This document shows positions 1 to 58,843 of a stretch of 58,843 nt of DNA, in pieces. Source of the DNA: Rhodospirillales bacterium (GTDB lineage Bacteria > Pseudomonadota > Gammaproteobacteria > Nevskiales > Nevskiaceae); contig CAJCJH010000070.1 in the NCBI GenBank assembly GCA_903970615.1, positions 1 through 58,843 on the forward strand. Reading direction: 5' to 3'. Made by a program: the position numbers and the translations under genes. The notes under the pieces are model-generated. The model worked only from the letters and a program-made list of their open reading frames with translations. It was not told where the DNA came from and did not search any database. Numbering within the stretch: the stretch's first letter is position 1; each line of letters starts with the position of its first letter.

Positions 1-138
1 GGCTTCGCCTACCTGCTGGCGAACAAGAAAGACGATGCGCTGAAAGCCTTCAGGGACGTCAAGGGCAATGACGGCAGTAGAGACCTCGCAAGACTGTATG
101 CGATTACAGCGCGAGGGAATGCTGGAGTCAGGAAGTAA
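1..138 (+). CDS. C-terminal end of a TPR-like helical protein (5' truncated)
   Basis: Frame 1 is open from the window edge to a TAA at 136-138 and encodes 45 residues. They include alternating small and charged residues (ANKKDDALKAF) of the kind found in the second helix of tetratricopeptide repeats, then a basic tail ending GVRK. The start and most of the protein lie outside the window, so the family cannot be fixed. It reads in the same direction as the alcohol dehydrogenase that follows after 137 bp. That gap has no obvious terminator, but the dehydrogenase has its own strong ribosome-binding site. Confidence 0.5.
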   Translation, partial: GFAYLLANKKDDALKAFRDVKGNDGSRDLARLYAITARGNAGVRK

Positions 139-275
139 TGTCCATTGCGGCGGCCAGGATTCCATCTGCTGAAAAACCCCGGCAACTTCTGTTTGATTGA
201 TGGGCGATTGTCAGTCGACTGCTGAATCGATGTTGACCCAAAGAACGAACACCATAAACCTCTGAGGAGTGCATC

Positions 276-1385
276 ATGGGCACCGCTAGAAAAGCTCGCG
301 CAGCCGTTGTTCGCAAAACCGGTGCGCCGTGGACAATCGAGGATGTCGAAGTTGCTGCACCACGCGAAGACGAAGTGCTGGTTCGCATGGTCGGCACCGG
401 GATTTGCCACACTGATATTGCCTGTCGAACCGGCTTTCCGGTGCCGATGCCGATCGTGCTGGGCCACGAGGGCGCCGGAGTCATCGAAGAAGTGGGCGCC
501 AAGGTCACCGGGCTCAAGGCTGGCGATCATGTGGTGCTGAGCTTCGACTCCTGCGGCAAGTGCCACAACTGCGAGCAGCATCAGCCGGCTTACTGTTTCG
601 ACTTTTATCCGCGCAATCTGGCGGGTATGCGATCGGCGGACGGTTCAGCCACGGTAACCGAGGCTGGATTACCGCTCAACGCGGTGTTTTTTTGCCAGTC
701 CTCGTTTGCGACCTATGCAATCGCACGCGCGGTCAACACGATCCGGATCGATAAGGATCTGCCTCTCGAAATCATGGGGCCGCTTGGCTGCGGCATTCAG
801 ACCGGCGCCGGCGCTGCGGTCAACGCGCTCGGCGTGAAAGCGGGCGATTCCCTGGCGATCTTCGGCGGCGGCGCAGTCGGTTTGAGCGCCATGCTGGGTG
901 CGCGCGCAGTCAACGCCGGAACGGTGATCGTGGTCGAGCCCAATATCGCGCGCGGCAAGCTGGCGCTGGAACTGGGCGCGACGCATGTGATCAATCCGAA
1001 AGAAATCACCGATGTGCTGGCCGAGATCAAGCGGCTTTGCGGCGGCGTCAATTACGCGATCGACACCACGGGAATTCCAGCAGTGATGGGCGTGGCGATC
1101 GAAGCCTTGCTGCCGCGCGGCATGCTCGGTCTACTGGGCGTTCCGCCGCCGGATGCAACGCTGCCGGGGAACCTGTTCAGCATGCTGGTGCGCGGTGTTG
1201 GCGCGCGCTATATCGTCGAAGGCGATTCCGATCCGCAGGAATTCATTCCTCGCATGATCGGTTGGTACAAGGCCGGGAAATTTCCGTTCGATCGTCTGGT
1301 CAAGAAATTCCCGTTCGACCAGATCAACGAGGCCGCGCATGCCTCGGAGACGGGCGAGGTGATCAAGCCGGTACTGGTGTTTTAG
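276..1385 (+). CDS. zinc-dependent aryl/allyl-alcohol dehydrogenase (XylB/CymB/geraniol dehydrogenase type)
   Basis: A 369-residue medium-chain dehydrogenase predicted to oxidise a primary benzylic or allylic alcohol to the aldehyde with NAD+. Catalytic zinc ligands are visible at Cys44 (GICHTD), His64 (GHEGAG) and Cys172 (GCGIQTG). The structural-zinc cysteines are 93, 96, 99 and 107, and the dinucleotide fold is at about 194-203 (FGGGAVGL). The GCGIQTG form is typical of the benzyl-alcohol dehydrogenase branch. The start is fixed by GAGGAG at 264-269, six bases before ATG. It converges on the XylM-like hydroxylase gene, and the two share one terminator. In xylene and cymene pathways this enzyme type acts directly after such a hydroxylase. 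The substrate is inferred from family and neighbours only. Confidence 0.88.
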   Translation: MGTARKARAAVVRKTGAPWTIEDVEVAAPREDEVLVRMVGTGICHTDIACRTGFPVPMPIVLGHEGAGVIEEVGAKVTGLKAGDHVVLSFDSCGKCHNCEQHQPAYCFDFYPRNLAGMRSADGSATVTEAGLPLNAVFFCQSSFATYAIARAVNTIRIDKDLPLEIMGPLGCGIQTGAGAAVNALGVKAGDSLAIFGGGAVGLSAMLGARAVNAGTVIVVEPNIARGKLALELGATHVINPKEITDVLAEIKRLCGGVNYAIDTTGIPAVMGVAIEALLPRGMLGLLGVPPPDATLPGNLFSMLVRGVGARYIVEGDSDPQEFIPRMIGWYKAGKFPFDRLVKKFPFDQINEAAHASETGEVIKPVLVF

Positions 1386-1415
1386 CGCTTCGCCGAAACA
1401 GCTATCGCACCGAAC

Positions 1416-1442
1416 AAAAAGCCCCGTTTCCGGGGCTTTTTT
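1416..1442. terminator. bidirectional intrinsic terminator between convergent genes
   Basis: An A-run, a GC-rich hairpin (AGCCCCG / CGGGGCT around a short TTTC-type loop) and a T-run follow each other, so it works on paper in both directions. It lies 30 bp after the alcohol dehydrogenase stop and 36 bp beyond the stop of the opposing hydroxylase gene. Confidence 0.88.
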
Positions 1443-1478
1443 ATGCTGGATGATCAAGCCGGATTGGCCAACTTGCGA

Positions 1479-2600
1479 TCAAGTGCCAACAGTGCGCAGA
1501 CCCTTTGGCCATTCGCTCTCCTGGCTGAACCAGTCTTCCCAGCCTGCAGCCAGATTTTGTTCGCGTGCCAATTTGCGTTCGCCCGGCGTTGCAAATTCCA
1601 TGTCCCAGCGCTTCAGCGCCGGCTTGATGATCATTTCATCCCAGACCGGCGGAATCAGCGCTGCCAGGAAGCAGACGAAAACACTTGGCAGCACGATGCC
1701 GTCGCGGTGCGGAATCAGCTTGTAATAAGGCTGATAGGAATTCATGTGGTGATCCGCATGATTGGTCAACTCGAAGCCGACCAGGCGGGTGACAGCGCCC
1801 AGATGGTTCCAGACATGGCGGCGGCCGACCGGCGTGCCCGGCACGCGGGTTTGACCGTAATGCTGGAAGTAGCTGAACGATTCGGTCCATACCTTCGCCA
1901 TGAACATGGCGGCGAGCACGCAGACCACGCCGACCGGGCCGGCGATCAGGAAAATGATGCTCTGGAACACCACTTGAAGCGCCACAATTTTCCAGACGCG
2001 ATGGCGCCAGTTCCAACCCGAAAGTCCACGCTTGCGCAGGGCTTCGCTCTCGGCGCGGAGCGCATACGAAATCGTGCCCCAGACAGCCTTCGGAGTGAAT
2101 TTGTAGATCGAGGTGCCGCGTGGCGCGGTGCTGAGGTCGTGCGGCGTCGACACATCGATATGGTGATAGATCACATGCTCGATATCGCGCATGCCGTCGA
2201 GCAAGGTGAACTGTGCATAGCGGCCGACGGTGCGGGTCAGCGGGGTGCGGGCGTGAAACATTTCGTGCTGCGCGGCGATGCCGGGCACCAGCGCCAGCCA
2301 GCCGCAGGTCAGCGTGCCACCGAGCAGCTGCCAGCCGGTGAGCTGCTCGATATGGATGCGCCAGGCGAATGCGAGGAACATCACAATCGGACCCATCGAC
2401 CCGAGCCAGACCGGAACGGCGGCCCAGAACACCGAATTCATTTTGCGCACGCTGAAATCGCGCGGCAAAACAAAATCCAGGAAGGTCACCACAAAGAAGG
2501 TGCTGAAGCCCAGCCAGACCCAATCTCCGCCGAGCACGAAGCCGGCAAGTCCGGCCGCCAACAATAACGTCGCCGCGTAATATTTCAGATAGTCGTTCAT
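1479..2600 (-). CDS. XylM/CymAa-type membrane diiron methyl hydroxylase (AlkB superfamily)
   Basis: A 373-residue integral-membrane non-haem diiron monooxygenase, predicted to hydroxylate a methyl group on an aromatic or cyclic hydrocarbon. The histidine boxes are in family order: QHEMFH (His112/116), EHVIYHH (His142/146/147), the FQHYG motif at about 245-249, and NHADHH (His281/284/285). Hydrophobic stretches fill residues 8-45, 55-115 and 205-235. From recall, the N-terminus (GGDWVWLG, LPRDFS.RK) and the C-terminus (PSLFVCF-like, ATPGER) match xylene monooxygenase XylM more closely than long-chain AlkB. Length (about 370) also fits XylM. ATG at 2600 is chosen because GAGGAG lies six bases upstream; an in-frame extension to 2663 has no such support. 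No XylA-like reductase is seen in the window, so electrons must come from elsewhere. Confidence 0.85.
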   Translation of the reverse strand: MNDYLKYYAATLLLAAGLAGFVLGGDWVWLGFSTFFVVTFLDFVLPRDFSVRKMNSVFWAAVPVWLGSMGPIVMFLAFAWRIHIEQLTGWQLLGGTLTCGWLALVPGIAAQHEMFHARTPLTRTVGRYAQFTLLDGMRDIEHVIYHHIDVSTPHDLSTAPRGTSIYKFTPKAVWGTISYALRAESEALRKRGLSGWNWRHRVWKIVALQVVFQSIIFLIAGPVGVVCVLAAMFMAKVWTESFSYFQHYGQTRVPGTPVGRRHVWNHLGAVTRLVGFELTNHADHHMNSYQPYYKLIPHRDGIVLPSVFVCFLAALIPPVWDEMIIKPALKRWDMEFATPGERKLAREQNLAAGWEDWFSQESEWPKGLRTVGT

Positions 2601-2700
2601 CTCATGCTCCTCAACAGTTGTTTCAACGGGGACACCGCATGTGCAGATCCCCGCAAGCCTCATTCGTCACTCGTCACTCGTCACTCGTTGCTTGCGGCTT

Positions 2701-2729
2701 ACTATAGTATGGGGCCATACAAAAGTCAG
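2701..2729 (-). promoter_or_regulatory. promoter of the XylM-like gene with operator site A in its spacer
   Basis: Read on the minus strand, CTGACT (2729-2724) and TATAGT (2706-2701) are separated by exactly 17 bp. That spacer contains the palindrome GTATGG-CC-CCATAC (2707-2720, perfect hexamer arms), which abuts the -10 box. The start codon is about 100 bp downstream. The same palindrome type occurs at 7998, 12643 and 13265. Its position is that expected for a repressor site. Confidence 0.7.
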
Positions 2730-2764
2730 CCCGTTCGCGTGCATTTCAATCATTCGTCAAGCGG

Positions 2765-3667
2765 CTAGCGCATCGGCCCGACCAGAGGCACTTCCTTGGG
2801 TTTCTGGCAGGGTTTGGTCGCGCAGCCGCGCGCGATCAGCATCGTATCGTCAGCCTGATCTTCTTCATCAACTCCCGCGCCTGGCGTTGTTACTTCATCC
2901 AGCGCGAAAAGTGCGGCACCGAGAGCGCCGGCAATTTGCGGGTCGGGCGGCAGCAGCAGCTTGGCGCCGAGTGCCTGTTCGATGAATTGCACCGCGGCTT
3001 TGTTCTTGGCGACACCGCCCGTCATCACTGCCGGTTCACGCATGCCGACGCGTGCCACCAGGCCGACGGTGCGGCTGGCGATGGCCGCATGCACCGCACC
3101 CAGCACGGACGGCTTCGATTGCCCTTCCGCCAGCAGCGAAATCACTTCGGTTTCGGCGAAGGTCGCACACATGTTCGAGATCGTCAGCTTCTCGGTTGCG
3201 GCCAGCGCCATCGGCCCCATTTCTTCGAGCGGAACCTGCACCGCACGCGCCAGTGCTTCGAGAAACTTGCCGGTGCCGGCGGCGCAGCGATCGTTCATGG
3301 CGAATTGGGAAACCAGCCCATCGCCGCCGACCGCGATGACTTTACTGTCCTGCCCGCCGATGTCGATCACCAGGCGCGCCTGCGGAAACAGCGCCACCGC
3401 GCCGCGGGCGTGGCAGGTGATTTCGGTATACGACTGGTCCGCGATATCGATCATGCGGCGACCATAGCCGGTGCTGACCGCGCGCAGGATTTCCTTCCTG
3501 CTGATGCCGGCTTCCGCCAGCGCGCCATCCATCGAAACCTGCACGCCTTCCGCGCTGATCGAGCCCTTGCTGGCAACGCAGGCAGCAACCATCTTGCCTT
3601 TCAGATCCAGAATCACCGTCTTGGTGGTGGTGGAACCGAAGTCCACACCCATTACGTAATTCTTCAT
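2765..3667 (-). CDS. acyl-CoA dehydratase activase / BadF-BcrA-HgdC family ATPase
   Basis: A 300-residue ASKHA-fold ATPase with a bridging [4Fe-4S] cluster. This family injects an electron at very low potential into 2-hydroxyacyl-CoA dehydratases or benzoyl-CoA reductases at the cost of ATP. Seen: phosphate-binding GSTTTK at 11-16, GGQDSK at 104-109, Cys128 in DRCAAGTG and Cys167 in NMCATF, which match the two cluster-ligand positions of HgdC. Only one activator gene is present, which suits the homodimeric HgdC type; class I benzoyl-CoA reductases use two different subunits. RBS AGGAAG precedes the ATG. It is the third gene of the dehydratase operon, 39 bp after the B-like subunit. Confidence 0.9.
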   Translation of the reverse strand: MKNYVMGVDFGSTTTKTVILDLKGKMVAACVASKGSISAEGVQVSMDGALAEAGISRKEILRAVSTGYGRRMIDIADQSYTEITCHARGAVALFPQARLVIDIGGQDSKVIAVGGDGLVSQFAMNDRCAAGTGKFLEALARAVQVPLEEMGPMALAATEKLTISNMCATFAETEVISLLAEGQSKPSVLGAVHAAIASRTVGLVARVGMREPAVMTGGVAKNKAAVQFIEQALGAKLLLPPDPQIAGALGAALFALDEVTTPGAGVDEEDQADDTMLIARGCATKPCQKPKEVPLVGPMR

Positions 3668-3706
3668 GCTCGCTTCCTCGCTGGATTCGCCAGCGCGCTG
3701 TTCACG

Positions 3707-5053
3707 TTATGCGGCGATGCCGACGCGCTTGCGCGCCTCGATCGATTCCAGCATGGCTTCGATACGGCTGTTGACGAGTTCGTCCTTGTAGAACGATTCG
3801 TCGACCATGTCGCCTTCGATCATCGCCACCGGTAGCCCGAGCCGTTTCTGCACAGCGTCGGCGATCAGATATTGTGGATTGGAAAACGCCCGGCAGGTGC
3901 GCGCCGCATGCAGCACCATGCCGTCGATTTCGTAGTGTTTGCACAGCTTGATGATCTGCTCGATCATCAGTGGCGCCGACAGATTGATCGGACAGACCAG
4001 ATAGTTCACCGCCATGCCTTCGAGCGGATCGTTCAGATCGATCGACTCGTGCTCGTGCCAGAAACCCATGTGCGTATAGCGTCCGGCGACCATATTGGCA
4101 TCGTAGTTTGCAAACTTGTTGGCGAGCCAGCCGATCTTGTTCCAGTTCATGATGCCATCCCAGAACAGACGATATTTTTCCTGCGGAATGCCACCTTCGT
4201 TATCGGCGATACGCTGTACGATTTCAGCCTTGGTCTTCTCGAAATACTCGACGATACCAGGGCCGCCAGGAATGAAATTCACCGGCGCCAGGCTGGTCGT
4301 CCAGTCGAAGAAACTCGCCGGCGCCGGCTTGGCATTGCAAAGCTCCATCGCTTCCATGCGCAGCCGGCCGGCGGTCTTGGTGTAAGACATGATTTCGCCG
4401 AGGCTGTCCCAGTTGTACTTCTTGCCGGTCTGCTCCTCGATGAACTTGGTGCAGGCGCGCAGCTGCTTGACCATGTACTGCTTGGCCTCGTTGAATTCCG
4501 TACCGCCCAGATAAATCGCATCCGGTTTGTTGCCCCAGACCCAAGGCACCGAGATGTTGAAGATCGGCACTTTCTTGCCGAACAGGCGGAACAGCATTTC
4601 GTCCCACTGCTGGCCGGTCGAGCAATACGGATAGGCGCTGATGAACATATCCGGCGCGGGAATGCGTTCGCCCAGTTTGCCGGCGCCGAGCGCATCCGAA
4701 AAACTCGAACCGGAAGCTTCCACGCCGCGATTCTGCGCCAGCACGCCGCAGCCGATGTGCGTGCGTGCGTAAGAGCAAAGCTCCTTCATGTAGCCGCGAT
4801 GCTCGGCAGCGGTCTGCGCTTCCTGCTCGTTGTTGCGCGCCGCCAGCAGTGCCGACCAGGCTTCGCCATGCACCCAGCGGATGTCCGCCGCCTGCATCAG
4901 CGGATTGATCGCAACGCCTTCGTACCAGCAGACCAGCTTGCCTTCGGCCTTGGCATTGAAAACGTCGGTCCAGTAATCGTTGACCATCTTGTTATTGAGC
5001 GAAGAGGTCTTCAGCCGGTTGGCTTTTTTCAGCGGTTGGGCAATGGCATTCAT
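3707..5053 (-). CDS. 2-hydroxyacyl-CoA dehydratase / benzoyl-CoA reductase-like subunit (HgdB/BcrB type)
   Basis: A 448-residue subunit of the HgdB/BcrBC family, which carries a [4Fe-4S] cluster and performs ketyl-radical elimination of water or reductive dearomatisation of a CoA thioester. Candidate cluster or active-site cysteines are Cys93, Cys102, Cys144 (YPYCSTGQQ) and Cys387 in HAARTCRAFSNPQ, the last being a family signature near the C-terminus, followed by EGDMVDESFY. The length fits the larger subunit of such heterodimers. The ATG overlaps the stop of the preceding subunit gene by 4 bp (ATGA), so the two are probably translationally coupled at equal amounts. The substrate cannot be told from sequence. 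A strictly anaerobic type of enzyme is unexpected beside an oxygenase. Confidence 0.85.
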   Translation of the reverse strand: MNAIAQPLKKANRLKTSSLNNKMVNDYWTDVFNAKAEGKLVCWYEGVAINPLMQAADIRWVHGEAWSALLAARNNEQEAQTAAEHRGYMKELCSYARTHIGCGVLAQNRGVEASGSSFSDALGAGKLGERIPAPDMFISAYPYCSTGQQWDEMLFRLFGKKVPIFNISVPWVWGNKPDAIYLGGTEFNEAKQYMVKQLRACTKFIEEQTGKKYNWDSLGEIMSYTKTAGRLRMEAMELCNAKPAPASFFDWTTSLAPVNFIPGGPGIVEYFEKTKAEIVQRIADNEGGIPQEKYRLFWDGIMNWNKIGWLANKFANYDANMVAGRYTHMGFWHEHESIDLNDPLEGMAVNYLVCPINLSAPLMIEQIIKLCKHYEIDGMVLHAARTCRAFSNPQYLIADAVQKRLGLPVAMIEGDMVDESFYKDELVNSRIEAMLESIEARKRVGIAA

Positions 5054-6222
5054 GCTGCGATTCTCCGGGCGGCGGACTGGCGTTTGACGACTTCGAGAAA
5101 AGTTTCCACACGAGTCCTGAGCCCTTCAAACGAGTTCAGCTCGTGCTCGGTTTCGATCAACAGATGCGGCACGCCGCGCTTCTCGAAAGCTTCCTTGATT
5201 TCGGGGTAGTAATACATATGCGGCTCGCAGAACTTCGCCATCAGCACGATCATGCCGTCGGCGCGCGAGCGCTCCATCGCATCGAGCAGATAATTTTCCC
5301 AATCGGCGTTTTGATCGACGCGCGTCGGGCAGGGCACCTTGAGATTGCGTTCGAGATACCACTTCGCCAATGCATCGAGCGGATCGCCGGTTTCATCGAC
5401 ATCGGTCGAGATATAACGCTGACCGTGATACAGATCGTCGTCGACGACGATGCCGCCGCATTCCTCGATCATGTCGAGCACGCCGATCTTCGGCGATTGA
5501 CAGAAATGGCCGGACAAATAAACCCGCATGCCACGCTGCGAAATCGCCTTGGTCTTTTCGATTTCGGCGAGCAATCGTCCGAGCAGATCGTTGTGCGCCG
5601 CCTTGTCCATCACCATGCTGGATTTCACCAGAATCTGCATCTGCTTGGCAGTGATCCGTGCATCGCCGGCGCGGCGCAGGTCGTACAGTTTGCGCAGCAG
5701 CTGACGGTTCTTGTTGAACAAGCGAATGCTGGCATGCGTGGCTTCTTCGTCGATCGGATGGCCGATCATTTCTTCGAGACCTTCCTTCAGATTCAGAAAA
5801 GTTTCGCGCGCGCGGCCCAAGCTCCACGGGTCGCTCATCGACGAGATCAATTGATAAAAATGCACGCGCGTATTCGGCAGCTTGGCGCGCACCACGTCGG
5901 CCGCGCCGAGCACCTGCACGCAGTGATCGCCGAACATTATCGCATCGAGAAAATCGTAATCGCCCTTGCAGGCCTGATCGACCACGCTGCGCGTGAAGCC
6001 GCAGTAAAACGGGTAGATCATGCCGTGCCCGACCGTGATCGGTTCGTGATTTTCCTGCAAGATCACCGGCAGGCAGCCTGCGGCATGCGCCAGTTCGCCC
6101 GGAAAGTGCATGGGAAACGAGCCGACCACTCGCGTTCCGTGCGTCTGTTTCCAGGCTTTGGCGCTTTCCAGCGGCTGTTCCGCCGCCCTTTCAAAGGCGC
6201 TGTAAATCGCGTCGATGGACAT
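5050..6222 (-). CDS. 2-hydroxyacyl-CoA dehydratase / benzoyl-CoA reductase-like subunit (HgdA/BcrC type)
   Basis: A 390-residue partner subunit of the dehydratase. Likely cluster cysteines are Cys74 (YPFYCGFTRS), Cys101 (GDHCVQ) and Cys332 (AKFCEPHMYYYPEI), the last being a strong BcrC/HgdA-family signature followed by GVPHLLIETEHE. An in-frame ATG exists at 6282, but it is rejected. A near-consensus promoter lies at 6282-6254, downstream of it, and the ATG at 6222 has GAGGAGAAG about a dozen bases upstream. It is the first gene of a three-gene operon with the partner subunit (4-bp overlap) and the activase. It is divergent from tetR, whose product probably controls it. Confidence 0.85.
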   Translation of the reverse strand: MSIDAIYSAFERAAEQPLESAKAWKQTHGTRVVGSFPMHFPGELAHAAGCLPVILQENHEPITVGHGMIYPFYCGFTRSVVDQACKGDYDFLDAIMFGDHCVQVLGAADVVRAKLPNTRVHFYQLISSMSDPWSLGRARETFLNLKEGLEEMIGHPIDEEATHASIRLFNKNRQLLRKLYDLRRAGDARITAKQMQILVKSSMVMDKAAHNDLLGRLLAEIEKTKAISQRGMRVYLSGHFCQSPKIGVLDMIEECGGIVVDDDLYHGQRYISTDVDETGDPLDALAKWYLERNLKVPCPTRVDQNADWENYLLDAMERSRADGMIVLMAKFCEPHMYYYPEIKEAFEKRGVPHLLIETEHELNSFEGLRTRVETFLEVVKRQSAARRIAA

Positions 6223-6253
6223 TTTTTTTGGCTTCTCCTCATTGTGTTTCTGA

Positions 6254-6282
6254 ATCATATGAAGACACTTCATTAAAGTCAA
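6254..6282 (-). promoter_or_regulatory. dehydratase operon promoter with putative TetR operator in the spacer
   Basis: On the minus strand TTGACT (6282-6277) and TATGAT (6259-6254) are 17 bp apart, a near-consensus sigma-70 promoter. The spacer region contains ATGAAG-TGT-CTTCAT (6273-6259), a perfect 6-bp inverted repeat with a 3-bp centre. The predicted transcript start near 6247 leaves a leader of about 25 nt with the GAGGAG ribosome site. A closely related palindrome lies at 6359-6373 on the tetR side. Confidence 0.75.
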
Positions 6283-6358
6283 CCGGAATGCTGGGTAAAT
6301 ATTCTTCAGAAATCTTAAAACTGCATAAAATATAGCGTATCAATCGGATTTAACAAAA

Positions 6359-6373
6359 ATGAAGTCAGTTCAT
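6359..6373 (+). promoter_or_regulatory. second putative TetR operator, covering the tetR start codon
   Basis: ATGAAG-TCA-GTTCAT repeats the dehydratase-promoter palindrome ATGAAG-ACA-CTTCAT with the same arms (ATGAA/TTCAT), and the downstream AAAGT is shared too. The first three bases are the proposed tetR start codon. A weak TTAAAA-17-TATCAA promoter (6315-6343) would start transcription about 9 nt upstream, so the site would act as a roadblock in autorepression. Confidence 0.55.
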
Positions 6374-7099
6374 AAAGTGCTGGAAAATCCCCGAGGCGTG
6401 CTGAAAAACTCAACGTCGCGCAAGCCGGCCCAGCGCCGTTCGGCAGACGATCGCAGTGCCGATATCCTCGCCGCGGCACGCGCGGTGATCGCCGAGCAGG
6501 GCTACGAAAAAACCTTGATCGCAGATATCGCGCGGCGCGCCGGCGTGGTCGACGGCACCATCTATCGCTACTTTGAAAACAAGCGCGACCTGATGGTCAA
6601 GGTGGCGGAAGTCTGGTTCGGTGAGCAGCTGCTGATGGACTCGCATCTCGATTCGATTCACGGCACGCAGAACAAGCTGCGGCATCTGGCCTGGCGCACG
6701 CTCAGCATCGTTCGCCGCGAGCCAGTGCTTGCGCGTTTCATGCTGATGGAATTGCGGCCGGACCCGAACTATCGCAACTCGCCGTTCTTCGAGATGAACC
6801 GCAAATTCACCCACGAAGTGCTGCAGGTTTGCCGCGATGCGATCGCCAGCGGCGAATTCGTCAACGATATCTCGCCGAACATGCTGCGCGACATGCTGCA
6901 TGGCTGCATCGAACACCGCACCTGGGCGTTTCTGCGCGGCGAGGGTGATTTCGATATCGACGAAGTGGCGGACGGCATTGCCAAGCTGATCTATCGCGGC
7001 ATGCTGGCGCAGACGCCGGCGACGCGCAGCGACGTTGAAGCCGCCGTGGCCCGCATCGAAGAAGTCGCATCAAAACTGGAACGCAAGCTTCAATCGTAA
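6359..7099 (+). CDS. TetR-family transcriptional regulator
   Basis: A 246-residue TetR/AcrR regulator. The N-terminal helix-turn-helix is at about residues 32-78 (ILAAARAVIAEQGY, IARRAGVVDGTIYRYFENKRDL), followed by a helical ligand domain. The N-terminal extension of about 30 basic residues is longer than usual, and no clear ribosome site precedes the ATG, so the start may be near-leaderless or further in. It is divergent from the dehydratase operon, and the intergenic region has two copies of one palindrome. That is the typical layout of a local autoregulated repressor. The ligand is probably an acyl-CoA or pathway intermediate (inference). Confidence 0.85.
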   Translation: MKSVHKVLENPRGVLKNSTSRKPAQRRSADDRSADILAAARAVIAEQGYEKTLIADIARRAGVVDGTIYRYFENKRDLMVKVAEVWFGEQLLMDSHLDSIHGTQNKLRHLAWRTLSIVRREPVLARFMLMELRPDPNYRNSPFFEMNRKFTHEVLQVCRDAIASGEFVNDISPNMLRDMLHGCIEHRTWAFLRGEGDFDIDEVADGIAKLIYRGMLAQTPATRSDVEAAVARIEEVASKLERKLQS

Positions 7100-7141
7100 T
7101 GCCGCTTCAAAACGATTGATTCAATACTGATCCATGAGCAC

Positions 7142-7939
7142 TTAGCCAGCCGAAACGCCACCGTTCACGCTGATCGTCTGACCGGTTAAACGACCGGCCG
7201 CCGGGCTGGCGAGGAATACGATCAGCGCGGCCAGATCCTCGGGTTTGGCCACGCCGAGATGCGCCATCGGCACGATTTTCTCGAATAGCTTGGCGCTGAA
7301 TCCGGACGCCTGATTGCGCTTCGCCGTCGGCGTGCCTTCGATCAGCGACGGCGTCAATACGTTGACGCGCACGCCGAAGCGCTTGGCTTCCATCGCCAGC
7401 GTGCGCGAAAAAATCACGATCGCCGACATCGCAGCGCCGATGATCGTCTCGCCCGGCGTCGGCACTTTGGCGGCGTCCGAGGCGATGTTGACGATGACGC
7501 CGCCTTTGCGTTCGCGCATCAGCGGCAGCACCAGCCGGCACATCAGCATCGGCGCCATTACCGTTTGCAGCATGATCGGGCCGATGTCTTCGATCGGCGT
7601 TTTATCCAGCGGCTCCGGCGTATAAAGGCCGATGGTCGCATTGACCAGAATGTCGATACTGCCGACGTCGGCTTGAGCCTGCGCGACGATGCGCTGCGCC
7701 TGTGAAACTTCATTGGCATCGCCCTGAATGAAGGCAACCTGCGTCTGCGGCGCCACTGCGAGCAAAGCCTGCCGCGCCGCTTCACCGCGCTCCGTATTGC
7801 GGCCGACCAAGCCGATTCGCCGGACTCCAGCTTGCGCCAGCTGAATCGCGGTGGCGAGGCCCACGCCCGAAGTTCCTCCGGTAATCAGGGCACCGCTGTC
7901 GGCAAAGGAATGGACAACGATCTTGGCGCTGCTGGTCAT
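7142..7939 (-). CDS. short-chain dehydrogenase/reductase-like protein without the catalytic Tyr-Lys pair
   Basis: A 265-residue Rossmann-fold SDR. The cofactor motif TGGTSGVG is at about 21-28, and the NNAG motif is changed to VNATIG. The catalytic Ser is kept (NIASD), but where the family has YxxxK the sequence reads IIGAAMSAI, so Tyr is replaced by Ile and Lys by Met. The C-terminus (GQTISVNGG) is normal for a classical SDR. It may bind a nucleotide without catalysing normal redox chemistry, or use other residues. It is divergent from the aldehyde dehydrogenase across a 155-bp region carrying operator site B, and its stop is 42 bp from that of convergent tetR. Confidence 0.8.
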   Translation of the reverse strand: MTSSAKIVVHSFADSGALITGGTSGVGLATAIQLAQAGVRRIGLVGRNTERGEAARQALLAVAPQTQVAFIQGDANEVSQAQRIVAQAQADVGSIDILVNATIGLYTPEPLDKTPIEDIGPIMLQTVMAPMLMCRLVLPLMRERKGGVIVNIASDAAKVPTPGETIIGAAMSAIVIFSRTLAMEAKRFGVRVNVLTPSLIEGTPTAKRNQASGFSAKLFEKIVPMAHLGVAKPEDLAALIVFLASPAAGRLTGQTISVNGGVSAG

Positions 7940-7997
7940 GGCGATTAAATAACGTGGACGTTAGAGTGAATGCCGGAATTTCTTGTAGCACAAACAA

Positions 7998-8011
7998 GTA
8001 TTGTACCGTAC
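7998..8011 (+). promoter_or_regulatory. operator site B (GTATTG-TA-CCGTAC)
   Basis: A 14-bp inverted repeat of the GTATKG-N2-CCRTAY type, 84 bp before the aldehyde dehydrogenase start and 59 bp before the divergent SDR start. TTGTAC (8002-8007) and TATCGG, 17 bp apart, could form a promoter overlapping it, though the -10 is weak. The six bases after the palindrome, CATCTG, are the same as at site D. Confidence 0.6.
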
Positions 8012-8094
8012 CATCTGCTGGCGTATCGGGCTCGGGCACGTTTTCAATCGCAGACCCGACGACAACAGTAGCAATAAGAATCATGGAGGAAGTC

Positions 8095-9546
8095 ATGCAA
8101 ACGCAGGAACAGACACATCACCAGAATTTCTATATCGATGGCCAATGGTCGAAGCCGACCACGGCGAATCGCATCGATGTTATCGGCGCTAATACCGGGC
8201 AGATCATCGGCAGCGTGCCCGATGGCGCAGAAGCCGATATCGACAAGGCGGTGCTCGCCGCGCGTCGCGCACTCGATGGCGGCTGGGCGGATAGCGCGCC
8301 GTCGGAACGCGCGGCGATACTGAATAAATTTGCCGACAGTCTCGAAAAACGCGCCAAACAGCTGACCCGCGCGGTGAGCATGCAAAACGGCATGCCGCTG
8401 AGTCTGGCGGAAGCGTTTGAAGGCGGTTATGTCGTCGGTATGGTGCGTTACTACGCCGCACTCACCGCCGCGCTGGTAACTGAAGAACGGCGCCATTCAC
8501 CGATGGGTTTCGACACCATCGTACGGCGTGCGCCGGTTGGTGTGGTCGGCGGGATCGTGCCGTGGAATTATCCGGTGGTGCTGTCGATGATGAAGATCGG
8601 CCCGGCGCTCGCGTCTGGCAGCACCATCGTGCTGAAGCCGTCGCCGGGCACGGTACTGGATTGTTATGTCGTCGCCGAAGCCGCAGCGGAAGCCGGCATT
8701 CCGGCCGGCGTCATCAACTGGGTTCCGGGTGGCCGCGAACTCGGCGCTTATCTGGTTTCGCATCCCGGTATCAACAAGGTTGCCTTCACCGGTTCCACCG
8801 CGGCTGGACGCAAGATCGGCGAAATCTGTGGACGCCTGCTGCGGCCGGTGAGCCTCGAACTCGGCGGCAAATCGGCCGCGATCATTCTCGACGACGCCAG
8901 GATGGAAGACGTACTCAACGGCATGCTGTTCGCCTCGTTTGCCAACAATGGCCAGACCTGCGCGATCTCCACGCGCATTCTCGCGCCGGCCAAACGCTAC
9001 GACGAAATCGTCGACGCGATCGCCGGCATGGCGTCCGGTCTCAAGGTCGGCAACTCGCTCGACCTGGAAACGCAGGTCGGTCCGCTGGCTTCGTCGGAAC
9101 ATCGCACGCGCGTCGAAAGCTATATCGCCAAGGGCAAGACCGAAGGCCGCCTGGTCGCCGGTGGCGGACGGCCGAAGAATGTCGATGGCGGCTGGTTCGT
9201 CGAGCCGACGGTGTTCGCCGATGTTTCCAACAAGGCGACCATCGCGCAGGAGGAAATTTTCGGGCCGGTGCTGTCGATCATCAAGTATCAGGACGACGAA
9301 GACGCGGTGAAGATCGCCAACGATTCCGAGTTCGGACTCGGCGGTACGGTATGGTCGTCGGACAGCAAGCACGCGCAGAGCATCGCGCGCCGTGTGCAAA
9401 CGGGCACCATCGGCGTCAATGGTTATGTGATCGACCTGGCCTCGCCGTTTGGCGGCGTCAAGGCCAGCGGTCTGGGGCGTGAACTCGGGCCGGAATCGAT
9501 CGCGGCGTATCAGCAGTTGCAGTCGATCTATCTGCCGGCCGGCTAA
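8095..9546 (+). CDS. NAD(P)+-dependent aldehyde dehydrogenase
   Basis: A 483-residue aldehyde dehydrogenase oxidising an aldehyde to the acid. The general base Glu255 lies in LELGGKSAA and the nucleophile Cys289 in NNGQTCAIS. PWNYPVV and the cofactor-loop GSTAAGRKIG are also present, and the C-terminal FGGVKASGLGRELG is intact. Length is normal for the family. ATG 8095 is chosen because GGAGGA lies at 8086-8091; upstream in-frame codons cross the operator region. In context it would take the aldehyde made by the aryl/allyl-alcohol dehydrogenase, as XylC or CymC do. Specificity is not readable from the sequence. Confidence 0.9.
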   Translation: MQTQEQTHHQNFYIDGQWSKPTTANRIDVIGANTGQIIGSVPDGAEADIDKAVLAARRALDGGWADSAPSERAAILNKFADSLEKRAKQLTRAVSMQNGMPLSLAEAFEGGYVVGMVRYYAALTAALVTEERRHSPMGFDTIVRRAPVGVVGGIVPWNYPVVLSMMKIGPALASGSTIVLKPSPGTVLDCYVVAEAAAEAGIPAGVINWVPGGRELGAYLVSHPGINKVAFTGSTAAGRKIGEICGRLLRPVSLELGGKSAAIILDDARMEDVLNGMLFASFANNGQTCAISTRILAPAKRYDEIVDAIAGMASGLKVGNSLDLETQVGPLASSEHRTRVESYIAKGKTEGRLVAGGGRPKNVDGGWFVEPTVFADVSNKATIAQEEIFGPVLSIIKYQDDEDAVKIANDSEFGLGGTVWSSDSKHAQSIARRVQTGTIGVNGYVIDLASPFGGVKASGLGRELGPESIAAYQQLQSIYLPAG

Positions 9547-9570
9547 AAACCAGCGCCGCCTTGAGTTTTC

Positions 9571-9606
9571 AAAAACCGCCGCTGCCAAAAAGTAGCGGCG
9601 TTTTTA
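9571..9606. terminator. intrinsic terminator after the aldehyde dehydrogenase
   Basis: CGCCGCT (9577-9583) pairs with AGCGGCG (9594-9600), followed by TTTTTATT and preceded by AAAAA. It can serve both the plus-strand ALDH and transcripts arriving from the opposing acyl-CoA synthetase. Confidence 0.85.
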
Positions 9607-9714
9607 TTGCAGAGGCAAGCTGATTTCAGCGCCTGGATTATCGAGTCAATTGCGCCGATGGCGGCAAAGTTCGGCAACTTATCAATCGATGTTCAATCGA
9701 TCTGCAAGCAAGAT

Positions 9715-9737
9715 ATTATCGATGATGGATCGATAAT
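9715..9737. repeat. ATCGAT-rich inverted repeat in a convergent intergenic region
   Basis: ATTATCGAT and ATCGATAAT form a perfect 9-bp inverted repeat with spacer GATGG. Further ATCGAT words lie at about 9684 and 9696, so the whole 9607-9804 stretch (198 bp, no gene) is built of this word. It lies downstream of both flanking genes, so a promoter role is unlikely. Confidence 0.6.
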
Positions 9738-9804
9738 CTCCCGAAAGGTTATCGGGCATCAATCGAACATTCAATCCCGGTAAAGCGCTGCTGAATCTTT
9801 CAGC

Positions 9805-11763
9805 TCAAGCGTCAACGATTTCAATACTGGTTTGAAATTCATAATCGCGGAATGCGGCTTTCAGCGCCTGTTCGATCTTCGTTGCTTCTGCGGTTGCGAC
9901 ACTCGCCCGAATCACCGCGCGCGGCCGCAAGCCGCTTTCGTCGACCGTCACTTCAGCATGGCCGCTGCTGCCGATTACGCGTGTCGCAACCTCGTGGGCA
10001 ACCCGCTGCAGGGTTTGCATGCGCAACACCGGCTTGTTGATTTTGCCGACCGCGGTCATCGGCATTTTATCGATGCTCAGAATTTCCACCGGCACCGCTG
10101 CACGTTCCTCGACGCGCTTCTTGCAGAGATCGAGCAGTTCCGCGCTGCTGACCTGCATGCCTTCCTTCAGTTGCACGAAGGCGATCGGCATTTCGCCCTT
10201 GGCCGCGTCGGGCCGGCCGATCGCGGCGGCAATCTGCACTGCGGGATGACACACCAGCACTTCCTCGATCATCTTCGGATCGATGTTGTGGCCGCCGCGA
10301 ATGATGACGTCCTTGGCGCGGCCAAAAATCCAGACGAAGCCTTTGTCGTCGACAGTGCCGACGTCGCCAGTGTTCGCCCAGCGTTTGCCATCCGGCATGC
10401 CGGTGACAAAAAATTCCGCATCGACTTGCGGATCGACATAGCCCGGAATCACGCCGACGCCACCGATCACCAACACGCCGCGTTCGCCCGGCGCGCACTC
10501 GCGCACGAAGCGGTTATCGCCATCGACCAGCACGGCCTTCACCTGATGCCAGGGCACGACGCGGCCGACCGAACCGGCTACCGGCTCGGTGCCGTCATCC
10601 GGATGAATCGTCACCATGCCGTGAATTTCGGTCATGCCCCACAGCTCGCGTAGCCAGATGCCGAAACGCGCATGAAAGCCGCGCAGCAATTCCACTGGAA
10701 TAGTGCTGCCGCCGCAGTTGAAGGTCTGGATGCAATGACCTTCCGCATCCGCGTTGGGCGCCGACAAAATCGCAGCCGCTGTCGCCGGCGTTGCGATCAG
10801 CGAAGTCATCCGATAACGCCGCGCGATGCCCCAGAAATTTTTGATCACGCCCGGATTGCGGAAGCCGTCGGCGGTGAGCGTGAGCACAGTCTGGCCGTGA
10901 AGGACCGCGCGTAGCGAGATGATGACGCCGCCGCCGACATGAAAATTCGGCATGGCATGGCCGACCACGCCATCGCGCTGTGCGCCGGCGTGCGCGCCCA
11001 TCGTCCAGGCAGCGAGCAGTTGTCCGCGGTGGGTCATGCGTACCAGCTTCGGTGCCGCGGTGGTGCCACCGGTGGGCAGGTAAGTGGCCTCGGCATGCGG
11101 ATCGGTATTCGGCGCAAATGCCAGCCCTGCCGGCTGCGCGGTTACTGCGGTCCGGAAATCATTCGACGTGTCTTGCGAATCGACGATCAGAACCTTGCGC
11201 AGCGTCGGCACGAGGCCGGTCAGTTGTTCGAGCTTGTCCCAGACTCCGGCGCCATGCTTGTTCGTCGTCGTTACCAGCACGGTAGTTTTTGCGGCATTCA
11301 TGATGCCTGCGACTTGCCGCACTTCAAGGTAGGGATTGATCGGATTGCCGATGCCCGCGGTGGCCGCGCCCCAGCCGGCGATCAGGGCTTCCGGCAGCAT
11401 TGGCAGAATGATCGAAACGACTGCTGGCGCATCGCCGGAAAGTGCGCGGAACAGATTGGCCGAGCGCTCGATGCCATCGAGCAATTCGCGGTAGGCAATG
11501 ATCCGCGGCGCGAATTCCGGGTCCGGCGAAAGCAGGTAAATGAATGCAGGTTTTTGCGGCTCCAGCGCCGCTGCGGCGCGAATACATTCGTATAACGTGC
11601 GGCCCGGAAACAAGTAATCGGGATCGATCTTTTCAACTGCGCGGATGTCGGCCACCGAGCGGATATTGCCGCGCGCCAAAGTGCCTGCCGCGGGTGCGCC
11701 ATTTTCCAGCCAGGGAGAAGTGGCGTGGTTCACTTGCTGCGCAGCGCTGCGAGTCAACATCAT
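9805..11763 (-). CDS. AMP-forming acyl-CoA synthetase (ANL superfamily)
   Basis: A 652-residue adenylate-forming ligase predicted to convert a carboxylic acid, ATP and CoA to acyl-CoA. Seen in order: phosphate loop YLPTGGTTAAPK at about 228-239, the ATP motif WGMTE at about 380, GDVGTVDDKGF, GRAKDVIIRGGHNI, and the C-terminal lysine in GKINKP. A tail of about 70 residues follows the usual end (VTVDESGLRPRAVIRASV onward); it may be an extra small domain. The ATG overlaps the stop of the upstream membrane-protein gene (ATGA), so the pair is coupled and under operator site C. It probably activates the acid made by the aldehyde dehydrogenase. Confidence 0.87.
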   Translation of the reverse strand: MMLTRSAAQQVNHATSPWLENGAPAAGTLARGNIRSVADIRAVEKIDPDYLFPGRTLYECIRAAAALEPQKPAFIYLLSPDPEFAPRIIAYRELLDGIERSANLFRALSGDAPAVVSIILPMLPEALIAGWGAATAGIGNPINPYLEVRQVAGIMNAAKTTVLVTTTNKHGAGVWDKLEQLTGLVPTLRKVLIVDSQDTSNDFRTAVTAQPAGLAFAPNTDPHAEATYLPTGGTTAAPKLVRMTHRGQLLAAWTMGAHAGAQRDGVVGHAMPNFHVGGGVIISLRAVLHGQTVLTLTADGFRNPGVIKNFWGIARRYRMTSLIATPATAAAILSAPNADAEGHCIQTFNCGGSTIPVELLRGFHARFGIWLRELWGMTEIHGMVTIHPDDGTEPVAGSVGRVVPWHQVKAVLVDGDNRFVRECAPGERGVLVIGGVGVIPGYVDPQVDAEFFVTGMPDGKRWANTGDVGTVDDKGFVWIFGRAKDVIIRGGHNIDPKMIEEVLVCHPAVQIAAAIGRPDAAKGEMPIAFVQLKEGMQVSSAELLDLCKKRVEERAAVPVEILSIDKMPMTAVGKINKPVLRMQTLQRVAHEVATRVIGSSGHAEVTVDESGLRPRAVIRASVATAEATKIEQALKAAFRDYEFQTSIEIVDA

Positions 11764-12560
11764 TGCGCTACCGCGGCTTTCATCGGGCGCGAACGCTGTG
11801 TTGCGAAGCCTGGCATTGCTGGCAGGAAAGACGCCGCGCCGCGGATCAAGGTGAGCGATGCGATGAGGCTGATGAGCGTTGCCAGCAGCACCAGGACCGG
11901 CGAGGGCTTATCCAGATGCAAGGCGATGATGACGGCGGACCCAGCGCCAAAATTCGCCAAATAAAACGTGCAAGGGAACAGCACGAACAAGCCGAGCAGC
12001 CCCAGCGCGCTATCGACCCGCTGCCGCAATTGCGCCGCCGCGACGCTGAAGCAGATCACCTGTGCGGTTTCGAGCACGCCGATAATCAAGGGATAATTGA
12101 ACATGCGGAAAACGTGTGGACCCCAATAGGTATAGGCGCCGCCGTTGATACCGATCATCTCGAACGCCGCCGACATCGCCAGTTCCACTACAGCCCAGAC
12201 ATACAAGCCTTTGCGGCTCAGACGGCCCTGCTGGATCTGTGCGCAGATGAAAACCGCGGGCAGCGCGTAGAGCACGGCATAACCGCTATGCGTCCACAGC
12301 GGCTGCGGAATCCCGAAGGCGGAAAAATGCGACCAGATTCCGGGCACATAAAACAGCAGCATGAAGCCTTCGTCGTACAGCGGCTCGGCGAACGCGGCGA
12401 TCATCGATGCGAGCACCACATAAACATAGAACGGCGTCCGTTCGATCACTCCTTTGCGCACGGTATAGGCCAGCAGCGTAAAGGTCAGCACCCAACTCCC
12501 ATAAGTCATGACGCTCTGGGTGGCCAGATTCAAAGGATGATCGTAAGGCGCGGTCAACAT
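11760..12560 (-). CDS. polytopic membrane protein of unknown function
   Basis: A 266-residue protein with about seven hydrophobic segments. The more polar conserved-looking stretches are FAEPLYDEGF and FEMIGINGGAYTYWGP. The latter, with acidic and Gly/Tyr residues between membrane helices, loosely recalls carotenoid-type membrane cyclases/hydratases, but I cannot assign a family. ATG 12560 is preceded by GGAGGAGAGCC; an extension to 12653 would run through the promoter and operator C and is rejected. It is translationally coupled to the acyl-CoA synthetase, so it may take part in uptake or in processing of the same acid or hydrocarbon. Confidence 0.75.
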   Translation of the reverse strand: MLTAPYDHPLNLATQSVMTYGSWVLTFTLLAYTVRKGVIERTPFYVYVVLASMIAAFAEPLYDEGFMLLFYVPGIWSHFSAFGIPQPLWTHSGYAVLYALPAVFICAQIQQGRLSRKGLYVWAVVELAMSAAFEMIGINGGAYTYWGPHVFRMFNYPLIIGVLETAQVICFSVAAAQLRQRVDSALGLLGLFVLFPCTFYLANFGAGSAVIIALHLDKPSPVLVLLATLISLIASLTLIRGAASFLPAMPGFATQRSRPMKAAVAQ

Positions 12561-12636
12561 GGCTCTCCTCCTGCGTAACGGCTGTCGGCTTATGCGGGCA
12601 GTGGGGTGGCGCCCGGTTGCAGCGTTTGCTTTTACG

Positions 12637-12666
12637 ATTATCGTACGGACCAATACGATTACTCAA
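12637..12666 (-). promoter_or_regulatory. promoter of the membrane protein-acyl-CoA synthetase operon with operator site C
   Basis: On the minus strand TTGAGT (12666-12661) and GATAAT (12642-12637) are 18 bp apart. The spacer holds GTATTG-GT-CCGTAC (12656-12643), which abuts the -10 box, the same arrangement as site A. The start codon lies about 83 bp downstream. Confidence 0.7.
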
Positions 12667-13242
12667 GACCGGTCGGCGCAAGCCGCCAACGGATCAGAAA
12701 CCGAAGGCCGATCTCGTTCAGGCGGCCTTTCCAATATGGTAAGCATGCATACTGTTTCTGGTTATTGATACATCTAAAGTTGAAGTGGTCTCTGGCCGAA
12801 AAACCTGTGTTGCAAAATTGATTGCATAAAAAAATGCAAGCGCAATTGAGCCTTGATTACCGGAGCTGCGTTCGATGTCGACGTCAAAAAATTCCACGCG
12901 TCCGAAGTTAATGAGTACAAAATTGATCCCTCAAGCTGTAGCGCGAGAAGCTTACGGGCAGTCGAGCACTGATGATATTTTTCAGCGGCTCGCAGGCGTC
13001 AGACCCAGAAATGTTGCATTGCAGCAGCGTATTTTCGGTATTTTCATTCGGCGAGGCAGCAGTGATGGAAATGGATCGGTCGTTGGCGTTCGCCCCGCAA
13101 GCGGCCTGCACAGGCTTTGTCCGATTCGAGCTTTCGCGCGACGGATTGCGCAAGCGGTCTGCTGATGCAGCCTGGATGTAGATGAAACAGTTTTCGGACA
13201 TCAGGAAAAATAGGCAGCCTTGAATCCGGTGAAAATAAATTG
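12667..13242. other. gene-poor region between divergent operons
   Basis: About 580 bp, visibly poorer in G+C than its surroundings, between operators C and D. Only short open frames occur, none with a good ribosome site plus a recognisable family. It contains the inverted repeat TTGCAT-N6-ATGCAA at 12822-12839 and a looser palindrome, GTAAGCATGCATAC, at 12739-12752. It may be a long divergent control region or the remnant of a lost gene. Confidence 0.4.
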
Positions 13243-13278
13243 TTGCAAGCGTTAAAAACATACGGTATGGTCCCGTAT
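13243..13278 (+). promoter_or_regulatory. promoter of TonB-dependent receptor 1 with operator site D
   Basis: TTGCAA (13243-13248) and TATGGT (13266-13271) are 17 bp apart. The -10 box lies inside the palindrome GTATGG-TC-CCGTAT (13265-13278), 120 bp before the GTG start. A protein bound there would block polymerase. Confidence 0.6.
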
Positions 13279-13397
13279 CATCTGAGTCGAAAAGCAAGAA
13301 AAGCGACGTATTTGTTCGTAGTCCTAGAGCAGACACAAGAGCGATTTGCAGCGCTGACGACCAAAAAATATTAGTCGTTACTGGAGGGAGGAGCAGG

Positions 13398-15908
13398 GTG
13401 AACAAACTTAGTTTGAAAAAGGTTGCGCCGTGGATGTTGGCGCTTGAGATGTTGTTCGGCGCGAGCGCACAAGCGCAGATTTCGAGCGGCGATCCTGCAG
13501 CCGACGCTGCTGCTCCGGCTGCTTCCGATCAGGTTGCGCCCAGCCTTCCGCAGTCATCGGTTCCGGCCGATGGACAATCGGCTGCTACGGCTTCATTGCC
13601 AGATAACGACGCTACCGGCACGCCACCGGTTCAGGATGGAACTTCCGGTGCCGCGGCAAGTGGCGACGGCGCCAAAAATCGCCTGATCCAGGAAGTCGTC
13701 GTGACCGCCGGAAAGCGCGAACAGAATCTGCAGAAAGTGGCTTCCAGCGTTCAGGCTTTCAGCGGTGAAACGCTCGATGCCAAGGGCATTTCGGACGTCA
13801 AGGACCTGGCCCAGGTCACGCCCGGTCTGAACTATGACTCGATGGCAAGCTACAGCATCATCTTCATCCGTGGCATCGGTGGCGACGCTTTCCAGGCCGG
13901 TATCGATTCCAGTGTGGCGACCTATATCGACGGCCTCTATCTGCCGTTCACTTTCTCGTCGGCGCAAGCACTTGGCGACGTCAAGGACATCGAAGTCCTC
14001 AAAGGTCCGCAGGGTACCTTGTACGGACGTAATGCCATTGCCGGTGCGATCACCGTTCAGCTGAAAGAGCCGAGCACGGTCACCAATCTCGATATCCTCG
14101 CGCAGTACGGCAATTATAAGGACTACAAGACCAAGGTCTCGCTCGGCGGCGCGGTGCCATTCACCAACAACACGCTGGCCGCGAGCGGTTCGTTCCTGTA
14201 CGAAGATCGGCATGCCTTCGATACGGATTTCGTCGACCCGGCTAGTAAATATCATCCATTCCGCAACGTCGGTTTTCGTGGTGCGCTGAAATGGGACCCG
14301 ATCGAACATACCGACATACAGGCATCCTATTACGACCTGAAGAGTCAGGATGCGGATTCTGTTGCCACCGAGTTGCTTACGGTTGCGCCGGCGTTTCAAG
14401 GTGTATTGACGCCTAACAGCACGCCGCACACCAGCGGCAACTCGAATAATGTCGGCGTGCATGCGTCGACGCGCATATTCATGATTACGGCGCTTGATCA
14501 GCATGTCGACTGGTTCGATAGCAAGCTGATTCTCGGACACTCACAAGCGCGCAGCAGCATCACGTTCGACTACGACTCCGCGCCGGAGCCGGTGCTCGAC
14601 ATCAGCGCCTTGCCGAATACGGCCAAGTCAGATTCGGCCGAGCTGATCCTTACATCGAACCCGGTCAATACGCCGGAATGGTTGCAGTGGATTGGTGGTT
14701 TCTATGCCGAAAATACGGAGAAAACCGGACGCTACCCGGTCACCGTCGATGCTATCGCGCTTGGTGTCGGCACAGCAGGTTCCGCTCAGTTCGGTGGAGC
14801 ATCTCCGGTGTGTACTTTCCTAGAAGCTGAGATCAATTTTGATTGCGATGCCAACACCAACACCAACAAGAATCCGTTGGTACAGGTTCCATTAACCAGC
14901 GGAATTTACAACGCCGCACGTTCGATCTACGGCCAAGCTACCTCGAACATTACCGATCAGCTCGCATTCGTGGTCGGTGGACGTGCCTCAACCGAATTGG
15001 GTCGTCTCAACTATTCAACTGTGAACTTTCGGCTAGTTGCGCCCGACGGCACCACTACCCCCACGGGCACAGCGATCAGCTACCGCAAGCAGAGCCACAC
15101 CTGGGTCAGCTTCACGCCGAATGCCGGTCTGAACTTCCAGCTCGATCGGGATATTCTGCTGTACTACAAATTTTCCGAAGCCTACAAGAGCGGTAACTTC
15201 AACGGACTGAACATCAACGACCCGCCGACGCGCGTGGAACCGGAACTGGCGCAGGGTAACGAAGCCGGCTTCAAGACCGAATGGTTCAGCGATCACTCGC
15301 TGAAAGTGAATGGCGCAGTGTTCACTACTACGGTGACCAACGCACAGGAGCAGACACTGTCCTTGACCAGCGGCGGTGTCACCAGCTTGCAGAACGCAGC
15401 GGCTTATACCGTGCGTGGCGTCGAACTCGAAATCAACTGGTTCGCACTGGAATCGCTGGCACTCGGTGTGAATGGAGATGTTCTGCATGGTCGTTACAGC
15501 GATTTCCACGGCCGCGGATTCGAGACGAATACCACTGGGCTTGACAACGAAAACCTGGATTTCACTGGCAAGCACACGGTGAGAACGCCGACCGTATCGG
15601 GCGATGCTTACGTCAACTACACCTTCGATCTACCGCTTGGCCTCACCGGCGAAGCAGCTTCCGACGTGTTCTACAACTCGGGCTTCTTCTACGATCCGCT
15701 GAATACGGTCACGCAGCCTTCTTACTACGAGATCAACGCGCACTTCTCGGTTTTCGACCCGCGCAGCAATATCCGCTTGACGGCCTTCGGCAAGAATCTG
15801 AATGATGCGGTCGTCTTCAGCCAGAAGTACGCACAGGATTTCGGCGTCACCGGCTTCTATGGTGCGCCGAGAACTTATGGTCTGACGCTGACCTGGTCCT
15901 ACAAATGA
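13398..15908 (+). CDS. TonB-dependent outer-membrane receptor 1
   Basis: An 836-residue receptor, predicted to import a hydrophobic substrate across the outer membrane using TonB energy. It has a signal peptide cleaved near ASAQA, a Pro/Ala-rich linker, a TonB box (QEVVVTAGKR), a plug domain at about 95-215 with IFIRGIGG, DGLY and KGPQGTLYGRNA, then a beta-barrel. The start is a GTG with a strong GGAGGGAGGAG ribosome site. It ends in WSYK; the usual terminal aromatic is three residues earlier. The plug resembles receptors common in sphingomonad and Nevskiales-type degraders of steroids and hydrocarbons. It is followed by an OmpA-like gene after 63 bp and is probably in the same operon under site D. 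Confidence 0.92.
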   Translation: MNKLSLKKVAPWMLALEMLFGASAQAQISSGDPAADAAAPAASDQVAPSLPQSSVPADGQSAATASLPDNDATGTPPVQDGTSGAAASGDGAKNRLIQEVVVTAGKREQNLQKVASSVQAFSGETLDAKGISDVKDLAQVTPGLNYDSMASYSIIFIRGIGGDAFQAGIDSSVATYIDGLYLPFTFSSAQALGDVKDIEVLKGPQGTLYGRNAIAGAITVQLKEPSTVTNLDILAQYGNYKDYKTKVSLGGAVPFTNNTLAASGSFLYEDRHAFDTDFVDPASKYHPFRNVGFRGALKWDPIEHTDIQASYYDLKSQDADSVATELLTVAPAFQGVLTPNSTPHTSGNSNNVGVHASTRIFMITALDQHVDWFDSKLILGHSQARSSITFDYDSAPEPVLDISALPNTAKSDSAELILTSNPVNTPEWLQWIGGFYAENTEKTGRYPVTVDAIALGVGTAGSAQFGGASPVCTFLEAEINFDCDANTNTNKNPLVQVPLTSGIYNAARSIYGQATSNITDQLAFVVGGRASTELGRLNYSTVNFRLVAPDGTTTPTGTAISYRKQSHTWVSFTPNAGLNFQLDRDILLYYKFSEAYKSGNFNGLNINDPPTRVEPELAQGNEAGFKTEWFSDHSLKVNGAVFTTTVTNAQEQTLSLTSGGVTSLQNAAAYTVRGVELEINWFALESLALGVNGDVLHGRYSDFHGRGFETNTTGLDNENLDFTGKHTVRTPTVSGDAYVNYTFDLPLGLTGEAASDVFYNSGFFYDPLNTVTQPSYYEINAHFSVFDPRSNIRLTAFGKNLNDAVVFSQKYAQDFGVTGFYGAPRTYGLTLTWSYK

Positions 15909-15971
15909 TGACTGATTTCGAGCGCGTGGCGCACCAGTCAGCACAGAAAATCAAACTTGCGGGGAGATGAA

Positions 15972-17408
15972 ATGAAGCGCACAGAATTTCGAACGATCGG
16001 CCTCGGGCTGACGATGGCGGCGAGCCTGGTCTCGTTCCGCGCCGTGGCGACGGAAGGCCCTTATGTTGGCATTCAGTTGGGAGCCAATCTGGCCGGCAAA
16101 CAGAACTATCTGCTCAAGGGCCAGAGCACAACGATGACCCAGGCACCGGATGGCACCGAAGCTCCGCTGGAGCAAAATTCGGGAGAATCGGCGGGTGTCT
16201 ATAAATACAACATCAATCCGCTCGCGCAGATCGTTTTGGGCGATACGCTGAAGTACAAGCCGTTCGGTCTGTTCAGCTTCCGCCCGGAATTTGAACTCGG
16301 CTTGCGCCGCGAGGAACCTAAAAGCATTACTTACTACGATGGCAGCACCGGAGCTAAAACAGGTGTACAGCTTTCATCGACGACCGGCATTGCCAATCTG
16401 TGGATAGACTTTTTTCCATCCTCCAGCATTCATCCGTACTTCGGTGCCGGTGCCGGTGCTATTCAGCTGATTCTGAATAATGGCCAGTTCGATCCACCGC
16501 CACAGACGCCGACCAATTTCACCGTGCCCGCATCGCGCAAGGCTGACGATACGACCGTTATATTCCAGGGGGGCGCCGGTGTGAACTGGGATGTCTATGG
16601 CCCATTCACGGTGGGTGTGGACTATCGCTATGTAAGGTCTCTGCGTGCCGATTTATATCCTTACAAGGATCAGCCGCTGACGTTTGTTTCAACTTCTTAT
16701 AAAGCTCAATCGTTACTGCTCTCGCTGCATTATTACTTCGCCCGGCCAGTAACCCCGGCGCCGATCGTGCCGCCGCCGACCGAGGTCATTCCGGTCGCTC
16801 AACCGGTCGATACCGATGGCGACGGCGTGCCGGACGATGTGGATCAATGCCCGGATACGCCGCATGGCACCAAGGTGGATGTAAAAGGCTGCCCATTGCC
16901 GCCGCTGTGCAAGACGCCAGAACCCGGCGAGAAGATTTCGCTGGCGGGCTGCGGTACCGGCGATAGCATCGTGCTGAACGGCGTCAATTTCGATAACGAC
17001 AAAGCCACGCTAACGCCCAATGCCAAGTCCATACTCGATAACGTGGCCTCCGAGTTGAAGCAGTACCCGGATATCCAGGTGGAAGTGCAGGGACACACCG
17101 ATAGCAATGCTTCAGTCCAGCACAATCAGGGACTCTCGGAACGCCGAGCGGCTTCAGTCAAGAAATATCTGGTTGATGCAGGTGTCGACGCTGGGCGCAT
17201 GACCACCATCGGTTTCGGCGAGAGCCAGCCGATTGCGGATAACGGCACCGCAGAAGGCCGTGCGCTGAATCGAAGAGTGCAGCTGAGGATCACCCAGGGT
17301 TCGATCACGCAGGGCGGCCCGGGTAGCGAAGGCAGTAGTGAAGCTTCGCCAGCGCCCGAGGCCGCTGCACCCGCACCATCAGCAGAGGCTCCGACAGCTC
17401 CGCAGTAA
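15972..17408 (+). CDS. OmpA-family outer-membrane protein with TSP3-type calcium repeat
   Basis: A 478-residue protein. After an N-terminal signal peptide it has a beta-barrel of about 200 residues, a Pro-rich linker, a thrombospondin-type-3 stretch (DTDGDGVPDDVDQCPDTP) that normally binds Ca2+, and an OmpA/MotB peptidoglycan-binding domain (VNFDNDKATL, GHTDS, LSERRAASVKKYL, NRRVQLRI). GGGGAG five bases before ATG 15972 decides the start. The Ala/Pro/Glu-rich tail is low complexity. It follows the receptor and may form a substrate-linked porin or cell-envelope anchor. A paralogue with the same C-terminal domain but no TSP3 stretch lies at 30214. Confidence 0.88.
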   Translation: MKRTEFRTIGLGLTMAASLVSFRAVATEGPYVGIQLGANLAGKQNYLLKGQSTTMTQAPDGTEAPLEQNSGESAGVYKYNINPLAQIVLGDTLKYKPFGLFSFRPEFELGLRREEPKSITYYDGSTGAKTGVQLSSTTGIANLWIDFFPSSSIHPYFGAGAGAIQLILNNGQFDPPPQTPTNFTVPASRKADDTTVIFQGGAGVNWDVYGPFTVGVDYRYVRSLRADLYPYKDQPLTFVSTSYKAQSLLLSLHYYFARPVTPAPIVPPPTEVIPVAQPVDTDGDGVPDDVDQCPDTPHGTKVDVKGCPLPPLCKTPEPGEKISLAGCGTGDSIVLNGVNFDNDKATLTPNAKSILDNVASELKQYPDIQVEVQGHTDSNASVQHNQGLSERRAASVKKYLVDAGVDAGRMTTIGFGESQPIADNGTAEGRALNRRVQLRITQGSITQGGPGSEGSSEASPAPEAAAPAPSAEAPTAPQ

Positions 17409-17430
17409 AAATTGCCTAATGAACGAAATT

Positions 17431-17461
17431 CATCTGCCGAATGGTTAACATCCGGCAGATG
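17431..17461. terminator. stem-loop after the OmpA-like gene
   Basis: CATCTGCCG and CGGCAGATG form a perfect 9-bp stem with a 13-nt loop, 22 bp after the stop. No T-run follows, so it may be a weak terminator or an RNA-stabilising hairpin before the next gene at 17607. Confidence 0.5.
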
Positions 17462-17606
17462 AGTGGCACAGGGTTAGGTAGCAGTTCGACAACAAAGCCG
17501 ATGTCAGGCATGAAAAGTAAAACGTGGTGAGCGGTTTCGGTCGCGGTTGCGATCCAGTATCTGAATCATCAGTGACCTAATTTTGTCTACTTTGAGGAGT
17601 TTTGAA

Positions 17607-18116
17607 ATGAAGAAAATGTTGATGGCTGCCGTTGCAGCCTTTGCCGCTCAATCCGCCGGCGCTGCGGGTTTGCCGAGCTTGGGCCCTATCGGCGCGATCA
17701 GTCTGGGTAGTGCCATCCCGTCGCTTCAATCGTTTCCGTTGCCTGTACTCGACGGCTTTGCTCTGGGCGACATTCCGGTGGTGGGTGGTTACGAGTTTGG
17801 TGTCACCGTCAGCCAATTGGTTGCCACCGGATTGGACGCACCCGCATTGCCCGGTAGCCTTTCCGCGACTTTCCTGCCAATTGTCACTGGTGGCAGTAGC
17901 GCAGGACCGGTGGGTCTGGTATCGCTGGTGGCGGGTAGCGCCCCGTTTGCGATCGGCCTCATTCCTGCCAGCGGCAACCTGCCTCTGCAACTGAAGCCCA
18001 ACATAACGGGAACGCCTGCTAATGTCACCGCGCTGGTGACCAGCCTGGCTCATCCGGGAAATGTGACGAGCATTCTGCCTGGCTTGGCCTTGCTGGCTGC
18101 GGCTACTCAGCAGTAG
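17607..18116 (+). CDS. secreted, nearly uncharged Gly/Ala/Leu/Pro-rich protein of unknown function
   Basis: A 169-residue protein. A clear signal peptide (MKKMLMAAVAAFAAQSAGAA) is followed by a mature part of about 146 residues with only five charged side chains (three Asp, one Glu, one Lys) and many Gly, Leu, Pro and Ser. GAGGAG upstream of ATG 17607 gives a sound start. No family was recognised. Its place behind the receptor and OmpA-like genes suggests a surface or extracellular protein made on hydrophobic substrate, for example an amphiphile at the cell-oil interface (inference). A good hairpin follows it. Confidence 0.7.
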   Translation: MKKMLMAAVAAFAAQSAGAAGLPSLGPIGAISLGSAIPSLQSFPLPVLDGFALGDIPVVGGYEFGVTVSQLVATGLDAPALPGSLSATFLPIVTGGSSAGPVGLVSLVAGSAPFAIGLIPASGNLPLQLKPNITGTPANVTALVTSLAHPGNVTSILPGLALLAAATQQ

Positions 18117-18133
18117 TTTTTTAGTCTGGATTC

Positions 18134-18167
18134 AACGGCGCGCTGACCCACAGGTTGGCGCGCCGTT
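18134..18167. terminator. hairpin terminator after the secreted protein gene
   Basis: AACGGCGCGC (18134-18143) pairs perfectly with GCGCGCCGTT (18158-18167), followed by ATCCGTTT. It also lies just beyond the stop of the convergent DUF1330 gene and may serve both. Confidence 0.7.
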
Positions 18168-18189
18168 ATCCGTTTAGAGCGCATCTGAT

Positions 18190-18477
18190 TCACAATCCCT
18201 CGACAATCATCGACCGATACTCCGCCGCGCGGAATCGGTGCTCGCGCGCTTCCCGGTAAAGAGGGCTGTCGTACCAGGCTTTGGCCGCTTCAAAGTTCGG
18301 GAATTCCAGAATCACCACGCCTTCCACCGGCGAACCTTCGAGCACTTCGACTCGGCCATAACGTGCGAGCGCGGTCACTTCATGGCCGTTTCTTGATGCC
18401 GGCACCAGGGCTTGATATTCCTGGAATGCGGATTCGTCGTGCATCTTCTCGCGGGTGAAAACGACATAGGCCTTCAT
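18190..18477 (-). CDS. DUF1330 family small protein
   Basis: A 95-residue ferredoxin-like alpha/beta-barrel protein of the DUF1330 family: MKAYVVFTREKMHD start, central FPNFEAAKAWYDSPLY motif, and RAAEYRSMIVEG end. The whole length matches the family. The biochemical role is not established. It starts 8 bp after the stop of the deacetylase-like gene, so the two are probably co-transcribed. Confidence 0.85.
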   Translation of the reverse strand: MKAYVVFTREKMHDESAFQEYQALVPASRNGHEVTALARYGRVEVLEGSPVEGVVILEFPNFEAAKAWYDSPLYREAREHRFRAAEYRSMIVEGL

Positions 18478-18485
18478 GGCAGATC

Positions 18486-19421
18486 TCAGTGGGAAAAGTC
18501 GACTTTATCGAGCAGCGGTTTCTCGTAAGCGTCGTCCTCCGCAGGAATTCGCAGGCCGGTCACGCCTTTTTGCCGGGCCAGCGACCACAGCAGGCTGGCG
18601 CTGCCGGATGAAAGCGGATCGACGTTTGCATAGAGCCGATCCGCATAGGCTTTTTCGGGACTGATGATGGTCCAGCCATTCTCGCGGAACATCTGGATCA
18701 CATCACTCAAATAAGCGGCATTGATGGCGTTGGTGTGCAGCCGCAAGACATGCGGAACGCTGCGATGCAGGAGTTGCGTTGAGAGTTGATCGTAATAATT
18801 CGCGCGATTCCACAAATGGGCCAGATAGGCGTTGCGGAAGCGTGTCGCGTCGTCGTTGGGATGCGCGCTGTGCCAGGCCTGGTAGCGGCTGCTGTAATAA
18901 CCATCGCGGACATCGATACTCACCGCTGCCGACTTGTAATGATTCGATTTCAGCCATTGTGATAGGGCATTGCGATCGAGCGCTGCGCGATTCTGGCCCG
19001 CATCCGCCAGGCGAAATCGCGGCGTCCATCCCGGCAGATCGCTCAGCAAGGCTTGAGTCTTTTTGAAATCGCTGACGACTTGCGATCGCGGCGCGGTGCC
19101 GGATTTCGATGCTCCGTAGCTGACCGTGCCGTAGCCATAATTTCCAATCGTATGACCTGCCTCGCCCCAGGCGCGGACCAGATTTAATCCATCCGGATTT
19201 TCGATTCTCGAACCCGAGGGAAAAAAGATCGTCGTCACATGCGCTTCCGCCAGTGCGTTCAGGACCGCTGAATTCCATAGCGCTGCATGCGCGCGATCCT
19301 GCGGATCGAAGCCATCCTCGAACGAGATCGCCAGGCTTTGCGCACCGGCGATGCGGCACACCGTGCCCAGCGCACAACAAGCTCCGAACATGAGCACGCG
19401 CAGTAAGCTGAAGCGATGCAT
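18486..19421 (-). CDS. exported polysaccharide-deacetylase-like (NodB-fold) protein with degenerate metal site
   Basis: A 311-residue exported protein with a signal peptide ending near AGAQ. The NodB-like pattern is visible: LAISFEDGFD (normally FDDGP), GHTIGNYGYGT at the place of the GNHTxxH metal motif, and LRLHTNAI in place of the usual late His motif. Both histidines of the HxxxH metal pair are missing (Tyr and Thr instead), and the first Asp is Glu. Classical zinc-dependent deacetylation is therefore doubtful. RBS AGGGA precedes the ATG. It comes before DUF1330 in a two-gene unit. It may be a binding protein or have a changed catalytic mechanism. Confidence 0.65.
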   Translation of the reverse strand: MHRFSLLRVLMFGACCALGTVCRIAGAQSLAISFEDGFDPQDRAHAALWNSAVLNALAEAHVTTIFFPSGSRIENPDGLNLVRAWGEAGHTIGNYGYGTVSYGASKSGTAPRSQVVSDFKKTQALLSDLPGWTPRFRLADAGQNRAALDRNALSQWLKSNHYKSAAVSIDVRDGYYSSRYQAWHSAHPNDDATRFRNAYLAHLWNRANYYDQLSTQLLHRSVPHVLRLHTNAINAAYLSDVIQMFRENGWTIISPEKAYADRLYANVDPLSSGSASLLWSLARQKGVTGLRIPAEDDAYEKPLLDKVDFSH

Positions 19422-19617
19422 GTTTGCGTCCCTGAACTGATCTCGCCGCGACCTTCGCAGCCGCTGGCCCTGACTGGATAACCCTGAATACTTTTGCTGC
19501 CGGCAGTGGCAACTTCATGAAGCCTGACTTGAGGCGATCATCGATCTTTGCCGGATTGATGATCGGCTCGGGCGTTGCCTTGACCATGATGCTCGATTCG
19601 ACCAACTTGCGCAGCTG

Positions 19618-20241
19618 CTAGTCGTCATCAAGCGAGTTGCCCGATGGCGCGGATTGCGATCCCATTTTCGACAAGGATTGCTTGATTCTGGAAAGCAGAT
19701 CGATCAGCCGCATGCGATCTTCGAGGTTCAGATCGGCCAGGATGCGATCGTTGAAATCGTCATCTTCCTGCGTCATCCGCTTGATGAAAGGCTGCGCAGT
19801 TTTCGACAGATACACCCGCCGCGCGCGCTTGTCGGTCGGGTCTGAGCGGCGCTCGACCCAGCCACCGAGTTCGAGCTGTTCCAGCACGGTGCCGAGGCTG
19901 GCCTTGCCGACATCGAGCACATCCGCCAGCTGCGATTGCATCATGCCGTCGTTGCGCGAAAGATACGCCAGCACCCACCAGCGCGCGCGCGTCACGTTAA
20001 GGGGCTTCATCAGCTGATCGTAGGCCGCGCGGCGCATGCGCGACACATCGTGGATCAGAAAACCGAGCCGCCGCCCTTGCCGAGCCAGTTCATCGCCATC
20101 GGCGTGCAGCAGCCGCTGGTTCTCGATCGATTTCGCCGGCTTGGGTTTCACGCTTGCGCGCTTCCTGGGCGTGGACTTTGGAGATTTCCGCGTAGATGCA
20201 CTTGCCGGTTTTTGTGATGCCTTGCTGTTGAGCCGCTTCAT
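19618..20241 (-). CDS. MarR-family transcriptional regulator
   Basis: A 207-residue winged-helix regulator. The N-terminus of about 50 residues is rich in Lys, Ser and Pro. The MarR core follows: VTRARWWVLAYLSRNDG, QSQLADVLDVGKASLGTVLEQLE, and the wing DPTDKRARRVYLS. MarR dimers usually repress a divergent operon and release DNA on binding an aromatic or acyl ligand. It is divergent from scoA-scoB, with an AGTAT-N6-ATACT palindrome between. Regulation of the CoA-transferase operon is inferred from this layout. Confidence 0.87.
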   Translation of the reverse strand: MKRLNSKASQKPASASTRKSPKSTPRKRASVKPKPAKSIENQRLLHADGDELARQGRRLGFLIHDVSRMRRAAYDQLMKPLNVTRARWWVLAYLSRNDGMMQSQLADVLDVGKASLGTVLEQLELGGWVERRSDPTDKRARRVYLSKTAQPFIKRMTQEDDDFNDRILADLNLEDRMRLIDLLSRIKQSLSKMGSQSAPSGNSLDDD

Positions 20242-20429
20242 GCGCTGATGCTTGCCGATGGGAATGGAATTGAGGAATGAAAGCTTTTGGCCGATGTCAT
20301 TTCGCAGCGCACGCGGGAACTCCAGTGAAATGAATCCGGTTTATTCCAGCGGGTCATTCCTATGCCCTGCAAAAAAGTCGCCAAGCTGAACCACGCTTGA
20401 TCAGAAATTCAACAAGACAGAAGGGCCAA

Positions 20430-20447
20430 TAGTATGTTGCAATACTA
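20430..20447 (+). promoter_or_regulatory. palindrome between marR and scoA (site E)
   Basis: TAGTAT and ATACTA flank GTTGCA, and the inner 14 bases GTATGTTGCAATAC match the outer parts of sites A-D but not their CC core. It lies 89 bp before the scoA start. TTGCAA inside it, 17 bp before TGATTT, could be a -35 box. It is the best candidate for the MarR binding site. Confidence 0.5.
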
Positions 20448-20535
20448 AAGTTGACGATGTGATTTGATGCGCTTGAGGCAAAGCGAGCCGTCGTCATTCA
20501 AGCCATTAAAACAGATGCGAGCCAGGAGCTGGATA

Positions 20536-21276
20536 GTGAAATCAAAAATAGTCGACGATGCAAAGTCGGCACTAGAGGATGTGGTGTTCGATGGCATGAC
20601 GGTGATGTCCGGCGGGTTCGGACTCTGTGGCATTCCGGAGAATCTGATCGTCGCGTTGCGCGACACCGGCGTGAAGAACCTCACCGTCATCGGCAATAAC
20701 GTCGGCTGCGACAACCACGGCATGTGGAAGGTGCTGGCCAACAACCAGATCCGGAAAGTGCTGGCTTCGTATGTCGGCGAAAACAAGATTCTGGAAAGCC
20801 GCTACATGAGCGGCGAAATCGAAATCGAATTCAATCCGCAGGGCACGCTGGCCGAACGCATCCGCGCCGGCGGCGCAGGAATCCCCGCGTTTTACACCCG
20901 CACCGGCTACGGCACCAAAGTCGCCGAAGGCAAGGAAACGCGGCAGTTCAACGGTGAATGGTATGTAATGGAAACCGGCCTCGTCGCCGATCTCTCATTG
21001 GTGAAAGCCTGGAAAGCGGATACCGAGGGCAACCTCGTTTATCGCAAGACCGCGCGCAATTTCAATCCGATGATCGCCACTGCCGGCAAGATCACCGTGG
21101 TTGAAGTCGAGGAACTGGTGAAAGTCGGCGAGCTGGCTTCGGACCAGATTCATACGCCCGGCATTTTTGTCGACCGCATCATTGTCGGCAAATCCTACGA
21201 AAAGCATATCGAGCGATTGACCACGCGCCCGCGCGAACAATCCGCAAAATCCGCCGCAACCGGAGTGGAAGTCTGA
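20536..21276 (+). CDS. scoA: 3-oxoacid CoA-transferase subunit A
   Basis: The 246-residue alpha subunit of succinyl-CoA:3-ketoacid (or acetoacetate) CoA-transferase. It has the family glycine loop (MSGGFGLCGIPENLI), GNNVGCDNHG, GGAGIPAFYTRTGYGT and NLVYRKTARNFNP. A GTG at 20536 with AGGAG eight bases upstream is preferred, because it gives nearly the usual length; ATG 20515 and earlier starts would add an unsupported leader. The stop overlaps the scoB ATG by one base, so the two subunits are coupled. It probably recovers acetoacetate as acetoacetyl-CoA at the end of branched-chain or lipid breakdown. Confidence 0.9.
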   Translation: MKSKIVDDAKSALEDVVFDGMTVMSGGFGLCGIPENLIVALRDTGVKNLTVIGNNVGCDNHGMWKVLANNQIRKVLASYVGENKILESRYMSGEIEIEFNPQGTLAERIRAGGAGIPAFYTRTGYGTKVAEGKETRQFNGEWYVMETGLVADLSLVKAWKADTEGNLVYRKTARNFNPMIATAGKITVVEVEELVKVGELASDQIHTPGIFVDRIIVGKSYEKHIERLTTRPREQSAKSAATGVEV

Positions 21277-21926
21277 TGGCCTGGTCCCGCGAACAAATGG
21301 CCGCGCGTGCTGCGCGCGAATTGCAGGATGGCTTTTATGTGAACCTCGGCATCGGCATTCCCACGCTGGTGGCGAACATGATTCCCGCCGGCATGACCGT
21401 CACGCTGCAAAGCGAAAACGGCATGCTCGGCATGGGCCCGTTTCCGTATGAAGGCGAGGTCGATGCGGACCTCATCAACGCCGGCAAGCAGACCATCACC
21501 GAACTGCCGCAGACCAGTTATTTTTCGAGTGCGGATTCGTTCGGCATGATCCGCGGCGGCCACATCAATCTGTCGATCCTCGGCGGCATGCAGGTGGCCG
21601 AGAACGGCGACCTCGCCAACTGGATGGTGCCCGGCAAGATGATCAAGGGCATGGGCGGCGCGATGGACCTCGTGGCCGGCGTCAAGCGCGTCGTCGTGGT
21701 GATGGAGCACAGCGAGAAATCCGGCGATCCGAAGTTCAAGCACGAATGCAGCCTGCCGCTCACCGGCAAAGGCGTGGTCGACTTGTTGATTACCGATCTC
21801 GGCGTCTTCGAAATCGATCGCAAAGGCGGCGGCGCCAGGCTCACCGAACTGGCGCAAGGCGTGTCGCTCGAAGAACTGCGTGCACGCACCGAAGCGAACT
21901 TCGTCGTCGCGCTCGAAAAGGCTTGA
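21276..21926 (+). CDS. scoB: 3-oxoacid CoA-transferase subunit B
   Basis: The 216-residue beta subunit. The catalytic glutamate is in SENGMLGMGP, with GIPTLVANMIP before it and the GGHINLSILGGMQV and GKMIKGMGGAMDL motifs after. Length is normal. It forms the transferase with scoA (1-bp overlap) and is followed after 8 bp by the CitE-like lyase, suggesting a three-gene operon. Confidence 0.92.
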   Translation: MAWSREQMAARAARELQDGFYVNLGIGIPTLVANMIPAGMTVTLQSENGMLGMGPFPYEGEVDADLINAGKQTITELPQTSYFSSADSFGMIRGGHINLSILGGMQVAENGDLANWMVPGKMIKGMGGAMDLVAGVKRVVVVMEHSEKSGDPKFKHECSLPLTGKGVVDLLITDLGVFEIDRKGGGARLTELAQGVSLEELRARTEANFVVALEKA

Positions 21927-21934
21927 GGCTGATC

Positions 21935-22795
21935 ATGCGATCCCTGATGTTCGTACCTGCGGATAGCGACCGCAAACTGGCGAAAGCCGCCGCAGCCGGC
22001 GCCGATGCCCTGGTGCTCGATCTCGAAGATTCGGTGATGCCGGATCGCAAGCCAGCCGCGCGCGCCATGCTCGGCGAATACCTGAAAAGCTACCGCGGCA
22101 AAAGTGAAATCTGGATTCGCGTGAACGATTTGATGTCCGGCGAAATCCTCAAGGACTTGGCAGCGGCAGTGCCTGCAGCGCCGGTTGGAATCGTGCTGCC
22201 GAAAATTCTCGGACCGGAAGATCTCGATCGCGTCAGCCATTATCTGGAGTTCGCCGAATCGGTGAACGGGCTCGCGCCGGGATCGATCGGCATGCTGGTG
22301 GTCAGCACCGAAACGCCATCCGCCGTGCTGCGCATGGGCGAATTGCTGCGGAAGAAGCAGCCGCGTCTGCGTGGTTTAACCTGGGGCGGCGAAGATCTCA
22401 GTGCGGCACTCGGCGCCGGCGATCCACGCGCGGCGGATGGCCGCTGGCGGCCGGTGTATGAACACGCGCGGCTGCAATGCCTGCTCGCCGCGCACGCGCT
22501 CGAAGTGCAGGCGATCGATACGGTTTACGTCGATCTCAAAAACGCCGAAGGCTGCCGTCTCAACGCGGAGGCCGCGCGTTACGATGGCTTCACCGGCAAG
22601 ATCGCGGTGCATCCGGATCAGGTGCCGATCATCAATCAGGCGTTCACGCCGAGTGTGGCCGAGATCGCGCATGCGCAGCGTGTGATCGCCGCGTTTGAAA
22701 CTGGCGCCGGCAGCGTTTCACTGGACGGCAAGATGCTTGACATTCCGCATCTGAAAGCCGCGAAGCGCACGCTAGCGACGAGCAAGCCGGCTTGA
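21935..22795 (+). CDS. CitE/HpcH-family acyl-CoA lyase
   Basis: A 286-residue TIM-barrel lyase of the CitE-like (citramalyl-/malyl-CoA lyase) group. Seen: MRSLMFVPADSDRKL start, LDLEDSV with the metal and substrate acids, RVND, IVLPKI, STETPSAVL, and GGEDLSAALGA with the second acidic ligands. Members cleave citramalyl-CoA or malyl-CoA to acetyl-CoA and a 2-oxoacid. There is no acyl-carrier partner gene (citD/F), so it is not a citrate lyase component. Its position after scoAB fits the last steps of an organic-acid or branched-chain route. The exact substrate is open. Confidence 0.85.
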   Translation: MRSLMFVPADSDRKLAKAAAAGADALVLDLEDSVMPDRKPAARAMLGEYLKSYRGKSEIWIRVNDLMSGEILKDLAAAVPAAPVGIVLPKILGPEDLDRVSHYLEFAESVNGLAPGSIGMLVVSTETPSAVLRMGELLRKKQPRLRGLTWGGEDLSAALGAGDPRAADGRWRPVYEHARLQCLLAAHALEVQAIDTVYVDLKNAEGCRLNAEAARYDGFTGKIAVHPDQVPIINQAFTPSVAEIAHAQRVIAAFETGAGSVSLDGKMLDIPHLKAAKRTLATSKPA

Positions 22796-22885
22796 TCGCG
22801 CGCGATCAAAATCACGCGCTCAATCAGGCGATCAAGAGCCGCTTTGTTGGCTGATTCCAGCACGCTGAGAACAAGTGGAAGCTGC

Positions 22886-24667
22886 TTAAAAACGCCCGGC
22901 CAGCTTGAAGAAAACATACTTGCGGAAATCTCCGACCGGTGCGGATTCCGCGCCGCTGCTATAAACCGATTGTGCGACCGATAAGGTCGCCGTCACCGCC
23001 GCGATCGGTTTGGCTTCGAGACTCAAGCCGATATCGGCGATGCTTACGTGCCCGGCATTTTCATCCAGCACGGTCTGTTCGAGTTTGGTCGAACCATATT
23101 CCGCGAACAGGCGCGGATGCAGGCTGTAGCGCGCCGCAAAGGAGCCGTCGTTGGCATGCCATTCGATGCCCAGGTGCGCATCTTCGCCGTGGTCGCCAAC
23201 GCCAACGCCGGCATCATAGGCGTGCAGGCTGGCCGGTCCGCCGATCACGAATTGTTCGAGCTGAGGCACGGTGCTGTTGCCGAGCTGGAATCGCGTATCG
23301 CCAGTCGCAATCCAGTTCGGGGTGATCAGATAACGCAAGCTCAAGCTCGGCCGGATCAGGAAATACGAAAGGCTGGCGGAACCGAGTGCATGGCTGCTGT
23401 CGCTCAAGCCTTTGCGAAGGCCGAGCGCGCCGCTGACTTCGAGCACATGACTGCCGAAGTTGAAGCGCGATACGCCATTGAGATCGAGGCCAAGCGTGTT
23501 GTACAACTCCGACAGCACTTTCGCATCGGTCGCGGGCGCCGCGGCGAGGCCGAGATCGGCCAGCAGACTTTGCAGCGTCGTGGCATTCAACGCGGTGCCG
23601 CCGAGAGTTTGCGCGGTTACACTTTCGTCGCTGCGTTCGAAGCGTCCTTGCACCACCAGGCGGCGATCGAGATCGGCGTAAATGGGTTCCGTCCAGGTCA
23701 CCGCGCCGGTACCCAGATGACCATCGAGCCGGATCGTTTGCACGTCTTGACCGAAGCTGGCGTAGCGGCCTTCGACGCCGAAAATGCCGAATGGCGTGAT
23801 GTGCGAAGCGCTGAGGTCGCCTTCGCGGTAGGGCCGGCTTTTGTCGCCACCGATATCGGATTCATTGATACTGGTCACACCACCAACGCCGACTTCGTCG
23901 CCATTCCCGGTGTCCTGCTTGATCGAAAGATCGGCCAGATAAGGCCCGGCGTAGCGATTGCCATAGTTGCTGAAATCGCCGGCAACGATGAACTGTTTCG
24001 GCCCGTTCGACACACTGCCCAGATCGAGCGCAACGCTATCCGCCGTCAACGGCCGCATTTCCGGATGAAAATTTTCGCCGGCTCGATCGCTGAAATTATC
24101 GGCCAGCACGCGCGAGCCTTCGAGTTGCGAAACCCGCAGCGGCGAATCGCTGGTCAGGTTCTTGAAGTACGGCGTCAGCGCATCCGGGCCATTCACTTCG
24201 GCGATCTTGCCGGTGACCACGCGCACGTAAAGATCGTGCGAATCGGCCACCGCATAAGTCACCAGCGTTGCTGGATAACCTTCGCGGTAAAACACCGCAC
24301 CAATCGTGCGGATCGCATCGGAAATATTTTTCGCCGCCAGCACGAAGGTGGTCACATCTTGCTGCTGGATGACGAGGTCGCCAGCCACATGAATGGTGAC
24401 GCCCTGAAAATCGATCAGCCAGGTTTCGGCCGGCGATTGACCCATCACCTGTTCGAGTGGCGCGAGTTGCGGCGTAACCGGCGGAACGATTGCGATGGCC
24501 ATATTCGAGTGGACTTTTGATCTGTTCAGAAACCCGGCCAGCACGAACGCATCGGCTGGATAACGAATCTGTCGATGTTTAGAAACCGCCGAAGAAACAT
24601 CCGCTGTCGTCTGCCGCATTCGATGATCGCGGCTTGACCGGGATGCTCCTCCAGCGCTCTTGCTCAT
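22886..24667 (-). CDS. orphan two-partner-secretion outer-membrane transporter (ShlB/FhaC-like)
   Basis: A 593-residue TpsB/Omp85-type protein. A POTRA-like domain at about 80-160 (GVTIHVAGD, AIRTIGAVFYREGYPA) precedes a beta-barrel ending in FFKLAGRF with the terminal Phe expected for outer-membrane insertion. VIGGPASLHAYDAG is close to the conserved lid-lock motif region of FhaC. The N-terminus is unclear: no ribosome site precedes ATG 24667 and no typical signal peptide is visible, so the start may be 24619 or 24502. No large TpsA substrate gene is near. It may export a distant partner or a lipid-type molecule. Confidence 0.75.
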   Translation of the reverse strand: MSKSAGGASRSSRDHRMRQTTADVSSAVSKHRQIRYPADAFVLAGFLNRSKVHSNMAIAIVPPVTPQLAPLEQVMGQSPAETWLIDFQGVTIHVAGDLVIQQQDVTTFVLAAKNISDAIRTIGAVFYREGYPATLVTYAVADSHDLYVRVVTGKIAEVNGPDALTPYFKNLTSDSPLRVSQLEGSRVLADNFSDRAGENFHPEMRPLTADSVALDLGSVSNGPKQFIVAGDFSNYGNRYAGPYLADLSIKQDTGNGDEVGVGGVTSINESDIGGDKSRPYREGDLSASHITPFGIFGVEGRYASFGQDVQTIRLDGHLGTGAVTWTEPIYADLDRRLVVQGRFERSDESVTAQTLGGTALNATTLQSLLADLGLAAAPATDAKVLSELYNTLGLDLNGVSRFNFGSHVLEVSGALGLRKGLSDSSHALGSASLSYFLIRPSLSLRYLITPNWIATGDTRFQLGNSTVPQLEQFVIGGPASLHAYDAGVGVGDHGEDAHLGIEWHANDGSFAARYSLHPRLFAEYGSTKLEQTVLDENAGHVSIADIGLSLEAKPIAAVTATLSVAQSVYSSGAESAPVGDFRKYVFFKLAGRF

Positions 24668-24820
24668 TGTAATCGCGTCATCTGATTGGCGGAGCGATTA
24701 ACGATACTTTGGAGGGTCTGAAATTTTCCGCTCCAACTTCGTCACGGGTTCGTCATTGGTCTGAACAGACCGCCGATTCAATCGGCGCCGACAATCTCAA
24801 CGATGCATGCTCCGGCCGGA

Positions 24821-26077
24821 TCAAGCCGTCAGCAGACCTTTCAGCGATGCCGCATTCGCATTCGGCGCATGCGGAAAAACCCTGGCGAGTTGACGATCGC
24901 CGAGACGCAGATGACGCTCGCAAACCTGCATCAGCACGCTGCGGAAATCGGTGGTGATGGCGAGATCGCGCTGCTCGTGCAGACTGGCGTCGTCGATGCC
25001 GGGCCACTCACCGTAAACCTTGCCGCCGGCGAGCTGGCCGCCGAGCAGCCACATCACATTACCGTGGCCGTGGTCGGTGCCATTGGTGCCATTCTGATGC
25101 GCGGTGCGGCCGAATTCGGACATCACCACGATTATCGTATTGTCCAGCTCCGCGCCGAGTTGCGTGGTCAAAGTGACCAGACCTTCCGCCAACGGTTTCA
25201 GCCGCTTCGCCAGCTGGCCATTCGCGCCGCCCTGATTCACATGCGTATCCCAGCCACCCAGCTGCATGAACGAAAGCTGCAAGCCGGGATTGCGTTTTAT
25301 CAGCGTCGCCAGCTGGCTGGCATCGAGCGAAAACCCTTGCGGCGGCGGCGCGCCGTTATCGGCGGCCTTGCTTTCCTCAGAAACCGGATCGCTGTTGAGA
25401 TCCGACAACACATGCTCGCGCGAACTGCGGCCTTCGCGGTAGGCGGCTTCGAGCGCGCCGCTGCCGGCATACATGCGATCGAAGGCCTGACTGATTTCGG
25501 GCTTGTCCATCGCCGTGGCCTGGCTTGCCTGACGTCCCAGCGGAATATTCGCCACCTTGCCGGTACCGCTGAAAATTCGCGGTAGCACCGGGCCGAGACT
25601 CACTGCGTCCAGCACTGGTTCCGTCGGCGCGAGCTGAGTCAGCAGGCGATTCATCCAGCCATCGCCAGTGGCTTTCACACCGGGCGTGCCGCTCTCCATG
25701 TAATCCTGCGCATCGAAATGCGAACGGGTAGCGTCGGGTGAGCCGGAGGCGTTGACGAAAGCGAGCCGGCGCGATTGCCACAGCGGCAGCAAGGGCGCGA
25801 GCGCCGGATGCAAACCGAAATGACCATCGAGATCGAGTGCGCCTTCGCTGCTGCCCGGCCTGGCGATGGCGATGCTGGATCGCAAGCGGTAATAGTTGTC
25901 TTCCGAATACGGCACCAGCACGCTAAGGCCATCGACCGCGCCGCGCAGCATGACGACGATCAAGCGCGGCGAAGTCTGCATAGTGTTGTTGAGCGCAGCC
26001 CAGCCGCGATGGGCGATCGGCAGCACTGAAAGCGCGGCTGCGCCGGATAAAGTTTTCAACAGATTTCGACGATTCAT
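24821..26077 (-). CDS. DUF1501 family protein with Tat signal
   Basis: A 418-residue protein with a twin-arginine signal (NRRNLLKTLSGAAAL) and the family motifs VVMLRGAVDGLSVLVPY, GWDTHVNQG and MSEFGRTAHQNGTNGTDHG. The family is distantly related to sulfatases/alkaline phosphatases, but its function is not established. It is almost always paired with a DUF1800 gene, as here (68 bp apart). Cofactor-dependent folding before Tat export is implied by the signal. Confidence 0.9.
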   Translation of the reverse strand: MNRRNLLKTLSGAAALSVLPIAHRGWAALNNTMQTSPRLIVVMLRGAVDGLSVLVPYSEDNYYRLRSSIAIARPGSSEGALDLDGHFGLHPALAPLLPLWQSRRLAFVNASGSPDATRSHFDAQDYMESGTPGVKATGDGWMNRLLTQLAPTEPVLDAVSLGPVLPRIFSGTGKVANIPLGRQASQATAMDKPEISQAFDRMYAGSGALEAAYREGRSSREHVLSDLNSDPVSEESKAADNGAPPPQGFSLDASQLATLIKRNPGLQLSFMQLGGWDTHVNQGGANGQLAKRLKPLAEGLVTLTTQLGAELDNTIIVVMSEFGRTAHQNGTNGTDHGHGNVMWLLGGQLAGGKVYGEWPGIDDASLHEQRDLAITTDFRSVLMQVCERHLRLGDRQLARVFPHAPNANAASLKGLLTA

Positions 26078-26145
26078 TTTTGCTCTCTTTTGCGGACGCG
26101 CATTGCTTCGTTGGCGTGACTGAAAACGCTGCCTGGGCAGACGTT

Positions 26146-27762
<1,617 letters not shown>

Positions 27763-27979
27763 GCTTCGCTCCTGATTCCTGTTGCGATGAATCGTCTGGA
27801 ATCTTTGCGCGCTAAGCACGAGCGCGGATGACTAAGTCGAGTATGCAAAGGATTTCAGCGATCGCAATCAAGCTAGGGCAGTCGAGCTTTCGCCAGGCTG
27901 AATGCGAGTTTGCTGACGAGAACGTCTGACGAAATCGCCAGCCAGATAGACTGATCCAGTCAGTCGTGATGCTCAATCC

Positions 27980-28462
27980 TTAATCGCGGAAATTCTCGAA
28001 TTGAAGCGGAATCTCCAGTTCGCTTTTTCGCAGTAGCGCCATCGCCAGTTGCAGGTCGTCGCGCTTTTTGCCATTCACGCGCAGTTTTTCGCCGGTGATT
28101 TGCGTATCGACTTTCAGCTTCGATTCCTTCAGCTTCGCAACGATTTTTTTCGCCTGTACCTGCTCGATGCCTTGTTTGATCGTGATCGTTCGGCGCGCGC
28201 CTGCAAGGTTGGTTTCGACCTCGCCCAATTCGATGCAGCGCAGATCGATACCGCGCGCAGACAAGCGCAGCCGCAGGATATCGAGCAACTGATCGAGCTG
28301 ATATTCGCTCGGCGCAAACTGCGAAACCTCGAAACCTGCCAGCTCGAAGCGCGCATTGGTATTGCGCAAATCGTAGCGATTGCCGAGATCGCGCTTGGCC
28401 TGATCGACAGCGTTGGTCAACTCGTGTTTATCGACTTCGGAAACAACATCGAACGAAGGCAT
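27980..28462 (-). CDS. yajQ: YajQ-family nucleotide-binding protein
   Basis: A 160-residue protein beginning MPSFDVVSEVDKHEL, the highly conserved YajQ start, with NRYDLRNTNARFEL, RAGARRTITIKQGIEQ-like region and LRVNGKKRDDLQ. In some gammaproteobacteria and xanthomonads YajQ proteins bind cyclic di-GMP. ATG 28462 gives the normal family length, so the 23 upstream in-frame residues are not included. It stands alone. Confidence 0.93.
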   Translation of the reverse strand: MPSFDVVSEVDKHELTNAVDQAKRDLGNRYDLRNTNARFELAGFEVSQFAPSEYQLDQLLDILRLRLSARGIDLRCIELGEVETNLAGARRTITIKQGIEQVQAKKIVAKLKESKLKVDTQITGEKLRVNGKKRDDLQLAMALLRKSELEIPLQFENFRD

Positions 28463-28631
28463 GGTGCGAAAAATTCCGGATTTCAAAGCGGGAAATGAGC
28501 CAGTATCGGCTTGTACGCGGCGCTTTTCCACAAGCGTTTGCGCGTGGTTGAAAGTCTTGCAATATGTTCAGTATCGGTTCAGCAGAGCAAGCCTAGTCTG
28601 GCTCCATTCTCACTCACGCAGGAGCGGTTGC

Positions 28632-28931
28632 ATGAACAAGTTATTCATCACTTTAGGCGTCGTCACTGCTGCGGCCATGCCGGTAGCCGCGTTCGCTCAC
28701 ACCGATCTGTCGATCGGCTTGGGGCTCGGCGGTCCGGTGTACTCACCGCCGCCGCCTGCTGTGGTTTACGAACAGCCGGCGCCGGTTTATGTGGCACCGC
28801 CGCCGCCAGTGGTTTACGAGCAGCCCGCGTATGTTTATGGTCCGCCGGTGGCTTATGGTCCCACCGTCGTTTATGACGGTTATTACGGTCCGCATTATCG
28901 CCGTGCTTATGGATATGGATACCGTTACTAA
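28632..28931 (+). CDS. small secreted Pro/Tyr-rich protein
   Basis: A 99-residue protein: signal peptide (KLFITLGVVTAAAMPVAAFA), then a low-complexity mature part with repeated PPPPxVVYEQPAxVY units and a Tyr/Gly/Arg-rich C-terminus. AGGAGCG precedes ATG 28632. Such proteins are common in proteobacteria, but no function is known. A strong terminator follows. Confidence 0.72.
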   Translation: MNKLFITLGVVTAAAMPVAAFAHTDLSIGLGLGGPVYSPPPPAVVYEQPAPVYVAPPPPVVYEQPAYVYGPPVAYGPTVVYDGYYGPHYRRAYGYGYRY

Positions 28932-28980
28932 AATCATTAGATGACGTCATTGGTCAGATGACGTTTGTAACGACGTGCTC

Positions 28981-29012
28981 AACCCGGAGACGTGCTGCGT
29001 CTCCGGGTTTTT
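28981..29012 (+). terminator. strong intrinsic terminator
   Basis: AACCCGGAGACG pairs with CGTCTCCGGGTT over a short loop, followed by TTTTC. It lies 50 bp after the Pro/Tyr-rich protein gene. Confidence 0.88.
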
Positions 29013-29039
29013 CATGACCGCCGGATAACGCTGCGATCA

Positions 29040-29294
29040 TCATCGCAACCAGATCGGTGAGTGATAGAGCAGGTGCGGGGCAAGCAATGCCGCGACCAGC
29101 GCGCCGGCGAACGTAAAAATGTTGATGAAAGTTGCCGGCCAGCTCAAGGACATTGCGTGGGCCAGCAACCGCGCGAAAAGTCGGCTCAGCAAGCCGAAAC
29201 CTACGATGGTCAGCGCGAAAGAGAAATAGATGCTGAGCACCGACCGCATGACGAAATCAGCGGCCTCGACGATCAGCCAGAAGGGATTCTGCAT
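29040..29294 (-). CDS. small membrane protein of unknown family
   Basis: 84 residues from ATG 29294 (a TTG at 29312 would add six). Two or three hydrophobic segments: SVLSIYFSFALTIVGFGLL and FINIFTFAGALVAALLAPHLL. No clear ribosome-binding site is visible. The amino-acid pattern looks like a real membrane protein, but no family is recognised. Confidence 0.5.
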   Translation of the reverse strand: MQNPFWLIVEAADFVMRSVLSIYFSFALTIVGFGLLSRLFARLLAHAMSLSWPATFINIFTFAGALVAALLAPHLLYHSPIWLR

Positions 29295-29474
29295 GCCGGC
29301 ATCGTAGCTCAAACGATGGCGCTGAAGCGCTCAGTAGCGGATGCCAAGCCTCACGATAAATTTGGTTTCCGCGTCAATTCAATCAAGACAAAGCAATCAT
29401 TCTAAAATAGGACGACGTGCCGACTTTGCCATCATTAGCAGACTACTCCGCGCATACTTCGGGTCGCTTGAAGC

Positions 29475-29506
29475 TGAAAATAAAAGAACCCGCAACTGCG
29501 GGTTCT
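29475..29506 (-). terminator. intrinsic terminator of the CsbD-like gene
   Basis: AGAACCCGCA and TGCGGGTTCT form a perfect 10-bp stem with a 2-nt centre (29485-29506). On the minus strand it is followed by TTTATTTTC, so it ends the csbD-like transcript 68 bp after its stop. Confidence 0.8.
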
Positions 29507-29573
29507 CGATCATCTGCCAGCTGAGGTTGTTGCGATAAATGCGCCGCAGATCAACGAGTCGCTGGTCAACAAT

Positions 29574-29864
29574 TCACTTGCCGCGCGCTTCGTTGATTTT
29601 ATCTTTCACAACTTCAACGCCAGCCTTGACCTTGTCTTTGACATCTTCGATCTCTTGCTTGATCTCGCCTTTCAGCCGATCTTTCTTGCCTTCGGCATTT
29701 TGCAGGTGGCCCTTGGCTTCGAGTTCATGATCGCCGATGGCGCTGCCGACTTTTTCCTTGATCTTGCCGATCACTTCCTTGCTGTGACCTTTAGCCTTGT
29801 CGGCCGCGGCACTGTGCGCCGCGTCGTATGCAGCATCCTTGGCTTTTGCGGTTACTTCACTCAT
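29574..29864 (-). CDS. CsbD-like stress-response protein
   Basis: A 96-residue, highly charged, helical protein of Lys/Glu/Ala-rich composition, containing KIKEKVGSAIGDHELEAKG and AEGKKDRLKGEIKQ, typical of the CsbD family. An Ala/Lys leader resembling late-embryogenesis-type repeats precedes it. CsbD genes are general-stress induced in several bacteria. AGGAG lies upstream of the ATG. It is monocistronic with its own terminator, and the 5' region contains the 20-bp palindrome at 30032. Confidence 0.85.
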   Translation of the reverse strand: MSEVTAKAKDAAYDAAHSAAADKAKGHSKEVIGKIKEKVGSAIGDHELEAKGHLQNAEGKKDRLKGEIKQEIEDVKDKVKAGVEVVKDKINEARGK

Positions 29865-30213
29865 CGAATACTCCTGTTGAACGTGGATGATTTCCGGGGT
29901 TGAAAATCAACGCGCATTTCCACAGCGCTGTGTCTACGACAGACGTTCCCGCTGCAAGGTTCATCATCCGATCGGGTTTGAGTAAAGCTGTCTCTAAGCA
30001 AAGAACTTTTCGGTTTGATGACCAATCCACGCTCTCGCGTACGCGAGAGCAATTTATTCTTGTGCGGGAGTACCGGTAGGTGTTAAAAAGCGCTTCGCTG
30101 AAGTCGGCCAGGCTAGTTGGGCGTCAGAACCTTGACGATTTCACGAAAAGATGATTTCACAAAAAAATATCCTTGATTTTGATAACTAAGCTTTCCAGCC
30201 GCAGGGACCCCTG
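29865..30213. promoter_or_regulatory. divergent control region of csbD-like and OmpA-like genes, with a perfect 20-bp palindrome
   Basis: 349 bp without a gene. GCTCTCGCGT / ACGCGAGAGC at 30032-30051 is a perfect palindrome with no spacer. A nearby direct repeat, GATTTCAC-(G/A)AAAA, occurs twice (about 30138 and 30154). No clear -35/-10 pair was settled on. The palindrome lies about 170 bp from either start and could be an operator or an RNA hairpin. Confidence 0.5.
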
Positions 30214-31497
30214 ATGAAAAATTATCGTTTTAGATTGTTGACGCTGGCCTTGTCGTTGATCGCCAGCAGCCCCGCCATCGCCCAGGATTCGGGCATCACC
30301 ACCACTCCGGAAAACGCTGCTTCAACGCCTGCGCCTGCGGATGGCAGCGCAGCCAATACTTCAACCGATACGGCCACTACCGCAACGGCCGATGTTTTCG
30401 ACAACCGCTTCTACGTCGCGCCACTCGGCGCGTATGCCTTGAGCCCCAATAGCCGCCCAAACGGTAACGCATTCGGCGGTGCGCTCGCGCTGGGTAAATC
30501 CGTAGTGCCGCATCTCGGCGTGGAAATTCTCGGCGAGTATCTGCATTACAACGGCAAGGAAGTGCCGGCCACGGCTTCGGGCCTGACCTGTGCCGCCAAC
30601 GCGCTAATCACCAATCCCGCCTGCTCGCCAAGCCATAACCCCAGCCAGAGCATTTACGGTGGTGGTCTCGGCGCGAACGTCTACCTCTCGCCATCGAACT
30701 ATGGCCTGTTTGTGCATGCCGATGCCGAAGGCGGCAATCGCTTCGTTTACGACGGCGGCCTGGGCCTCGATCTGCCGTTCGCAAAACACAGCGTCGCAGT
30801 GCGTGCTGAAGCGCTTTATCACAAGGAACAAAGCGAGAAGGCCGAGCCGCTGTTCCTGCTCGGCTTGCGCATCCCCTTCGGTTCGCTCGCTGCGCCTGTC
30901 GTCCCGGCAGAGCCGGCAGTTGCCGTGGTGCCTGCGGTAGAACCGCCGCCACCGCCGCCGGCACCCGCGCCGCCGCCGTGCCAGACGCCTGCTCCGGGCG
31001 ATACGATCAACCTGGATGGCTGCAAGACCGGTGACACCATCGTGTTGCGCGGCGTGAACTTCGACTTCAACAAGGCGACGCTGACGCTGAATGCGAAGAC
31101 GATTCTGGATCAGGTGGTCACGGCCTTGACCTCGCGTCCCGATATCAAGGTCGAAGTCGATGGTCACACCGACGGTAAAGGCTCCGGGCCTTACAACCTG
31201 AAACTGTCGGATCGCCGTGCCAAGTCGGTCAAGCAGTATCTGGTCGAAAAGGGCATCGACGCAGGCCGCATGACCACCAAGGGCTTCGGCAAGACCATGC
31301 CGATCGCGGACAACAGCACCGACGAAGGACGCGAACTGAATCGCCGCGTCGAGTTGAAGGTGACGGAAGCGAACGGACCAGTCGGCGCTGCGGGTTCCAC
31401 CGACGTGCCGGTGTCGTCCGGCGCATCGGACAGCACTGCCGCGCCATCGCCATCAACCGGCACCGCAGCCGCTGATGCGTCAACGCCGCCGCAGTAA
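30214..31497 (+). CDS. OmpA-family outer-membrane protein 2
   Basis: A 427-residue protein: signal peptide ending SPAIAQ, a beta-barrel of roughly 170 residues, a long Pro/Ala linker (about 245-258), and an OmpA peptidoglycan-binding domain (VNFDFNKATLTLNAK, GHTDGKGSGPYN, LSDRRAKSVKQYL, LNRRVELKV). The C-terminal domain is close to that of the protein at 15972, including the Pro-Gly-x-x-Ile-x-Leu-x-Gly-Cys lead-in. The TSP3 calcium stretch is absent. AGGGA precedes the ATG. It likely links outer membrane to cell wall and is monocistronic. Confidence 0.88.
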   Translation: MKNYRFRLLTLALSLIASSPAIAQDSGITTTPENAASTPAPADGSAANTSTDTATTATADVFDNRFYVAPLGAYALSPNSRPNGNAFGGALALGKSVVPHLGVEILGEYLHYNGKEVPATASGLTCAANALITNPACSPSHNPSQSIYGGGLGANVYLSPSNYGLFVHADAEGGNRFVYDGGLGLDLPFAKHSVAVRAEALYHKEQSEKAEPLFLLGLRIPFGSLAAPVVPAEPAVAVVPAVEPPPPPPAPAPPPCQTPAPGDTINLDGCKTGDTIVLRGVNFDFNKATLTLNAKTILDQVVTALTSRPDIKVEVDGHTDGKGSGPYNLKLSDRRAKSVKQYLVEKGIDAGRMTTKGFGKTMPIADNSTDEGRELNRRVELKVTEANGPVGAAGSTDVPVSSGASDSTAAPSPSTGTAAADASTPPQ

Positions 31498-31522
31498 GTT
31501 TTTCGACTGAACGAAGCATCGG

Positions 31523-31552
31523 CCCGCCGGTTGCAAAGCCGGCGGGTTTTTT
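31523..31552. terminator. intrinsic terminator between OmpA-like gene and apbE
   Basis: CCCGCCGG (31523-31530) pairs with CCGGCGGG (31539-31546), followed by TTTTTTAT. It lies between convergent genes. Confidence 0.88.
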
Positions 31553-31614
31553 ATGGGCCGGATGATGGCCGGATATACGCTGGATGAAACGCACGACAGC
31601 GCGATCGAGATGCC

Positions 31615-32610
31615 TTAATTGAAGACTTCGATCTGGATGCCCGGCTGGGCATGCAAGCGCGCGGCGAGTGAAGCGCTAGCTTGAACGCGGCCGTCGGCCG
31701 TCATCGCCAGCACCTGATCCAGCCCCAATTCCCTTGCCGCATCGCGCCAGCCCGGAGCGCCCGCGACGAACAAGGCCGCACCTTCCGCTTCGGCGATACA
31801 GCCGTCGGCGTGGACCACCGTTAACGCACGCAGGCCATCCACCGGCACGCCGCTGCGCGGGTCGAGAATGTGCCCGTAGCGGCGGCCTTCGTGCTCGAAG
31901 CTGCGCTGGTCATCGCCATGTGTATTGACGGTTTCATCGTACACATCGAGCGAGGCCAGCAGCACGCCGCGCTCGGCCGGTACACGCGGATCGCGGATGC
32001 CGACATGCCAGCGCCGATCGCCGCGGATGCCGCGTGCCGCGAGGTTGCCGCCGGCATCGATGATCGCGTTCGGATAGCCCAGCTCACGCAGTTGATCGAG
32101 TGCCGCATCGACGATGTAGCCCTTGCCGATACCGCCAAAATCCCAACCGATATTCGGCGCGGGGCCATATCGATTGCCGCCATCGTAATCGGGCGCAGCC
32201 TGCAAGGCCGCAAGCAAAGCCTGCACTTCGTGCGCGGGCGGCGGCGCGGTGCCGAGTTCGGCCGCATCGTGAAAACCCCACAGCCGCACCAGTGCGGCAA
32301 TACGCGGTTCGTAAAGTCCGCCCGTCCTGTTGCGGATTTCCCAAGCGCGCCGAAACAGCGGCCGCAAATCAGCGGGCAGTGCGATTTCCTCGCCCGATGC
32401 GAGCGCCAGATTCAGCTGCGCGAGCCGGCCATCGCCCCAGGCCCAGGCATCACGGCCGAATTGTTCGATGCGGGTTTCAACTTGATCGATCGCGGCTTCG
32501 GCGTGCGCGCGGCGGTGCGATTTTTCAAGCGCCAGCGTCACCGAAACCTGCGTGCCCATCGCCAGGAAAATGCGTTTGACGATCTGCGGGGAGAAAGCGG
32601 ATGGCGTCAT
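31615..32610 (-). CDS. apbE: ApbE-like FAD:protein FMN transferase
   Basis: A 331-residue member of the ApbE family, which covalently attaches FMN to Thr/Ser of target flavoproteins using FAD. Seen: AMGTQVSVTL start, GGIGKGYIVDAALDQL, DAGGNLAARG, and RYGHILDPRSG with the metal and FAD-binding residues. Two points are odd. There is no signal peptide or lipobox, so a cytoplasmic location is likely. The usual (A/S)TSGDYER segment reads NTHGDDQRS. No rnf, nqr or urocanate-reductase target is near, so the acceptor is unknown. It may instead be a flavin pyrophosphatase-like or cytoplasmic variant. Confidence 0.85.
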   Translation of the reverse strand: MTPSAFSPQIVKRIFLAMGTQVSVTLALEKSHRRAHAEAAIDQVETRIEQFGRDAWAWGDGRLAQLNLALASGEEIALPADLRPLFRRAWEIRNRTGGLYEPRIAALVRLWGFHDAAELGTAPPPAHEVQALLAALQAAPDYDGGNRYGPAPNIGWDFGGIGKGYIVDAALDQLRELGYPNAIIDAGGNLAARGIRGDRRWHVGIRDPRVPAERGVLLASLDVYDETVNTHGDDQRSFEHEGRRYGHILDPRSGVPVDGLRALTVVHADGCIAEAEGAALFVAGAPGWRDAARELGLDQVLAMTADGRVQASASLAARLHAQPGIQIEVFN

Positions 32611-32778
32611 CGTTATCGGCCGAATCGATCAGCGGGCGGCACAGCCATACACGCGTTAAAAAAGTTCATTCGATCCTGTATGGAATATTTTTTCGCTGCG
32701 TCAATACGGTCATTGGAATGATGCGCCCTCACTCGGTATTGTGCCGGGCTAAATGATGCGTTAATTCCGGAGAGAATC

Positions 32779-34032
32779 ATGGATTTCAGTCATTCGCCGC
32801 GGACGCAGGACTACCTCAAGCGTATCCGCGCGTTCATGCAGACGCATATTGCGCCAGTCGAAGCGCAGCATCTGCGCGATATCGCTAATAGAACCTACAG
32901 CGCCGACTGGACGCAATGGACGGTGCTGCCGGAAGTCGAGGCGCTGAAAATCCAGGCGCGCGAAGCCGGTTTGTGGAATCTGTTTCTGCCGGATGCCGAA
33001 CTCGGCGCGGGCTTGAGCAATGTCGAATACGCGCCGCTGGCCGAGGAGATGGGCAAGAGCTTTCTCGCGCCGGAAATTTTCAACTGCAACGCGCCGGATA
33101 CCGGCAACATGGAAGTGCTGTGGAAGTACGGCACGCCGGCGCAGAAGGAGCATTGGCTGAAGCCGCTGCTGGCCGGCGAAATCCGCTCCGCGTTCTGCAT
33201 GACCGAGCCGGATGTCGCGTCGAGCGACGCTACCAACATGCGGGCGACCGCGATTGTCGACGGCGATGAAATCGTCATCAACGGCAAGAAATGGTGGTCC
33301 ACCGGCATTGGTCATCCGCATTGCAAAATCGCTATTTTCATGGGCCTTACCGACGCGCAGGCCAGCCGTCATGCGCAGCACAGCATGGTGCTGGTGCCGC
33401 TGGATACGAAGGGTGTGACGATCAAACGCATGCTGCCGGTGTTCGGCGAATACGATCCGCCGAGCGGGCATGGCGAAGTCTGGTTCGAGAATGTGCGCGT
33501 GCCGAAAACCAATCTGCTGCTCGGCCCTGGCAAGGGTTTCCAGATCGCGCAGGGCCGCCTCGGGCCGGGCCGCATTCATCATTGCATGCGCTGTCTGGGT
33601 GCTGCCGAACGCGCTCTGCAATTGATGATCGAACGCGGGCTCGACCGCATCGCCTTCGGCAAGCCGCTGGTCAATCTCGGCGGCAATCGTGAACGCATTG
33701 CGGACCTGCGCATTGCGATCGATCAGGCACGGCTGCTGACGCTGTATGCCGCATGGAAAATCGACAAGGCCGGCGGCATGGCGGCGCTGACCGAAATCTC
33801 CGCGATCAAGGTAAGCGCGCCGAACGTGCTGCAGCAAGTGGTGGACGCGGCGATCCAGATGCATGGCGCCGGTGGCTTGTCCTACGATTTTCCATTGACG
33901 GCCTTGTACGCACACGCACGCACGCTGCGCCTCGCCGATGGTCCGGATGAAGTCCATCGCGGGCTGATCGCAAAAATGGAATTGGCGAAATATGCCGCGC
34001 CGCGCGCAAAGCCGAAGGAGTCCGCCGCATGA
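32779..34032 (+). CDS. acyl-CoA dehydrogenase of the ACAD10/11 (LvaC-like) group
   Basis: A 417-residue acyl-CoA dehydrogenase fold. AFCMTEPDVASSDATN (FAD and substrate binding) and KWWSTGIGHPHC are typical of the ACAD10/11 branch. At the place of the usual catalytic glutamate it has LADGPDEVHR, also typical of that branch. In this branch the enzyme can act on 4-phosphoacyl-CoA made by a kinase. GGAGAG lies before the ATG. It is first in an operon with an SDR (4-bp overlap), an APH-fold kinase, a histidine phosphatase and another SDR. In animals the kinase and dehydrogenase are fused (ACAD10/11), which supports a joint function. Confidence 0.88.
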   Translation: MDFSHSPRTQDYLKRIRAFMQTHIAPVEAQHLRDIANRTYSADWTQWTVLPEVEALKIQAREAGLWNLFLPDAELGAGLSNVEYAPLAEEMGKSFLAPEIFNCNAPDTGNMEVLWKYGTPAQKEHWLKPLLAGEIRSAFCMTEPDVASSDATNMRATAIVDGDEIVINGKKWWSTGIGHPHCKIAIFMGLTDAQASRHAQHSMVLVPLDTKGVTIKRMLPVFGEYDPPSGHGEVWFENVRVPKTNLLLGPGKGFQIAQGRLGPGRIHHCMRCLGAAERALQLMIERGLDRIAFGKPLVNLGGNRERIADLRIAIDQARLLTLYAAWKIDKAGGMAALTEISAIKVSAPNVLQQVVDAAIQMHGAGGLSYDFPLTALYAHARTLRLADGPDEVHRGLIAKMELAKYAAPRAKPKESAA

Positions 34033-34895
34033 GCCGCAGCCGCAAGAAAAGTGTTCGCAGCGAGCGCGAAGGCCTGCGCGTGTTCATCACCGGTGGGGCT
34101 TCCGGTCTGGGCCGCGCGCTGGCCGAGCACTACGCGCGCCAGGGCGCTCGCATCGGCATCGGCGACATCAACAACGCACGCGGCGCAGAAACCCTGGCGG
34201 CCTTGCGCAAGCTCGGCGCGGAAGCGTTTTACATCACCTGCAATGTCACGCTCGAAGACGATTTGATCATCGCGCGCGATCACATGATCGAGCATTATGA
34301 TGGCGTCGATCTGCTGTTCAACAACGCCGGCGTCGCACATAGCGGCCCGATCGACGACACTACGCTCGAAGATTGGCAATGGATCATCGACATCAACCTG
34401 CTCGGCGTGGTGCGCGGTTGCCGCGTATTCACACCGACGATGAAAGCACAGAAATCCGGCTATATCGTCAACATCGCGTCGATGGCGGGCCTGATCAATC
34501 CGCCGCAGATGGCCGCGTACAACGTCACCAAGGCGGCGGTGGTCGCGCTCTCGGAAACGCTGAAAATCGAGTTGCATCGCTACGCCATTGGCGTGTCGGT
34601 GGTGTGCCCGGCGTTCTTCCGCACCAACCTGCACGAAACGCAGCGTTCCACCAGCGAAGACCTGCTCAACTTCACCCGCAAGCTGGTCGGCAAGGCCAAG
34701 GTCGGGCCGGAAGAAATCGCCGGGAAAATTGCCGCAGGCGTGGCCGAGCAGCGCTTCCATATTCTCACGCACAAGGCCGAGGAACGCATCTGGCTGTTCA
34801 AGCGTTTCGCGCCGTATCCGGTGTTCGCCAAAGCCGCGATCAAGCGTGCCGAAGCGGTGATGCACCGTAAACGTCCAGCCGCTGCGAAGCCCTGA
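34029..34895 (+). CDS. short-chain dehydrogenase/reductase
   Basis: A 288-residue classical SDR: TGGASGLG cofactor loop at about 22-29, NNAGV, catalytic Ser in NIASMAG and Tyr-Lys in AAYNVTKAAV. The basic C-terminal tail (VMHRKRPAAAKP) is longer than usual. Its ATG overlaps the stop of the ACAD gene by 4 bp. In the operon it may oxidise or reduce a hydroxyacyl or oxoacyl intermediate, as LvaD-type SDRs are thought to do. The substrate is inferred only from neighbours. Confidence 0.88.
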   Translation: MSRSRKKSVRSEREGLRVFITGGASGLGRALAEHYARQGARIGIGDINNARGAETLAALRKLGAEAFYITCNVTLEDDLIIARDHMIEHYDGVDLLFNNAGVAHSGPIDDTTLEDWQWIIDINLLGVVRGCRVFTPTMKAQKSGYIVNIASMAGLINPPQMAAYNVTKAAVVALSETLKIELHRYAIGVSVVCPAFFRTNLHETQRSTSEDLLNFTRKLVGKAKVGPEEIAGKIAAGVAEQRFHILTHKAEERIWLFKRFAPYPVFAKAAIKRAEAVMHRKRPAAAKP

Positions 34896-34924
34896 TTTTA
34901 CTCGGGTATAAACAGATTCCAGCC

Positions 34925-36022
34925 ATGAATGACGAACTCATCACCGACCGCGCCGGTGCAGTGCGCAGCGGCGAAGAACTGGATATCGGCGCCGTCGATG
35001 CCTGGCTGAAATCGCGCGTAGCCAGCCTCGAGGGAACACCTGACGTCACCCAGTATTCGGGTGGCGCATCGAACTGGACTTACCGACTCGAATACTGTAG
35101 CCACGATCTGATTCTGCGGCGGCCACCGGCCGGTACCAAGGCGAAATCCGCGCACGACATGGCTCGTGAATATCGCGTGCAATCCGCGCTCAAACCAGTG
35201 TTCCCGCAGGTGCCGGAAATGCTTGCGTTCTGCGACGACAAAAGCGTGATCGGCGACGAGTTTTACGTGATGCGCCGCATCGACGGCATCATTCCTCGCG
35301 CGCGGATGCCGCGCGGCGTTTCGTTGACGCCGCAGCAGGCGCGCCAATTGTGTTTCAACGTCATCGACAAACTGGTCGAGCTGCATCGTGTGGATGTCGC
35401 CGCCGCGGGCCTCGGAAAACTCGGCAAGGGCAGCGGCTATTGCCAGCGCCAGATCGATGGCTGGAGCGAGCGCTTCGCAAAATCGCGCACCTGGAATGTG
35501 TGGCCAGCGAAGCCGGTGATCGGCTGGCTCAAGGCAAATGTGCCATCAGATACTGGTATCTGCGTGATTCACGGAGATTTCCGGCTCGATAATGTGGTGC
35601 TCGATGCGGCGGACATCACGCGCGTGATCGGCGTGCTCGACTGGGAAATGGCGACACTCGGCGATCCGCTGATGGACCTCGGCAACAGTCTCGCGTACTG
35701 GGTGCAATCAGACGATGATTTCCTGATGCGGATGACGCGCCGTCAGCCGACCTTCCTGCCCGGCATGCTGAAGCGCCGCGAAGTCATCGACTATTACTTC
35801 GAGAAAATGAATCTGCCGCCGAGGAGCTTCGATTTCTATGAAGTCTATGGCCTGTTCCGGCTCGCGGTGATCGTGCAGCAAATCTACTATCGCTATCATC
35901 ACGGCCAGACGCGCAATCCGGCATTCAAGCGCTTCTGGTTGATCGCCAACTATCTCAACTTGCGCTGCCTCGGCATCATCCGGCGTCACGAAAAAACGCG
36001 CCGGAAAGCGCTCCCGCAATGA
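34925..36022 (+). CDS. aminoglycoside-phosphotransferase-fold kinase (LvaA/ACAD10-11 kinase-like)
   Basis: A 365-residue kinase-fold protein. It has the nucleotide lobe YSGGASNWTYRL and LILRRPP, catalytic loop HGDFRLDNVV at about 220 and metal-binding DWEMATLGDP at about 240. These match bacterial homologues of the ACAD10/11 kinase domain, which phosphorylates the hydroxyl of 4-hydroxyacyl-CoA, rather than antibiotic-resistance enzymes. It lies between an SDR (29-bp gap) and a phosphatase (4-bp overlap). No strong ribosome site precedes the ATG, so coupling to the upstream gene is possible. Confidence 0.87.
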   Translation: MNDELITDRAGAVRSGEELDIGAVDAWLKSRVASLEGTPDVTQYSGGASNWTYRLEYCSHDLILRRPPAGTKAKSAHDMAREYRVQSALKPVFPQVPEMLAFCDDKSVIGDEFYVMRRIDGIIPRARMPRGVSLTPQQARQLCFNVIDKLVELHRVDVAAAGLGKLGKGSGYCQRQIDGWSERFAKSRTWNVWPAKPVIGWLKANVPSDTGICVIHGDFRLDNVVLDAADITRVIGVLDWEMATLGDPLMDLGNSLAYWVQSDDDFLMRMTRRQPTFLPGMLKRREVIDYYFEKMNLPPRSFDFYEVYGLFRLAVIVQQIYYRYHHGQTRNPAFKRFWLIANYLNLRCLGIIRRHEKTRRKALPQ

Positions 36023-36723
36023 CTGCAATCTACCTCATCCGCCACGGTCAGGCTTCGTTCGCGGCGCAGGAATACGATGAGCTTTCCGCGCTCGGTCAGC
36101 AGCAGGCGCGCGTACTTGGTGAATCGCTGGTGGCGCGAAAGCTGAAGCCGAATGTCATCGCCTGCGGCCGTATGCGGCGGCATCAGCAAACTGCGGCCGG
36201 CTGTCTGCAAATGATGGGCCTGCCCGCGCAATGGGAAGAAGACGCCGGCTGGGACGAATACGATCACAACGATGTGCTGGCCGCGCTCGATCCGAAGTTA
36301 CGTACGCAGATGGGAATTGCCGAAACACTGAGCACGTACAAGGATCCGCGTCAGGGTTTTCAGCAGATTTTTGCCAAGGCTGTCGCACGCTGGACCGAAG
36401 GCGGCAACGATGCTGACTATCGGGAAACCTGGCTGGCATTTTTAGCGCGGGCGGAAGCCGCACTTTCGCGGCTGCAGGCGCGAATGGAACGCGGCCAGAC
36501 TGCGCTCGTATTCACTTCGGGCGGCGTCATCAGCGTCGTCGTGCGGTATCTGCTCGCGCTGCGCAACGAGCAGGCGTTTCAGTTGAACTGGACCATCGCC
36601 AACGCTTCGATCACCAAGGTGCTGATCGGCGCGAGTGGCCTGCGTCTGAGTACACTCAATGAACACGGGCATCTGGAAGGATTGAAATCCGACAAGGGCC
36701 ATGCGCTGATTACCTATCGATAG
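36019..36723 (+). CDS. histidine phosphatase (phosphoglycerate-mutase-like)
   Basis: A 234-residue member of the histidine phosphatase superfamily. The RHG motif sits at the N-terminus (YLIRHGQASF), with the partner arginine region CGRMRRHQQTA and a second histidine-box equivalent around TSGGVISVV, where the usual His is not obvious. It overlaps the kinase gene by 4 bp. Its role in the operon is unclear: it may reverse the kinase reaction or clear dead-end phospho-esters. Confidence 0.85.
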   Translation: MTAIYLIRHGQASFAAQEYDELSALGQQQARVLGESLVARKLKPNVIACGRMRRHQQTAAGCLQMMGLPAQWEEDAGWDEYDHNDVLAALDPKLRTQMGIAETLSTYKDPRQGFQQIFAKAVARWTEGGNDADYRETWLAFLARAEAALSRLQARMERGQTALVFTSGGVISVVVRYLLALRNEQAFQLNWTIANASITKVLIGASGLRLSTLNEHGHLEGLKSDKGHALITYR

Positions 36724-36733
36724 TGGACCGACC

Positions 36734-37486
36734 ATGACTCTGCGAAAAAATATCCTGATTACCGGCGCCAGTTCCGGCCTCGGCCGCGGCATGGCGCGCG
36801 AGTTCGCCGCGCGTGGCCGCAATCTAGCCTTGTGCGCGCGACGCACCGATCGGCTCGATGAACTCAAGGCCGAATTGCTCGCTGCCAATCCAGAAATTTC
36901 GGTGGTCGTGCGCGCGCTCGATGTGAATGATTACGATGCCGTGTTCGAGGTTTTTCGCGCCTTCAATGATGATCTTGGCGGCCTCGATCGCATCATCGTC
37001 AACGCCGGTGTCGGCAAAGGCCAGCCGATTGGCACCGGCTATTTTTACGCCAACCGCAAAACCGCCGAGACCAACTTCGTTGCCGCACTCGCGCAGTGCG
37101 AAGCTGCGCTCGAAATTTTCCGCGCGCAGAAATCCGGTCATCTGGTGGCGATTTCCTCGATCAGCGCGATGCGCGGCATGCCGCGCAATATCACCACTTA
37201 TGCGGCGAGCAAAGCCGGTTTTGCCGCACTTGCGGAAGGCATTCGCGCGGACGTGATGCGCACGCCGATCAAGGTCAGCACGATTTTCCCCGGCTATATC
37301 CGCTCGGAGATCAACGAGAAAGTGAAGAAAACGCCGTTCATGGTCGATACCGTCACCGGCTGCTGCGCGCTCGTGCGTGCGATCGAACGCGAACCTGCCA
37401 AAGCCAGCGTGCCGGCGTGGCCGTGGATTCCGCTGGGATTCCTGATGCGGAATCTGCCGTTGAGTGTCGTGGCGAAAATGGGTTGA
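36734..37486 (+). CDS. short-chain dehydrogenase/reductase
   Basis: A 250-residue classical SDR: TGASSGLGRG at the N-terminus, VNAGVG, catalytic Ser in AISSISAMRG, and Tyr-Lys in TTYAASKAGF. The C-terminal hydrophobic segment (WPWIPLGFLMRNLPLSVV) resembles membrane-associated SDRs of lipid metabolism. It begins 10 bp after the phosphatase gene and ends the operon. Confidence 0.88.
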   Translation: MTLRKNILITGASSGLGRGMAREFAARGRNLALCARRTDRLDELKAELLAANPEISVVVRALDVNDYDAVFEVFRAFNDDLGGLDRIIVNAGVGKGQPIGTGYFYANRKTAETNFVAALAQCEAALEIFRAQKSGHLVAISSISAMRGMPRNITTYAASKAGFAALAEGIRADVMRTPIKVSTIFPGYIRSEINEKVKKTPFMVDTVTGCCALVRAIEREPAKASVPAWPWIPLGFLMRNLPLSVVAKMG

Positions 37487-37587
37487 TCGCCGTATCGCAG
37501 CAGTTGGCGGGGTACATATCTGCTACCGGATGGCTTTGCGCCTGCGATGAGCTGTAGATAATTTTGGTCCGCAAAAAGGACGTGGAT

Positions 37588-37785
37588 ATGGCTCAGCACA
37601 AGACCTTCAAACGCGGCGACTGGATGCTCAATCTCATCAACGTCATTGTCAGCTTGACGATGCTGGCGTTCGTCATCGGCTGCATGATCTCGCCGAAGGT
37701 TGTCGGATGGGTGTTGCTGATTACGGTGGTTTGTCTTTCATCGCCGGCAATAATGTTCCGGATCTGGCTCGCCACCCGAAAGTAA
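37588..37785 (+). CDS. small two-helix membrane protein
   Basis: 65 residues from ATG 37588, preceded by AAAAGGA. Two hydrophobic segments: LINVIVSLTMLAFVIGCMI and VVGWVLLITVVCLSSPAIMF. No family is recognised. It lies 101 bp after the SDR operon and is convergent with the AraC gene. Confidence 0.55.
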   Translation: MAQHKTFKRGDWMLNLINVIVSLTMLAFVIGCMISPKVVGWVLLITVVCLSSPAIMFRIWLATRK

Positions 37786-37861
37786 CTGGTCGCAAGGCGA
37801 GTGCAATGCAAACAGCCAGTGCCATTATTGTGCTTGCGCGGAATCTACGGCGCGCTATTTT

Positions 37862-38875
37862 TTATGCAGATACTTGTTCCACGCGATGAGCTTCCCGGTA
37901 TTGAATCGGGGTCAGTCCGGTCCAGCGTTTGAACGCGCGATAGAAACTGCTCGGCTCGGAAAAGCCGGTGACGTAAGCGATGTCGTCGAGGCGTTCGTCG
38001 GTGCGCGTGAGCAGGCGCCGCGCGAGAATCATGCGGAAATCGGCGAGCAGGTCGGAAAAGGTGGTGCCGGCCTGGCTCAGTTTGTAGCGCAGCAGGCGCG
38101 GCGAAAGATCGAGTTCGCGGGCGACATCTTCCAGCTGGCAATCCATGAATTCGACGCGGCGTGAAAACACCGCGCGAATGCGGTCGATCAAGTCCTGACG
38201 CCACAGATTGCTCAGGCGCGAAGCGGCGAGTTCTTCATGCACGCGGAACAGTTCCGCATTGCAGCGCGGCGGCCGGAAATCGAGCAGCGATCGATCGATG
38301 CGGATTTCGCTTTCCGGCTGATCGAAACTGACCGGGCAGCCGAAGATACGATCGTATTCCGCTTGCGGCGAAATGCGCGCACAGCGCAGGCGCACTTGCA
38401 GCAGACGCAACTGGCCGTCGGTCAATTCGCGGACGAAGCGGATCATGCCGTGAATCGTGCAGATTTCCGTGTGCCGCAGTTGCGGCGCCTTGAGCTTGGT
38501 GACGACGCCGCTGATGCGCAGTGTGTTGTCGTCCACCTGCAGCCGCGCCTGAATCGCATCGCTGACCAGCCGCAGATACTTGAACACACGATCGAGGCCT
38601 TCGCCCGCAGTCGGGCAGCTGAGCATCAGGTATTCCAGAATCTCGCCGCGATACACCGGCAAATGCGGGCATAAATGCAGGCCGATATCAGCATCGCCGC
38701 TGACTGTTTCGGTCGCTTGCCAGAACTGCAATTGCAATTCATGCAGCGTGCGGTATTCGCGCATGTCGTGCTTGTTCGGGTCGAAGCCGATGCGCCGGTA
38801 AATCGCGTCCACGTCGAGACCGGCGGCGAGCATGGCCTGGTGAACCATCAAAAACAGCTGCCCTGAATCCCGCAT
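37862..38875 (-). CDS. AraC-family transcriptional regulator
   Basis: A 337-residue regulator with an N-terminal arabinose-binding-type (OruR-like) ligand domain, about 1-225, and a C-terminal AraC/XylS double helix-turn-helix, about 235-330 (DVARELDLSPRLLRYKLSQAG, IAYVTGFSEPSSFYRAFKRWTG). Regulators of this form often activate lipid, steroid or amino-acid catabolic operons. It is divergent from the SRPBCC-ACAD-ACAD operon (223-bp gap), the likely target. No pair of direct repeats could be confidently picked out in that gap. Confidence 0.88.
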   Translation of the reverse strand: MRDSGQLFLMVHQAMLAAGLDVDAIYRRIGFDPNKHDMREYRTLHELQLQFWQATETVSGDADIGLHLCPHLPVYRGEILEYLMLSCPTAGEGLDRVFKYLRLVSDAIQARLQVDDNTLRISGVVTKLKAPQLRHTEICTIHGMIRFVRELTDGQLRLLQVRLRCARISPQAEYDRIFGCPVSFDQPESEIRIDRSLLDFRPPRCNAELFRVHEELAASRLSNLWRQDLIDRIRAVFSRRVEFMDCQLEDVARELDLSPRLLRYKLSQAGTTFSDLLADFRMILARRLLTRTDERLDDIAYVTGFSEPSSFYRAFKRWTGLTPIQYREAHRVEQVSA

Positions 38876-39099
38876 GCCACTCCTCTCCTGATGCGCTAGG
38901 GATCATTCAGTTGGGGGATTGCCGGCGCGTTCGACCGGTTCACCCGCGCCAAAGCCTGCTCAAATCCAACCGTCACGATTTTACGCCGATGCAAGGCTTC
39001 CAGTGACCACGCCGACAAGCTTTCGCGCCGGTAGGGACACTCTTTTTCGCGCCGCGGAATGCCAAGCTGCGCGCTTCAAAAGGTAGCCGGGATTTTTTC

Positions 39100-39603
39100 G
39101 TGAAGGTCAACATCGCCATCGAGCGTCATCTGGTCGTGCCGGTTCCGTTCAAGACGTCCGCCTCGCTGCTGGACGATCTCGAAGGCACCATCGGCCGTTT
39201 CCCCAAGCTCAAAAAACTCACTCGCATCAGCGATCTCTGCTATCGCTGGGACATGCAGAAAATCGGCCTGAAAGCCGCCAATATCGCCCACGAAGTGATC
39301 TACGCCGCGCGTTATACCATCGATAAAAGCAAGGGCGTCATCAGCTGGGTGCCGCTGCCGGAACATGGCAACGCCACCATCGAAGGCAGCTTCGGCGTCA
39401 CCGGCGATGCGCGCCAGACGCAGCTGGAATTCAAGGTGCGCGGCGAGTTGCGCGATTTATCCATTCCCCTGTTATACCGGCCGATCACGCCGGCTTTCGT
39501 GCAGGGCCAGTTCACGGCATTGGTGGAAACCTTTCTTCAGCGTACTGGCGAAGCGATCGCCGCGCCGGCCGCTGCGTCAACAAAAAATGAGGTGAGCAAA
39601 TGA
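39100..39603 (+). CDS. SRPBCC-fold lipid/ligand-binding protein
   Basis: A 167-residue protein with a START/polyketide-cyclase-like pattern: an amphipathic N-terminal strand (RHLVVPVPFKTSASLLDDLEG), later strands, and a long C-terminal helix (FVQGQFTALVETFLQRTGEAI). The start is a GTG with only a weak GGGA upstream. It overlaps the next ACAD gene by 4 bp (ATGA). It may carry or present a hydrophobic acyl substrate to the dehydrogenases. Confidence 0.7.
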   Translation: MKVNIAIERHLVVPVPFKTSASLLDDLEGTIGRFPKLKKLTRISDLCYRWDMQKIGLKAANIAHEVIYAARYTIDKSKGVISWVPLPEHGNATIEGSFGVTGDARQTQLEFKVRGELRDLSIPLLYRPITPAFVQGQFTALVETFLQRTGEAIAAPAAASTKNEVSK

Positions 39604-40919
39604 ATACGGCGGAAGTGATGATGTCGCGTGGTCTGCGCCTGCTGAACCGTTTTTCCGGCCTTTCGGCGATCGATCGCTTGGGCCTTCGCAAGCCGCTGGA
39701 GAATCTGATTTTCCAGGGTACGCGCAACAGTTTTCGCACCGCTGGCGCGGTTGCGCGCACGTTCGCGGCGACGCAGAAATTGCTGCAGCCAGCACGCCTG
39801 CCGAAGGCGCGCGGCGCCGACCTGTTCGATCTCTCGCCGACCGAAGAACAGCAGATGCTGCGCGAAGCCGTGCTCGGTTTTGCGCTCGAACAATTGCGTC
39901 CCGCCGCGCAAGCCGCGGATGCCGCGCTCGCTGCGCCGGACGAACTGCTGAAACAGAGCGCGGAACTCGGCATCGCCATCATGGGCATTCCGGAAGCGCT
40001 CGGCGGCGCCGGCAACGAGCGTTCGGCGATGACCAACGTGCTGGTCGCCGAGGCGATGGCGCAGGGCGATCTCGGCCTTGCCGTCGCCTGCCTCGCGCCG
40101 GCCGCGGTGAGCACCGCATTGGTGTTGTGGGGCGATGAATCGCAGCAGGCGAAATATCTGCCGGCCTTCGTCGGCGAAAATCTGCCAGCCGCAGCGCTCG
40201 CGCTGCAGGAACCACAGCCGCTGTTCGATCCGTTTGCCTTGAAAACGCGTGCGCGTAAACAAGCCGACGGCGGTTACGTGATCGATGGCATCAAGTCGCT
40301 CGTGCCGCACGCCGCGACCGCGGAACTGTTCATCATCGCTGCCGAACTCGAAGGCATCGGGCCGGCCTTGTTCATTGTCGAATCGTCCAGTGCCAGACTT
40401 TCGATCGAAGCCGAACCTGCGATGGGCCTGCGTGCCGCCGCGACCGGCCGCGTCGTGCTGGAGAATGTTGTGCTGCCGGCAGAATCGCTGCTGAGCTCAG
40501 CAAATGCTGAGGTCTACGCCGAATGCGTGCAGCTCTCGCGGCTCGGCTGGTGCGCGCTCGCGGTAGGCACCGCGCAGGCCGCGCTCGATTATCTGATTCC
40601 GTACGTGAACGAGCGCATCGCGTTTGGCGAGCCAATCAGCCATCGGCAATCGGTGGCGTTCAACGTCGCCAATATCGCCATCGAGCTCGAAGGCATGCGC
40701 CTGCTGACTTATCGCGCCGCCAGCCGCGCCGAACGGGGTAGCGACTTCGCGCAGGACACCGCGCTCGCACGCAAGCTCTGCACAGACAAGGGCATGAGCA
40801 TCGGCAGCGACGCGGTGCAACTGCTCGGCGGCCACGGCTTCATCAAGGAACATCCGGCCGAACGCTGGTACCGCGATCTGCGCGCGGTCGGTTTGATGGA
40901 AGGCGTGCTGCTCGTTTAA
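39600..40919 (+). CDS. acyl-CoA dehydrogenase-like flavoprotein (divergent)
   Basis: A 439-residue ACAD-fold protein. The N-terminal 70 residues are extra and basic (RLLNRFSGLSAIDRLGLRK). The core is present (EALGGAGNERS, VAEAMAQGDLGL, QLLGGHGFIKEHPAERWYRDLRA), but the protein ends at MEGVLLV, just after the usual catalytic-Glu position, so the last helix is missing. The FAD loop that usually reads ALTEP is ALQEPQPLFDPF here. It is coupled to the SRPBCC gene and followed by a full-length ACAD, so it may be the less active half of a heteromeric dehydrogenase, as in steroid degradation. Confidence 0.82.
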   Translation: MNTAEVMMSRGLRLLNRFSGLSAIDRLGLRKPLENLIFQGTRNSFRTAGAVARTFAATQKLLQPARLPKARGADLFDLSPTEEQQMLREAVLGFALEQLRPAAQAADAALAAPDELLKQSAELGIAIMGIPEALGGAGNERSAMTNVLVAEAMAQGDLGLAVACLAPAAVSTALVLWGDESQQAKYLPAFVGENLPAAALALQEPQPLFDPFALKTRARKQADGGYVIDGIKSLVPHAATAELFIIAAELEGIGPALFIVESSSARLSIEAEPAMGLRAAATGRVVLENVVLPAESLLSSANAEVYAECVQLSRLGWCALAVGTAQAALDYLIPYVNERIAFGEPISHRQSVAFNVANIAIELEGMRLLTYRAASRAERGSDFAQDTALARKLCTDKGMSIGSDAVQLLGGHGFIKEHPAERWYRDLRAVGLMEGVLLV

Positions 40920-40991
40920 TCGCGGCGCACACTTTTTGACTCGCAACCCAGTATTCAAATTAAGCGCTGAAAAGCCTTAAGGAATCGAAAA

Positions 40992-42203
40992 ATGATCAAT
41001 CTCGAAACGCCGAAAAAATTCCGCCCGCTGGTGTCGCAGGCGCATCAGGTCGCGGCGGAAATCTTCCGACCAATCTCGCGCAAATACGATTCTGCCGAGC
41101 ATGCCTATCCAAAAGAACTCGACATGCTGGCCTCGCTGCTCGACGGTCTCAACGCGGCCGGTGGCACCGGCGGCGCAGGTGCCACCGCGGTGCGGCGCGA
41201 CACCACGCCGAGCGATGGCGAAAACCGCAATGGCAGCAATATGTCCACCGTGCTCGGCGCGATCGAATTGTGTTGGGGCGATGTCGGCCTGCTGTTGTCG
41301 ATGCCACGGCAAGGGCTTGGCAATTCGGCGATCGCCAGCGTCGCCAACGAGGAACAGCTGGCGCGCTTCAAAGGCCGCTGGGCCGCGATGGCAATCACCG
41401 AACCGGGCTGTGGTTCGGATTCCGCCGCGATCCGCACGACCGCGGTGAAAGATGGGGACGATTACATTCTCAACGGCGAAAAAATCTACGTCACCGCTGG
41501 CGAGCGCGCAGAACTGGTGGTGGTCTGGGCCACGCTCGATCGCAACATCGGCCGCGCCGCGATCAAGTCGTTCGTCGTCGAAAAAGGCACGCCGGGTTTC
41601 GAGCTGGTGCGGCTTGAGCACAAGCTCGGCATTCGCGCATCGGATACCGCCGCATTCGTGCTGAAAGACTGCCGCGTGCCGGCAAAAAATCTGCTCGGCG
41701 ATCCCGAGATCAATGTCGAGAAAGGCTTTGCCGGCGTCATGCAGACCTTCGACAATACGCGGCCATTGGTTGCCGCGATGGCGATCGGCCTGACCCGCGC
41801 CTGCCTCGAAGAAACCCGAAAAGCGCTAGCAGATGCTGGCATCCAGATCGATTACCAGCGCCCGGCGCTAACACAATCCGCCGCCGTCGCACAGTTCATC
41901 GGCATGGAGGCGGACTATGAAGCCGCACGTCTGCTGACGTTGCAAGCCGCCTGGATGGCGGACAACCGCAAGCCGAATTCGCTGCAAGCCTCGATGGCGA
42001 AGGCCAAGGCCGGACGCACCTGCGTGGACGTGGCGCTGAAGTGCGTGGAGCTGTGCGGCAGCCTCGGCTACGGCGAAGGTCAACTACTGGAAAAGTGGGC
42101 GCGCGACGCCAAGATTCTGGATATCTTTGAAGGCACGCAGCAGATTCAGGTGCTGATCATCGCGCGGCGTCTGCTCGGAAAAACGTCCGCCGAGTTGCGC
42201 TGA
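40992..42203 (+). CDS. acyl-CoA dehydrogenase
   Basis: A 403-residue acyl-CoA dehydrogenase that introduces a 2,3-double bond into an acyl-CoA with FAD. Seen: AITEPGCGSDSAAI, GEKIYVTAGERA, and KILDIFEGTQQIQ with the catalytic-Glu motif. The Gly/Ala-rich insert at about 55-70 (AAGGTGGAGATAVRR) is unusual. It follows the divergent ACAD after 72 bp and probably works with it under the AraC regulator. Confidence 0.92.
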   Translation: MINLETPKKFRPLVSQAHQVAAEIFRPISRKYDSAEHAYPKELDMLASLLDGLNAAGGTGGAGATAVRRDTTPSDGENRNGSNMSTVLGAIELCWGDVGLLLSMPRQGLGNSAIASVANEEQLARFKGRWAAMAITEPGCGSDSAAIRTTAVKDGDDYILNGEKIYVTAGERAELVVVWATLDRNIGRAAIKSFVVEKGTPGFELVRLEHKLGIRASDTAAFVLKDCRVPAKNLLGDPEINVEKGFAGVMQTFDNTRPLVAAMAIGLTRACLEETRKALADAGIQIDYQRPALTQSAAVAQFIGMEADYEAARLLTLQAAWMADNRKPNSLQASMAKAKAGRTCVDVALKCVELCGSLGYGEGQLLEKWARDAKILDIFEGTQQIQVLIIARRLLGKTSAELR

Positions 42204-42226
42204 GCTGATCCTTGATCCCACGAATC

Positions 42227-42249
42227 ACGCGGCGAAATCCGCGTATTTT
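42227..42249. terminator. weak hairpin between convergent ACAD and VOC genes
   Basis: ACGCGG (42227-42232) pairs with CCGCGT (42239-42244), followed by ATTTTC. The stem is short. Confidence 0.5.
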
Positions 42250-42260
42250 CTGCTGGTCGA

Positions 42261-43271
42261 TTACTGCCGCAGTTCGATCGCATGACCATCCGGATCGCGC
42301 ACGATCAGTGCGCGGCCGCCATCGCCCGGCAGTTGCACGATGCGCGGCGAGATGAAGGGCACTTCGGCATCCAGCAGCGATTTCGACAGGCTATCGATAT
42401 CGTCAACCGTGAAAGTCAGTTGCGCGTACACCACGTCTTTGCTGTGGGTTTGCGCTGAGGCGGCGCGTCCATCCGAAGGCGCACGATAGTCGAGCAGTTC
42501 GATGCCGATACCAGTATTTTCAGCATTCGGCGGGCGCAGGCCGGTGATTTGCACGGTGGCGTTGAACGCACCATCGAGCGCTTGCTGCGTCAGCCCTTCG
42601 TTGAGACTGTGATACGCCGGTTTCAATCCGAGTAGCTGCGTGTAGAACGCGACGCTGCGCGCGGTGCTGGCGATACCGATGGCCGAGTGATCGATGCCGA
42701 GAAAAATCTCATTCGTCTGAGTTGGATGCCAGACCGCGCGGCCCTGGCCTTGTGGGAAGTACAGCAATTCGAGCGGATGCCCATCCGGATCGCGGAACTT
42801 GAAAGCCTGCACTGAGCCGGTCTCCGGCGGCAAAGTCTGCGGGCCGCCGTGCGAGATCGCCGCAAAATGCACGCGCTTCAAATGCGAGTAAGCACGCGGC
42901 ATATCGCTCACCACGATGGCGAAGTGCTGGAACCAGCGATCCTCACTGCGGCTGCGCGGAGGATACGATTTTCCGTGCGGCGAGAACTGATCGAACTCGA
43001 CTTCCTCGTCGCCGAGGCGCATCAGCAGCGCATGAATTCTCGCGTGCGGAACGCCGTAGAGATGAGCAAATGCTGGGTCCGACAGCGTTTGCTCGGAAAC
43101 CCGCTTGAAGCCGAGGCCATCCCGATAAAACGCTTTGCTGCGATTCAAGTCCGCCACCGTCAACGAGATTCGTGTGAGCCGGACGACGCCCGCGGCATCA
43201 ACAGCGAACGTGCAGAGACAGCCCAGCAGGGCTGCGAAAACGCCAGCGAAAATCCGGCTTGGCAGACGCAT
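42261..43271 (-). CDS. exported protein with two VOC (glyoxalase/dioxygenase) domains
   Basis: A 336-residue protein with a signal peptide (IFAGVFAALLGCLCTFAVDA) followed by two vicinal-oxygen-chelate domains. The first is at about 30-180 (LTRISLTVADLNRSKAFYRDGLGF, FRDPDGHPLELL). The second is at about 190-336 (GIDHSAIGIAST, VRDPDGHAIELR). The metal residues His and Glu are plausible in both halves, but the reaction is not readable. Export of a VOC enzyme is uncommon. The ATG overlaps the stop of the doxX-like gene by one base, so the two are co-translated. Confidence 0.82.
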   Translation of the reverse strand: MRLPSRIFAGVFAALLGCLCTFAVDAAGVVRLTRISLTVADLNRSKAFYRDGLGFKRVSEQTLSDPAFAHLYGVPHARIHALLMRLGDEEVEFDQFSPHGKSYPPRSRSEDRWFQHFAIVVSDMPRAYSHLKRVHFAAISHGGPQTLPPETGSVQAFKFRDPDGHPLELLYFPQGQGRAVWHPTQTNEIFLGIDHSAIGIASTARSVAFYTQLLGLKPAYHSLNEGLTQQALDGAFNATVQITGLRPPNAENTGIGIELLDYRAPSDGRAASAQTHSKDVVYAQLTFTVDDIDSLSKSLLDAEVPFISPRIVQLPGDGGRALIVRDPDGHAIELRQ

Positions 43272-43729
43272 CAGCCGTTACCGACGCGCTCGCTGCCGCT
43301 CGCCAGCGGATGCTGCGCCACCGCACTGAGGGGTGCCGTGCGCGCGCCGAGCATGACGAACATCAGGCCACCGACCAGCCCGAAATTTTTCAGGAAATCC
43401 CAGAAATGCGAAAGTCCTTCGGTGCCGCTGCCATCGATGATGCCGGGGAATTTCCAGAACGGGTGATACAGCACGGCGGTGATGGCGCAGAAGCCGGCGA
43501 GCACGAAAGCCGCCAGTCGGTCGAAGTGCTGGATCAGGATCAGCAGCGGGCAGACGATTTCCACAATCATCGCCAATACCAGCAAAACCTGGCCTCCAGG
43601 CAGGAACGAGGAATTCGCTTGTTGCAGCGCGGCGTTCCAGTGAATCATCTTGTCGATCGCGCTGAACGGAAACAGCACAATCAGGAAAAAGCGCGCGAGC
43701 AGAGGTGTACAGCGGTCGATGAGTGTCAT
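43271..43729 (-). CDS. DoxX-family membrane protein
   Basis: A 152-residue protein with four hydrophobic helices. DoxX-family features are RFFLIVLFPFSAIDKMIHW, PLLILIQHFDRLAAFVL, HPFWKFPG and HFWDFLKNFGLVGGLMFV. ATG 43729 is preceded by AGGA; the longer frame to 43978 runs antisense through the malic-enzyme start and is rejected. DoxX proteins are linked to oxidative-stress or sulfur-related redox complexes in other bacteria. Here it is paired with the exported VOC protein. Confidence 0.85.
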   Translation of the reverse strand: MTLIDRCTPLLARFFLIVLFPFSAIDKMIHWNAALQQANSSFLPGGQVLLVLAMIVEIVCPLLILIQHFDRLAAFVLAGFCAITAVLYHPFWKFPGIIDGSGTEGLSHFWDFLKNFGLVGGLMFVMLGARTAPLSAVAQHPLASGSERVGNG

Positions 43730-43933
43730 TGTCGAATTCCTGAAAGCGATGAGGATGCCGCGAAGTTGTTGCGTTTCGGCAACAGTTACGGTGCAAGATT
43801 CAGTCAAGCCTTGAATAATGGCGCAGCGACACGGTTTTGTTGCGGCCGGCGCGATTGGCCGCCAGTATGCACCGCCTACACCGCAATACGCGCTGCGCCC
43901 ACGCACTGTGCCGCAAGTCCCCAGGATCAGCTG

Positions 43934-45646
43934 ATGAATGAACCATTGAAACCCGCCGAGCAAGCTGCACAAGCGCATTACGAAGAAGCCTTCGATACGC
44001 GCCTGAGCCTGCTCGATCCGATGCTGAACAAGGGCACTGCTTTTACCGAAGAGGAACGCGATGCGCTCGACTTACATGGCTTGCTGCCGCCGCATGTGAG
44101 CACGCTCGATTCACAGCTGGCGCGCAGGCTCGCGGCGTTTCGCGCTTGCGGCAGCGATCTCGATAAATACATTTTCCTGCGCGACCTGCAGGACACCAAC
44201 GAGACGCTGTTTTACGCGCTGCTGACGCGGCATATCGAAGAGATGCTGCCGATCGTTTATACGCCCACGGTCGGCCTCGGCTGCGAGCAGTTCAGCACCA
44301 TTTTCCGCAAGCCGCGCGGCCTGTTCATCAGCTATCCGCATCGGGATCGAATCCGGCGCATGCTGGCGCCGTCGCGGTTCGACAACATCGAAGCGATCGT
44401 CGTCACCGATGGCAGCCGCATTCTCGGGCTCGGCGATCAAGGCGCCGGCGGCATGGGCATTCCGATCGGCAAGCTCTCGCTGTACACCGCTTGCGGCGGC
44501 CTGCATCCCGCTACTACGCTACCGATTTTTCTCGATGCCGGCACCGACAACGAAGAGCGCCTGAACGATCCGCAATACATCGGCTGGCGCCATCGCCGCG
44601 TCGCTGCCGACGAATACGATGCCTTCGTCGAAAGCTTCGTCAGCGCTGTGCAGGAGCGCTGGCCGCATGTGCTGCTGCAATGGGAGGACTTCGCGCAGGC
44701 CAATGCCAATCGCATCCTCGCGCGCTACCGCGAGCGGCTCTGCACTTTCAATGACGATATCCAGGGCACCGCGGTGGTCACCGTCGGCACTTTGCTCGCC
44801 GCGATCAACGTCACCGGCGTACCGCTCGCAGAGCAGCGCATCGCAGTGCTCGGTGCCGGTTCCGCCGGTTGTGGCATCAGTGCGCTGCTGATGAAAGCGA
44901 TGATCGCCGATGGTCTGCCGGAAGCCGAAGCACGTCAGCGTTTTTATCTGGTCGATCGAGAAGGCCTGCTGTTCGACGACACGCCGAACCTGCAAAGTTT
45001 TCAGCAGCCGTTCGCACAGGCACGCACGGCGACTGCCGACTGGAAGCTCGAAAGCGGTGAGCGCATCGGCCTGCAGGAAGTGGCGGACAACGCCGGCATC
45101 AGCGTGCTGATCGGCGTCTCCGGCCAGGGCGGCGCGTTCACCGAAAGCGCAGTGCGCAGCATCGCGCGGCATTGCCGGCGGCCGGTGATCTTCCCGCTAT
45201 CGAACCCAACCACGCGCAGCGAAGCGCGGCCTGCGGATCTGCTCGACTGGACCGATGGCCTCGCCGTGATCGGCACCGGCAGTCCGTTCGCACCAGTCGA
45301 ATTCGATGGCCGCCGCATCGCCATCGACCAGACCAACAACGCCTACATCTTCCCCGGCATCGGTTTGGGCGTGATCGCAACACAGGCGAGGCACGTGAGC
45401 GAGGACATGCTGCTCGCCGCCGCCCGCACCCTCGCCGACATCTCACCGACCCGAAAAGACACCAACCTCAGCCTGCTGCCACCGGTGGATCAATTGCGCG
45501 AAGTCTCCATCAAGATCGCCCTCGCTGTAGCCAGGCAGGCACAGGTAGAGGGTCTGGCGGACTCCTGCGACGAAGCCGCGTTGAAGCAGCGGATCGAAGC
45601 GAAGATGTGGACGCCCGCCTATCGGCGCGATCCGCGGCTCGGGTAA
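43934..45646 (+). CDS. maeA: NAD-dependent malic enzyme
   Basis: A 570-residue malic enzyme: oxidative decarboxylation of L-malate to pyruvate, supplying pyruvate during growth on acetyl-CoA-yielding substrates. Motifs: YTPTVGLGCEQFS, VTDGSRILGLGDQGAGGMG, QWEDFAQANANRIL, CTFNDDIQGTA and VLGAGSAGCGI. The length (about 565) and the sequence type match the single-domain NAD-type MaeA, not the larger MaeB with a phosphotransacetylase domain. ATG 43934 has AGGA seven bases upstream; the longer in-frame extension to 43259 lies over the divergent doxX gene. It is monocistronic. Confidence 0.93.
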   Translation: MNEPLKPAEQAAQAHYEEAFDTRLSLLDPMLNKGTAFTEEERDALDLHGLLPPHVSTLDSQLARRLAAFRACGSDLDKYIFLRDLQDTNETLFYALLTRHIEEMLPIVYTPTVGLGCEQFSTIFRKPRGLFISYPHRDRIRRMLAPSRFDNIEAIVVTDGSRILGLGDQGAGGMGIPIGKLSLYTACGGLHPATTLPIFLDAGTDNEERLNDPQYIGWRHRRVAADEYDAFVESFVSAVQERWPHVLLQWEDFAQANANRILARYRERLCTFNDDIQGTAVVTVGTLLAAINVTGVPLAEQRIAVLGAGSAGCGISALLMKAMIADGLPEAEARQRFYLVDREGLLFDDTPNLQSFQQPFAQARTATADWKLESGERIGLQEVADNAGISVLIGVSGQGGAFTESAVRSIARHCRRPVIFPLSNPTTRSEARPADLLDWTDGLAVIGTGSPFAPVEFDGRRIAIDQTNNAYIFPGIGLGVIATQARHVSEDMLLAAARTLADISPTRKDTNLSLLPPVDQLREVSIKIALAVARQAQVEGLADSCDEAALKQRIEAKMWTPAYRRDPRLG

Positions 45647-45696
45647 GCCAACGGCGGGACATGATCCCTTCAACAGAGCGACTTTTGGGCGGTTGA

Positions 45697-45723
45697 ATCC
45701 CAACTTGCTCGGCAAGTTGGGAT
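45697..45723. terminator. perfect 12-bp hairpin after maeA
   Basis: ATCCCAACTTGC and GCAAGTTGGGAT form a perfect 12-bp stem with a TCG loop. No T-run follows, but it lies between convergent maeA and the lipoprotein gene, 51 and 28 bp from their stops. Confidence 0.65.
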
Positions 45724-45750
45724 GAGGTTACTCAAACCAGAAGCGAGCTG

Positions 45751-46080
45751 TCAGCGCCAATGTCCTTCAACGAAGAAGAAGTTGCCGCCACGCTCATCCC
45801 AGTGCGGTGGCACCCATTCGGTGACGTGCTTTGGACGGCGTTCCCAATGGCCATGCTGCCAGAAATATTCGTGGCCATTCCAACGCCAGTGCCCCGGTTG
45901 CCAGACGAACACTTCGGGTGGTCCCGGCGGCGGCGGGACTTCTTCATATTGAGGCGGCGGCGGCGCGTGATCCACCTGCACCACTTCACGTTTCACCACC
46001 ACTTCCCGCTCGACACAGCCGGCAGTCGACAAGGCCAGCAGGCCCGCACAACACACCAGCAACAATGGCGCTGTCTTCAT
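45751..46080 (-). CDS. YXWGXW-repeat-type lipoprotein
   Basis: A 109-residue protein with a lipobox at LSTAGC (Cys22), a Pro-rich segment (HAPPPPQYEEVPPPPGPP), and repeated W.PGHW.W.G..Y.W..GHW units with a final VEGHWR. Such BcpO-related outer-membrane lipoproteins are widespread and of unknown function. The gene is monocistronic. Confidence 0.85.
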   Translation of the reverse strand: MKTAPLLLVCCAGLLALSTAGCVEREVVVKREVVQVDHAPPPPQYEEVPPPPGPPEVFVWQPGHWRWNGHEYFWQHGHWERRPKHVTEWVPPHWDERGGNFFFVEGHWR

Positions 46081-46171
46081 CTAAACCTCCTGACATGAAA
46101 AAGCCGTTAGCGACGCACGTTAACTTTTGTTGACTGAACTTCGCATGAACAGCTTGCGCTTGAGTGAATGC

Positions 46172-46606
46172 TTAGCCGCGATCCGGGTTGCACAAAACTT
46201 CAACCGATAGCCGCTCAAGATTCTGCTCGTTGGCGGGGAGCACGATGTGTTGGATGCGGCTGGCGACGTCAGGATTGTCGAAGGTCTGCGACCATAAAAC
46301 GGTGGTTCCGAGCGCTGACGGAGCCAAGACGACGGTCAAGCGATATCTGGGCTCTGAAACGTGCTCGATAATGATCTTTTCCGGCGCTTGGATTTCGGCA
46401 AACACGTTCTCGTTGGGATAGTTGTGGCCGTCTGGCCCATGCATGACGAAAGACCAGCGCCCGCCATTGTTGAATTCGCAGATGCTGAAGGTATTGGTGA
46501 ACCCGGCGGGCCCCCACCAACGCGCAAGGCGTGCCGGCTGGCTGAACGCGGCGAAGACTTGCTCCAGGCTTGCCGGGATTTCACGAGCGGTTCGGAAGGT
46601 CGTCAT
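46172..46606 (-). CDS. AHSA1/SRPBCC-family protein
   Basis: A 144-residue protein: REIPASLEQVFAAFSQPARLARWWGPAGF at the start, the hallmark of AHSA1-type SRPBCC proteins, then FEFNNGG-like and IEHVSEPRYRLTV strands. It probably binds a small hydrophobic ligand. No partner gene is close enough to suggest which. The start is supported by GGAGAACCCG upstream. Confidence 0.85.
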   Translation of the reverse strand: MTTFRTAREIPASLEQVFAAFSQPARLARWWGPAGFTNTFSICEFNNGGRWSFVMHGPDGHNYPNENVFAEIQAPEKIIIEHVSEPRYRLTVVLAPSALGTTVLWSQTFDNPDVASRIQHIVLPANEQNLERLSVEVLCNPDRG

Positions 46607-46753
46607 CGGGTTCTCCGTTTGCGAAGGTTTTAATGATCGCCGCAGAGCTTAGTTTGATCCAGCCTCCAATAGCGAAGCCATCCGGCGCGCGTGAGCGACG
46701 ATAAAACCTCTACACATCACGGTATTGATCGGTCTCCCGGGACGTTCTTGAGT

Positions 46754-47092
46754 TCAGATTCGATTGATGTGTTTCAGATGCTTTTCGACCAACTCATCCA
46801 CCTGCTGCTGCATCTCGCGGTAAGCCGCGAGCACCGCCTCCGCTTGCACAGTGAGTTCCGCGCCGCCGCCGCCGGTGCCGCCTTTTGCGGCAACGACCAA
46901 GGGTGATCGGAAGCAGCTGTTCATCGTTTCCACCAGCAGCCAGGCCTTGCGGTAGGACATGCCCATTGCGCGTGCGGCGGCGGAGATCGAGCCTTCGCGG
47001 CGGATGTGTTCAAGCAAGTCGGCCTTGCCAGGGCCGAAGGCATTTTCTTCGTCGAGGAACAGACGTATGCGGATGTGGCTGACTAAGGGCAT
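46754..47092 (-). CDS. ModE-type winged-helix DNA-binding protein (no molybdate domain)
   Basis: 112 residues covering only the LysR-like winged helix of ModE: FGPGKADLLEHIRREGSISAAARAMGMSYRKAWLLVETMN, then KGGTGGGGAELT and a dimerisation helix. The C-terminal molbindin/TOBE domains of full ModE are absent, and no mod transport genes are near. Stand-alone ModE-HTH proteins are known in many proteobacteria; their signal may come from a separate molbindin. Confidence 0.87.
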   Translation of the reverse strand: MPLVSHIRIRLFLDEENAFGPGKADLLEHIRREGSISAAARAMGMSYRKAWLLVETMNSCFRSPLVVAAKGGTGGGGAELTVQAEAVLAAYREMQQQVDELVEKHLKHINRI

Positions 47093-47261
47093 GGTCTCGG
47101 CATGCTTCAGGACATCGATTCGGGCATCGTCTCGATGGCGATTGAATGTTGAGCAGGCGAACGTGCGGGCCTTTACTGATCGTCCCGAATAAACCGAGTG
47201 ACGAGCGGACGTTCCGCTCGCACTCGATGCGGCCTTGCCCAGCGCAAATTGGCGTACGCGA

Positions 47262-47639
47262 TTACTTCAGCAGTTCGGGCGGCAGCTTGCCGCCGTTCGC
47301 GGCGAGCTTCTGCATCACCTGACCGTGCAGCCAGATGTTCATCGTCGCCGAATCGGCGGTATCGCCGGTATACCCCAGTTCCTGCGCCAGTTGCTTGCGC
47401 TCGGCGAAGCTGCTGTCCATGTCCAGCAGTTTCATCATGTCGACGATGGAATGCTTCCAGTCGAGCTTCTGTGGATTTTTCGCGGCGAGGCCATCGAGCA
47501 GGGCAACGACATCGACCGTTGGCGGCGGCGCAGCGGCGGGTGCTGCTGCGGGCGCAGCGGTTGGCGCGCTGGCTGTTGCCCTCGCAGCCGGAACTTCATG
47601 CCCGAAAACCTTTGAGAGAATGCTGCCGAGAATTGACAT
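47262..47639 (-). CDS. DUF3597 family protein
   Basis: A 125-residue protein: MSILGSILSKVFGH start, an Ala/Pro linker, then DVVALLDGLAAKNPQKLDWKHSIVDMMKLLD and the C-terminal LHGQVMQKLAANGGKLP, characteristic of DUF3597. Function is unknown. RBS GGAGTC lies before the ATG. It appears to be monocistronic. Confidence 0.85.
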   Translation of the reverse strand: MSILGSILSKVFGHEVPAARATASAPTAAPAAAPAAAPPPTVDVVALLDGLAAKNPQKLDWKHSIVDMMKLLDMDSSFAERKQLAQELGYTGDTADSATMNIWLHGQVMQKLAANGGKLPPELLK

Positions 47640-47803
47640 CCGAGACTCCAGTTGATGAAAAAGGAATGGCGATCGATCTGCTGATACCGCCTTGTGCCGG
47701 ATTCACTTTACACACTTGATGAGGGTTTCTCACACGCTGGCCGCGAACATGGCAGATGTGACGCGCGGATTACGCGGGCGCACGAGCCACGAGAGGTGTG
47801 GCT

Positions 47804-48085
47804 TCAGGCGTAATGCTGAAAACCCCACGCGACGCCGAGGCTGATGGCGGCTCTGGCAATAGCGACGAGCCGATCCTGCGGCAGCAGGCGCAGGTCGCAT
47901 CCGGCTTGATCGAGACCCTGCGCCTGCAGTTTCGCTTCGCTGCCGGGCCGCAGCTGGCGTGCGTAGATCAGGCCGAGCACGAACGAGGTGAAGGCAAAGT
48001 ACAGCGCAGCGCCGATGCCGAACACAATCAGGCACAGCGCGCAGAAACCCCAGGTCAACAGGCGGCTGAGAATGCGGTCGGCCAT
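47804..48085 (-). CDS. small membrane protein of unknown function
   Basis: 93 residues from ATG 48085; a TTG at 48163 would add 26 without a better ribosome site. One long hydrophobic segment (FCALCLIVFGIGAALYFAFTSFVLGLIYA) and a weaker one near the C-terminus (AISLGVAWGFQ). It lies 96 bp after the HpnN-like gene on the same strand and may be co-transcribed. Confidence 0.5.
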   Translation of the reverse strand: MADRILSRLLTWGFCALCLIVFGIGAALYFAFTSFVLGLIYARQLRPGSEAKLQAQGLDQAGCDLRLLPQDRLVAIARAAISLGVAWGFQHYA

Positions 48086-48181
48086 CTGGTTCTGGTGCGC
48101 TCTCGTGTGTTCTTCTAGCGGATCTGACTGCTGGATGATTGCGATTGGCGAGTTCGGGATCAACGCAAGATCCGCATCGAA

Positions 48182-50848
48182 TCAGCGCGCGGATTTCCTG
48201 GCGCGCCAGCGCCAGCGCAGCGTGAGCAGACTCGGCAGCAGCACCAGCGCGCAGATCAGCGTCATGCCCAAACCCACCGTCAACAGCAGGCCCATGCCGA
48301 CCATGCCCGGATGTTTTGCGAGCATGAGGTTGCCGAAGTTGGCCATCGTGATGAGTGCGCCGAACAACACGGCGCGCGCGGTGCTGGTCTGCAGCAGATT
48401 TTCATCGGCGGATTTCGCCGCACGGCCGCGCTGTACGAGATACACGCCGTAGTCCACACCCACGCCGAGCACTAAAGGCAGCGCGATCACATTGGCAAAA
48501 TTGAATGGCAGATGCGCAAGCACGAGTCCGCCGACGGTATAAATTCCGGCCAGCAGCAGCGGCACCAGCACCAGCAGGGTATCGACCACGCTGCGCAGCA
48601 AAATTACCAGCAACAGGGCGATGGCAACGAACGAAAAACCGAACGCCTGGCGGAACGAATCGACCACCGCTTTGCCGGATTCGAGATAACCGACCGGCGG
48701 CCCGGAAGCTTCCGGCTCGGCCGTGCGCACGCCATCGACGAAGCGTTGCGTTGCGTCAGGATTGTCCAGCACTTCCTTCGGCCAGATTTCGACGCGATAA
48801 CGGCCGTCGGCGGTTTTCCATTGACGCGCCAGTTCCGGCGGCAGATCGGCTTCGGTGACAGGAGTTGCGGCTAGTGCGGTGCTCAAATCCTGCAAGTGCG
48901 GCGGCAGGCTGCCGATCAGCGAGCTGCGCAGTTGTTGCCGCAGTCGGTCTTGCGCATCCGGGGCAAGCTTGGCCTCTGCATTTTCAAACTGGTCCAGCGC
49001 ATCGAGCATCGCCTGCGCGGCTTTGCCTTGTACATTTGGGTTCGCGGCGATGAAGGCGGGCAAATCCTTTTGCAGTTGCGCGGTGGCAGCGATGTCGTCC
49101 GGTGTTGTCGGGCCGGTTGGCAAAGACGCCGGTGCTTCGAGGCCGAGATCGAGTTGCAGGTCCGACAGAATCTGCAATTTTTCGGCTTGATCTTGCGGCA
49201 CGAACATCGGCAGCGCGAGCGCGCGGCGGGCGACCGGCAACGCCCCGAGTTTCTTTGCCATCGCCACCGCGGCTTCGGCATTCGGCGTGAGAACGGATAA
49301 TGTCAGCGTGGGAATGCTCGGGTCTTTCAGCAGTTCGCGGAAGGTTGAAACGGCTTCGGATTTCGGATCGCGCAGGTTCAGCGGGTCGTAATCGAAACGT
49401 GCTCGCGGCGCCAATGCCAGCGCACCGATTGCGAGCACGATGGCGACGACCCAGATCGGCTTCGCATAGCGATATGGCCAGTTCAATGCGCGGCCGAGTA
49501 CGCCGCTGGTCTGCGTGGTGAGCTTGGTGCGTTCGGCGTTCGGCGGCAGGATCGTAATCAACGCCGGCAACACGGTGAGGCTGACGATCAGGCTGATGAA
49601 CATGCCCACGCCCGAGATCAAGCCTAGTTCGGCGATGCCGGTAAACGAGGTCGGCACGAATGCGAAGAACGCGAGCGACACCGTGGCCGCGCACACCGCC
49701 ATGAAGCCGCCGACATCTGCCGCGGCGCGAGAAAGTGCTGCGTGTTGCGGCAGGCCGTCGCCGAGGCGTTCGCGGAATTGCATGCAGAGATACAGTGCGT
49801 AGTCGATACCCAAGCCGACATACAGCACGCCGAACGCGATCGAAATGATGTTGAGATGGCCGACCGCGGCGGCGGCAAATGCAGCGGTGCAGATCAGCCC
49901 GTAAACCAGCGTCAGCACCGCCGACAGCATCAGTCTTAGTGAGCGCAGTGCGAAGTACAGCAGCACGGCGACCATCACCAGCGCCACGCTCAGCGCGAGC
50001 ACGCCGCCGTGGAATGCGGTGAGCAGTTCTTCGTGCTCCATCGCAACGCTGCCGGTGAGCCGCAGCCTCACGCCGTGCGCGGCGTCGAGGTTCAGGGCTT
50101 GCTCATCGGCGCGCAATGCCGCGATCGAATCGGCCGCCGGCAGCATCTGGCCATAATCGAAATGCGGCTCGATCTGGATGAAGCGGCGCGTGGGATCGCT
50201 CTGCGCCGGCGCGTCGCCCAACAGCGTTTGCCAGGACAGCATCGTGTCGTGTCCAGCGGCGACTGCGGAAGTGACTTCGGCGATCTTGTTCAAGGGTGCG
50301 GAGAGATCGAAATCGCCAGTGCCGCCCGGTTGCGTGATCGCGCGATCCAGCAAGGTGAACAAGCCGTGCGGACTCGGATCGTGATTCAGCGCGCCGAGAA
50401 ATGGCTGCGCTCGTGTGAGGCTGTCGGCGAGTTTCTGCAGCGCATCCTTATCGAGATAGAGCAGGCCGCTGCGGCGGAAATAAGCGTCGGTTTCAGCGGC
50501 GAAGACTTGCGGAAATAACTTGGGATCGGCCTTCAATTTCGTGACCAGCCGGCGCTGCGCATCGTCGGCGGTTTCGGCGTCGCGGCCGTCGATCACCACT
50601 ACCAGGTCTCCGCGGCCGGGGAACAGCTTGTCCATTTCCAGCTCGGCCTTGCGCCACGGCAGGTCGGCCGACAGCATGTTCTGGTTGTTGGTATCGACAC
50701 TCAAATGCGTGCCGATATAACGCGATGCGCCGAAGCCGATCAGCAGCGCCAGCAGCAGAACCGGCCAGGCGAAACGCTGCACGCGCGCAACCCAGGCGCC
50801 GGCCAGGCGCGCGGCGAAACCGGAAGGCTGGTCAGTCGACGGAATCAT
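48182..50848 (-). CDS. HpnN-like RND/MMPL-family lipid exporter
   Basis: A large RND-type transporter of about 888 residues. An N-terminal membrane helix (AWPVLLLALLIGFGAS) is followed by a periplasmic loop, then five or six helices with GVLYVGLGIDYALYLCMQF. A second periplasmic loop follows, then a second set with LPLVLGVGVDYGVYLVQRG. The paired GxxxDY motifs in each half are the proton-relay region of MMPL proteins. HpnN moves hopanoids to the outer membrane; no hopanoid genes are in the window, so the cargo may be another lipid. ATG 50848 is preferred to a GTG at 50902. It is divergent from an MlaC/HpnM-like protein, its usual partner. Confidence 0.8.
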   Translation of the reverse strand: MIPSTDQPSGFAARLAGAWVARVQRFAWPVLLLALLIGFGASRYIGTHLSVDTNNQNMLSADLPWRKAELEMDKLFPGRGDLVVVIDGRDAETADDAQRRLVTKLKADPKLFPQVFAAETDAYFRRSGLLYLDKDALQKLADSLTRAQPFLGALNHDPSPHGLFTLLDRAITQPGGTGDFDLSAPLNKIAEVTSAVAAGHDTMLSWQTLLGDAPAQSDPTRRFIQIEPHFDYGQMLPAADSIAALRADEQALNLDAAHGVRLRLTGSVAMEHEELLTAFHGGVLALSVALVMVAVLLYFALRSLRLMLSAVLTLVYGLICTAAFAAAAVGHLNIISIAFGVLYVGLGIDYALYLCMQFRERLGDGLPQHAALSRAAADVGGFMAVCAATVSLAFFAFVPTSFTGIAELGLISGVGMFISLIVSLTVLPALITILPPNAERTKLTTQTSGVLGRALNWPYRYAKPIWVVAIVLAIGALALAPRARFDYDPLNLRDPKSEAVSTFRELLKDPSIPTLTLSVLTPNAEAAVAMAKKLGALPVARRALALPMFVPQDQAEKLQILSDLQLDLGLEAPASLPTGPTTPDDIAATAQLQKDLPAFIAANPNVQGKAAQAMLDALDQFENAEAKLAPDAQDRLRQQLRSSLIGSLPPHLQDLSTALAATPVTEADLPPELARQWKTADGRYRVEIWPKEVLDNPDATQRFVDGVRTAEPEASGPPVGYLESGKAVVDSFRQAFGFSFVAIALLLVILLRSVVDTLLVLVPLLLAGIYTVGGLVLAHLPFNFANVIALPLVLGVGVDYGVYLVQRGRAAKSADENLLQTSTARAVLFGALITMANFGNLMLAKHPGMVGMGLLLTVGLGMTLICALVLLPSLLTLRWRWRARKSAR

Positions 50849-50917
50849 TCGGTGCGGCACTCCCGGTAATGTGATGGATGCGTGCAGCGCGGCAGCACGC
50901 ACCGGCTGCGTTCGAGT

Positions 50918-50969
50918 CTTGATCCAGGCCCTGATCGTGCTGAACCAAGCCTCGATCCAAGCGCTGATC
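50918..50969. repeat. imperfect direct repeat in the hpnN-mlaC divergent region
   Basis: Two 19-bp copies (50918-50936 and 50951-50969, 16 of 19 bases equal, GATCCARGCSCTGATC core) start 33 bp apart in the 287-bp divergent control region. They may be tandem regulator sites. Confidence 0.4.
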
Positions 50970-51135
50970 CCAAACCGGATGCAAGGCTTGATGGATCATC
51001 TCGCGGTGGGCGAGCCTCGAAAAAAAGCGGCATGTTAATATTTTGACATCAAAACCGTCGTCGCTTTCGCATCAACAATCGCGCGACAAGCCTTCGCCCG
51101 TTCGGGTTCATCCAAAGTTCTGGAGATTTTCGGGA

Positions 51136-51759
51136 ATGTCGCTTTCGCGTTGGTGTTGGGCATTGTGCTTGGGCCTCGCCGCTGCCGTGCAAGCCGAGGA
51201 TAAACCGGCAGCGCCAGCCGCCGATGTCATCACCTCCTTGCATGCGGTGCTGCTGGACAACATGAAGCGCGGCGAAACGCTCGGCTGCAGCGGCCGCGTC
51301 AAAACCGTGGCCGCAGCGATCGATGCGGATTTCGATCTGGCCTTCATCAGCCAGCGCGTGCTGCGCAAACACTGGGACGAAATCTCGACCGATCAGCGCG
51401 CGCAGTTCATGGAGGCATTTCGCAAACTGGTGCTGTCGACTTACGCCAGCCAGTTCAAGAAATTCGGCGGCGAAGCCTTTACTACGCTGGATTCGCAAGT
51501 GGTGCCCAGCGGCGAGAGTCTGGTGCATGCGCGGCTCACGCTCGGCAATGGCAGCAACATCTCGTTCGACTACGTGTTGCATTCGGTAGCCGGCGCCAAC
51601 GGCAATAGCTGGCGCGTGATCAACGTGATTGCCGACGGTGTCAGCGACCTGGCGACACGTTCCACGCAATACGATCAGATTTACAAGGACCGTGGGTTCG
51701 ACGGTCTGCTGGCGTGGATCCGCGATCAGGATAAAAAAACCCTGGCGGATTGTTCCTGA
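51136..51759 (+). CDS. MlaC/HpnM-like periplasmic lipid-binding protein (Ttg2D family)
   Basis: A 207-residue protein: signal peptide ending AVQA, then the MlaC-family core (FDLAFISQRVLRKHW, QRAQFMEAFRKLVLSTYASQFKKFGGE, WRVINVIADGVSDLATRSTQYDQI). These proteins carry phospholipids or hopanoids across the periplasm. GGAG lies nine bases before ATG 51136; the frame extends upstream to 51043 without support. It is divergent from the RND exporter and 84 bp before TonB receptor 2. Confidence 0.88.
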   Translation: MSLSRWCWALCLGLAAAVQAEDKPAAPAADVITSLHAVLLDNMKRGETLGCSGRVKTVAAAIDADFDLAFISQRVLRKHWDEISTDQRAQFMEAFRKLVLSTYASQFKKFGGEAFTTLDSQVVPSGESLVHARLTLGNGSNISFDYVLHSVAGANGNSWRVINVIADGVSDLATRSTQYDQIYKDRGFDGLLAWIRDQDKKTLADCS

Positions 51760-51843
51760 GCCATCGGCAGTAGCCAATCCGCGCGGCCAATCGCTCCTGC
51801 AAGAGAGCCGGTCGCGGCGCGGATGTCGTAAAGGAAGGAGTGC

Positions 51844-54336
51844 ATGGGCAGACGCAGTAAATCCTCGGCGGATCGCATCCGCGCTTGGGTATTGTTAGCG
51901 CAAATTCCGGCGGGTGTGATTTTCGTTTGCGCTGCGCAAGCAGACGACGCCACAGCCGCGGCCAAAGCGCCGGCGCCGCAGCAGGAACTGCAGGAAGTCG
52001 TGGTCACGGCGCAGAAGCGTTCGCAAACGCTGGAGCAGGTGCCGGCTTCGGTGACGTCGCTCGATGGCGAGTTCATCCGCGAAATCGGTGCGCGCGATTT
52101 TGTCGAGCTGGAAAATTATTCCGCCAATACCAATATCGAAGCGTCTTCCAGTTCCGGCCAGCTGTTGATCCGCGGACTCGGCACGCTCAACGATGTGCCG
52201 GGGCTCGATCCTTCGGTCGGCACCGTGGTCGATGGCGTGCCTTACAGCTACACCAGTTATCTGGTGGCGTTCTTCGCCGACCTCGCGCGGTTCGAGGTGC
52301 TGCGCGGACCGCAAGGTACCTTGTTCGGAAAAAATACTTCGGCCGGTTTGCTCAACATCACCACGCATGCACCGGACGAACACGAGCGGCTGTTCCAGTG
52401 GGATGTGACGGCGCGCAGCTATGGTTCGCGTTCGTTCCAGCCGGTCATCAACCTGCCGCTGGGCGAGGGTTTTGCGGTTCGCGCCAGCGGCAATTTCGAT
52501 CACGGCGATCACGGCATTCTGTACAACACCGATCTGAACCGGCCGGAAAATGCGCCGCAGCAGGATACCGGTCGCATCCGCCTGCGCTACGACTCGCACG
52601 AAGGCTTCACCGCCGATCTCGGCGCCTTCTGGACCAATCAGCAGAACCATTACAACCTGTATCAGCTGACCATCGTCTCGCCGAGCATGAGAGCGCTTGC
52701 GCAGCATTACGATCCGCGCTTCGAGAGCCGGCTCGATAATCTCACGTCCGCCGATGTGCCCTCGCAGGAAAGGGCGATTGCGCGCGGCCTGAACCTCACG
52801 TTTGAAGGCGATCTGGGTCAGCCGCTGGGTCTGGATTCGCTGAAGATCACGTCGATCAGCGGCGATGCCGAAGACATCATCGGCGCGCGCGATCTCGATG
52901 GCGACTTCAGCCCGATTCCGTTCATCCGCGACTCGCTGGTGTATCCGCAGACGCAACGACAACTGACGCAGGAATTGCGCATCGCCGGAGAATCGCGCGA
53001 TCTGTTCGGGCTCGGCGGCAAAATGAATTTTGTCACCGGCATTTACTACGACAACTACACGCTGAAGACTTCGGACAACTTCGAGATCGAGAATCTCGGC
53101 GCGGCATTTTCCTATCTGCTGGCGTCCAAATCGCAGGATCAGACAATCGGTCTGGTGGGCGGCCCCGCGGCCGATGCGATCAACAGCGCGGTGGGCCTTC
53201 TGCAAACGGCCAGCGGAAATCCCGGCACGCTCGCGCAATCGGCGCAGTCGGGCTTGAGTCAGCGCACCGAGGATTACGCTTATTTCGGCCAGTTTGAATG
53301 GCTCATGGTGCAGGATTTATTCCTGATCGGCGGCCTGCGTTATGGCTATGAAGCGCGCCACGCGGATGCGTTCAGCATGTCCAGCAGCGAGATCATCAAG
53401 GCGGTTGCGAACCAGATGGATTTCAGCGCGCAGCTGCATCGCAGCGAAACCGATTTCTCGCCGAAGGCCGGCCTAAAATGGCAGCCGACGTCGCGCACCG
53501 AGGCTTATTTCACTTATGCGAAAGGCTACAAAAGCGGCGGCTACAACGGCATTCCGCTGAACGAAACCAATATCGAATTCGGCCCGGAAAATACCAGCAG
53601 TTTCGAGGGCGGCATGAAGTGGCGCGGGCGCCTGCTCGATGGCCCGATCCGCGTTTCGACCTCCATCTACTACACCGATCTGAAAAATCTGCAGGTGTCC
53701 ACTTTCCAGGGCACCGATGTGATCGTCGTCAACGCCGCTGCCGCGCGCTCGCAAGGCGTGGAGAACGATGTGACCTGGCTTTTGCCGGTGCGCGGGTTGT
53801 CCTTGTTCAGCTCGCTGGGACTGGCGGATGCGCGCTATTCCAACTATCCGAATGGACCGGTTCCGGGCGACTACATGCAGCCGATCGGCAGCAGCGGCAA
53901 TCAGGATTGCGGGCCGCCGCAGCCGGACGCAATTCCCGGCACCACGCAGGGTTGTTCAGCGCGCAATCTCACCGGCAAACGCCTGCCGTTCGCGCCGTTG
54001 CTCACCGCCTCGGTGGTGCCGGCTTACACCGCGCATCTGCCCTATTTCATCAGCTCGACGTTTGCGCTGGACATTCTTTTTCAGGGCAATCGCTACCTGA
54101 ATTCGGAAGACGATGCGCGCGAATTGCAGGCGGCGACCACGCAGTTGAACACGCGTCTGGTGCTGGCCGACGATGCGCGCGGCGACTGGTCGCTGACGCT
54201 CGCGGCCAACAACCTGACTCGCGCGGTGATTCAGGATCAAATTCTTGACCAGCCCCTGGCCCCTGGCGATTTCGCGTCCGTCCGTATCGATCGCGGACGC
54301 TATTACAGCGCCAATCTCACCGTCGGTACGCACTGA
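51844..54336 (+). CDS. TonB-dependent outer-membrane receptor 2
   Basis: An 830-residue receptor: basic signal peptide (IRAWVLLAQIPAGVIFVCAAQA), TonB box (QEVVVTAQKR), a plug at about 55-165 (LLIRGLGTLND, VDGVPY, LRGPQGTLFGKNTSAG), and a beta-barrel with YAKGYKSGGYNG. The ribosome site AAGGAAGGAG ends three bases before the ATG. It ends in NLTVGTH, without the typical terminal Phe/Trp. It resembles receptor 1 and is probably another importer of hydrophobic or glycosidic substrates. It lies 84 bp behind the MlaC-like gene, so joint transcription is possible. Confidence 0.9.
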   Translation: MGRRSKSSADRIRAWVLLAQIPAGVIFVCAAQADDATAAAKAPAPQQELQEVVVTAQKRSQTLEQVPASVTSLDGEFIREIGARDFVELENYSANTNIEASSSSGQLLIRGLGTLNDVPGLDPSVGTVVDGVPYSYTSYLVAFFADLARFEVLRGPQGTLFGKNTSAGLLNITTHAPDEHERLFQWDVTARSYGSRSFQPVINLPLGEGFAVRASGNFDHGDHGILYNTDLNRPENAPQQDTGRIRLRYDSHEGFTADLGAFWTNQQNHYNLYQLTIVSPSMRALAQHYDPRFESRLDNLTSADVPSQERAIARGLNLTFEGDLGQPLGLDSLKITSISGDAEDIIGARDLDGDFSPIPFIRDSLVYPQTQRQLTQELRIAGESRDLFGLGGKMNFVTGIYYDNYTLKTSDNFEIENLGAAFSYLLASKSQDQTIGLVGGPAADAINSAVGLLQTASGNPGTLAQSAQSGLSQRTEDYAYFGQFEWLMVQDLFLIGGLRYGYEARHADAFSMSSSEIIKAVANQMDFSAQLHRSETDFSPKAGLKWQPTSRTEAYFTYAKGYKSGGYNGIPLNETNIEFGPENTSSFEGGMKWRGRLLDGPIRVSTSIYYTDLKNLQVSTFQGTDVIVVNAAAARSQGVENDVTWLLPVRGLSLFSSLGLADARYSNYPNGPVPGDYMQPIGSSGNQDCGPPQPDAIPGTTQGCSARNLTGKRLPFAPLLTASVVPAYTAHLPYFISSTFALDILFQGNRYLNSEDDARELQAATTQLNTRLVLADDARGDWSLTLAANNLTRAVIQDQILDQPLAPGDFASVRIDRGRYYSANLTVGTH

Positions 54337-54474
54337 GTTTTAGTTCAAGCCGCGCTTGCGGCTCTGCGCTTTCAACCGGCGATTCGCGCGCTGACGCACG
54401 GCTGTCATCCTGCGGATGGAATCTGGTGAAAGGCGATATCGCCACACGCGCAGGTTTTAAGCTACATTTACGGA

Positions 54475-55026
54475 ATGATCCCGTCGATCCTCAAACTCGA
54501 TGCAGGCGGAATGCCGGTAGGCTGGATTCGCTGGCAAACCGCGGCAACGCTTTACGCCCGCCAACGGGTTCGTTGGGAAGCGGGCGCGGAGAGCTTTGCC
54601 ATTCTCGGCGGTATCAGTTCGGTCACCGGCCGGCGCTCGGAATTACGCATCGGCTCGATCATCGCTGTGGCTGATCGTTCGCGCCGCTATTCCGGCAGCT
54701 GCCCGATGTTGACCAATCGCACGCTGTTCCAGCGCGATCACAATCTGTGCATGTATTGCGGCCAGCAGTTCGCCGCCAGCGAACTCACGCGCGATCATGT
54801 GATTCCAGCCTCGCGCGGCGGCGCCAGCGTGTGGGAAAACTGTGTCACCGCCTGCCGCCATTGCAATCAGCGCAAGGACGATCGCACGCCCGAAGAAGCG
54901 CGGATGAAATTGCTGGCGGTGCCGTACACGCCAAATCTGGCCGAGTATCTGATCCTCAGCAACCGCCGCATCCTCGCCGATCAAATGGAATTCCTGCTCG
55001 CGTTCGCGCGCAAGAAAGCGGCTTAG
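54475..55026 (+). CDS. HNH endonuclease family protein
   Basis: A 183-residue protein with an HNH domain at about 85-145. The zinc-site cysteines are CMYCG and CRHCN, the catalytic core is LTRDHVIPASRGG and the Asn is in WENCVTACRHCNQRKDD. The N-terminal 80 residues (WQTAATLYARQRVRWE) are common to chromosomal HNH proteins of proteobacteria. It is not next to a restriction system or phage gene. No ribosome site is obvious. Its physiological role is not known. Confidence 0.88.
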   Translation: MIPSILKLDAGGMPVGWIRWQTAATLYARQRVRWEAGAESFAILGGISSVTGRRSELRIGSIIAVADRSRRYSGSCPMLTNRTLFQRDHNLCMYCGQQFAASELTRDHVIPASRGGASVWENCVTACRHCNQRKDDRTPEEARMKLLAVPYTPNLAEYLILSNRRILADQMEFLLAFARKKAA

Positions 55027-55068
55027 CCGCGACACGTTTGCACGCGATAATTTTGTAATCGTAGCGAG

Positions 55069-56424
55069 TTGAACAGCGCCTTCATCTATCTGTTGCCGGG
55101 ACTGGTCGCCGGCGGCTGCATCGGTTGGTTGTTGGCGGCCGTGCTCAATGCGCGCGCGAATTCTGCGCGTGCCAACGAACTTTCCACCCTCACCGAACGC
55201 GCTCGCGCGCTGCAGGAACGCTTGCAGCTGCGCGATGCGGAATTCGTCCAGATCGAAACCGCCGCGCTAGCCGCGCGCGCAGAATCCTTGCGGCTGGCGA
55301 CGGAGCTTTCAGCGGCGACTACCGCACTGCACAGCGAGCGCGAAAATGCAGTCGAGAAATTGCAATTGCTGGAACGCACGCGCGAGGAAATGACGCTACG
55401 TTTTCGTCAGCTTTCGCAGGAAATCCTGGAAGACAAATCGCGCCGCTTCACCGAGCAAAACCAGCTTAACCTCGAACAGATATTGCAGCCCTTGCGCGAA
55501 AAAATCAGCCGATTCGAGCAGCAGGTCAAACAGACTTACGAATTTGAAACGCGCGATCGCATCGCGCTGAAAGAGCAGATCGCACAGCTTGCGCAGCTCA
55601 ACCAGAAAGTCTCTGCTGAAGCCAATAATCTGGCGGTGGCCCTGCGGGGCGAAAGCAAGACGCAAGGCAACTGGGGCGAGATGATTCTGGAGCGCATCCT
55701 CGAACTTTCCGGGCTGGAAAATGGCCGCGAATACGAAACGCAATTTTCCGCGCGCGATAGCGAAGGCGATAGTTATCGACCGGATGCGATCGTGCATCTG
55801 CCCGGCGGCCGCGACATCGTGGTCGACGCCAAGGTTTCGCTGACCGCCTATACGCGCGTTTCCGAAGCGATGGATGAATCCGCGCGAGCTGCGGCGCTGG
55901 CTGAGCATGTTGCTTCGGTGCGCACGCACATCGCCAAACTCGGCCGCAAGAATTATCACGCACTGCAAGGCCTGGGCTCGCTGGATTTCGTGTTGATGTT
56001 CATTCCTAGCGAAGCGGCTTATATCGAGGCGGCAAAAGCCGATCCGAGGCTGTATGAAACCGCGCTGGCGCAGAACATCGGGCTGGTGTGCCCTTCCACT
56101 TTATTGCCGACACTGCGTACCGTAGAGAACCTGTGGAAGATGGAGCGGCAAAGCAACAACGCCAAAGCCATCGCCGAGGAAGCCGGCAAGCTTTACGATA
56201 AATTCATCGGTTTCGAGCAGGATTTAAGCAAGCTCGGCAAAGCGCTGAACACCGCCAACGAAGCTTACCGTGATGCGCGCAGCAAGCTGGTTGACGGCTC
56301 CGGAAATCTGGTGCGCAAGGTGCAGGCGCTGAAAAAAATGGGCGCCAAAACTACCAAGCAGTTGCCCGAATCCTTGCTCAACGAAGCGCTGCCGGATTCG
56401 AGTGAAAGCGAGGCTGGCGAATAG
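55069..56424 (+). CDS. rmuC: RmuC family DNA recombination-limiting protein
   Basis: A 451-residue protein: N-terminal membrane anchor (FIYLLPGLVAGGCIGWLLAA), coiled coil at about 30-190, then the RmuC nuclease-like domain (GNWGEMILERILELSGL, YRPDAIVHLPGGRDIVVDAKVSLTAY, LDFVLMFIPSEAAYIEA). RmuC limits inverted-repeat-stimulated recombination in E. coli. The start is a TTG at 55069, read as Met; no strong ribosome site was seen. It begins 42 bp after the HNH gene. Confidence 0.92.
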   Translation: MNSAFIYLLPGLVAGGCIGWLLAAVLNARANSARANELSTLTERARALQERLQLRDAEFVQIETAALAARAESLRLATELSAATTALHSERENAVEKLQLLERTREEMTLRFRQLSQEILEDKSRRFTEQNQLNLEQILQPLREKISRFEQQVKQTYEFETRDRIALKEQIAQLAQLNQKVSAEANNLAVALRGESKTQGNWGEMILERILELSGLENGREYETQFSARDSEGDSYRPDAIVHLPGGRDIVVDAKVSLTAYTRVSEAMDESARAAALAEHVASVRTHIAKLGRKNYHALQGLGSLDFVLMFIPSEAAYIEAAKADPRLYETALAQNIGLVCPSTLLPTLRTVENLWKMERQSNNAKAIAEEAGKLYDKFIGFEQDLSKLGKALNTANEAYRDARSKLVDGSGNLVRKVQALKKMGAKTTKQLPESLLNEALPDSSESEAGE

Positions 56425-56481
56425 CTTTTTCCGTTGGGCTTGTTCGCTAAGGTCACGCGGATTGCCGAGTCTTGAACGACT

Positions 56482-56514
56482 CGCCTGATTACTGGACGTC
56501 GGAATAATCAGGCG
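56482..56514. terminator. hairpin between convergent rmuC and alcohol dehydrogenase genes
   Basis: CGCCTGATTA and TAATCAGGCG form a perfect 10-bp stem with a 13-nt loop. It has no clear T-run but lies between two stops (57 and 66 bp away). Confidence 0.55.
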
Positions 56515-56580
56515 TGTTATCGATCATCAGATCAGCCACTGGTTGGGCGGCCAATCAGTCAATCTTCCGCTGTGCAAGCC

Positions 56581-57630
56581 TTACGATTTCAGCGTCGCCA
56601 TATCGATCACGAAGCGATATTTCACATCGCTTTTCAGCATGCGTTCGTAGGCTTCGTTGATCTTGTCGATGGCGATCACTTCCACGTCGGAAGTAATGCC
56701 GTGCTCGGCGCAGAAGTCGAGCATTTCCTGGGTTTCCTTTATGCCGCCGATCAGTGAGCCGGCAAGTTGCGTGCGCTTGAAAATGAGGTTGCCGACGTTG
56801 AGGCTGGGCGCAGCGGGCGGTACGCCGAGCAGGGTCATGGTGCCTTCAAATTTGAGCAGCGCGAGATAGGCGTTGAGATCGTGCGGCGCGGAAACGGTAT
56901 CGAGAATGAAGTCGAAACTTTTCAGGTGCTTCTTCATCGCGGCGGCATCTTTCGAGATCACCACTTCGTCCGCGCCGAGCCGCTTGGCGTCTTCGCTCTT
57001 GCCGGCGCTGGTGGTGAAAAGCACGACCTGCGCGCCGAAGGCATGCGCAAGTTTCACCGCCATGTGGCCCAGCCCGCCGAGGCCAACGATTCCGACTTTC
57101 TGGCCCTTGCTGACTTTCCAGTGTCGCAGCGGCGAATAGGTGGTGATGCCGGCGCACAACAGCGGCGCCACAGCGGAAAGTTCGAGCTTGTCGGAGATGT
57201 GTAGTACGAAGGCTTCGTCGACGACGATATTGTTGGAGTAACCGCCCTGGGTGATGGTTTTGCCGTCTTTTTCCTTGGCGTTATAAGTGCCGACGAAGCC
57301 GTTTTCGCAATACTGTTCGAGGCCTTGCTTGCAGGTGCCGCAGGTGCGGCAGGAATCGACCATGCAGCCGACGCCGGCCAAGTCGCCGACCTTGAAGCCT
57401 TTCACCGCCGAGCCGACCCTCACCACTTTGCCGACGATTTCGTGACCGGGCACCATCGGGAACATCGAGCTGCCCCATTCGTCCTTGACCTGATGCAAAT
57501 CGGAATGGCAGACGCCGCAGTATTTGATTTCGATCATCACATCGTTGGCGCCCGGTTCGCGGCGCTCGAAGCTGTAAGGGCCGAGCGGCACTTTCGCGGC
57601 CGGTGCGGCGTAACCGAGAGATGCAACCAT
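56581..57630 (-). CDS. NAD(P)-dependent alcohol dehydrogenase (YahK/cinnamyl-alcohol type)
   Basis: A 349-residue zinc dehydrogenase of the cinnamyl-alcohol/YahK branch, which mostly reduces aldehydes with NADPH. Catalytic zinc: CGVCHSD and GHEIVG. Structural zinc: CRTCGTCKQGLEQYC. Cofactor fold: GLGGLGHMAVKLA. The gene is monocistronic, with a ribosome site (AAGGAG) before the ATG. It is a separate branch from the enzyme at 276 and more likely a general aldehyde detoxifier. Confidence 0.92.
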   Translation of the reverse strand: MVASLGYAAPAAKVPLGPYSFERREPGANDVMIEIKYCGVCHSDLHQVKDEWGSSMFPMVPGHEIVGKVVRVGSAVKGFKVGDLAGVGCMVDSCRTCGTCKQGLEQYCENGFVGTYNAKEKDGKTITQGGYSNNIVVDEAFVLHISDKLELSAVAPLLCAGITTYSPLRHWKVSKGQKVGIVGLGGLGHMAVKLAHAFGAQVVLFTTSAGKSEDAKRLGADEVVISKDAAAMKKHLKSFDFILDTVSAPHDLNAYLALLKFEGTMTLLGVPPAAPSLNVGNLIFKRTQLAGSLIGGIKETQEMLDFCAEHGITSDVEVIAIDKINEAYERMLKSDVKYRFVIDMATLKS

Positions 57631-57880
57631 GACAATCTCCTTGAAAAGTTTTTAATCGGGATTCGATCGCCGCGTTATTTTGAACCGCCCGCAAGACGGA
57701 CTCGATTCACGGCTTGGAAGTGCATGATAGATCGTTTGCGATTCGGCAAGTTCCAGCGTCTGCGAATTGCGCGGATGGTGGCCTGAAGCAATGTTTGAAA
57801 GACTGCCTGTGTTGGCCGGCATCGAGGTTTCGCGTTTAAGCTGGCGCCATGTTCAATTTCATCCGCAAAGAGAAACTTTC

Positions 57881-58087
57881 ATGCTCGAATCGCGTCTGAT
57901 CGAAGTCGAGACCAAACTCGCTTATCAGGAAAATACGATGCAGATTCTGAACGAGGTGGTGGCGCGTCAGCAGCGTCAGATCGATCAATTGCAGGCGCTG
58001 TGCAAGCAGTTGCTGGAACGGGTGCGAAATTCGGGAGAACCGGGTTTCGTCAATACGCCGGCGGACGAAGTGCCGCCGCATTATTGA
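57881..58087 (+). CDS. slyX: SlyX family protein
   Basis: A 68-residue coiled-coil protein of the SlyX family: LESRLIEVETKLAYQENTMQILNEVV, QQRQIDQLQ, and the typical C-terminal end PADEVPPHY. ATG 57881 gives the normal length. Function is unknown. It supports a gammaproteobacterial (or related) origin. Confidence 0.9.
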   Translation: MLESRLIEVETKLAYQENTMQILNEVVARQQRQIDQLQALCKQLLERVRNSGEPGFVNTPADEVPPHY

Positions 58088-58146
58088 TGGCGGATCGATT
58101 CCGGCCAGCGATCATTCCGGATTATTTGGGCAGGATCGGGCACTTT

Positions 58147-58843
58147 TCACCTGCGTGTCTGCGCGGCAGTTTCAGATCGCGTTTCGCTTTCGCCGATTGG
58201 CACGGTGAGCCATCGCGCGGCGGCTGCGATCACACCGGCAATCGCGTAAGCCGCGGCGAAGGGCAGCGCTGGCGTGAGCGACAGCACCGAATCTGCCGTG
58301 GTAAGTCGATACGAGTGCATCAAGCCGAGTAGCGAAAGCGCGGCGCCTGCGAACAGCCACGCAGCGGCGCGCAGAAAGTGCCGCTCGATGATGTACACGG
58401 TTGCCGCCGCCAGAATCATCGCGCTGAAAATCGCACCCTGTTCGAGCGCGAATGCGCCTTCGATCCAGACATCGCTGGCGTGGAATCCCGCCAGTAAATC
58501 GGTCGAAAACGGCGCGCCGCCGGGCACGCCCGCGCCCGCCGCATGCAAGCCGGCTTTGGCCATGAAGGCCCCCCAGCAGCCGACGCCGACCATCACGCCG
58601 ATCACGGATGCTGGCGCGTGGCTGCGCGGCGTCGCGGTAAACGCTTGCGCGGCGATGACGATGCCGATCCACAGCAGAATCGCCATGCCGGCATCCACCG
58701 GAATCGCCCATGCGACGGCGGCGAGCGTGCCGCTGAAACATAGCGCTGCCATCACCATGCCCGACAGCGCCGAATAACCGGCGCGCGCACCCATGAATTT
58801 CCAGCCGGGATGACCGATGTAGATCGTCGTCGGAAAACACGAG
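58147..58843 (-). CDS. nucleobase:cation symporter (xanthine/uracil-type permease), 5' end outside the window
   Basis: The minus-strand frame is open from the window's right edge to the stop at 58147. It reads TTIYIGHPGWKFMGARAGYS, a signature of guanine/hypoxanthine- or xanthine-type permeases. Five or six hydrophobic segments follow (MVMAALCFSGTLAAVAW, GMAILLWIGIVIAAQAF, AIFSAMILAAATVYII and others). An internal Met at 58794 is not the start, because the conserved sequence continues upstream of it. The N-terminal half is missing, so substrate and full length are unknown. Confidence 0.72.
   Translation of the reverse strand, partial: SCFPTTIYIGHPGWKFMGARAGYSALSGMVMAALCFSGTLAAVAWAIPVDAGMAILLWIGIVIAAQAFTATPRSHAPASVIGVMVGVGCWGAFMAKAGLHAAGAGVPGGAPFSTDLLAGFHASDVWIEGAFALEQGAIFSAMILAAATVYIIERHFLRAAAWLFAGAALSLLGLMHSYRLTTADSVLSLTPALPFAAAYAIAGVIAAAARWLTVPIGESETRSETAAQTRR

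Follow-up and report, generated by a model that had tools for sequence, protein, structure and literature searches.

Enzymes of the benzoyl-CoA reductase / 2-hydroxyacyl-CoA dehydratase (BCR/HAD) family are known from organisms that live anaerobically, obligately or facultatively, and are very oxygen-sensitive; known BCRs have two activases, and HAD and DCCP have one. In oxygen-dependent metabolism, the TOL upper pathway (XylM, XylB, XylC) and the P450terp and P450tol systems combine a methyl hydroxylase with aryl-alcohol-type and aldehyde dehydrogenases, and the TOL lower pathway is one of ring dioxygenation. The box and paa routes are aerobic hybrid CoA pathways that use an epoxidase and bring a ring-acid CoA thioester into aerobic catabolism. 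The locus described here carries a predicted methyl hydroxylase and dehydrogenases of the TOL kind, but in place of ring dioxygenation they are accompanied by a radical enzyme and CoA activation, and relative to box and paa a BCR/HAD pair would replace the epoxidase. An open-access literature search found no paper on an oxygenase-linked BCR/HAD system.

The window, the whole stretch of 58,843 bases that was analysed, is one entire contig (C70) of a 3.17 Mb assembly with a completeness rating of 98%. Domain searches confirmed the genes that a preliminary description had named from the sequence, at the positions it gave (Table 1). An oxygen-using hydroxylase is next to a radical enzyme whose type has so far been studied in anaerobes, and relatives show the same arrangement, which points to an uncharacterised mixed breakdown route. 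We infer that an upper pathway dependent on oxygen supplies a CoA thioester for radical chemistry, and likewise infer the substrate, step order, reaction and electron donor. The AlkB/XylM-type hydroxylase would oxidise a methyl group, probably ring-borne, the alcohol and aldehyde dehydrogenases (ADH and ALDH) would convert the hydroxylated methyl to a carboxylate, and the ligase would form its CoA thioester. The activase, presumably a homodimer, would use ATP hydrolysis to deliver an electron of low potential to the alpha-beta pair, where the three-cysteine [4Fe-4S] site of alpha, beside the catalytic glutamate, would act on the thioester. The SDR may oxidise a hydroxyl arising from rehydration, before ring opening. 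For the radical step we slightly favour reduction over dehydration of the thioester. That the upper pathway feeds reduction of a cyclic acyl-CoA is quite possible, if short of probable; this reaction was chosen because both oxygenase types linked to the module resemble enzymes whose substrates end as ring carboxylates without a 2-hydroxyl group. It is possible, though with somewhat less confidence, that aerobes thereby reduce a ring acyl-CoA in a Birch-type, ATP-driven step right after O2-dependent methyl hydroxylation, by means of a fifth BCR/HAD lineage surviving or shielded from oxygen. Ring reduction, if true, would mean aerobic dearomatisation without ring dioxygenation.

Table 1. Features of the island, with positions in the window.
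Feature	Position	Strand	Basis and remarks
Zn-dependent alcohol dehydrogenase (ADH)	276..1385	+	domain search
AlkB/XylM-family membrane di-iron hydroxylase, FA_desaturase fold	1479..2663	-	domain search; PDB and plasmid matches
Activase (BcrAD_BadFG ATPase, PF01869)	2765..3667	-	domain search
Alpha / HadB-like subunit (HGD-D)	3707..5053	-	domain search; Cys93, Cys144, Cys387, Glu64
Beta / HadC-like subunit (HGD-D)	5050..6282	-	domain search; plausible start ATG 6222
Palindrome TGAAGACACTTCA, proposed TetR operator	6260..6272	.	TGAAN5TTCA recurrence in relatives
Second palindrome TGAAGTCAGTTCA, at TetR start	6360..6372	.	pattern search
TetR/FadR-like regulator, divergent from HadC	6359..7099	+	domain search
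SDR oxidoreductase	7142..7939	-	domain search; frequent module partner
Aldehyde dehydrogenase (ALDH)	8095..9546	+	domain search
AMP-forming acyl-CoA ligase (AMP-binding)	9805..11763	-	domain search
Protein without Pfam or NCBIfam match	11760..12653	-	membrane nature judged by eye

Judging by domain content, two HGD-D subunits with a BcrAD-type activase, the pair belongs to the BCR/HAD family. It is 21–28% identical to HAD, BCR, MBR and BZD references (about 25% to HadBC/HgdAB). For the trees, the window sequence was joined by 17 of the 85 clade pairs and by references, 14 rows for beta and 13 for alpha, omitting the third alpha sequence of R. jostii and trimming three long references. In both trees, by a quick method and with long branches, the pair formed a clade of its own apart from HAD, BCR+MBR and BZD, with SH-aLRT support of 99 for beta and of 94, just below the 95 mark, for alpha. 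Neither subunit grouped with HadBC/HgdAB or with Bcr, Mbd or Bzd, and by sequence the pair appears as a separate deep lineage within the family. The subunit phylogeny called for in the preliminary description thus placed the pair outside the HAD clade of fermenters, and an amino-acid fermentation enzyme was ruled out by the trees and the gene context.

Residues were counted over 86 rows (the window plus 85, in window numbering). The alpha ligand cysteines and the glutamate listed in Table 1 were present in 86/86 rows, and the beta ligand cysteines in 85–86; in beta the cysteines are 94, 121 and 352, plus 261 and 318 (numbered from the TTG start). The position of HadB Ser37, an active-site residue, was Gly in every clade row and is Ala, Gly or Pro in reductases. 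A GxFC motif in beta was common to the clade, BcrC (5/5) and MbdN (1/1) and missing from HadC, HgdB and BzdN. The separate clade, the conserved ligands, the GxFC motif and the Gly all favour ring reduction. Against it, alpha was slightly nearer HadB than any reductase by profile, PDB sequence and Foldseek (structure models covered the window and 28 of the 85 pairs). Another such point is that the 18 clade-invariant columns at which HAD and BCR/MBR differ do not tell reductase from dehydratase, 4 being HAD-like, 5 BCR/MBR-like and 9 neither (alpha 3, 2 and 5; beta 1, 3 and 4). BzdO His131, which has no equivalent in the island alpha, was dropped as a reductase marker since it is absent from MbdO and BcrB as well.

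The six-cysteine double-cubane set of the BZD type was incomplete in beta, with Pro57 and Tyr285 at two of the six positions; the columns were taken as the six shared by BzdN and the DCCP-like locus L108. Two of the three distal cysteines so predicted are missing, a difference from Bzd that counts against ring reduction. It also counts against the view that the pair has no catabolic acyl-CoA role and is instead protective or, like DCCP, reduces small molecules. DCCP does share the fold and the single activase, but the genes around the module include ligases, CoA-transferases, acyl-CoA dehydrogenases and hydratases, and we consider this explanation very improbable.

As the preliminary description had stated, there is a single activase: the genome search gave no other PF01869 match, and the protein scored 219 bits against MbdQ and 211 bits against HadI. 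The pair shares its fold, an alpha site with Glu and Tyr and a ligase context with the class I reductases Bcr, Mbd and Bzd, but one activase in place of two sets it apart from them and weakens the case for ring reduction. The same description suggested an aerobe or facultative organism as host. The window's genome contains COX1 genes, and searches of it found no NarG, no POR gamma domain and no full RnfC; on these four tests it looks aerobic. With neither a POR gamma domain nor a full RnfC found, it is difficult to see what would sustain a steady supply of low-potential electrons, which again speaks against ring reduction. The subfamily is found largely in genera regarded as aerobic, and any oxygen-tolerant member would be a useful laboratory model.

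These observations bear on a second reading, in which a HAD-type dehydratase works in an aerobic pathway: the oxygenase, ADH and ALDH oxidise a methyl beside a tertiary carbinol, the resulting tertiary 2-hydroxy acid is activated with CoA, and its hydroxyl is removed with one recycled electron before beta-oxidation. We regard it as possible, with somewhat less confidence than reduction of a cyclic acyl-CoA. Its low electron demand fits a genome in which POR gamma and full RnfC were not detected, and the single activase, an alpha nearest HadB and a beta that, like HadC, has no full double-cubane cysteine set all agree with it. With HadBC/HadI and HgdAB the pair has in common the fold, the three-cysteine alpha site and a Glu55 equivalent. 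For a tertiary 2-hydroxy acid, oxidation to the 2-oxo acid is impossible, and the order of steps parallels the tert-butanol route (monooxygenase, ADH, ALDH, ligase and B12-dependent mutase), with the dehydratase replacing the mutase; if true, this would be a way round a block in tertiary-alcohol degradation. However, the pair lies outside the HAD clade, has Gly for Ser37 and a BCR-like GxFC motif, and differs from HadBC/HgdAB in the extra beta Cys261 and in being found with ligases and sometimes oxygenases. No gene for making the 2-hydroxy acid was found, and the linked oxygenases resemble ring-methyl hydroxylases.

The hydroxylase has the FA_desaturase fold and the histidine boxes HEMFH, HVIYHH, QHYG and NHADHH (read by eye), which we take to be the AlkB/XylM family motif, and is by these features a member of that family. 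It is about 40% identical to XylM of the TOL plasmid, and the ADH matched benzyl alcohol dehydrogenase (1f8f, 345 bits) after its top, unspecified PDB match 5tnx (379 bits); both favour ring reduction. Weakening it, the only PDB matches of the hydroxylase were two alkane monooxygenases, as were its closest annotated plasmid matches, including a Sphingopyxis gene annotated as alkane 1-monooxygenase (49% identity). The best curated model for the ALDH was StyD, at 420 bits under its cut-off of 850. A XylA-like reductase, 50% identical to its Sphingopyxis plasmid counterpart, lies on another contig.

Nine Nevskiales loci with a close HadB, the window among them, were compared with flanks of roughly 10 kb. 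HadC, HadB, activase and hydroxylase kept the same order and strand in all nine, so the island is beyond chance. A hydroxylase ortholog (at least 78% identity) occurred in exactly the 8/61 related genomes with HadB and in none of the genomes examined without it; relatives also have many homologs at about 50% identity. This linkage, which the preliminary description had proposed looking for in related genomes, also favours ring reduction. The hydroxylase directly followed the activase in three loci (the window, L018 and L020), and one gene separated them in the other six: a MarR-type gene in L015, L022 and L023 and an opposite-strand ADH in L017, L021 and L024. Because of the latter three, a single operon is not general. 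Island membership as first described held for the hydroxylase, activase and both subunits, and less well for the rest, whose attachment is looser. Within the flanks, the ADH was present in 6/9 loci, window included (74–78% identical in five of the other eight), the ALDH in 5/9, window included (70–91% in four of the other eight), and a close ligase in 4/9. The SDR and TetR genes, which had gone unlisted, are also members of the unit, and the protein at the ligase end of Table 1 was present in six loci, window counted. In a Hydrocarboniphaga assembly, the locus of a second copy (L079, 49% identical) lacks such a hydroxylase; this and the opposite-strand ADH weaken ring reduction. As a whole, the hybrid route first suggested is partly supported.

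More widely, we compared 80 loci (85 minus 5 repeats of a named record), which are not independent since several come from one genome. All except the window were collected via HadB, so its presence in 80/80 by tblastn, including eight loci where gene picking had missed it, is by construction; HadC was found in 80/80 and the activase in 72. Apart from the activase, the partner seen most regularly was an SDR homolog (68/80, median identity 54%), followed by a ligase in 65/80 at a median identity of only 30%. Pfam and NCBIfam scans covered selected genes among the neighbours. Counts of P450s, CoA-transferases, acyl-CoA dehydrogenases and PaaX-type regulators are based on clusters of genes chosen heuristically and may miss members; cluster c8 was disregarded because it looked like the antisense shadow of HadC. 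On that basis, PaaX-type regulators, a likeness to box and paa, accompanied 26/80 loci, and a class III CoA-transferase, presumably of the HadA family, lay near the module in 35/80, which supports a dehydratase and weakens ring reduction. In 7/80 loci, all actinobacterial (Rhodococcus, Rhodococcoides, Nocardia, Nocardioides and Pseudonocardia), a P450 stood in place of the hydroxylase, 67–97% identical to that of L060, whose best PDB match was P450tol, then P450terp, and whose neighbours are a ferredoxin, a ferredoxin reductase, an ADH and an ALDH. Oxygenase types unrelated to each other are thus linked to the module in two separate phyla, a further point for ring reduction. Together with the intact cluster ligands, this linkage raises the question whether a cell that respires can sustain such radical chemistry, and with which substrate. 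In an R. ruber cluster, a candidate BadI-like ring hydrolase failed the BadI cut-off (281 vs 467.6 bits) and passed that of MenB (465 vs 380 bits), and was therefore left out of account.

Neither oxygenase type was found within reach in 64/80 loci, which weakens ring reduction and suits a third reading, that these are neighbours and not one pathway: the radical enzyme, activase and SDR would form a mobile carboxylate cassette, perhaps for oxygen-poor periods, and the oxygenases would be separate cargo of hydrocarbon islands. The variable ADH, ALDH and ligase, the extra gene between activase and hydroxylase in 6/9 Nevskiales loci and the patchy spread of the radical enzyme (8/61 relatives, 4/201 genomes of the R. 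jostii family and five plasmid records at 49–66% identity) fit such a cassette; the viral contigs searched held no relative. We consider it unlikely, however, given a hydroxylase downstream of the activase in 9/9 Nevskiales loci, the lack of an ortholog where HadB is missing, and the linkage of an unrelated oxygenase type in another phylum.

The TetR gene was present in 8/9 Nevskiales loci; the ninth contig, of 5 kb, stops short of its position. A search upstream of the SDR, ALDH and ligase genes revealed no copy of the candidate TetR site. A looser pattern with two mismatches was no commoner than chance (24 vs 19.75 expected). The pattern TGAAN5TTCA was itself derived from the window, and recurrence in relatives was its only test: it lay in the TetR-HadC gap in 8/8 Nevskiales loci holding that gap, and we propose the first palindrome of Table 1 as a candidate TetR operator.

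The window comprises the whole of contig C70, from an assembly of 3.17 Mb with an estimated completeness of 98%. Gene calls and Pfam/NCBIfam scans confirmed every gene named in the preliminary description. Four of them form a row (table), with a TetR gene divergent from HadC.

The four-gene row of the window
Feature	Coordinates	Strand	Basis and spacing
HadC-like	5050-6282	minus	gene call; first of the four-gene row
HadB-like	3707-5053	minus	gene call; 4-base overlap with HadC-like
activase	2765-3667	minus	gene call; gap to HadB-like 39 bases
hydroxylase	1479-2663	minus	gene call; gap to activase 101 bases

The grouping of an oxygen-dependent AlkB/XylM-type hydroxylase with a radical pair of the benzoyl-CoA reductase (BCR)/2-hydroxyacyl-CoA dehydratase (HAD) family, earlier proposed from the window alone, was conserved in relatives. 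HadC, HadB, activase and hydroxylase followed in this order on one strand in all nine Nevskiales loci (flanks ~10 kb), which came from Solimonas aquatica and from eight of 61 genomes searched, the window's and 60 relatives; the nearest named loci belong to a Hydrocarboniphaga assembly (93% identity), from which the window is itself probably of Nevskiales. The HadB-like protein was present in 8 of the 61 genomes, and a hydroxylase ortholog (at least 78% identity) in exactly the same eight; next-best homologs reached at most 57%, and any homolog at E 0.001 or better was found in 55. Single relative genomes (G021, G030 and others) carry up to 13 XylM/AlkB-type homologs. The hydroxylase directly follows the activase in three of the nine loci (window, L018, L020), with an opposite-strand ADH between them in three (L017, L021, L024) and a MarR-type gene, one of which was scanned, in three (L015, L022, L023). 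That adjacency holds in only three loci shifts slight weight from ring reduction towards the genes being neighbours without a shared pathway, which we consider unlikely. TetR was found in eight loci, the ninth contig being 5 kb long, SDR and ADH in six each, ALDH in five, a close ligase in four, and the protein encoded at 11760-12653, which matches no Pfam or NCBIfam family, in six. A second Hydrocarboniphaga copy (L079, 49% identical) has ligase, activase and SDR, with no such hydroxylase in its locus. Elsewhere in the window (20464-58843), many of 20 genes scanned encode catabolic proteins, among them a 3-oxoacid CoA-transferase pair, a CitE-like lyase, acyl-CoA dehydrogenases, SDRs and an APH-type kinase; an MMPL transporter is also encoded there, as is a TonB receptor.

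The TetR-HadC gap contains the palindrome TGAAN5TTCA in all eight Nevskiales loci holding that gap, and in the seven relatives' loci (~20 kb each) it occurs nowhere else. Across L020-L095 there are 12 copies in 1.475 Mb, gap copies of those loci included, and among all 80 loci of the wider family one further locus, L095, has it upstream of HadC. The window holds three copies against 0.76 expected, a number reached in 4 of 100 shuffles.

A genome-contig scan, keeping the best 80 of 93 relatives, gave 76 loci: 40 in Actinomycetota, 35 in Pseudomonadota and one labelled Cyanobacteriota, an automatic label with no cyanobacterium among the named records. Many of the genera (Rhodococcus, Nocardia, Gordonia, Nocardioides, Amycolatopsis) are typically aerobic, and some (Aromatoleum, Paracoccus) typically denitrify. 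Adding the window and three more relatives brought the total to 80 loci, several of which share genomes. Searched by tblastn with the window proteins, all 80 contained HadC (and HadB, by construction), 72 the activase, 68 the SDR (median identity 54%), 65 the ligase (median 30%), 30 TetR, 23 ADH, 16 ALDH and 9 the hydroxylase. SDRs at least 40% identical occurred in 64, of which 48 lay within 5 kb of HadB and 41 on its strand. Gene clustering placed a class III CoA-transferase near 35 loci, an acyl-CoA dehydrogenase near 31 and a PaaX-type regulator near 26. The distribution of the radical pair is patchy: it occurs in 4 of 201 genomes of the R. jostii family, R. jostii included, and matches 13 plasmid records, five at 49-66% identity, and no viral contigs. 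Any BcrC-model match was found in 16 of 369 evenly drawn class members, nine above the cut-off; those below comprised one BzdN-like protein, the window's own member of this clade and five others. None of the open PMC matches listed concerned this clade by title or abstract opening, which is weak evidence of absence as subscription papers mostly lie outside. Citricoccus zhacaiensis (L062, 8650-20668) has two facing HadC-HadB-activase sets within ~12 kb, and the 124 kb plasmid CP023455.1 of Rhodobacteraceae QY30 (L030, L063) has three sites matching the HadB-like protein.

To place the pair, we used as references an Aromatoleum Bzd pair, above its cut-offs; additional Bzd and Mbd pairs assigned by similarity, of which the Mbd one scored below the BcrB/BcrC cut-offs; a HAD-type Fusobacterium pair (HadB model 439 bits, below the cut-off of 750); HadBC of PDB 3o3m; and BcrC above cut-off with an adjacent BcrB located by BLAST. 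The clade stood apart from HAD, BCR+MBR and BZD in both trees (SH-aLRT 99 beta, 94 alpha), its exact position being unsure given the quick method and long branches, and averaged 21-28% identity to the references. Membership in a fermentation clade, which the preliminary description had set against its hybrid route, was thus not observed in either tree; phylogeny and identity speak against it, without choosing a reaction. Aromatoleum genomes encode both the radical pair and Bzd pairs, so the pair is no mere substitute for benzoyl-CoA reductase.

The published work on BzdNO (PMC11971306) gives the alpha ligands as Cys95, Cys128 and Cys380, with catalytic Glu65 and His131, a six-cysteine double cubane in BzdN and a [4Fe-5S] remnant in the second HAD subunit. 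All 86 clade rows keep the three alpha cluster cysteines and Glu64 and have Gly at the position of HadB Ser37. In beta, Cys94 is present in 85 of 86 rows and Cys121 and Cys352 in all. At the three distal double-cubane positions, inferred from columns common to BzdN and a DCCP-like protein, the clade has Pro57 (85/86), an aromatic residue at 285 and Cys318 (86/86). Beta Cys261, within a GxFC motif (85/86), is shared with BcrC (5/5) and MbdN but absent from HadC, HgdB and BzdN. Predicted models (mean pLDDT 88.5 beta, 86.5 alpha) matched HadB best for alpha (TM 0.81; MbdO 0.79, BzdO 0.78) and BzdN, HadC and MbdN about equally for beta (TM 0.84-0.85).

A cytochrome P450 occurs in 7 of the 80 loci: the one in R. 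jostii L060 and six that share 67-97% identity with it. Among PDB entries the L060 protein matched P450tol (7v40, 681 bits), then P450terp (1cpt, 464 bits), and it neighbours a [2Fe-2S] ferredoxin, ferredoxin reductase, ADH and ALDH. On a Sphingopyxis macrogoltabida plasmid, the radical pair lies ~40 kb from a hydroxylase that shares 49% identity with that of the window and is accompanied by ALDH, a 2Fe-2S protein, ADH and P450. The window's genome encodes, on a different contig, a XylA-like reductase with 50% identity to its Sphingopyxis counterpart. Across two phyla, the module is therefore associated with two unrelated types of hydroxylase, both resembling enzymes that act on ring methyl groups. 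Against this, the annotated proteins closest to the hydroxylase, among plasmid sequences as well as PDB entries, are named alkane monooxygenases, and neither hydroxylase nor P450 was found in 64 of 80 loci.

In the proposed route, an oxygen-dependent upper pathway would yield a CoA thioester as the substrate of the radical enzyme. We tentatively and slightly favour ring reduction over HAD-type dehydration because both types of linked oxygenase resemble ring-methyl hydroxylases, the ADH is of the benzyl-alcohol type, Ser37 is lost and the GxFC motif is present. Dehydration of a tertiary 2-hydroxyacyl-CoA, a somewhat less probable reading, would suit the single activase, the HadB-like alpha subunit and the nearby class III CoA-transferase, presumably of the HadA family; it also gains from low-potential electron supply not being evident in the window's genome. 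That incomplete assembly has two COX1-family genes and one BcrAD-type activase, no match to NarG or the POR gamma domain, and RnfC matches only far below cut-off (35.5 versus 246 bits). On these few tests the gene content suits an aerobe, without explaining the electron donor.

The analysis also covered other HGD-D proteins. R. jostii has a third HGD-D pair (L129 1222-2628, L132 1396-2538), adjoining by eye an apparent class III CoA-transferase, in which a weak alignment has the cluster cysteines replaced (alpha Tyr, Asp, Val; beta Asp, Ser, Asp), perhaps a cluster-free family member. In Aromatoleum (L107 502-2565, L108 415-2562), a ~700-residue protein joins an activase domain to a double-cubane-type subunit, and the HGD-D subunit that comes after it is highly divergent. 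A Rhizobium leguminosarum plasmid (L099, 7977-13405) carries a different HGD-D pair that grouped with neither BCR nor HAD in the trees. It is accompanied by two activase genes and one for an ABC substrate-binding protein, and the plasmid encodes a bile acid:sodium symporter and a sulfate permease close by.
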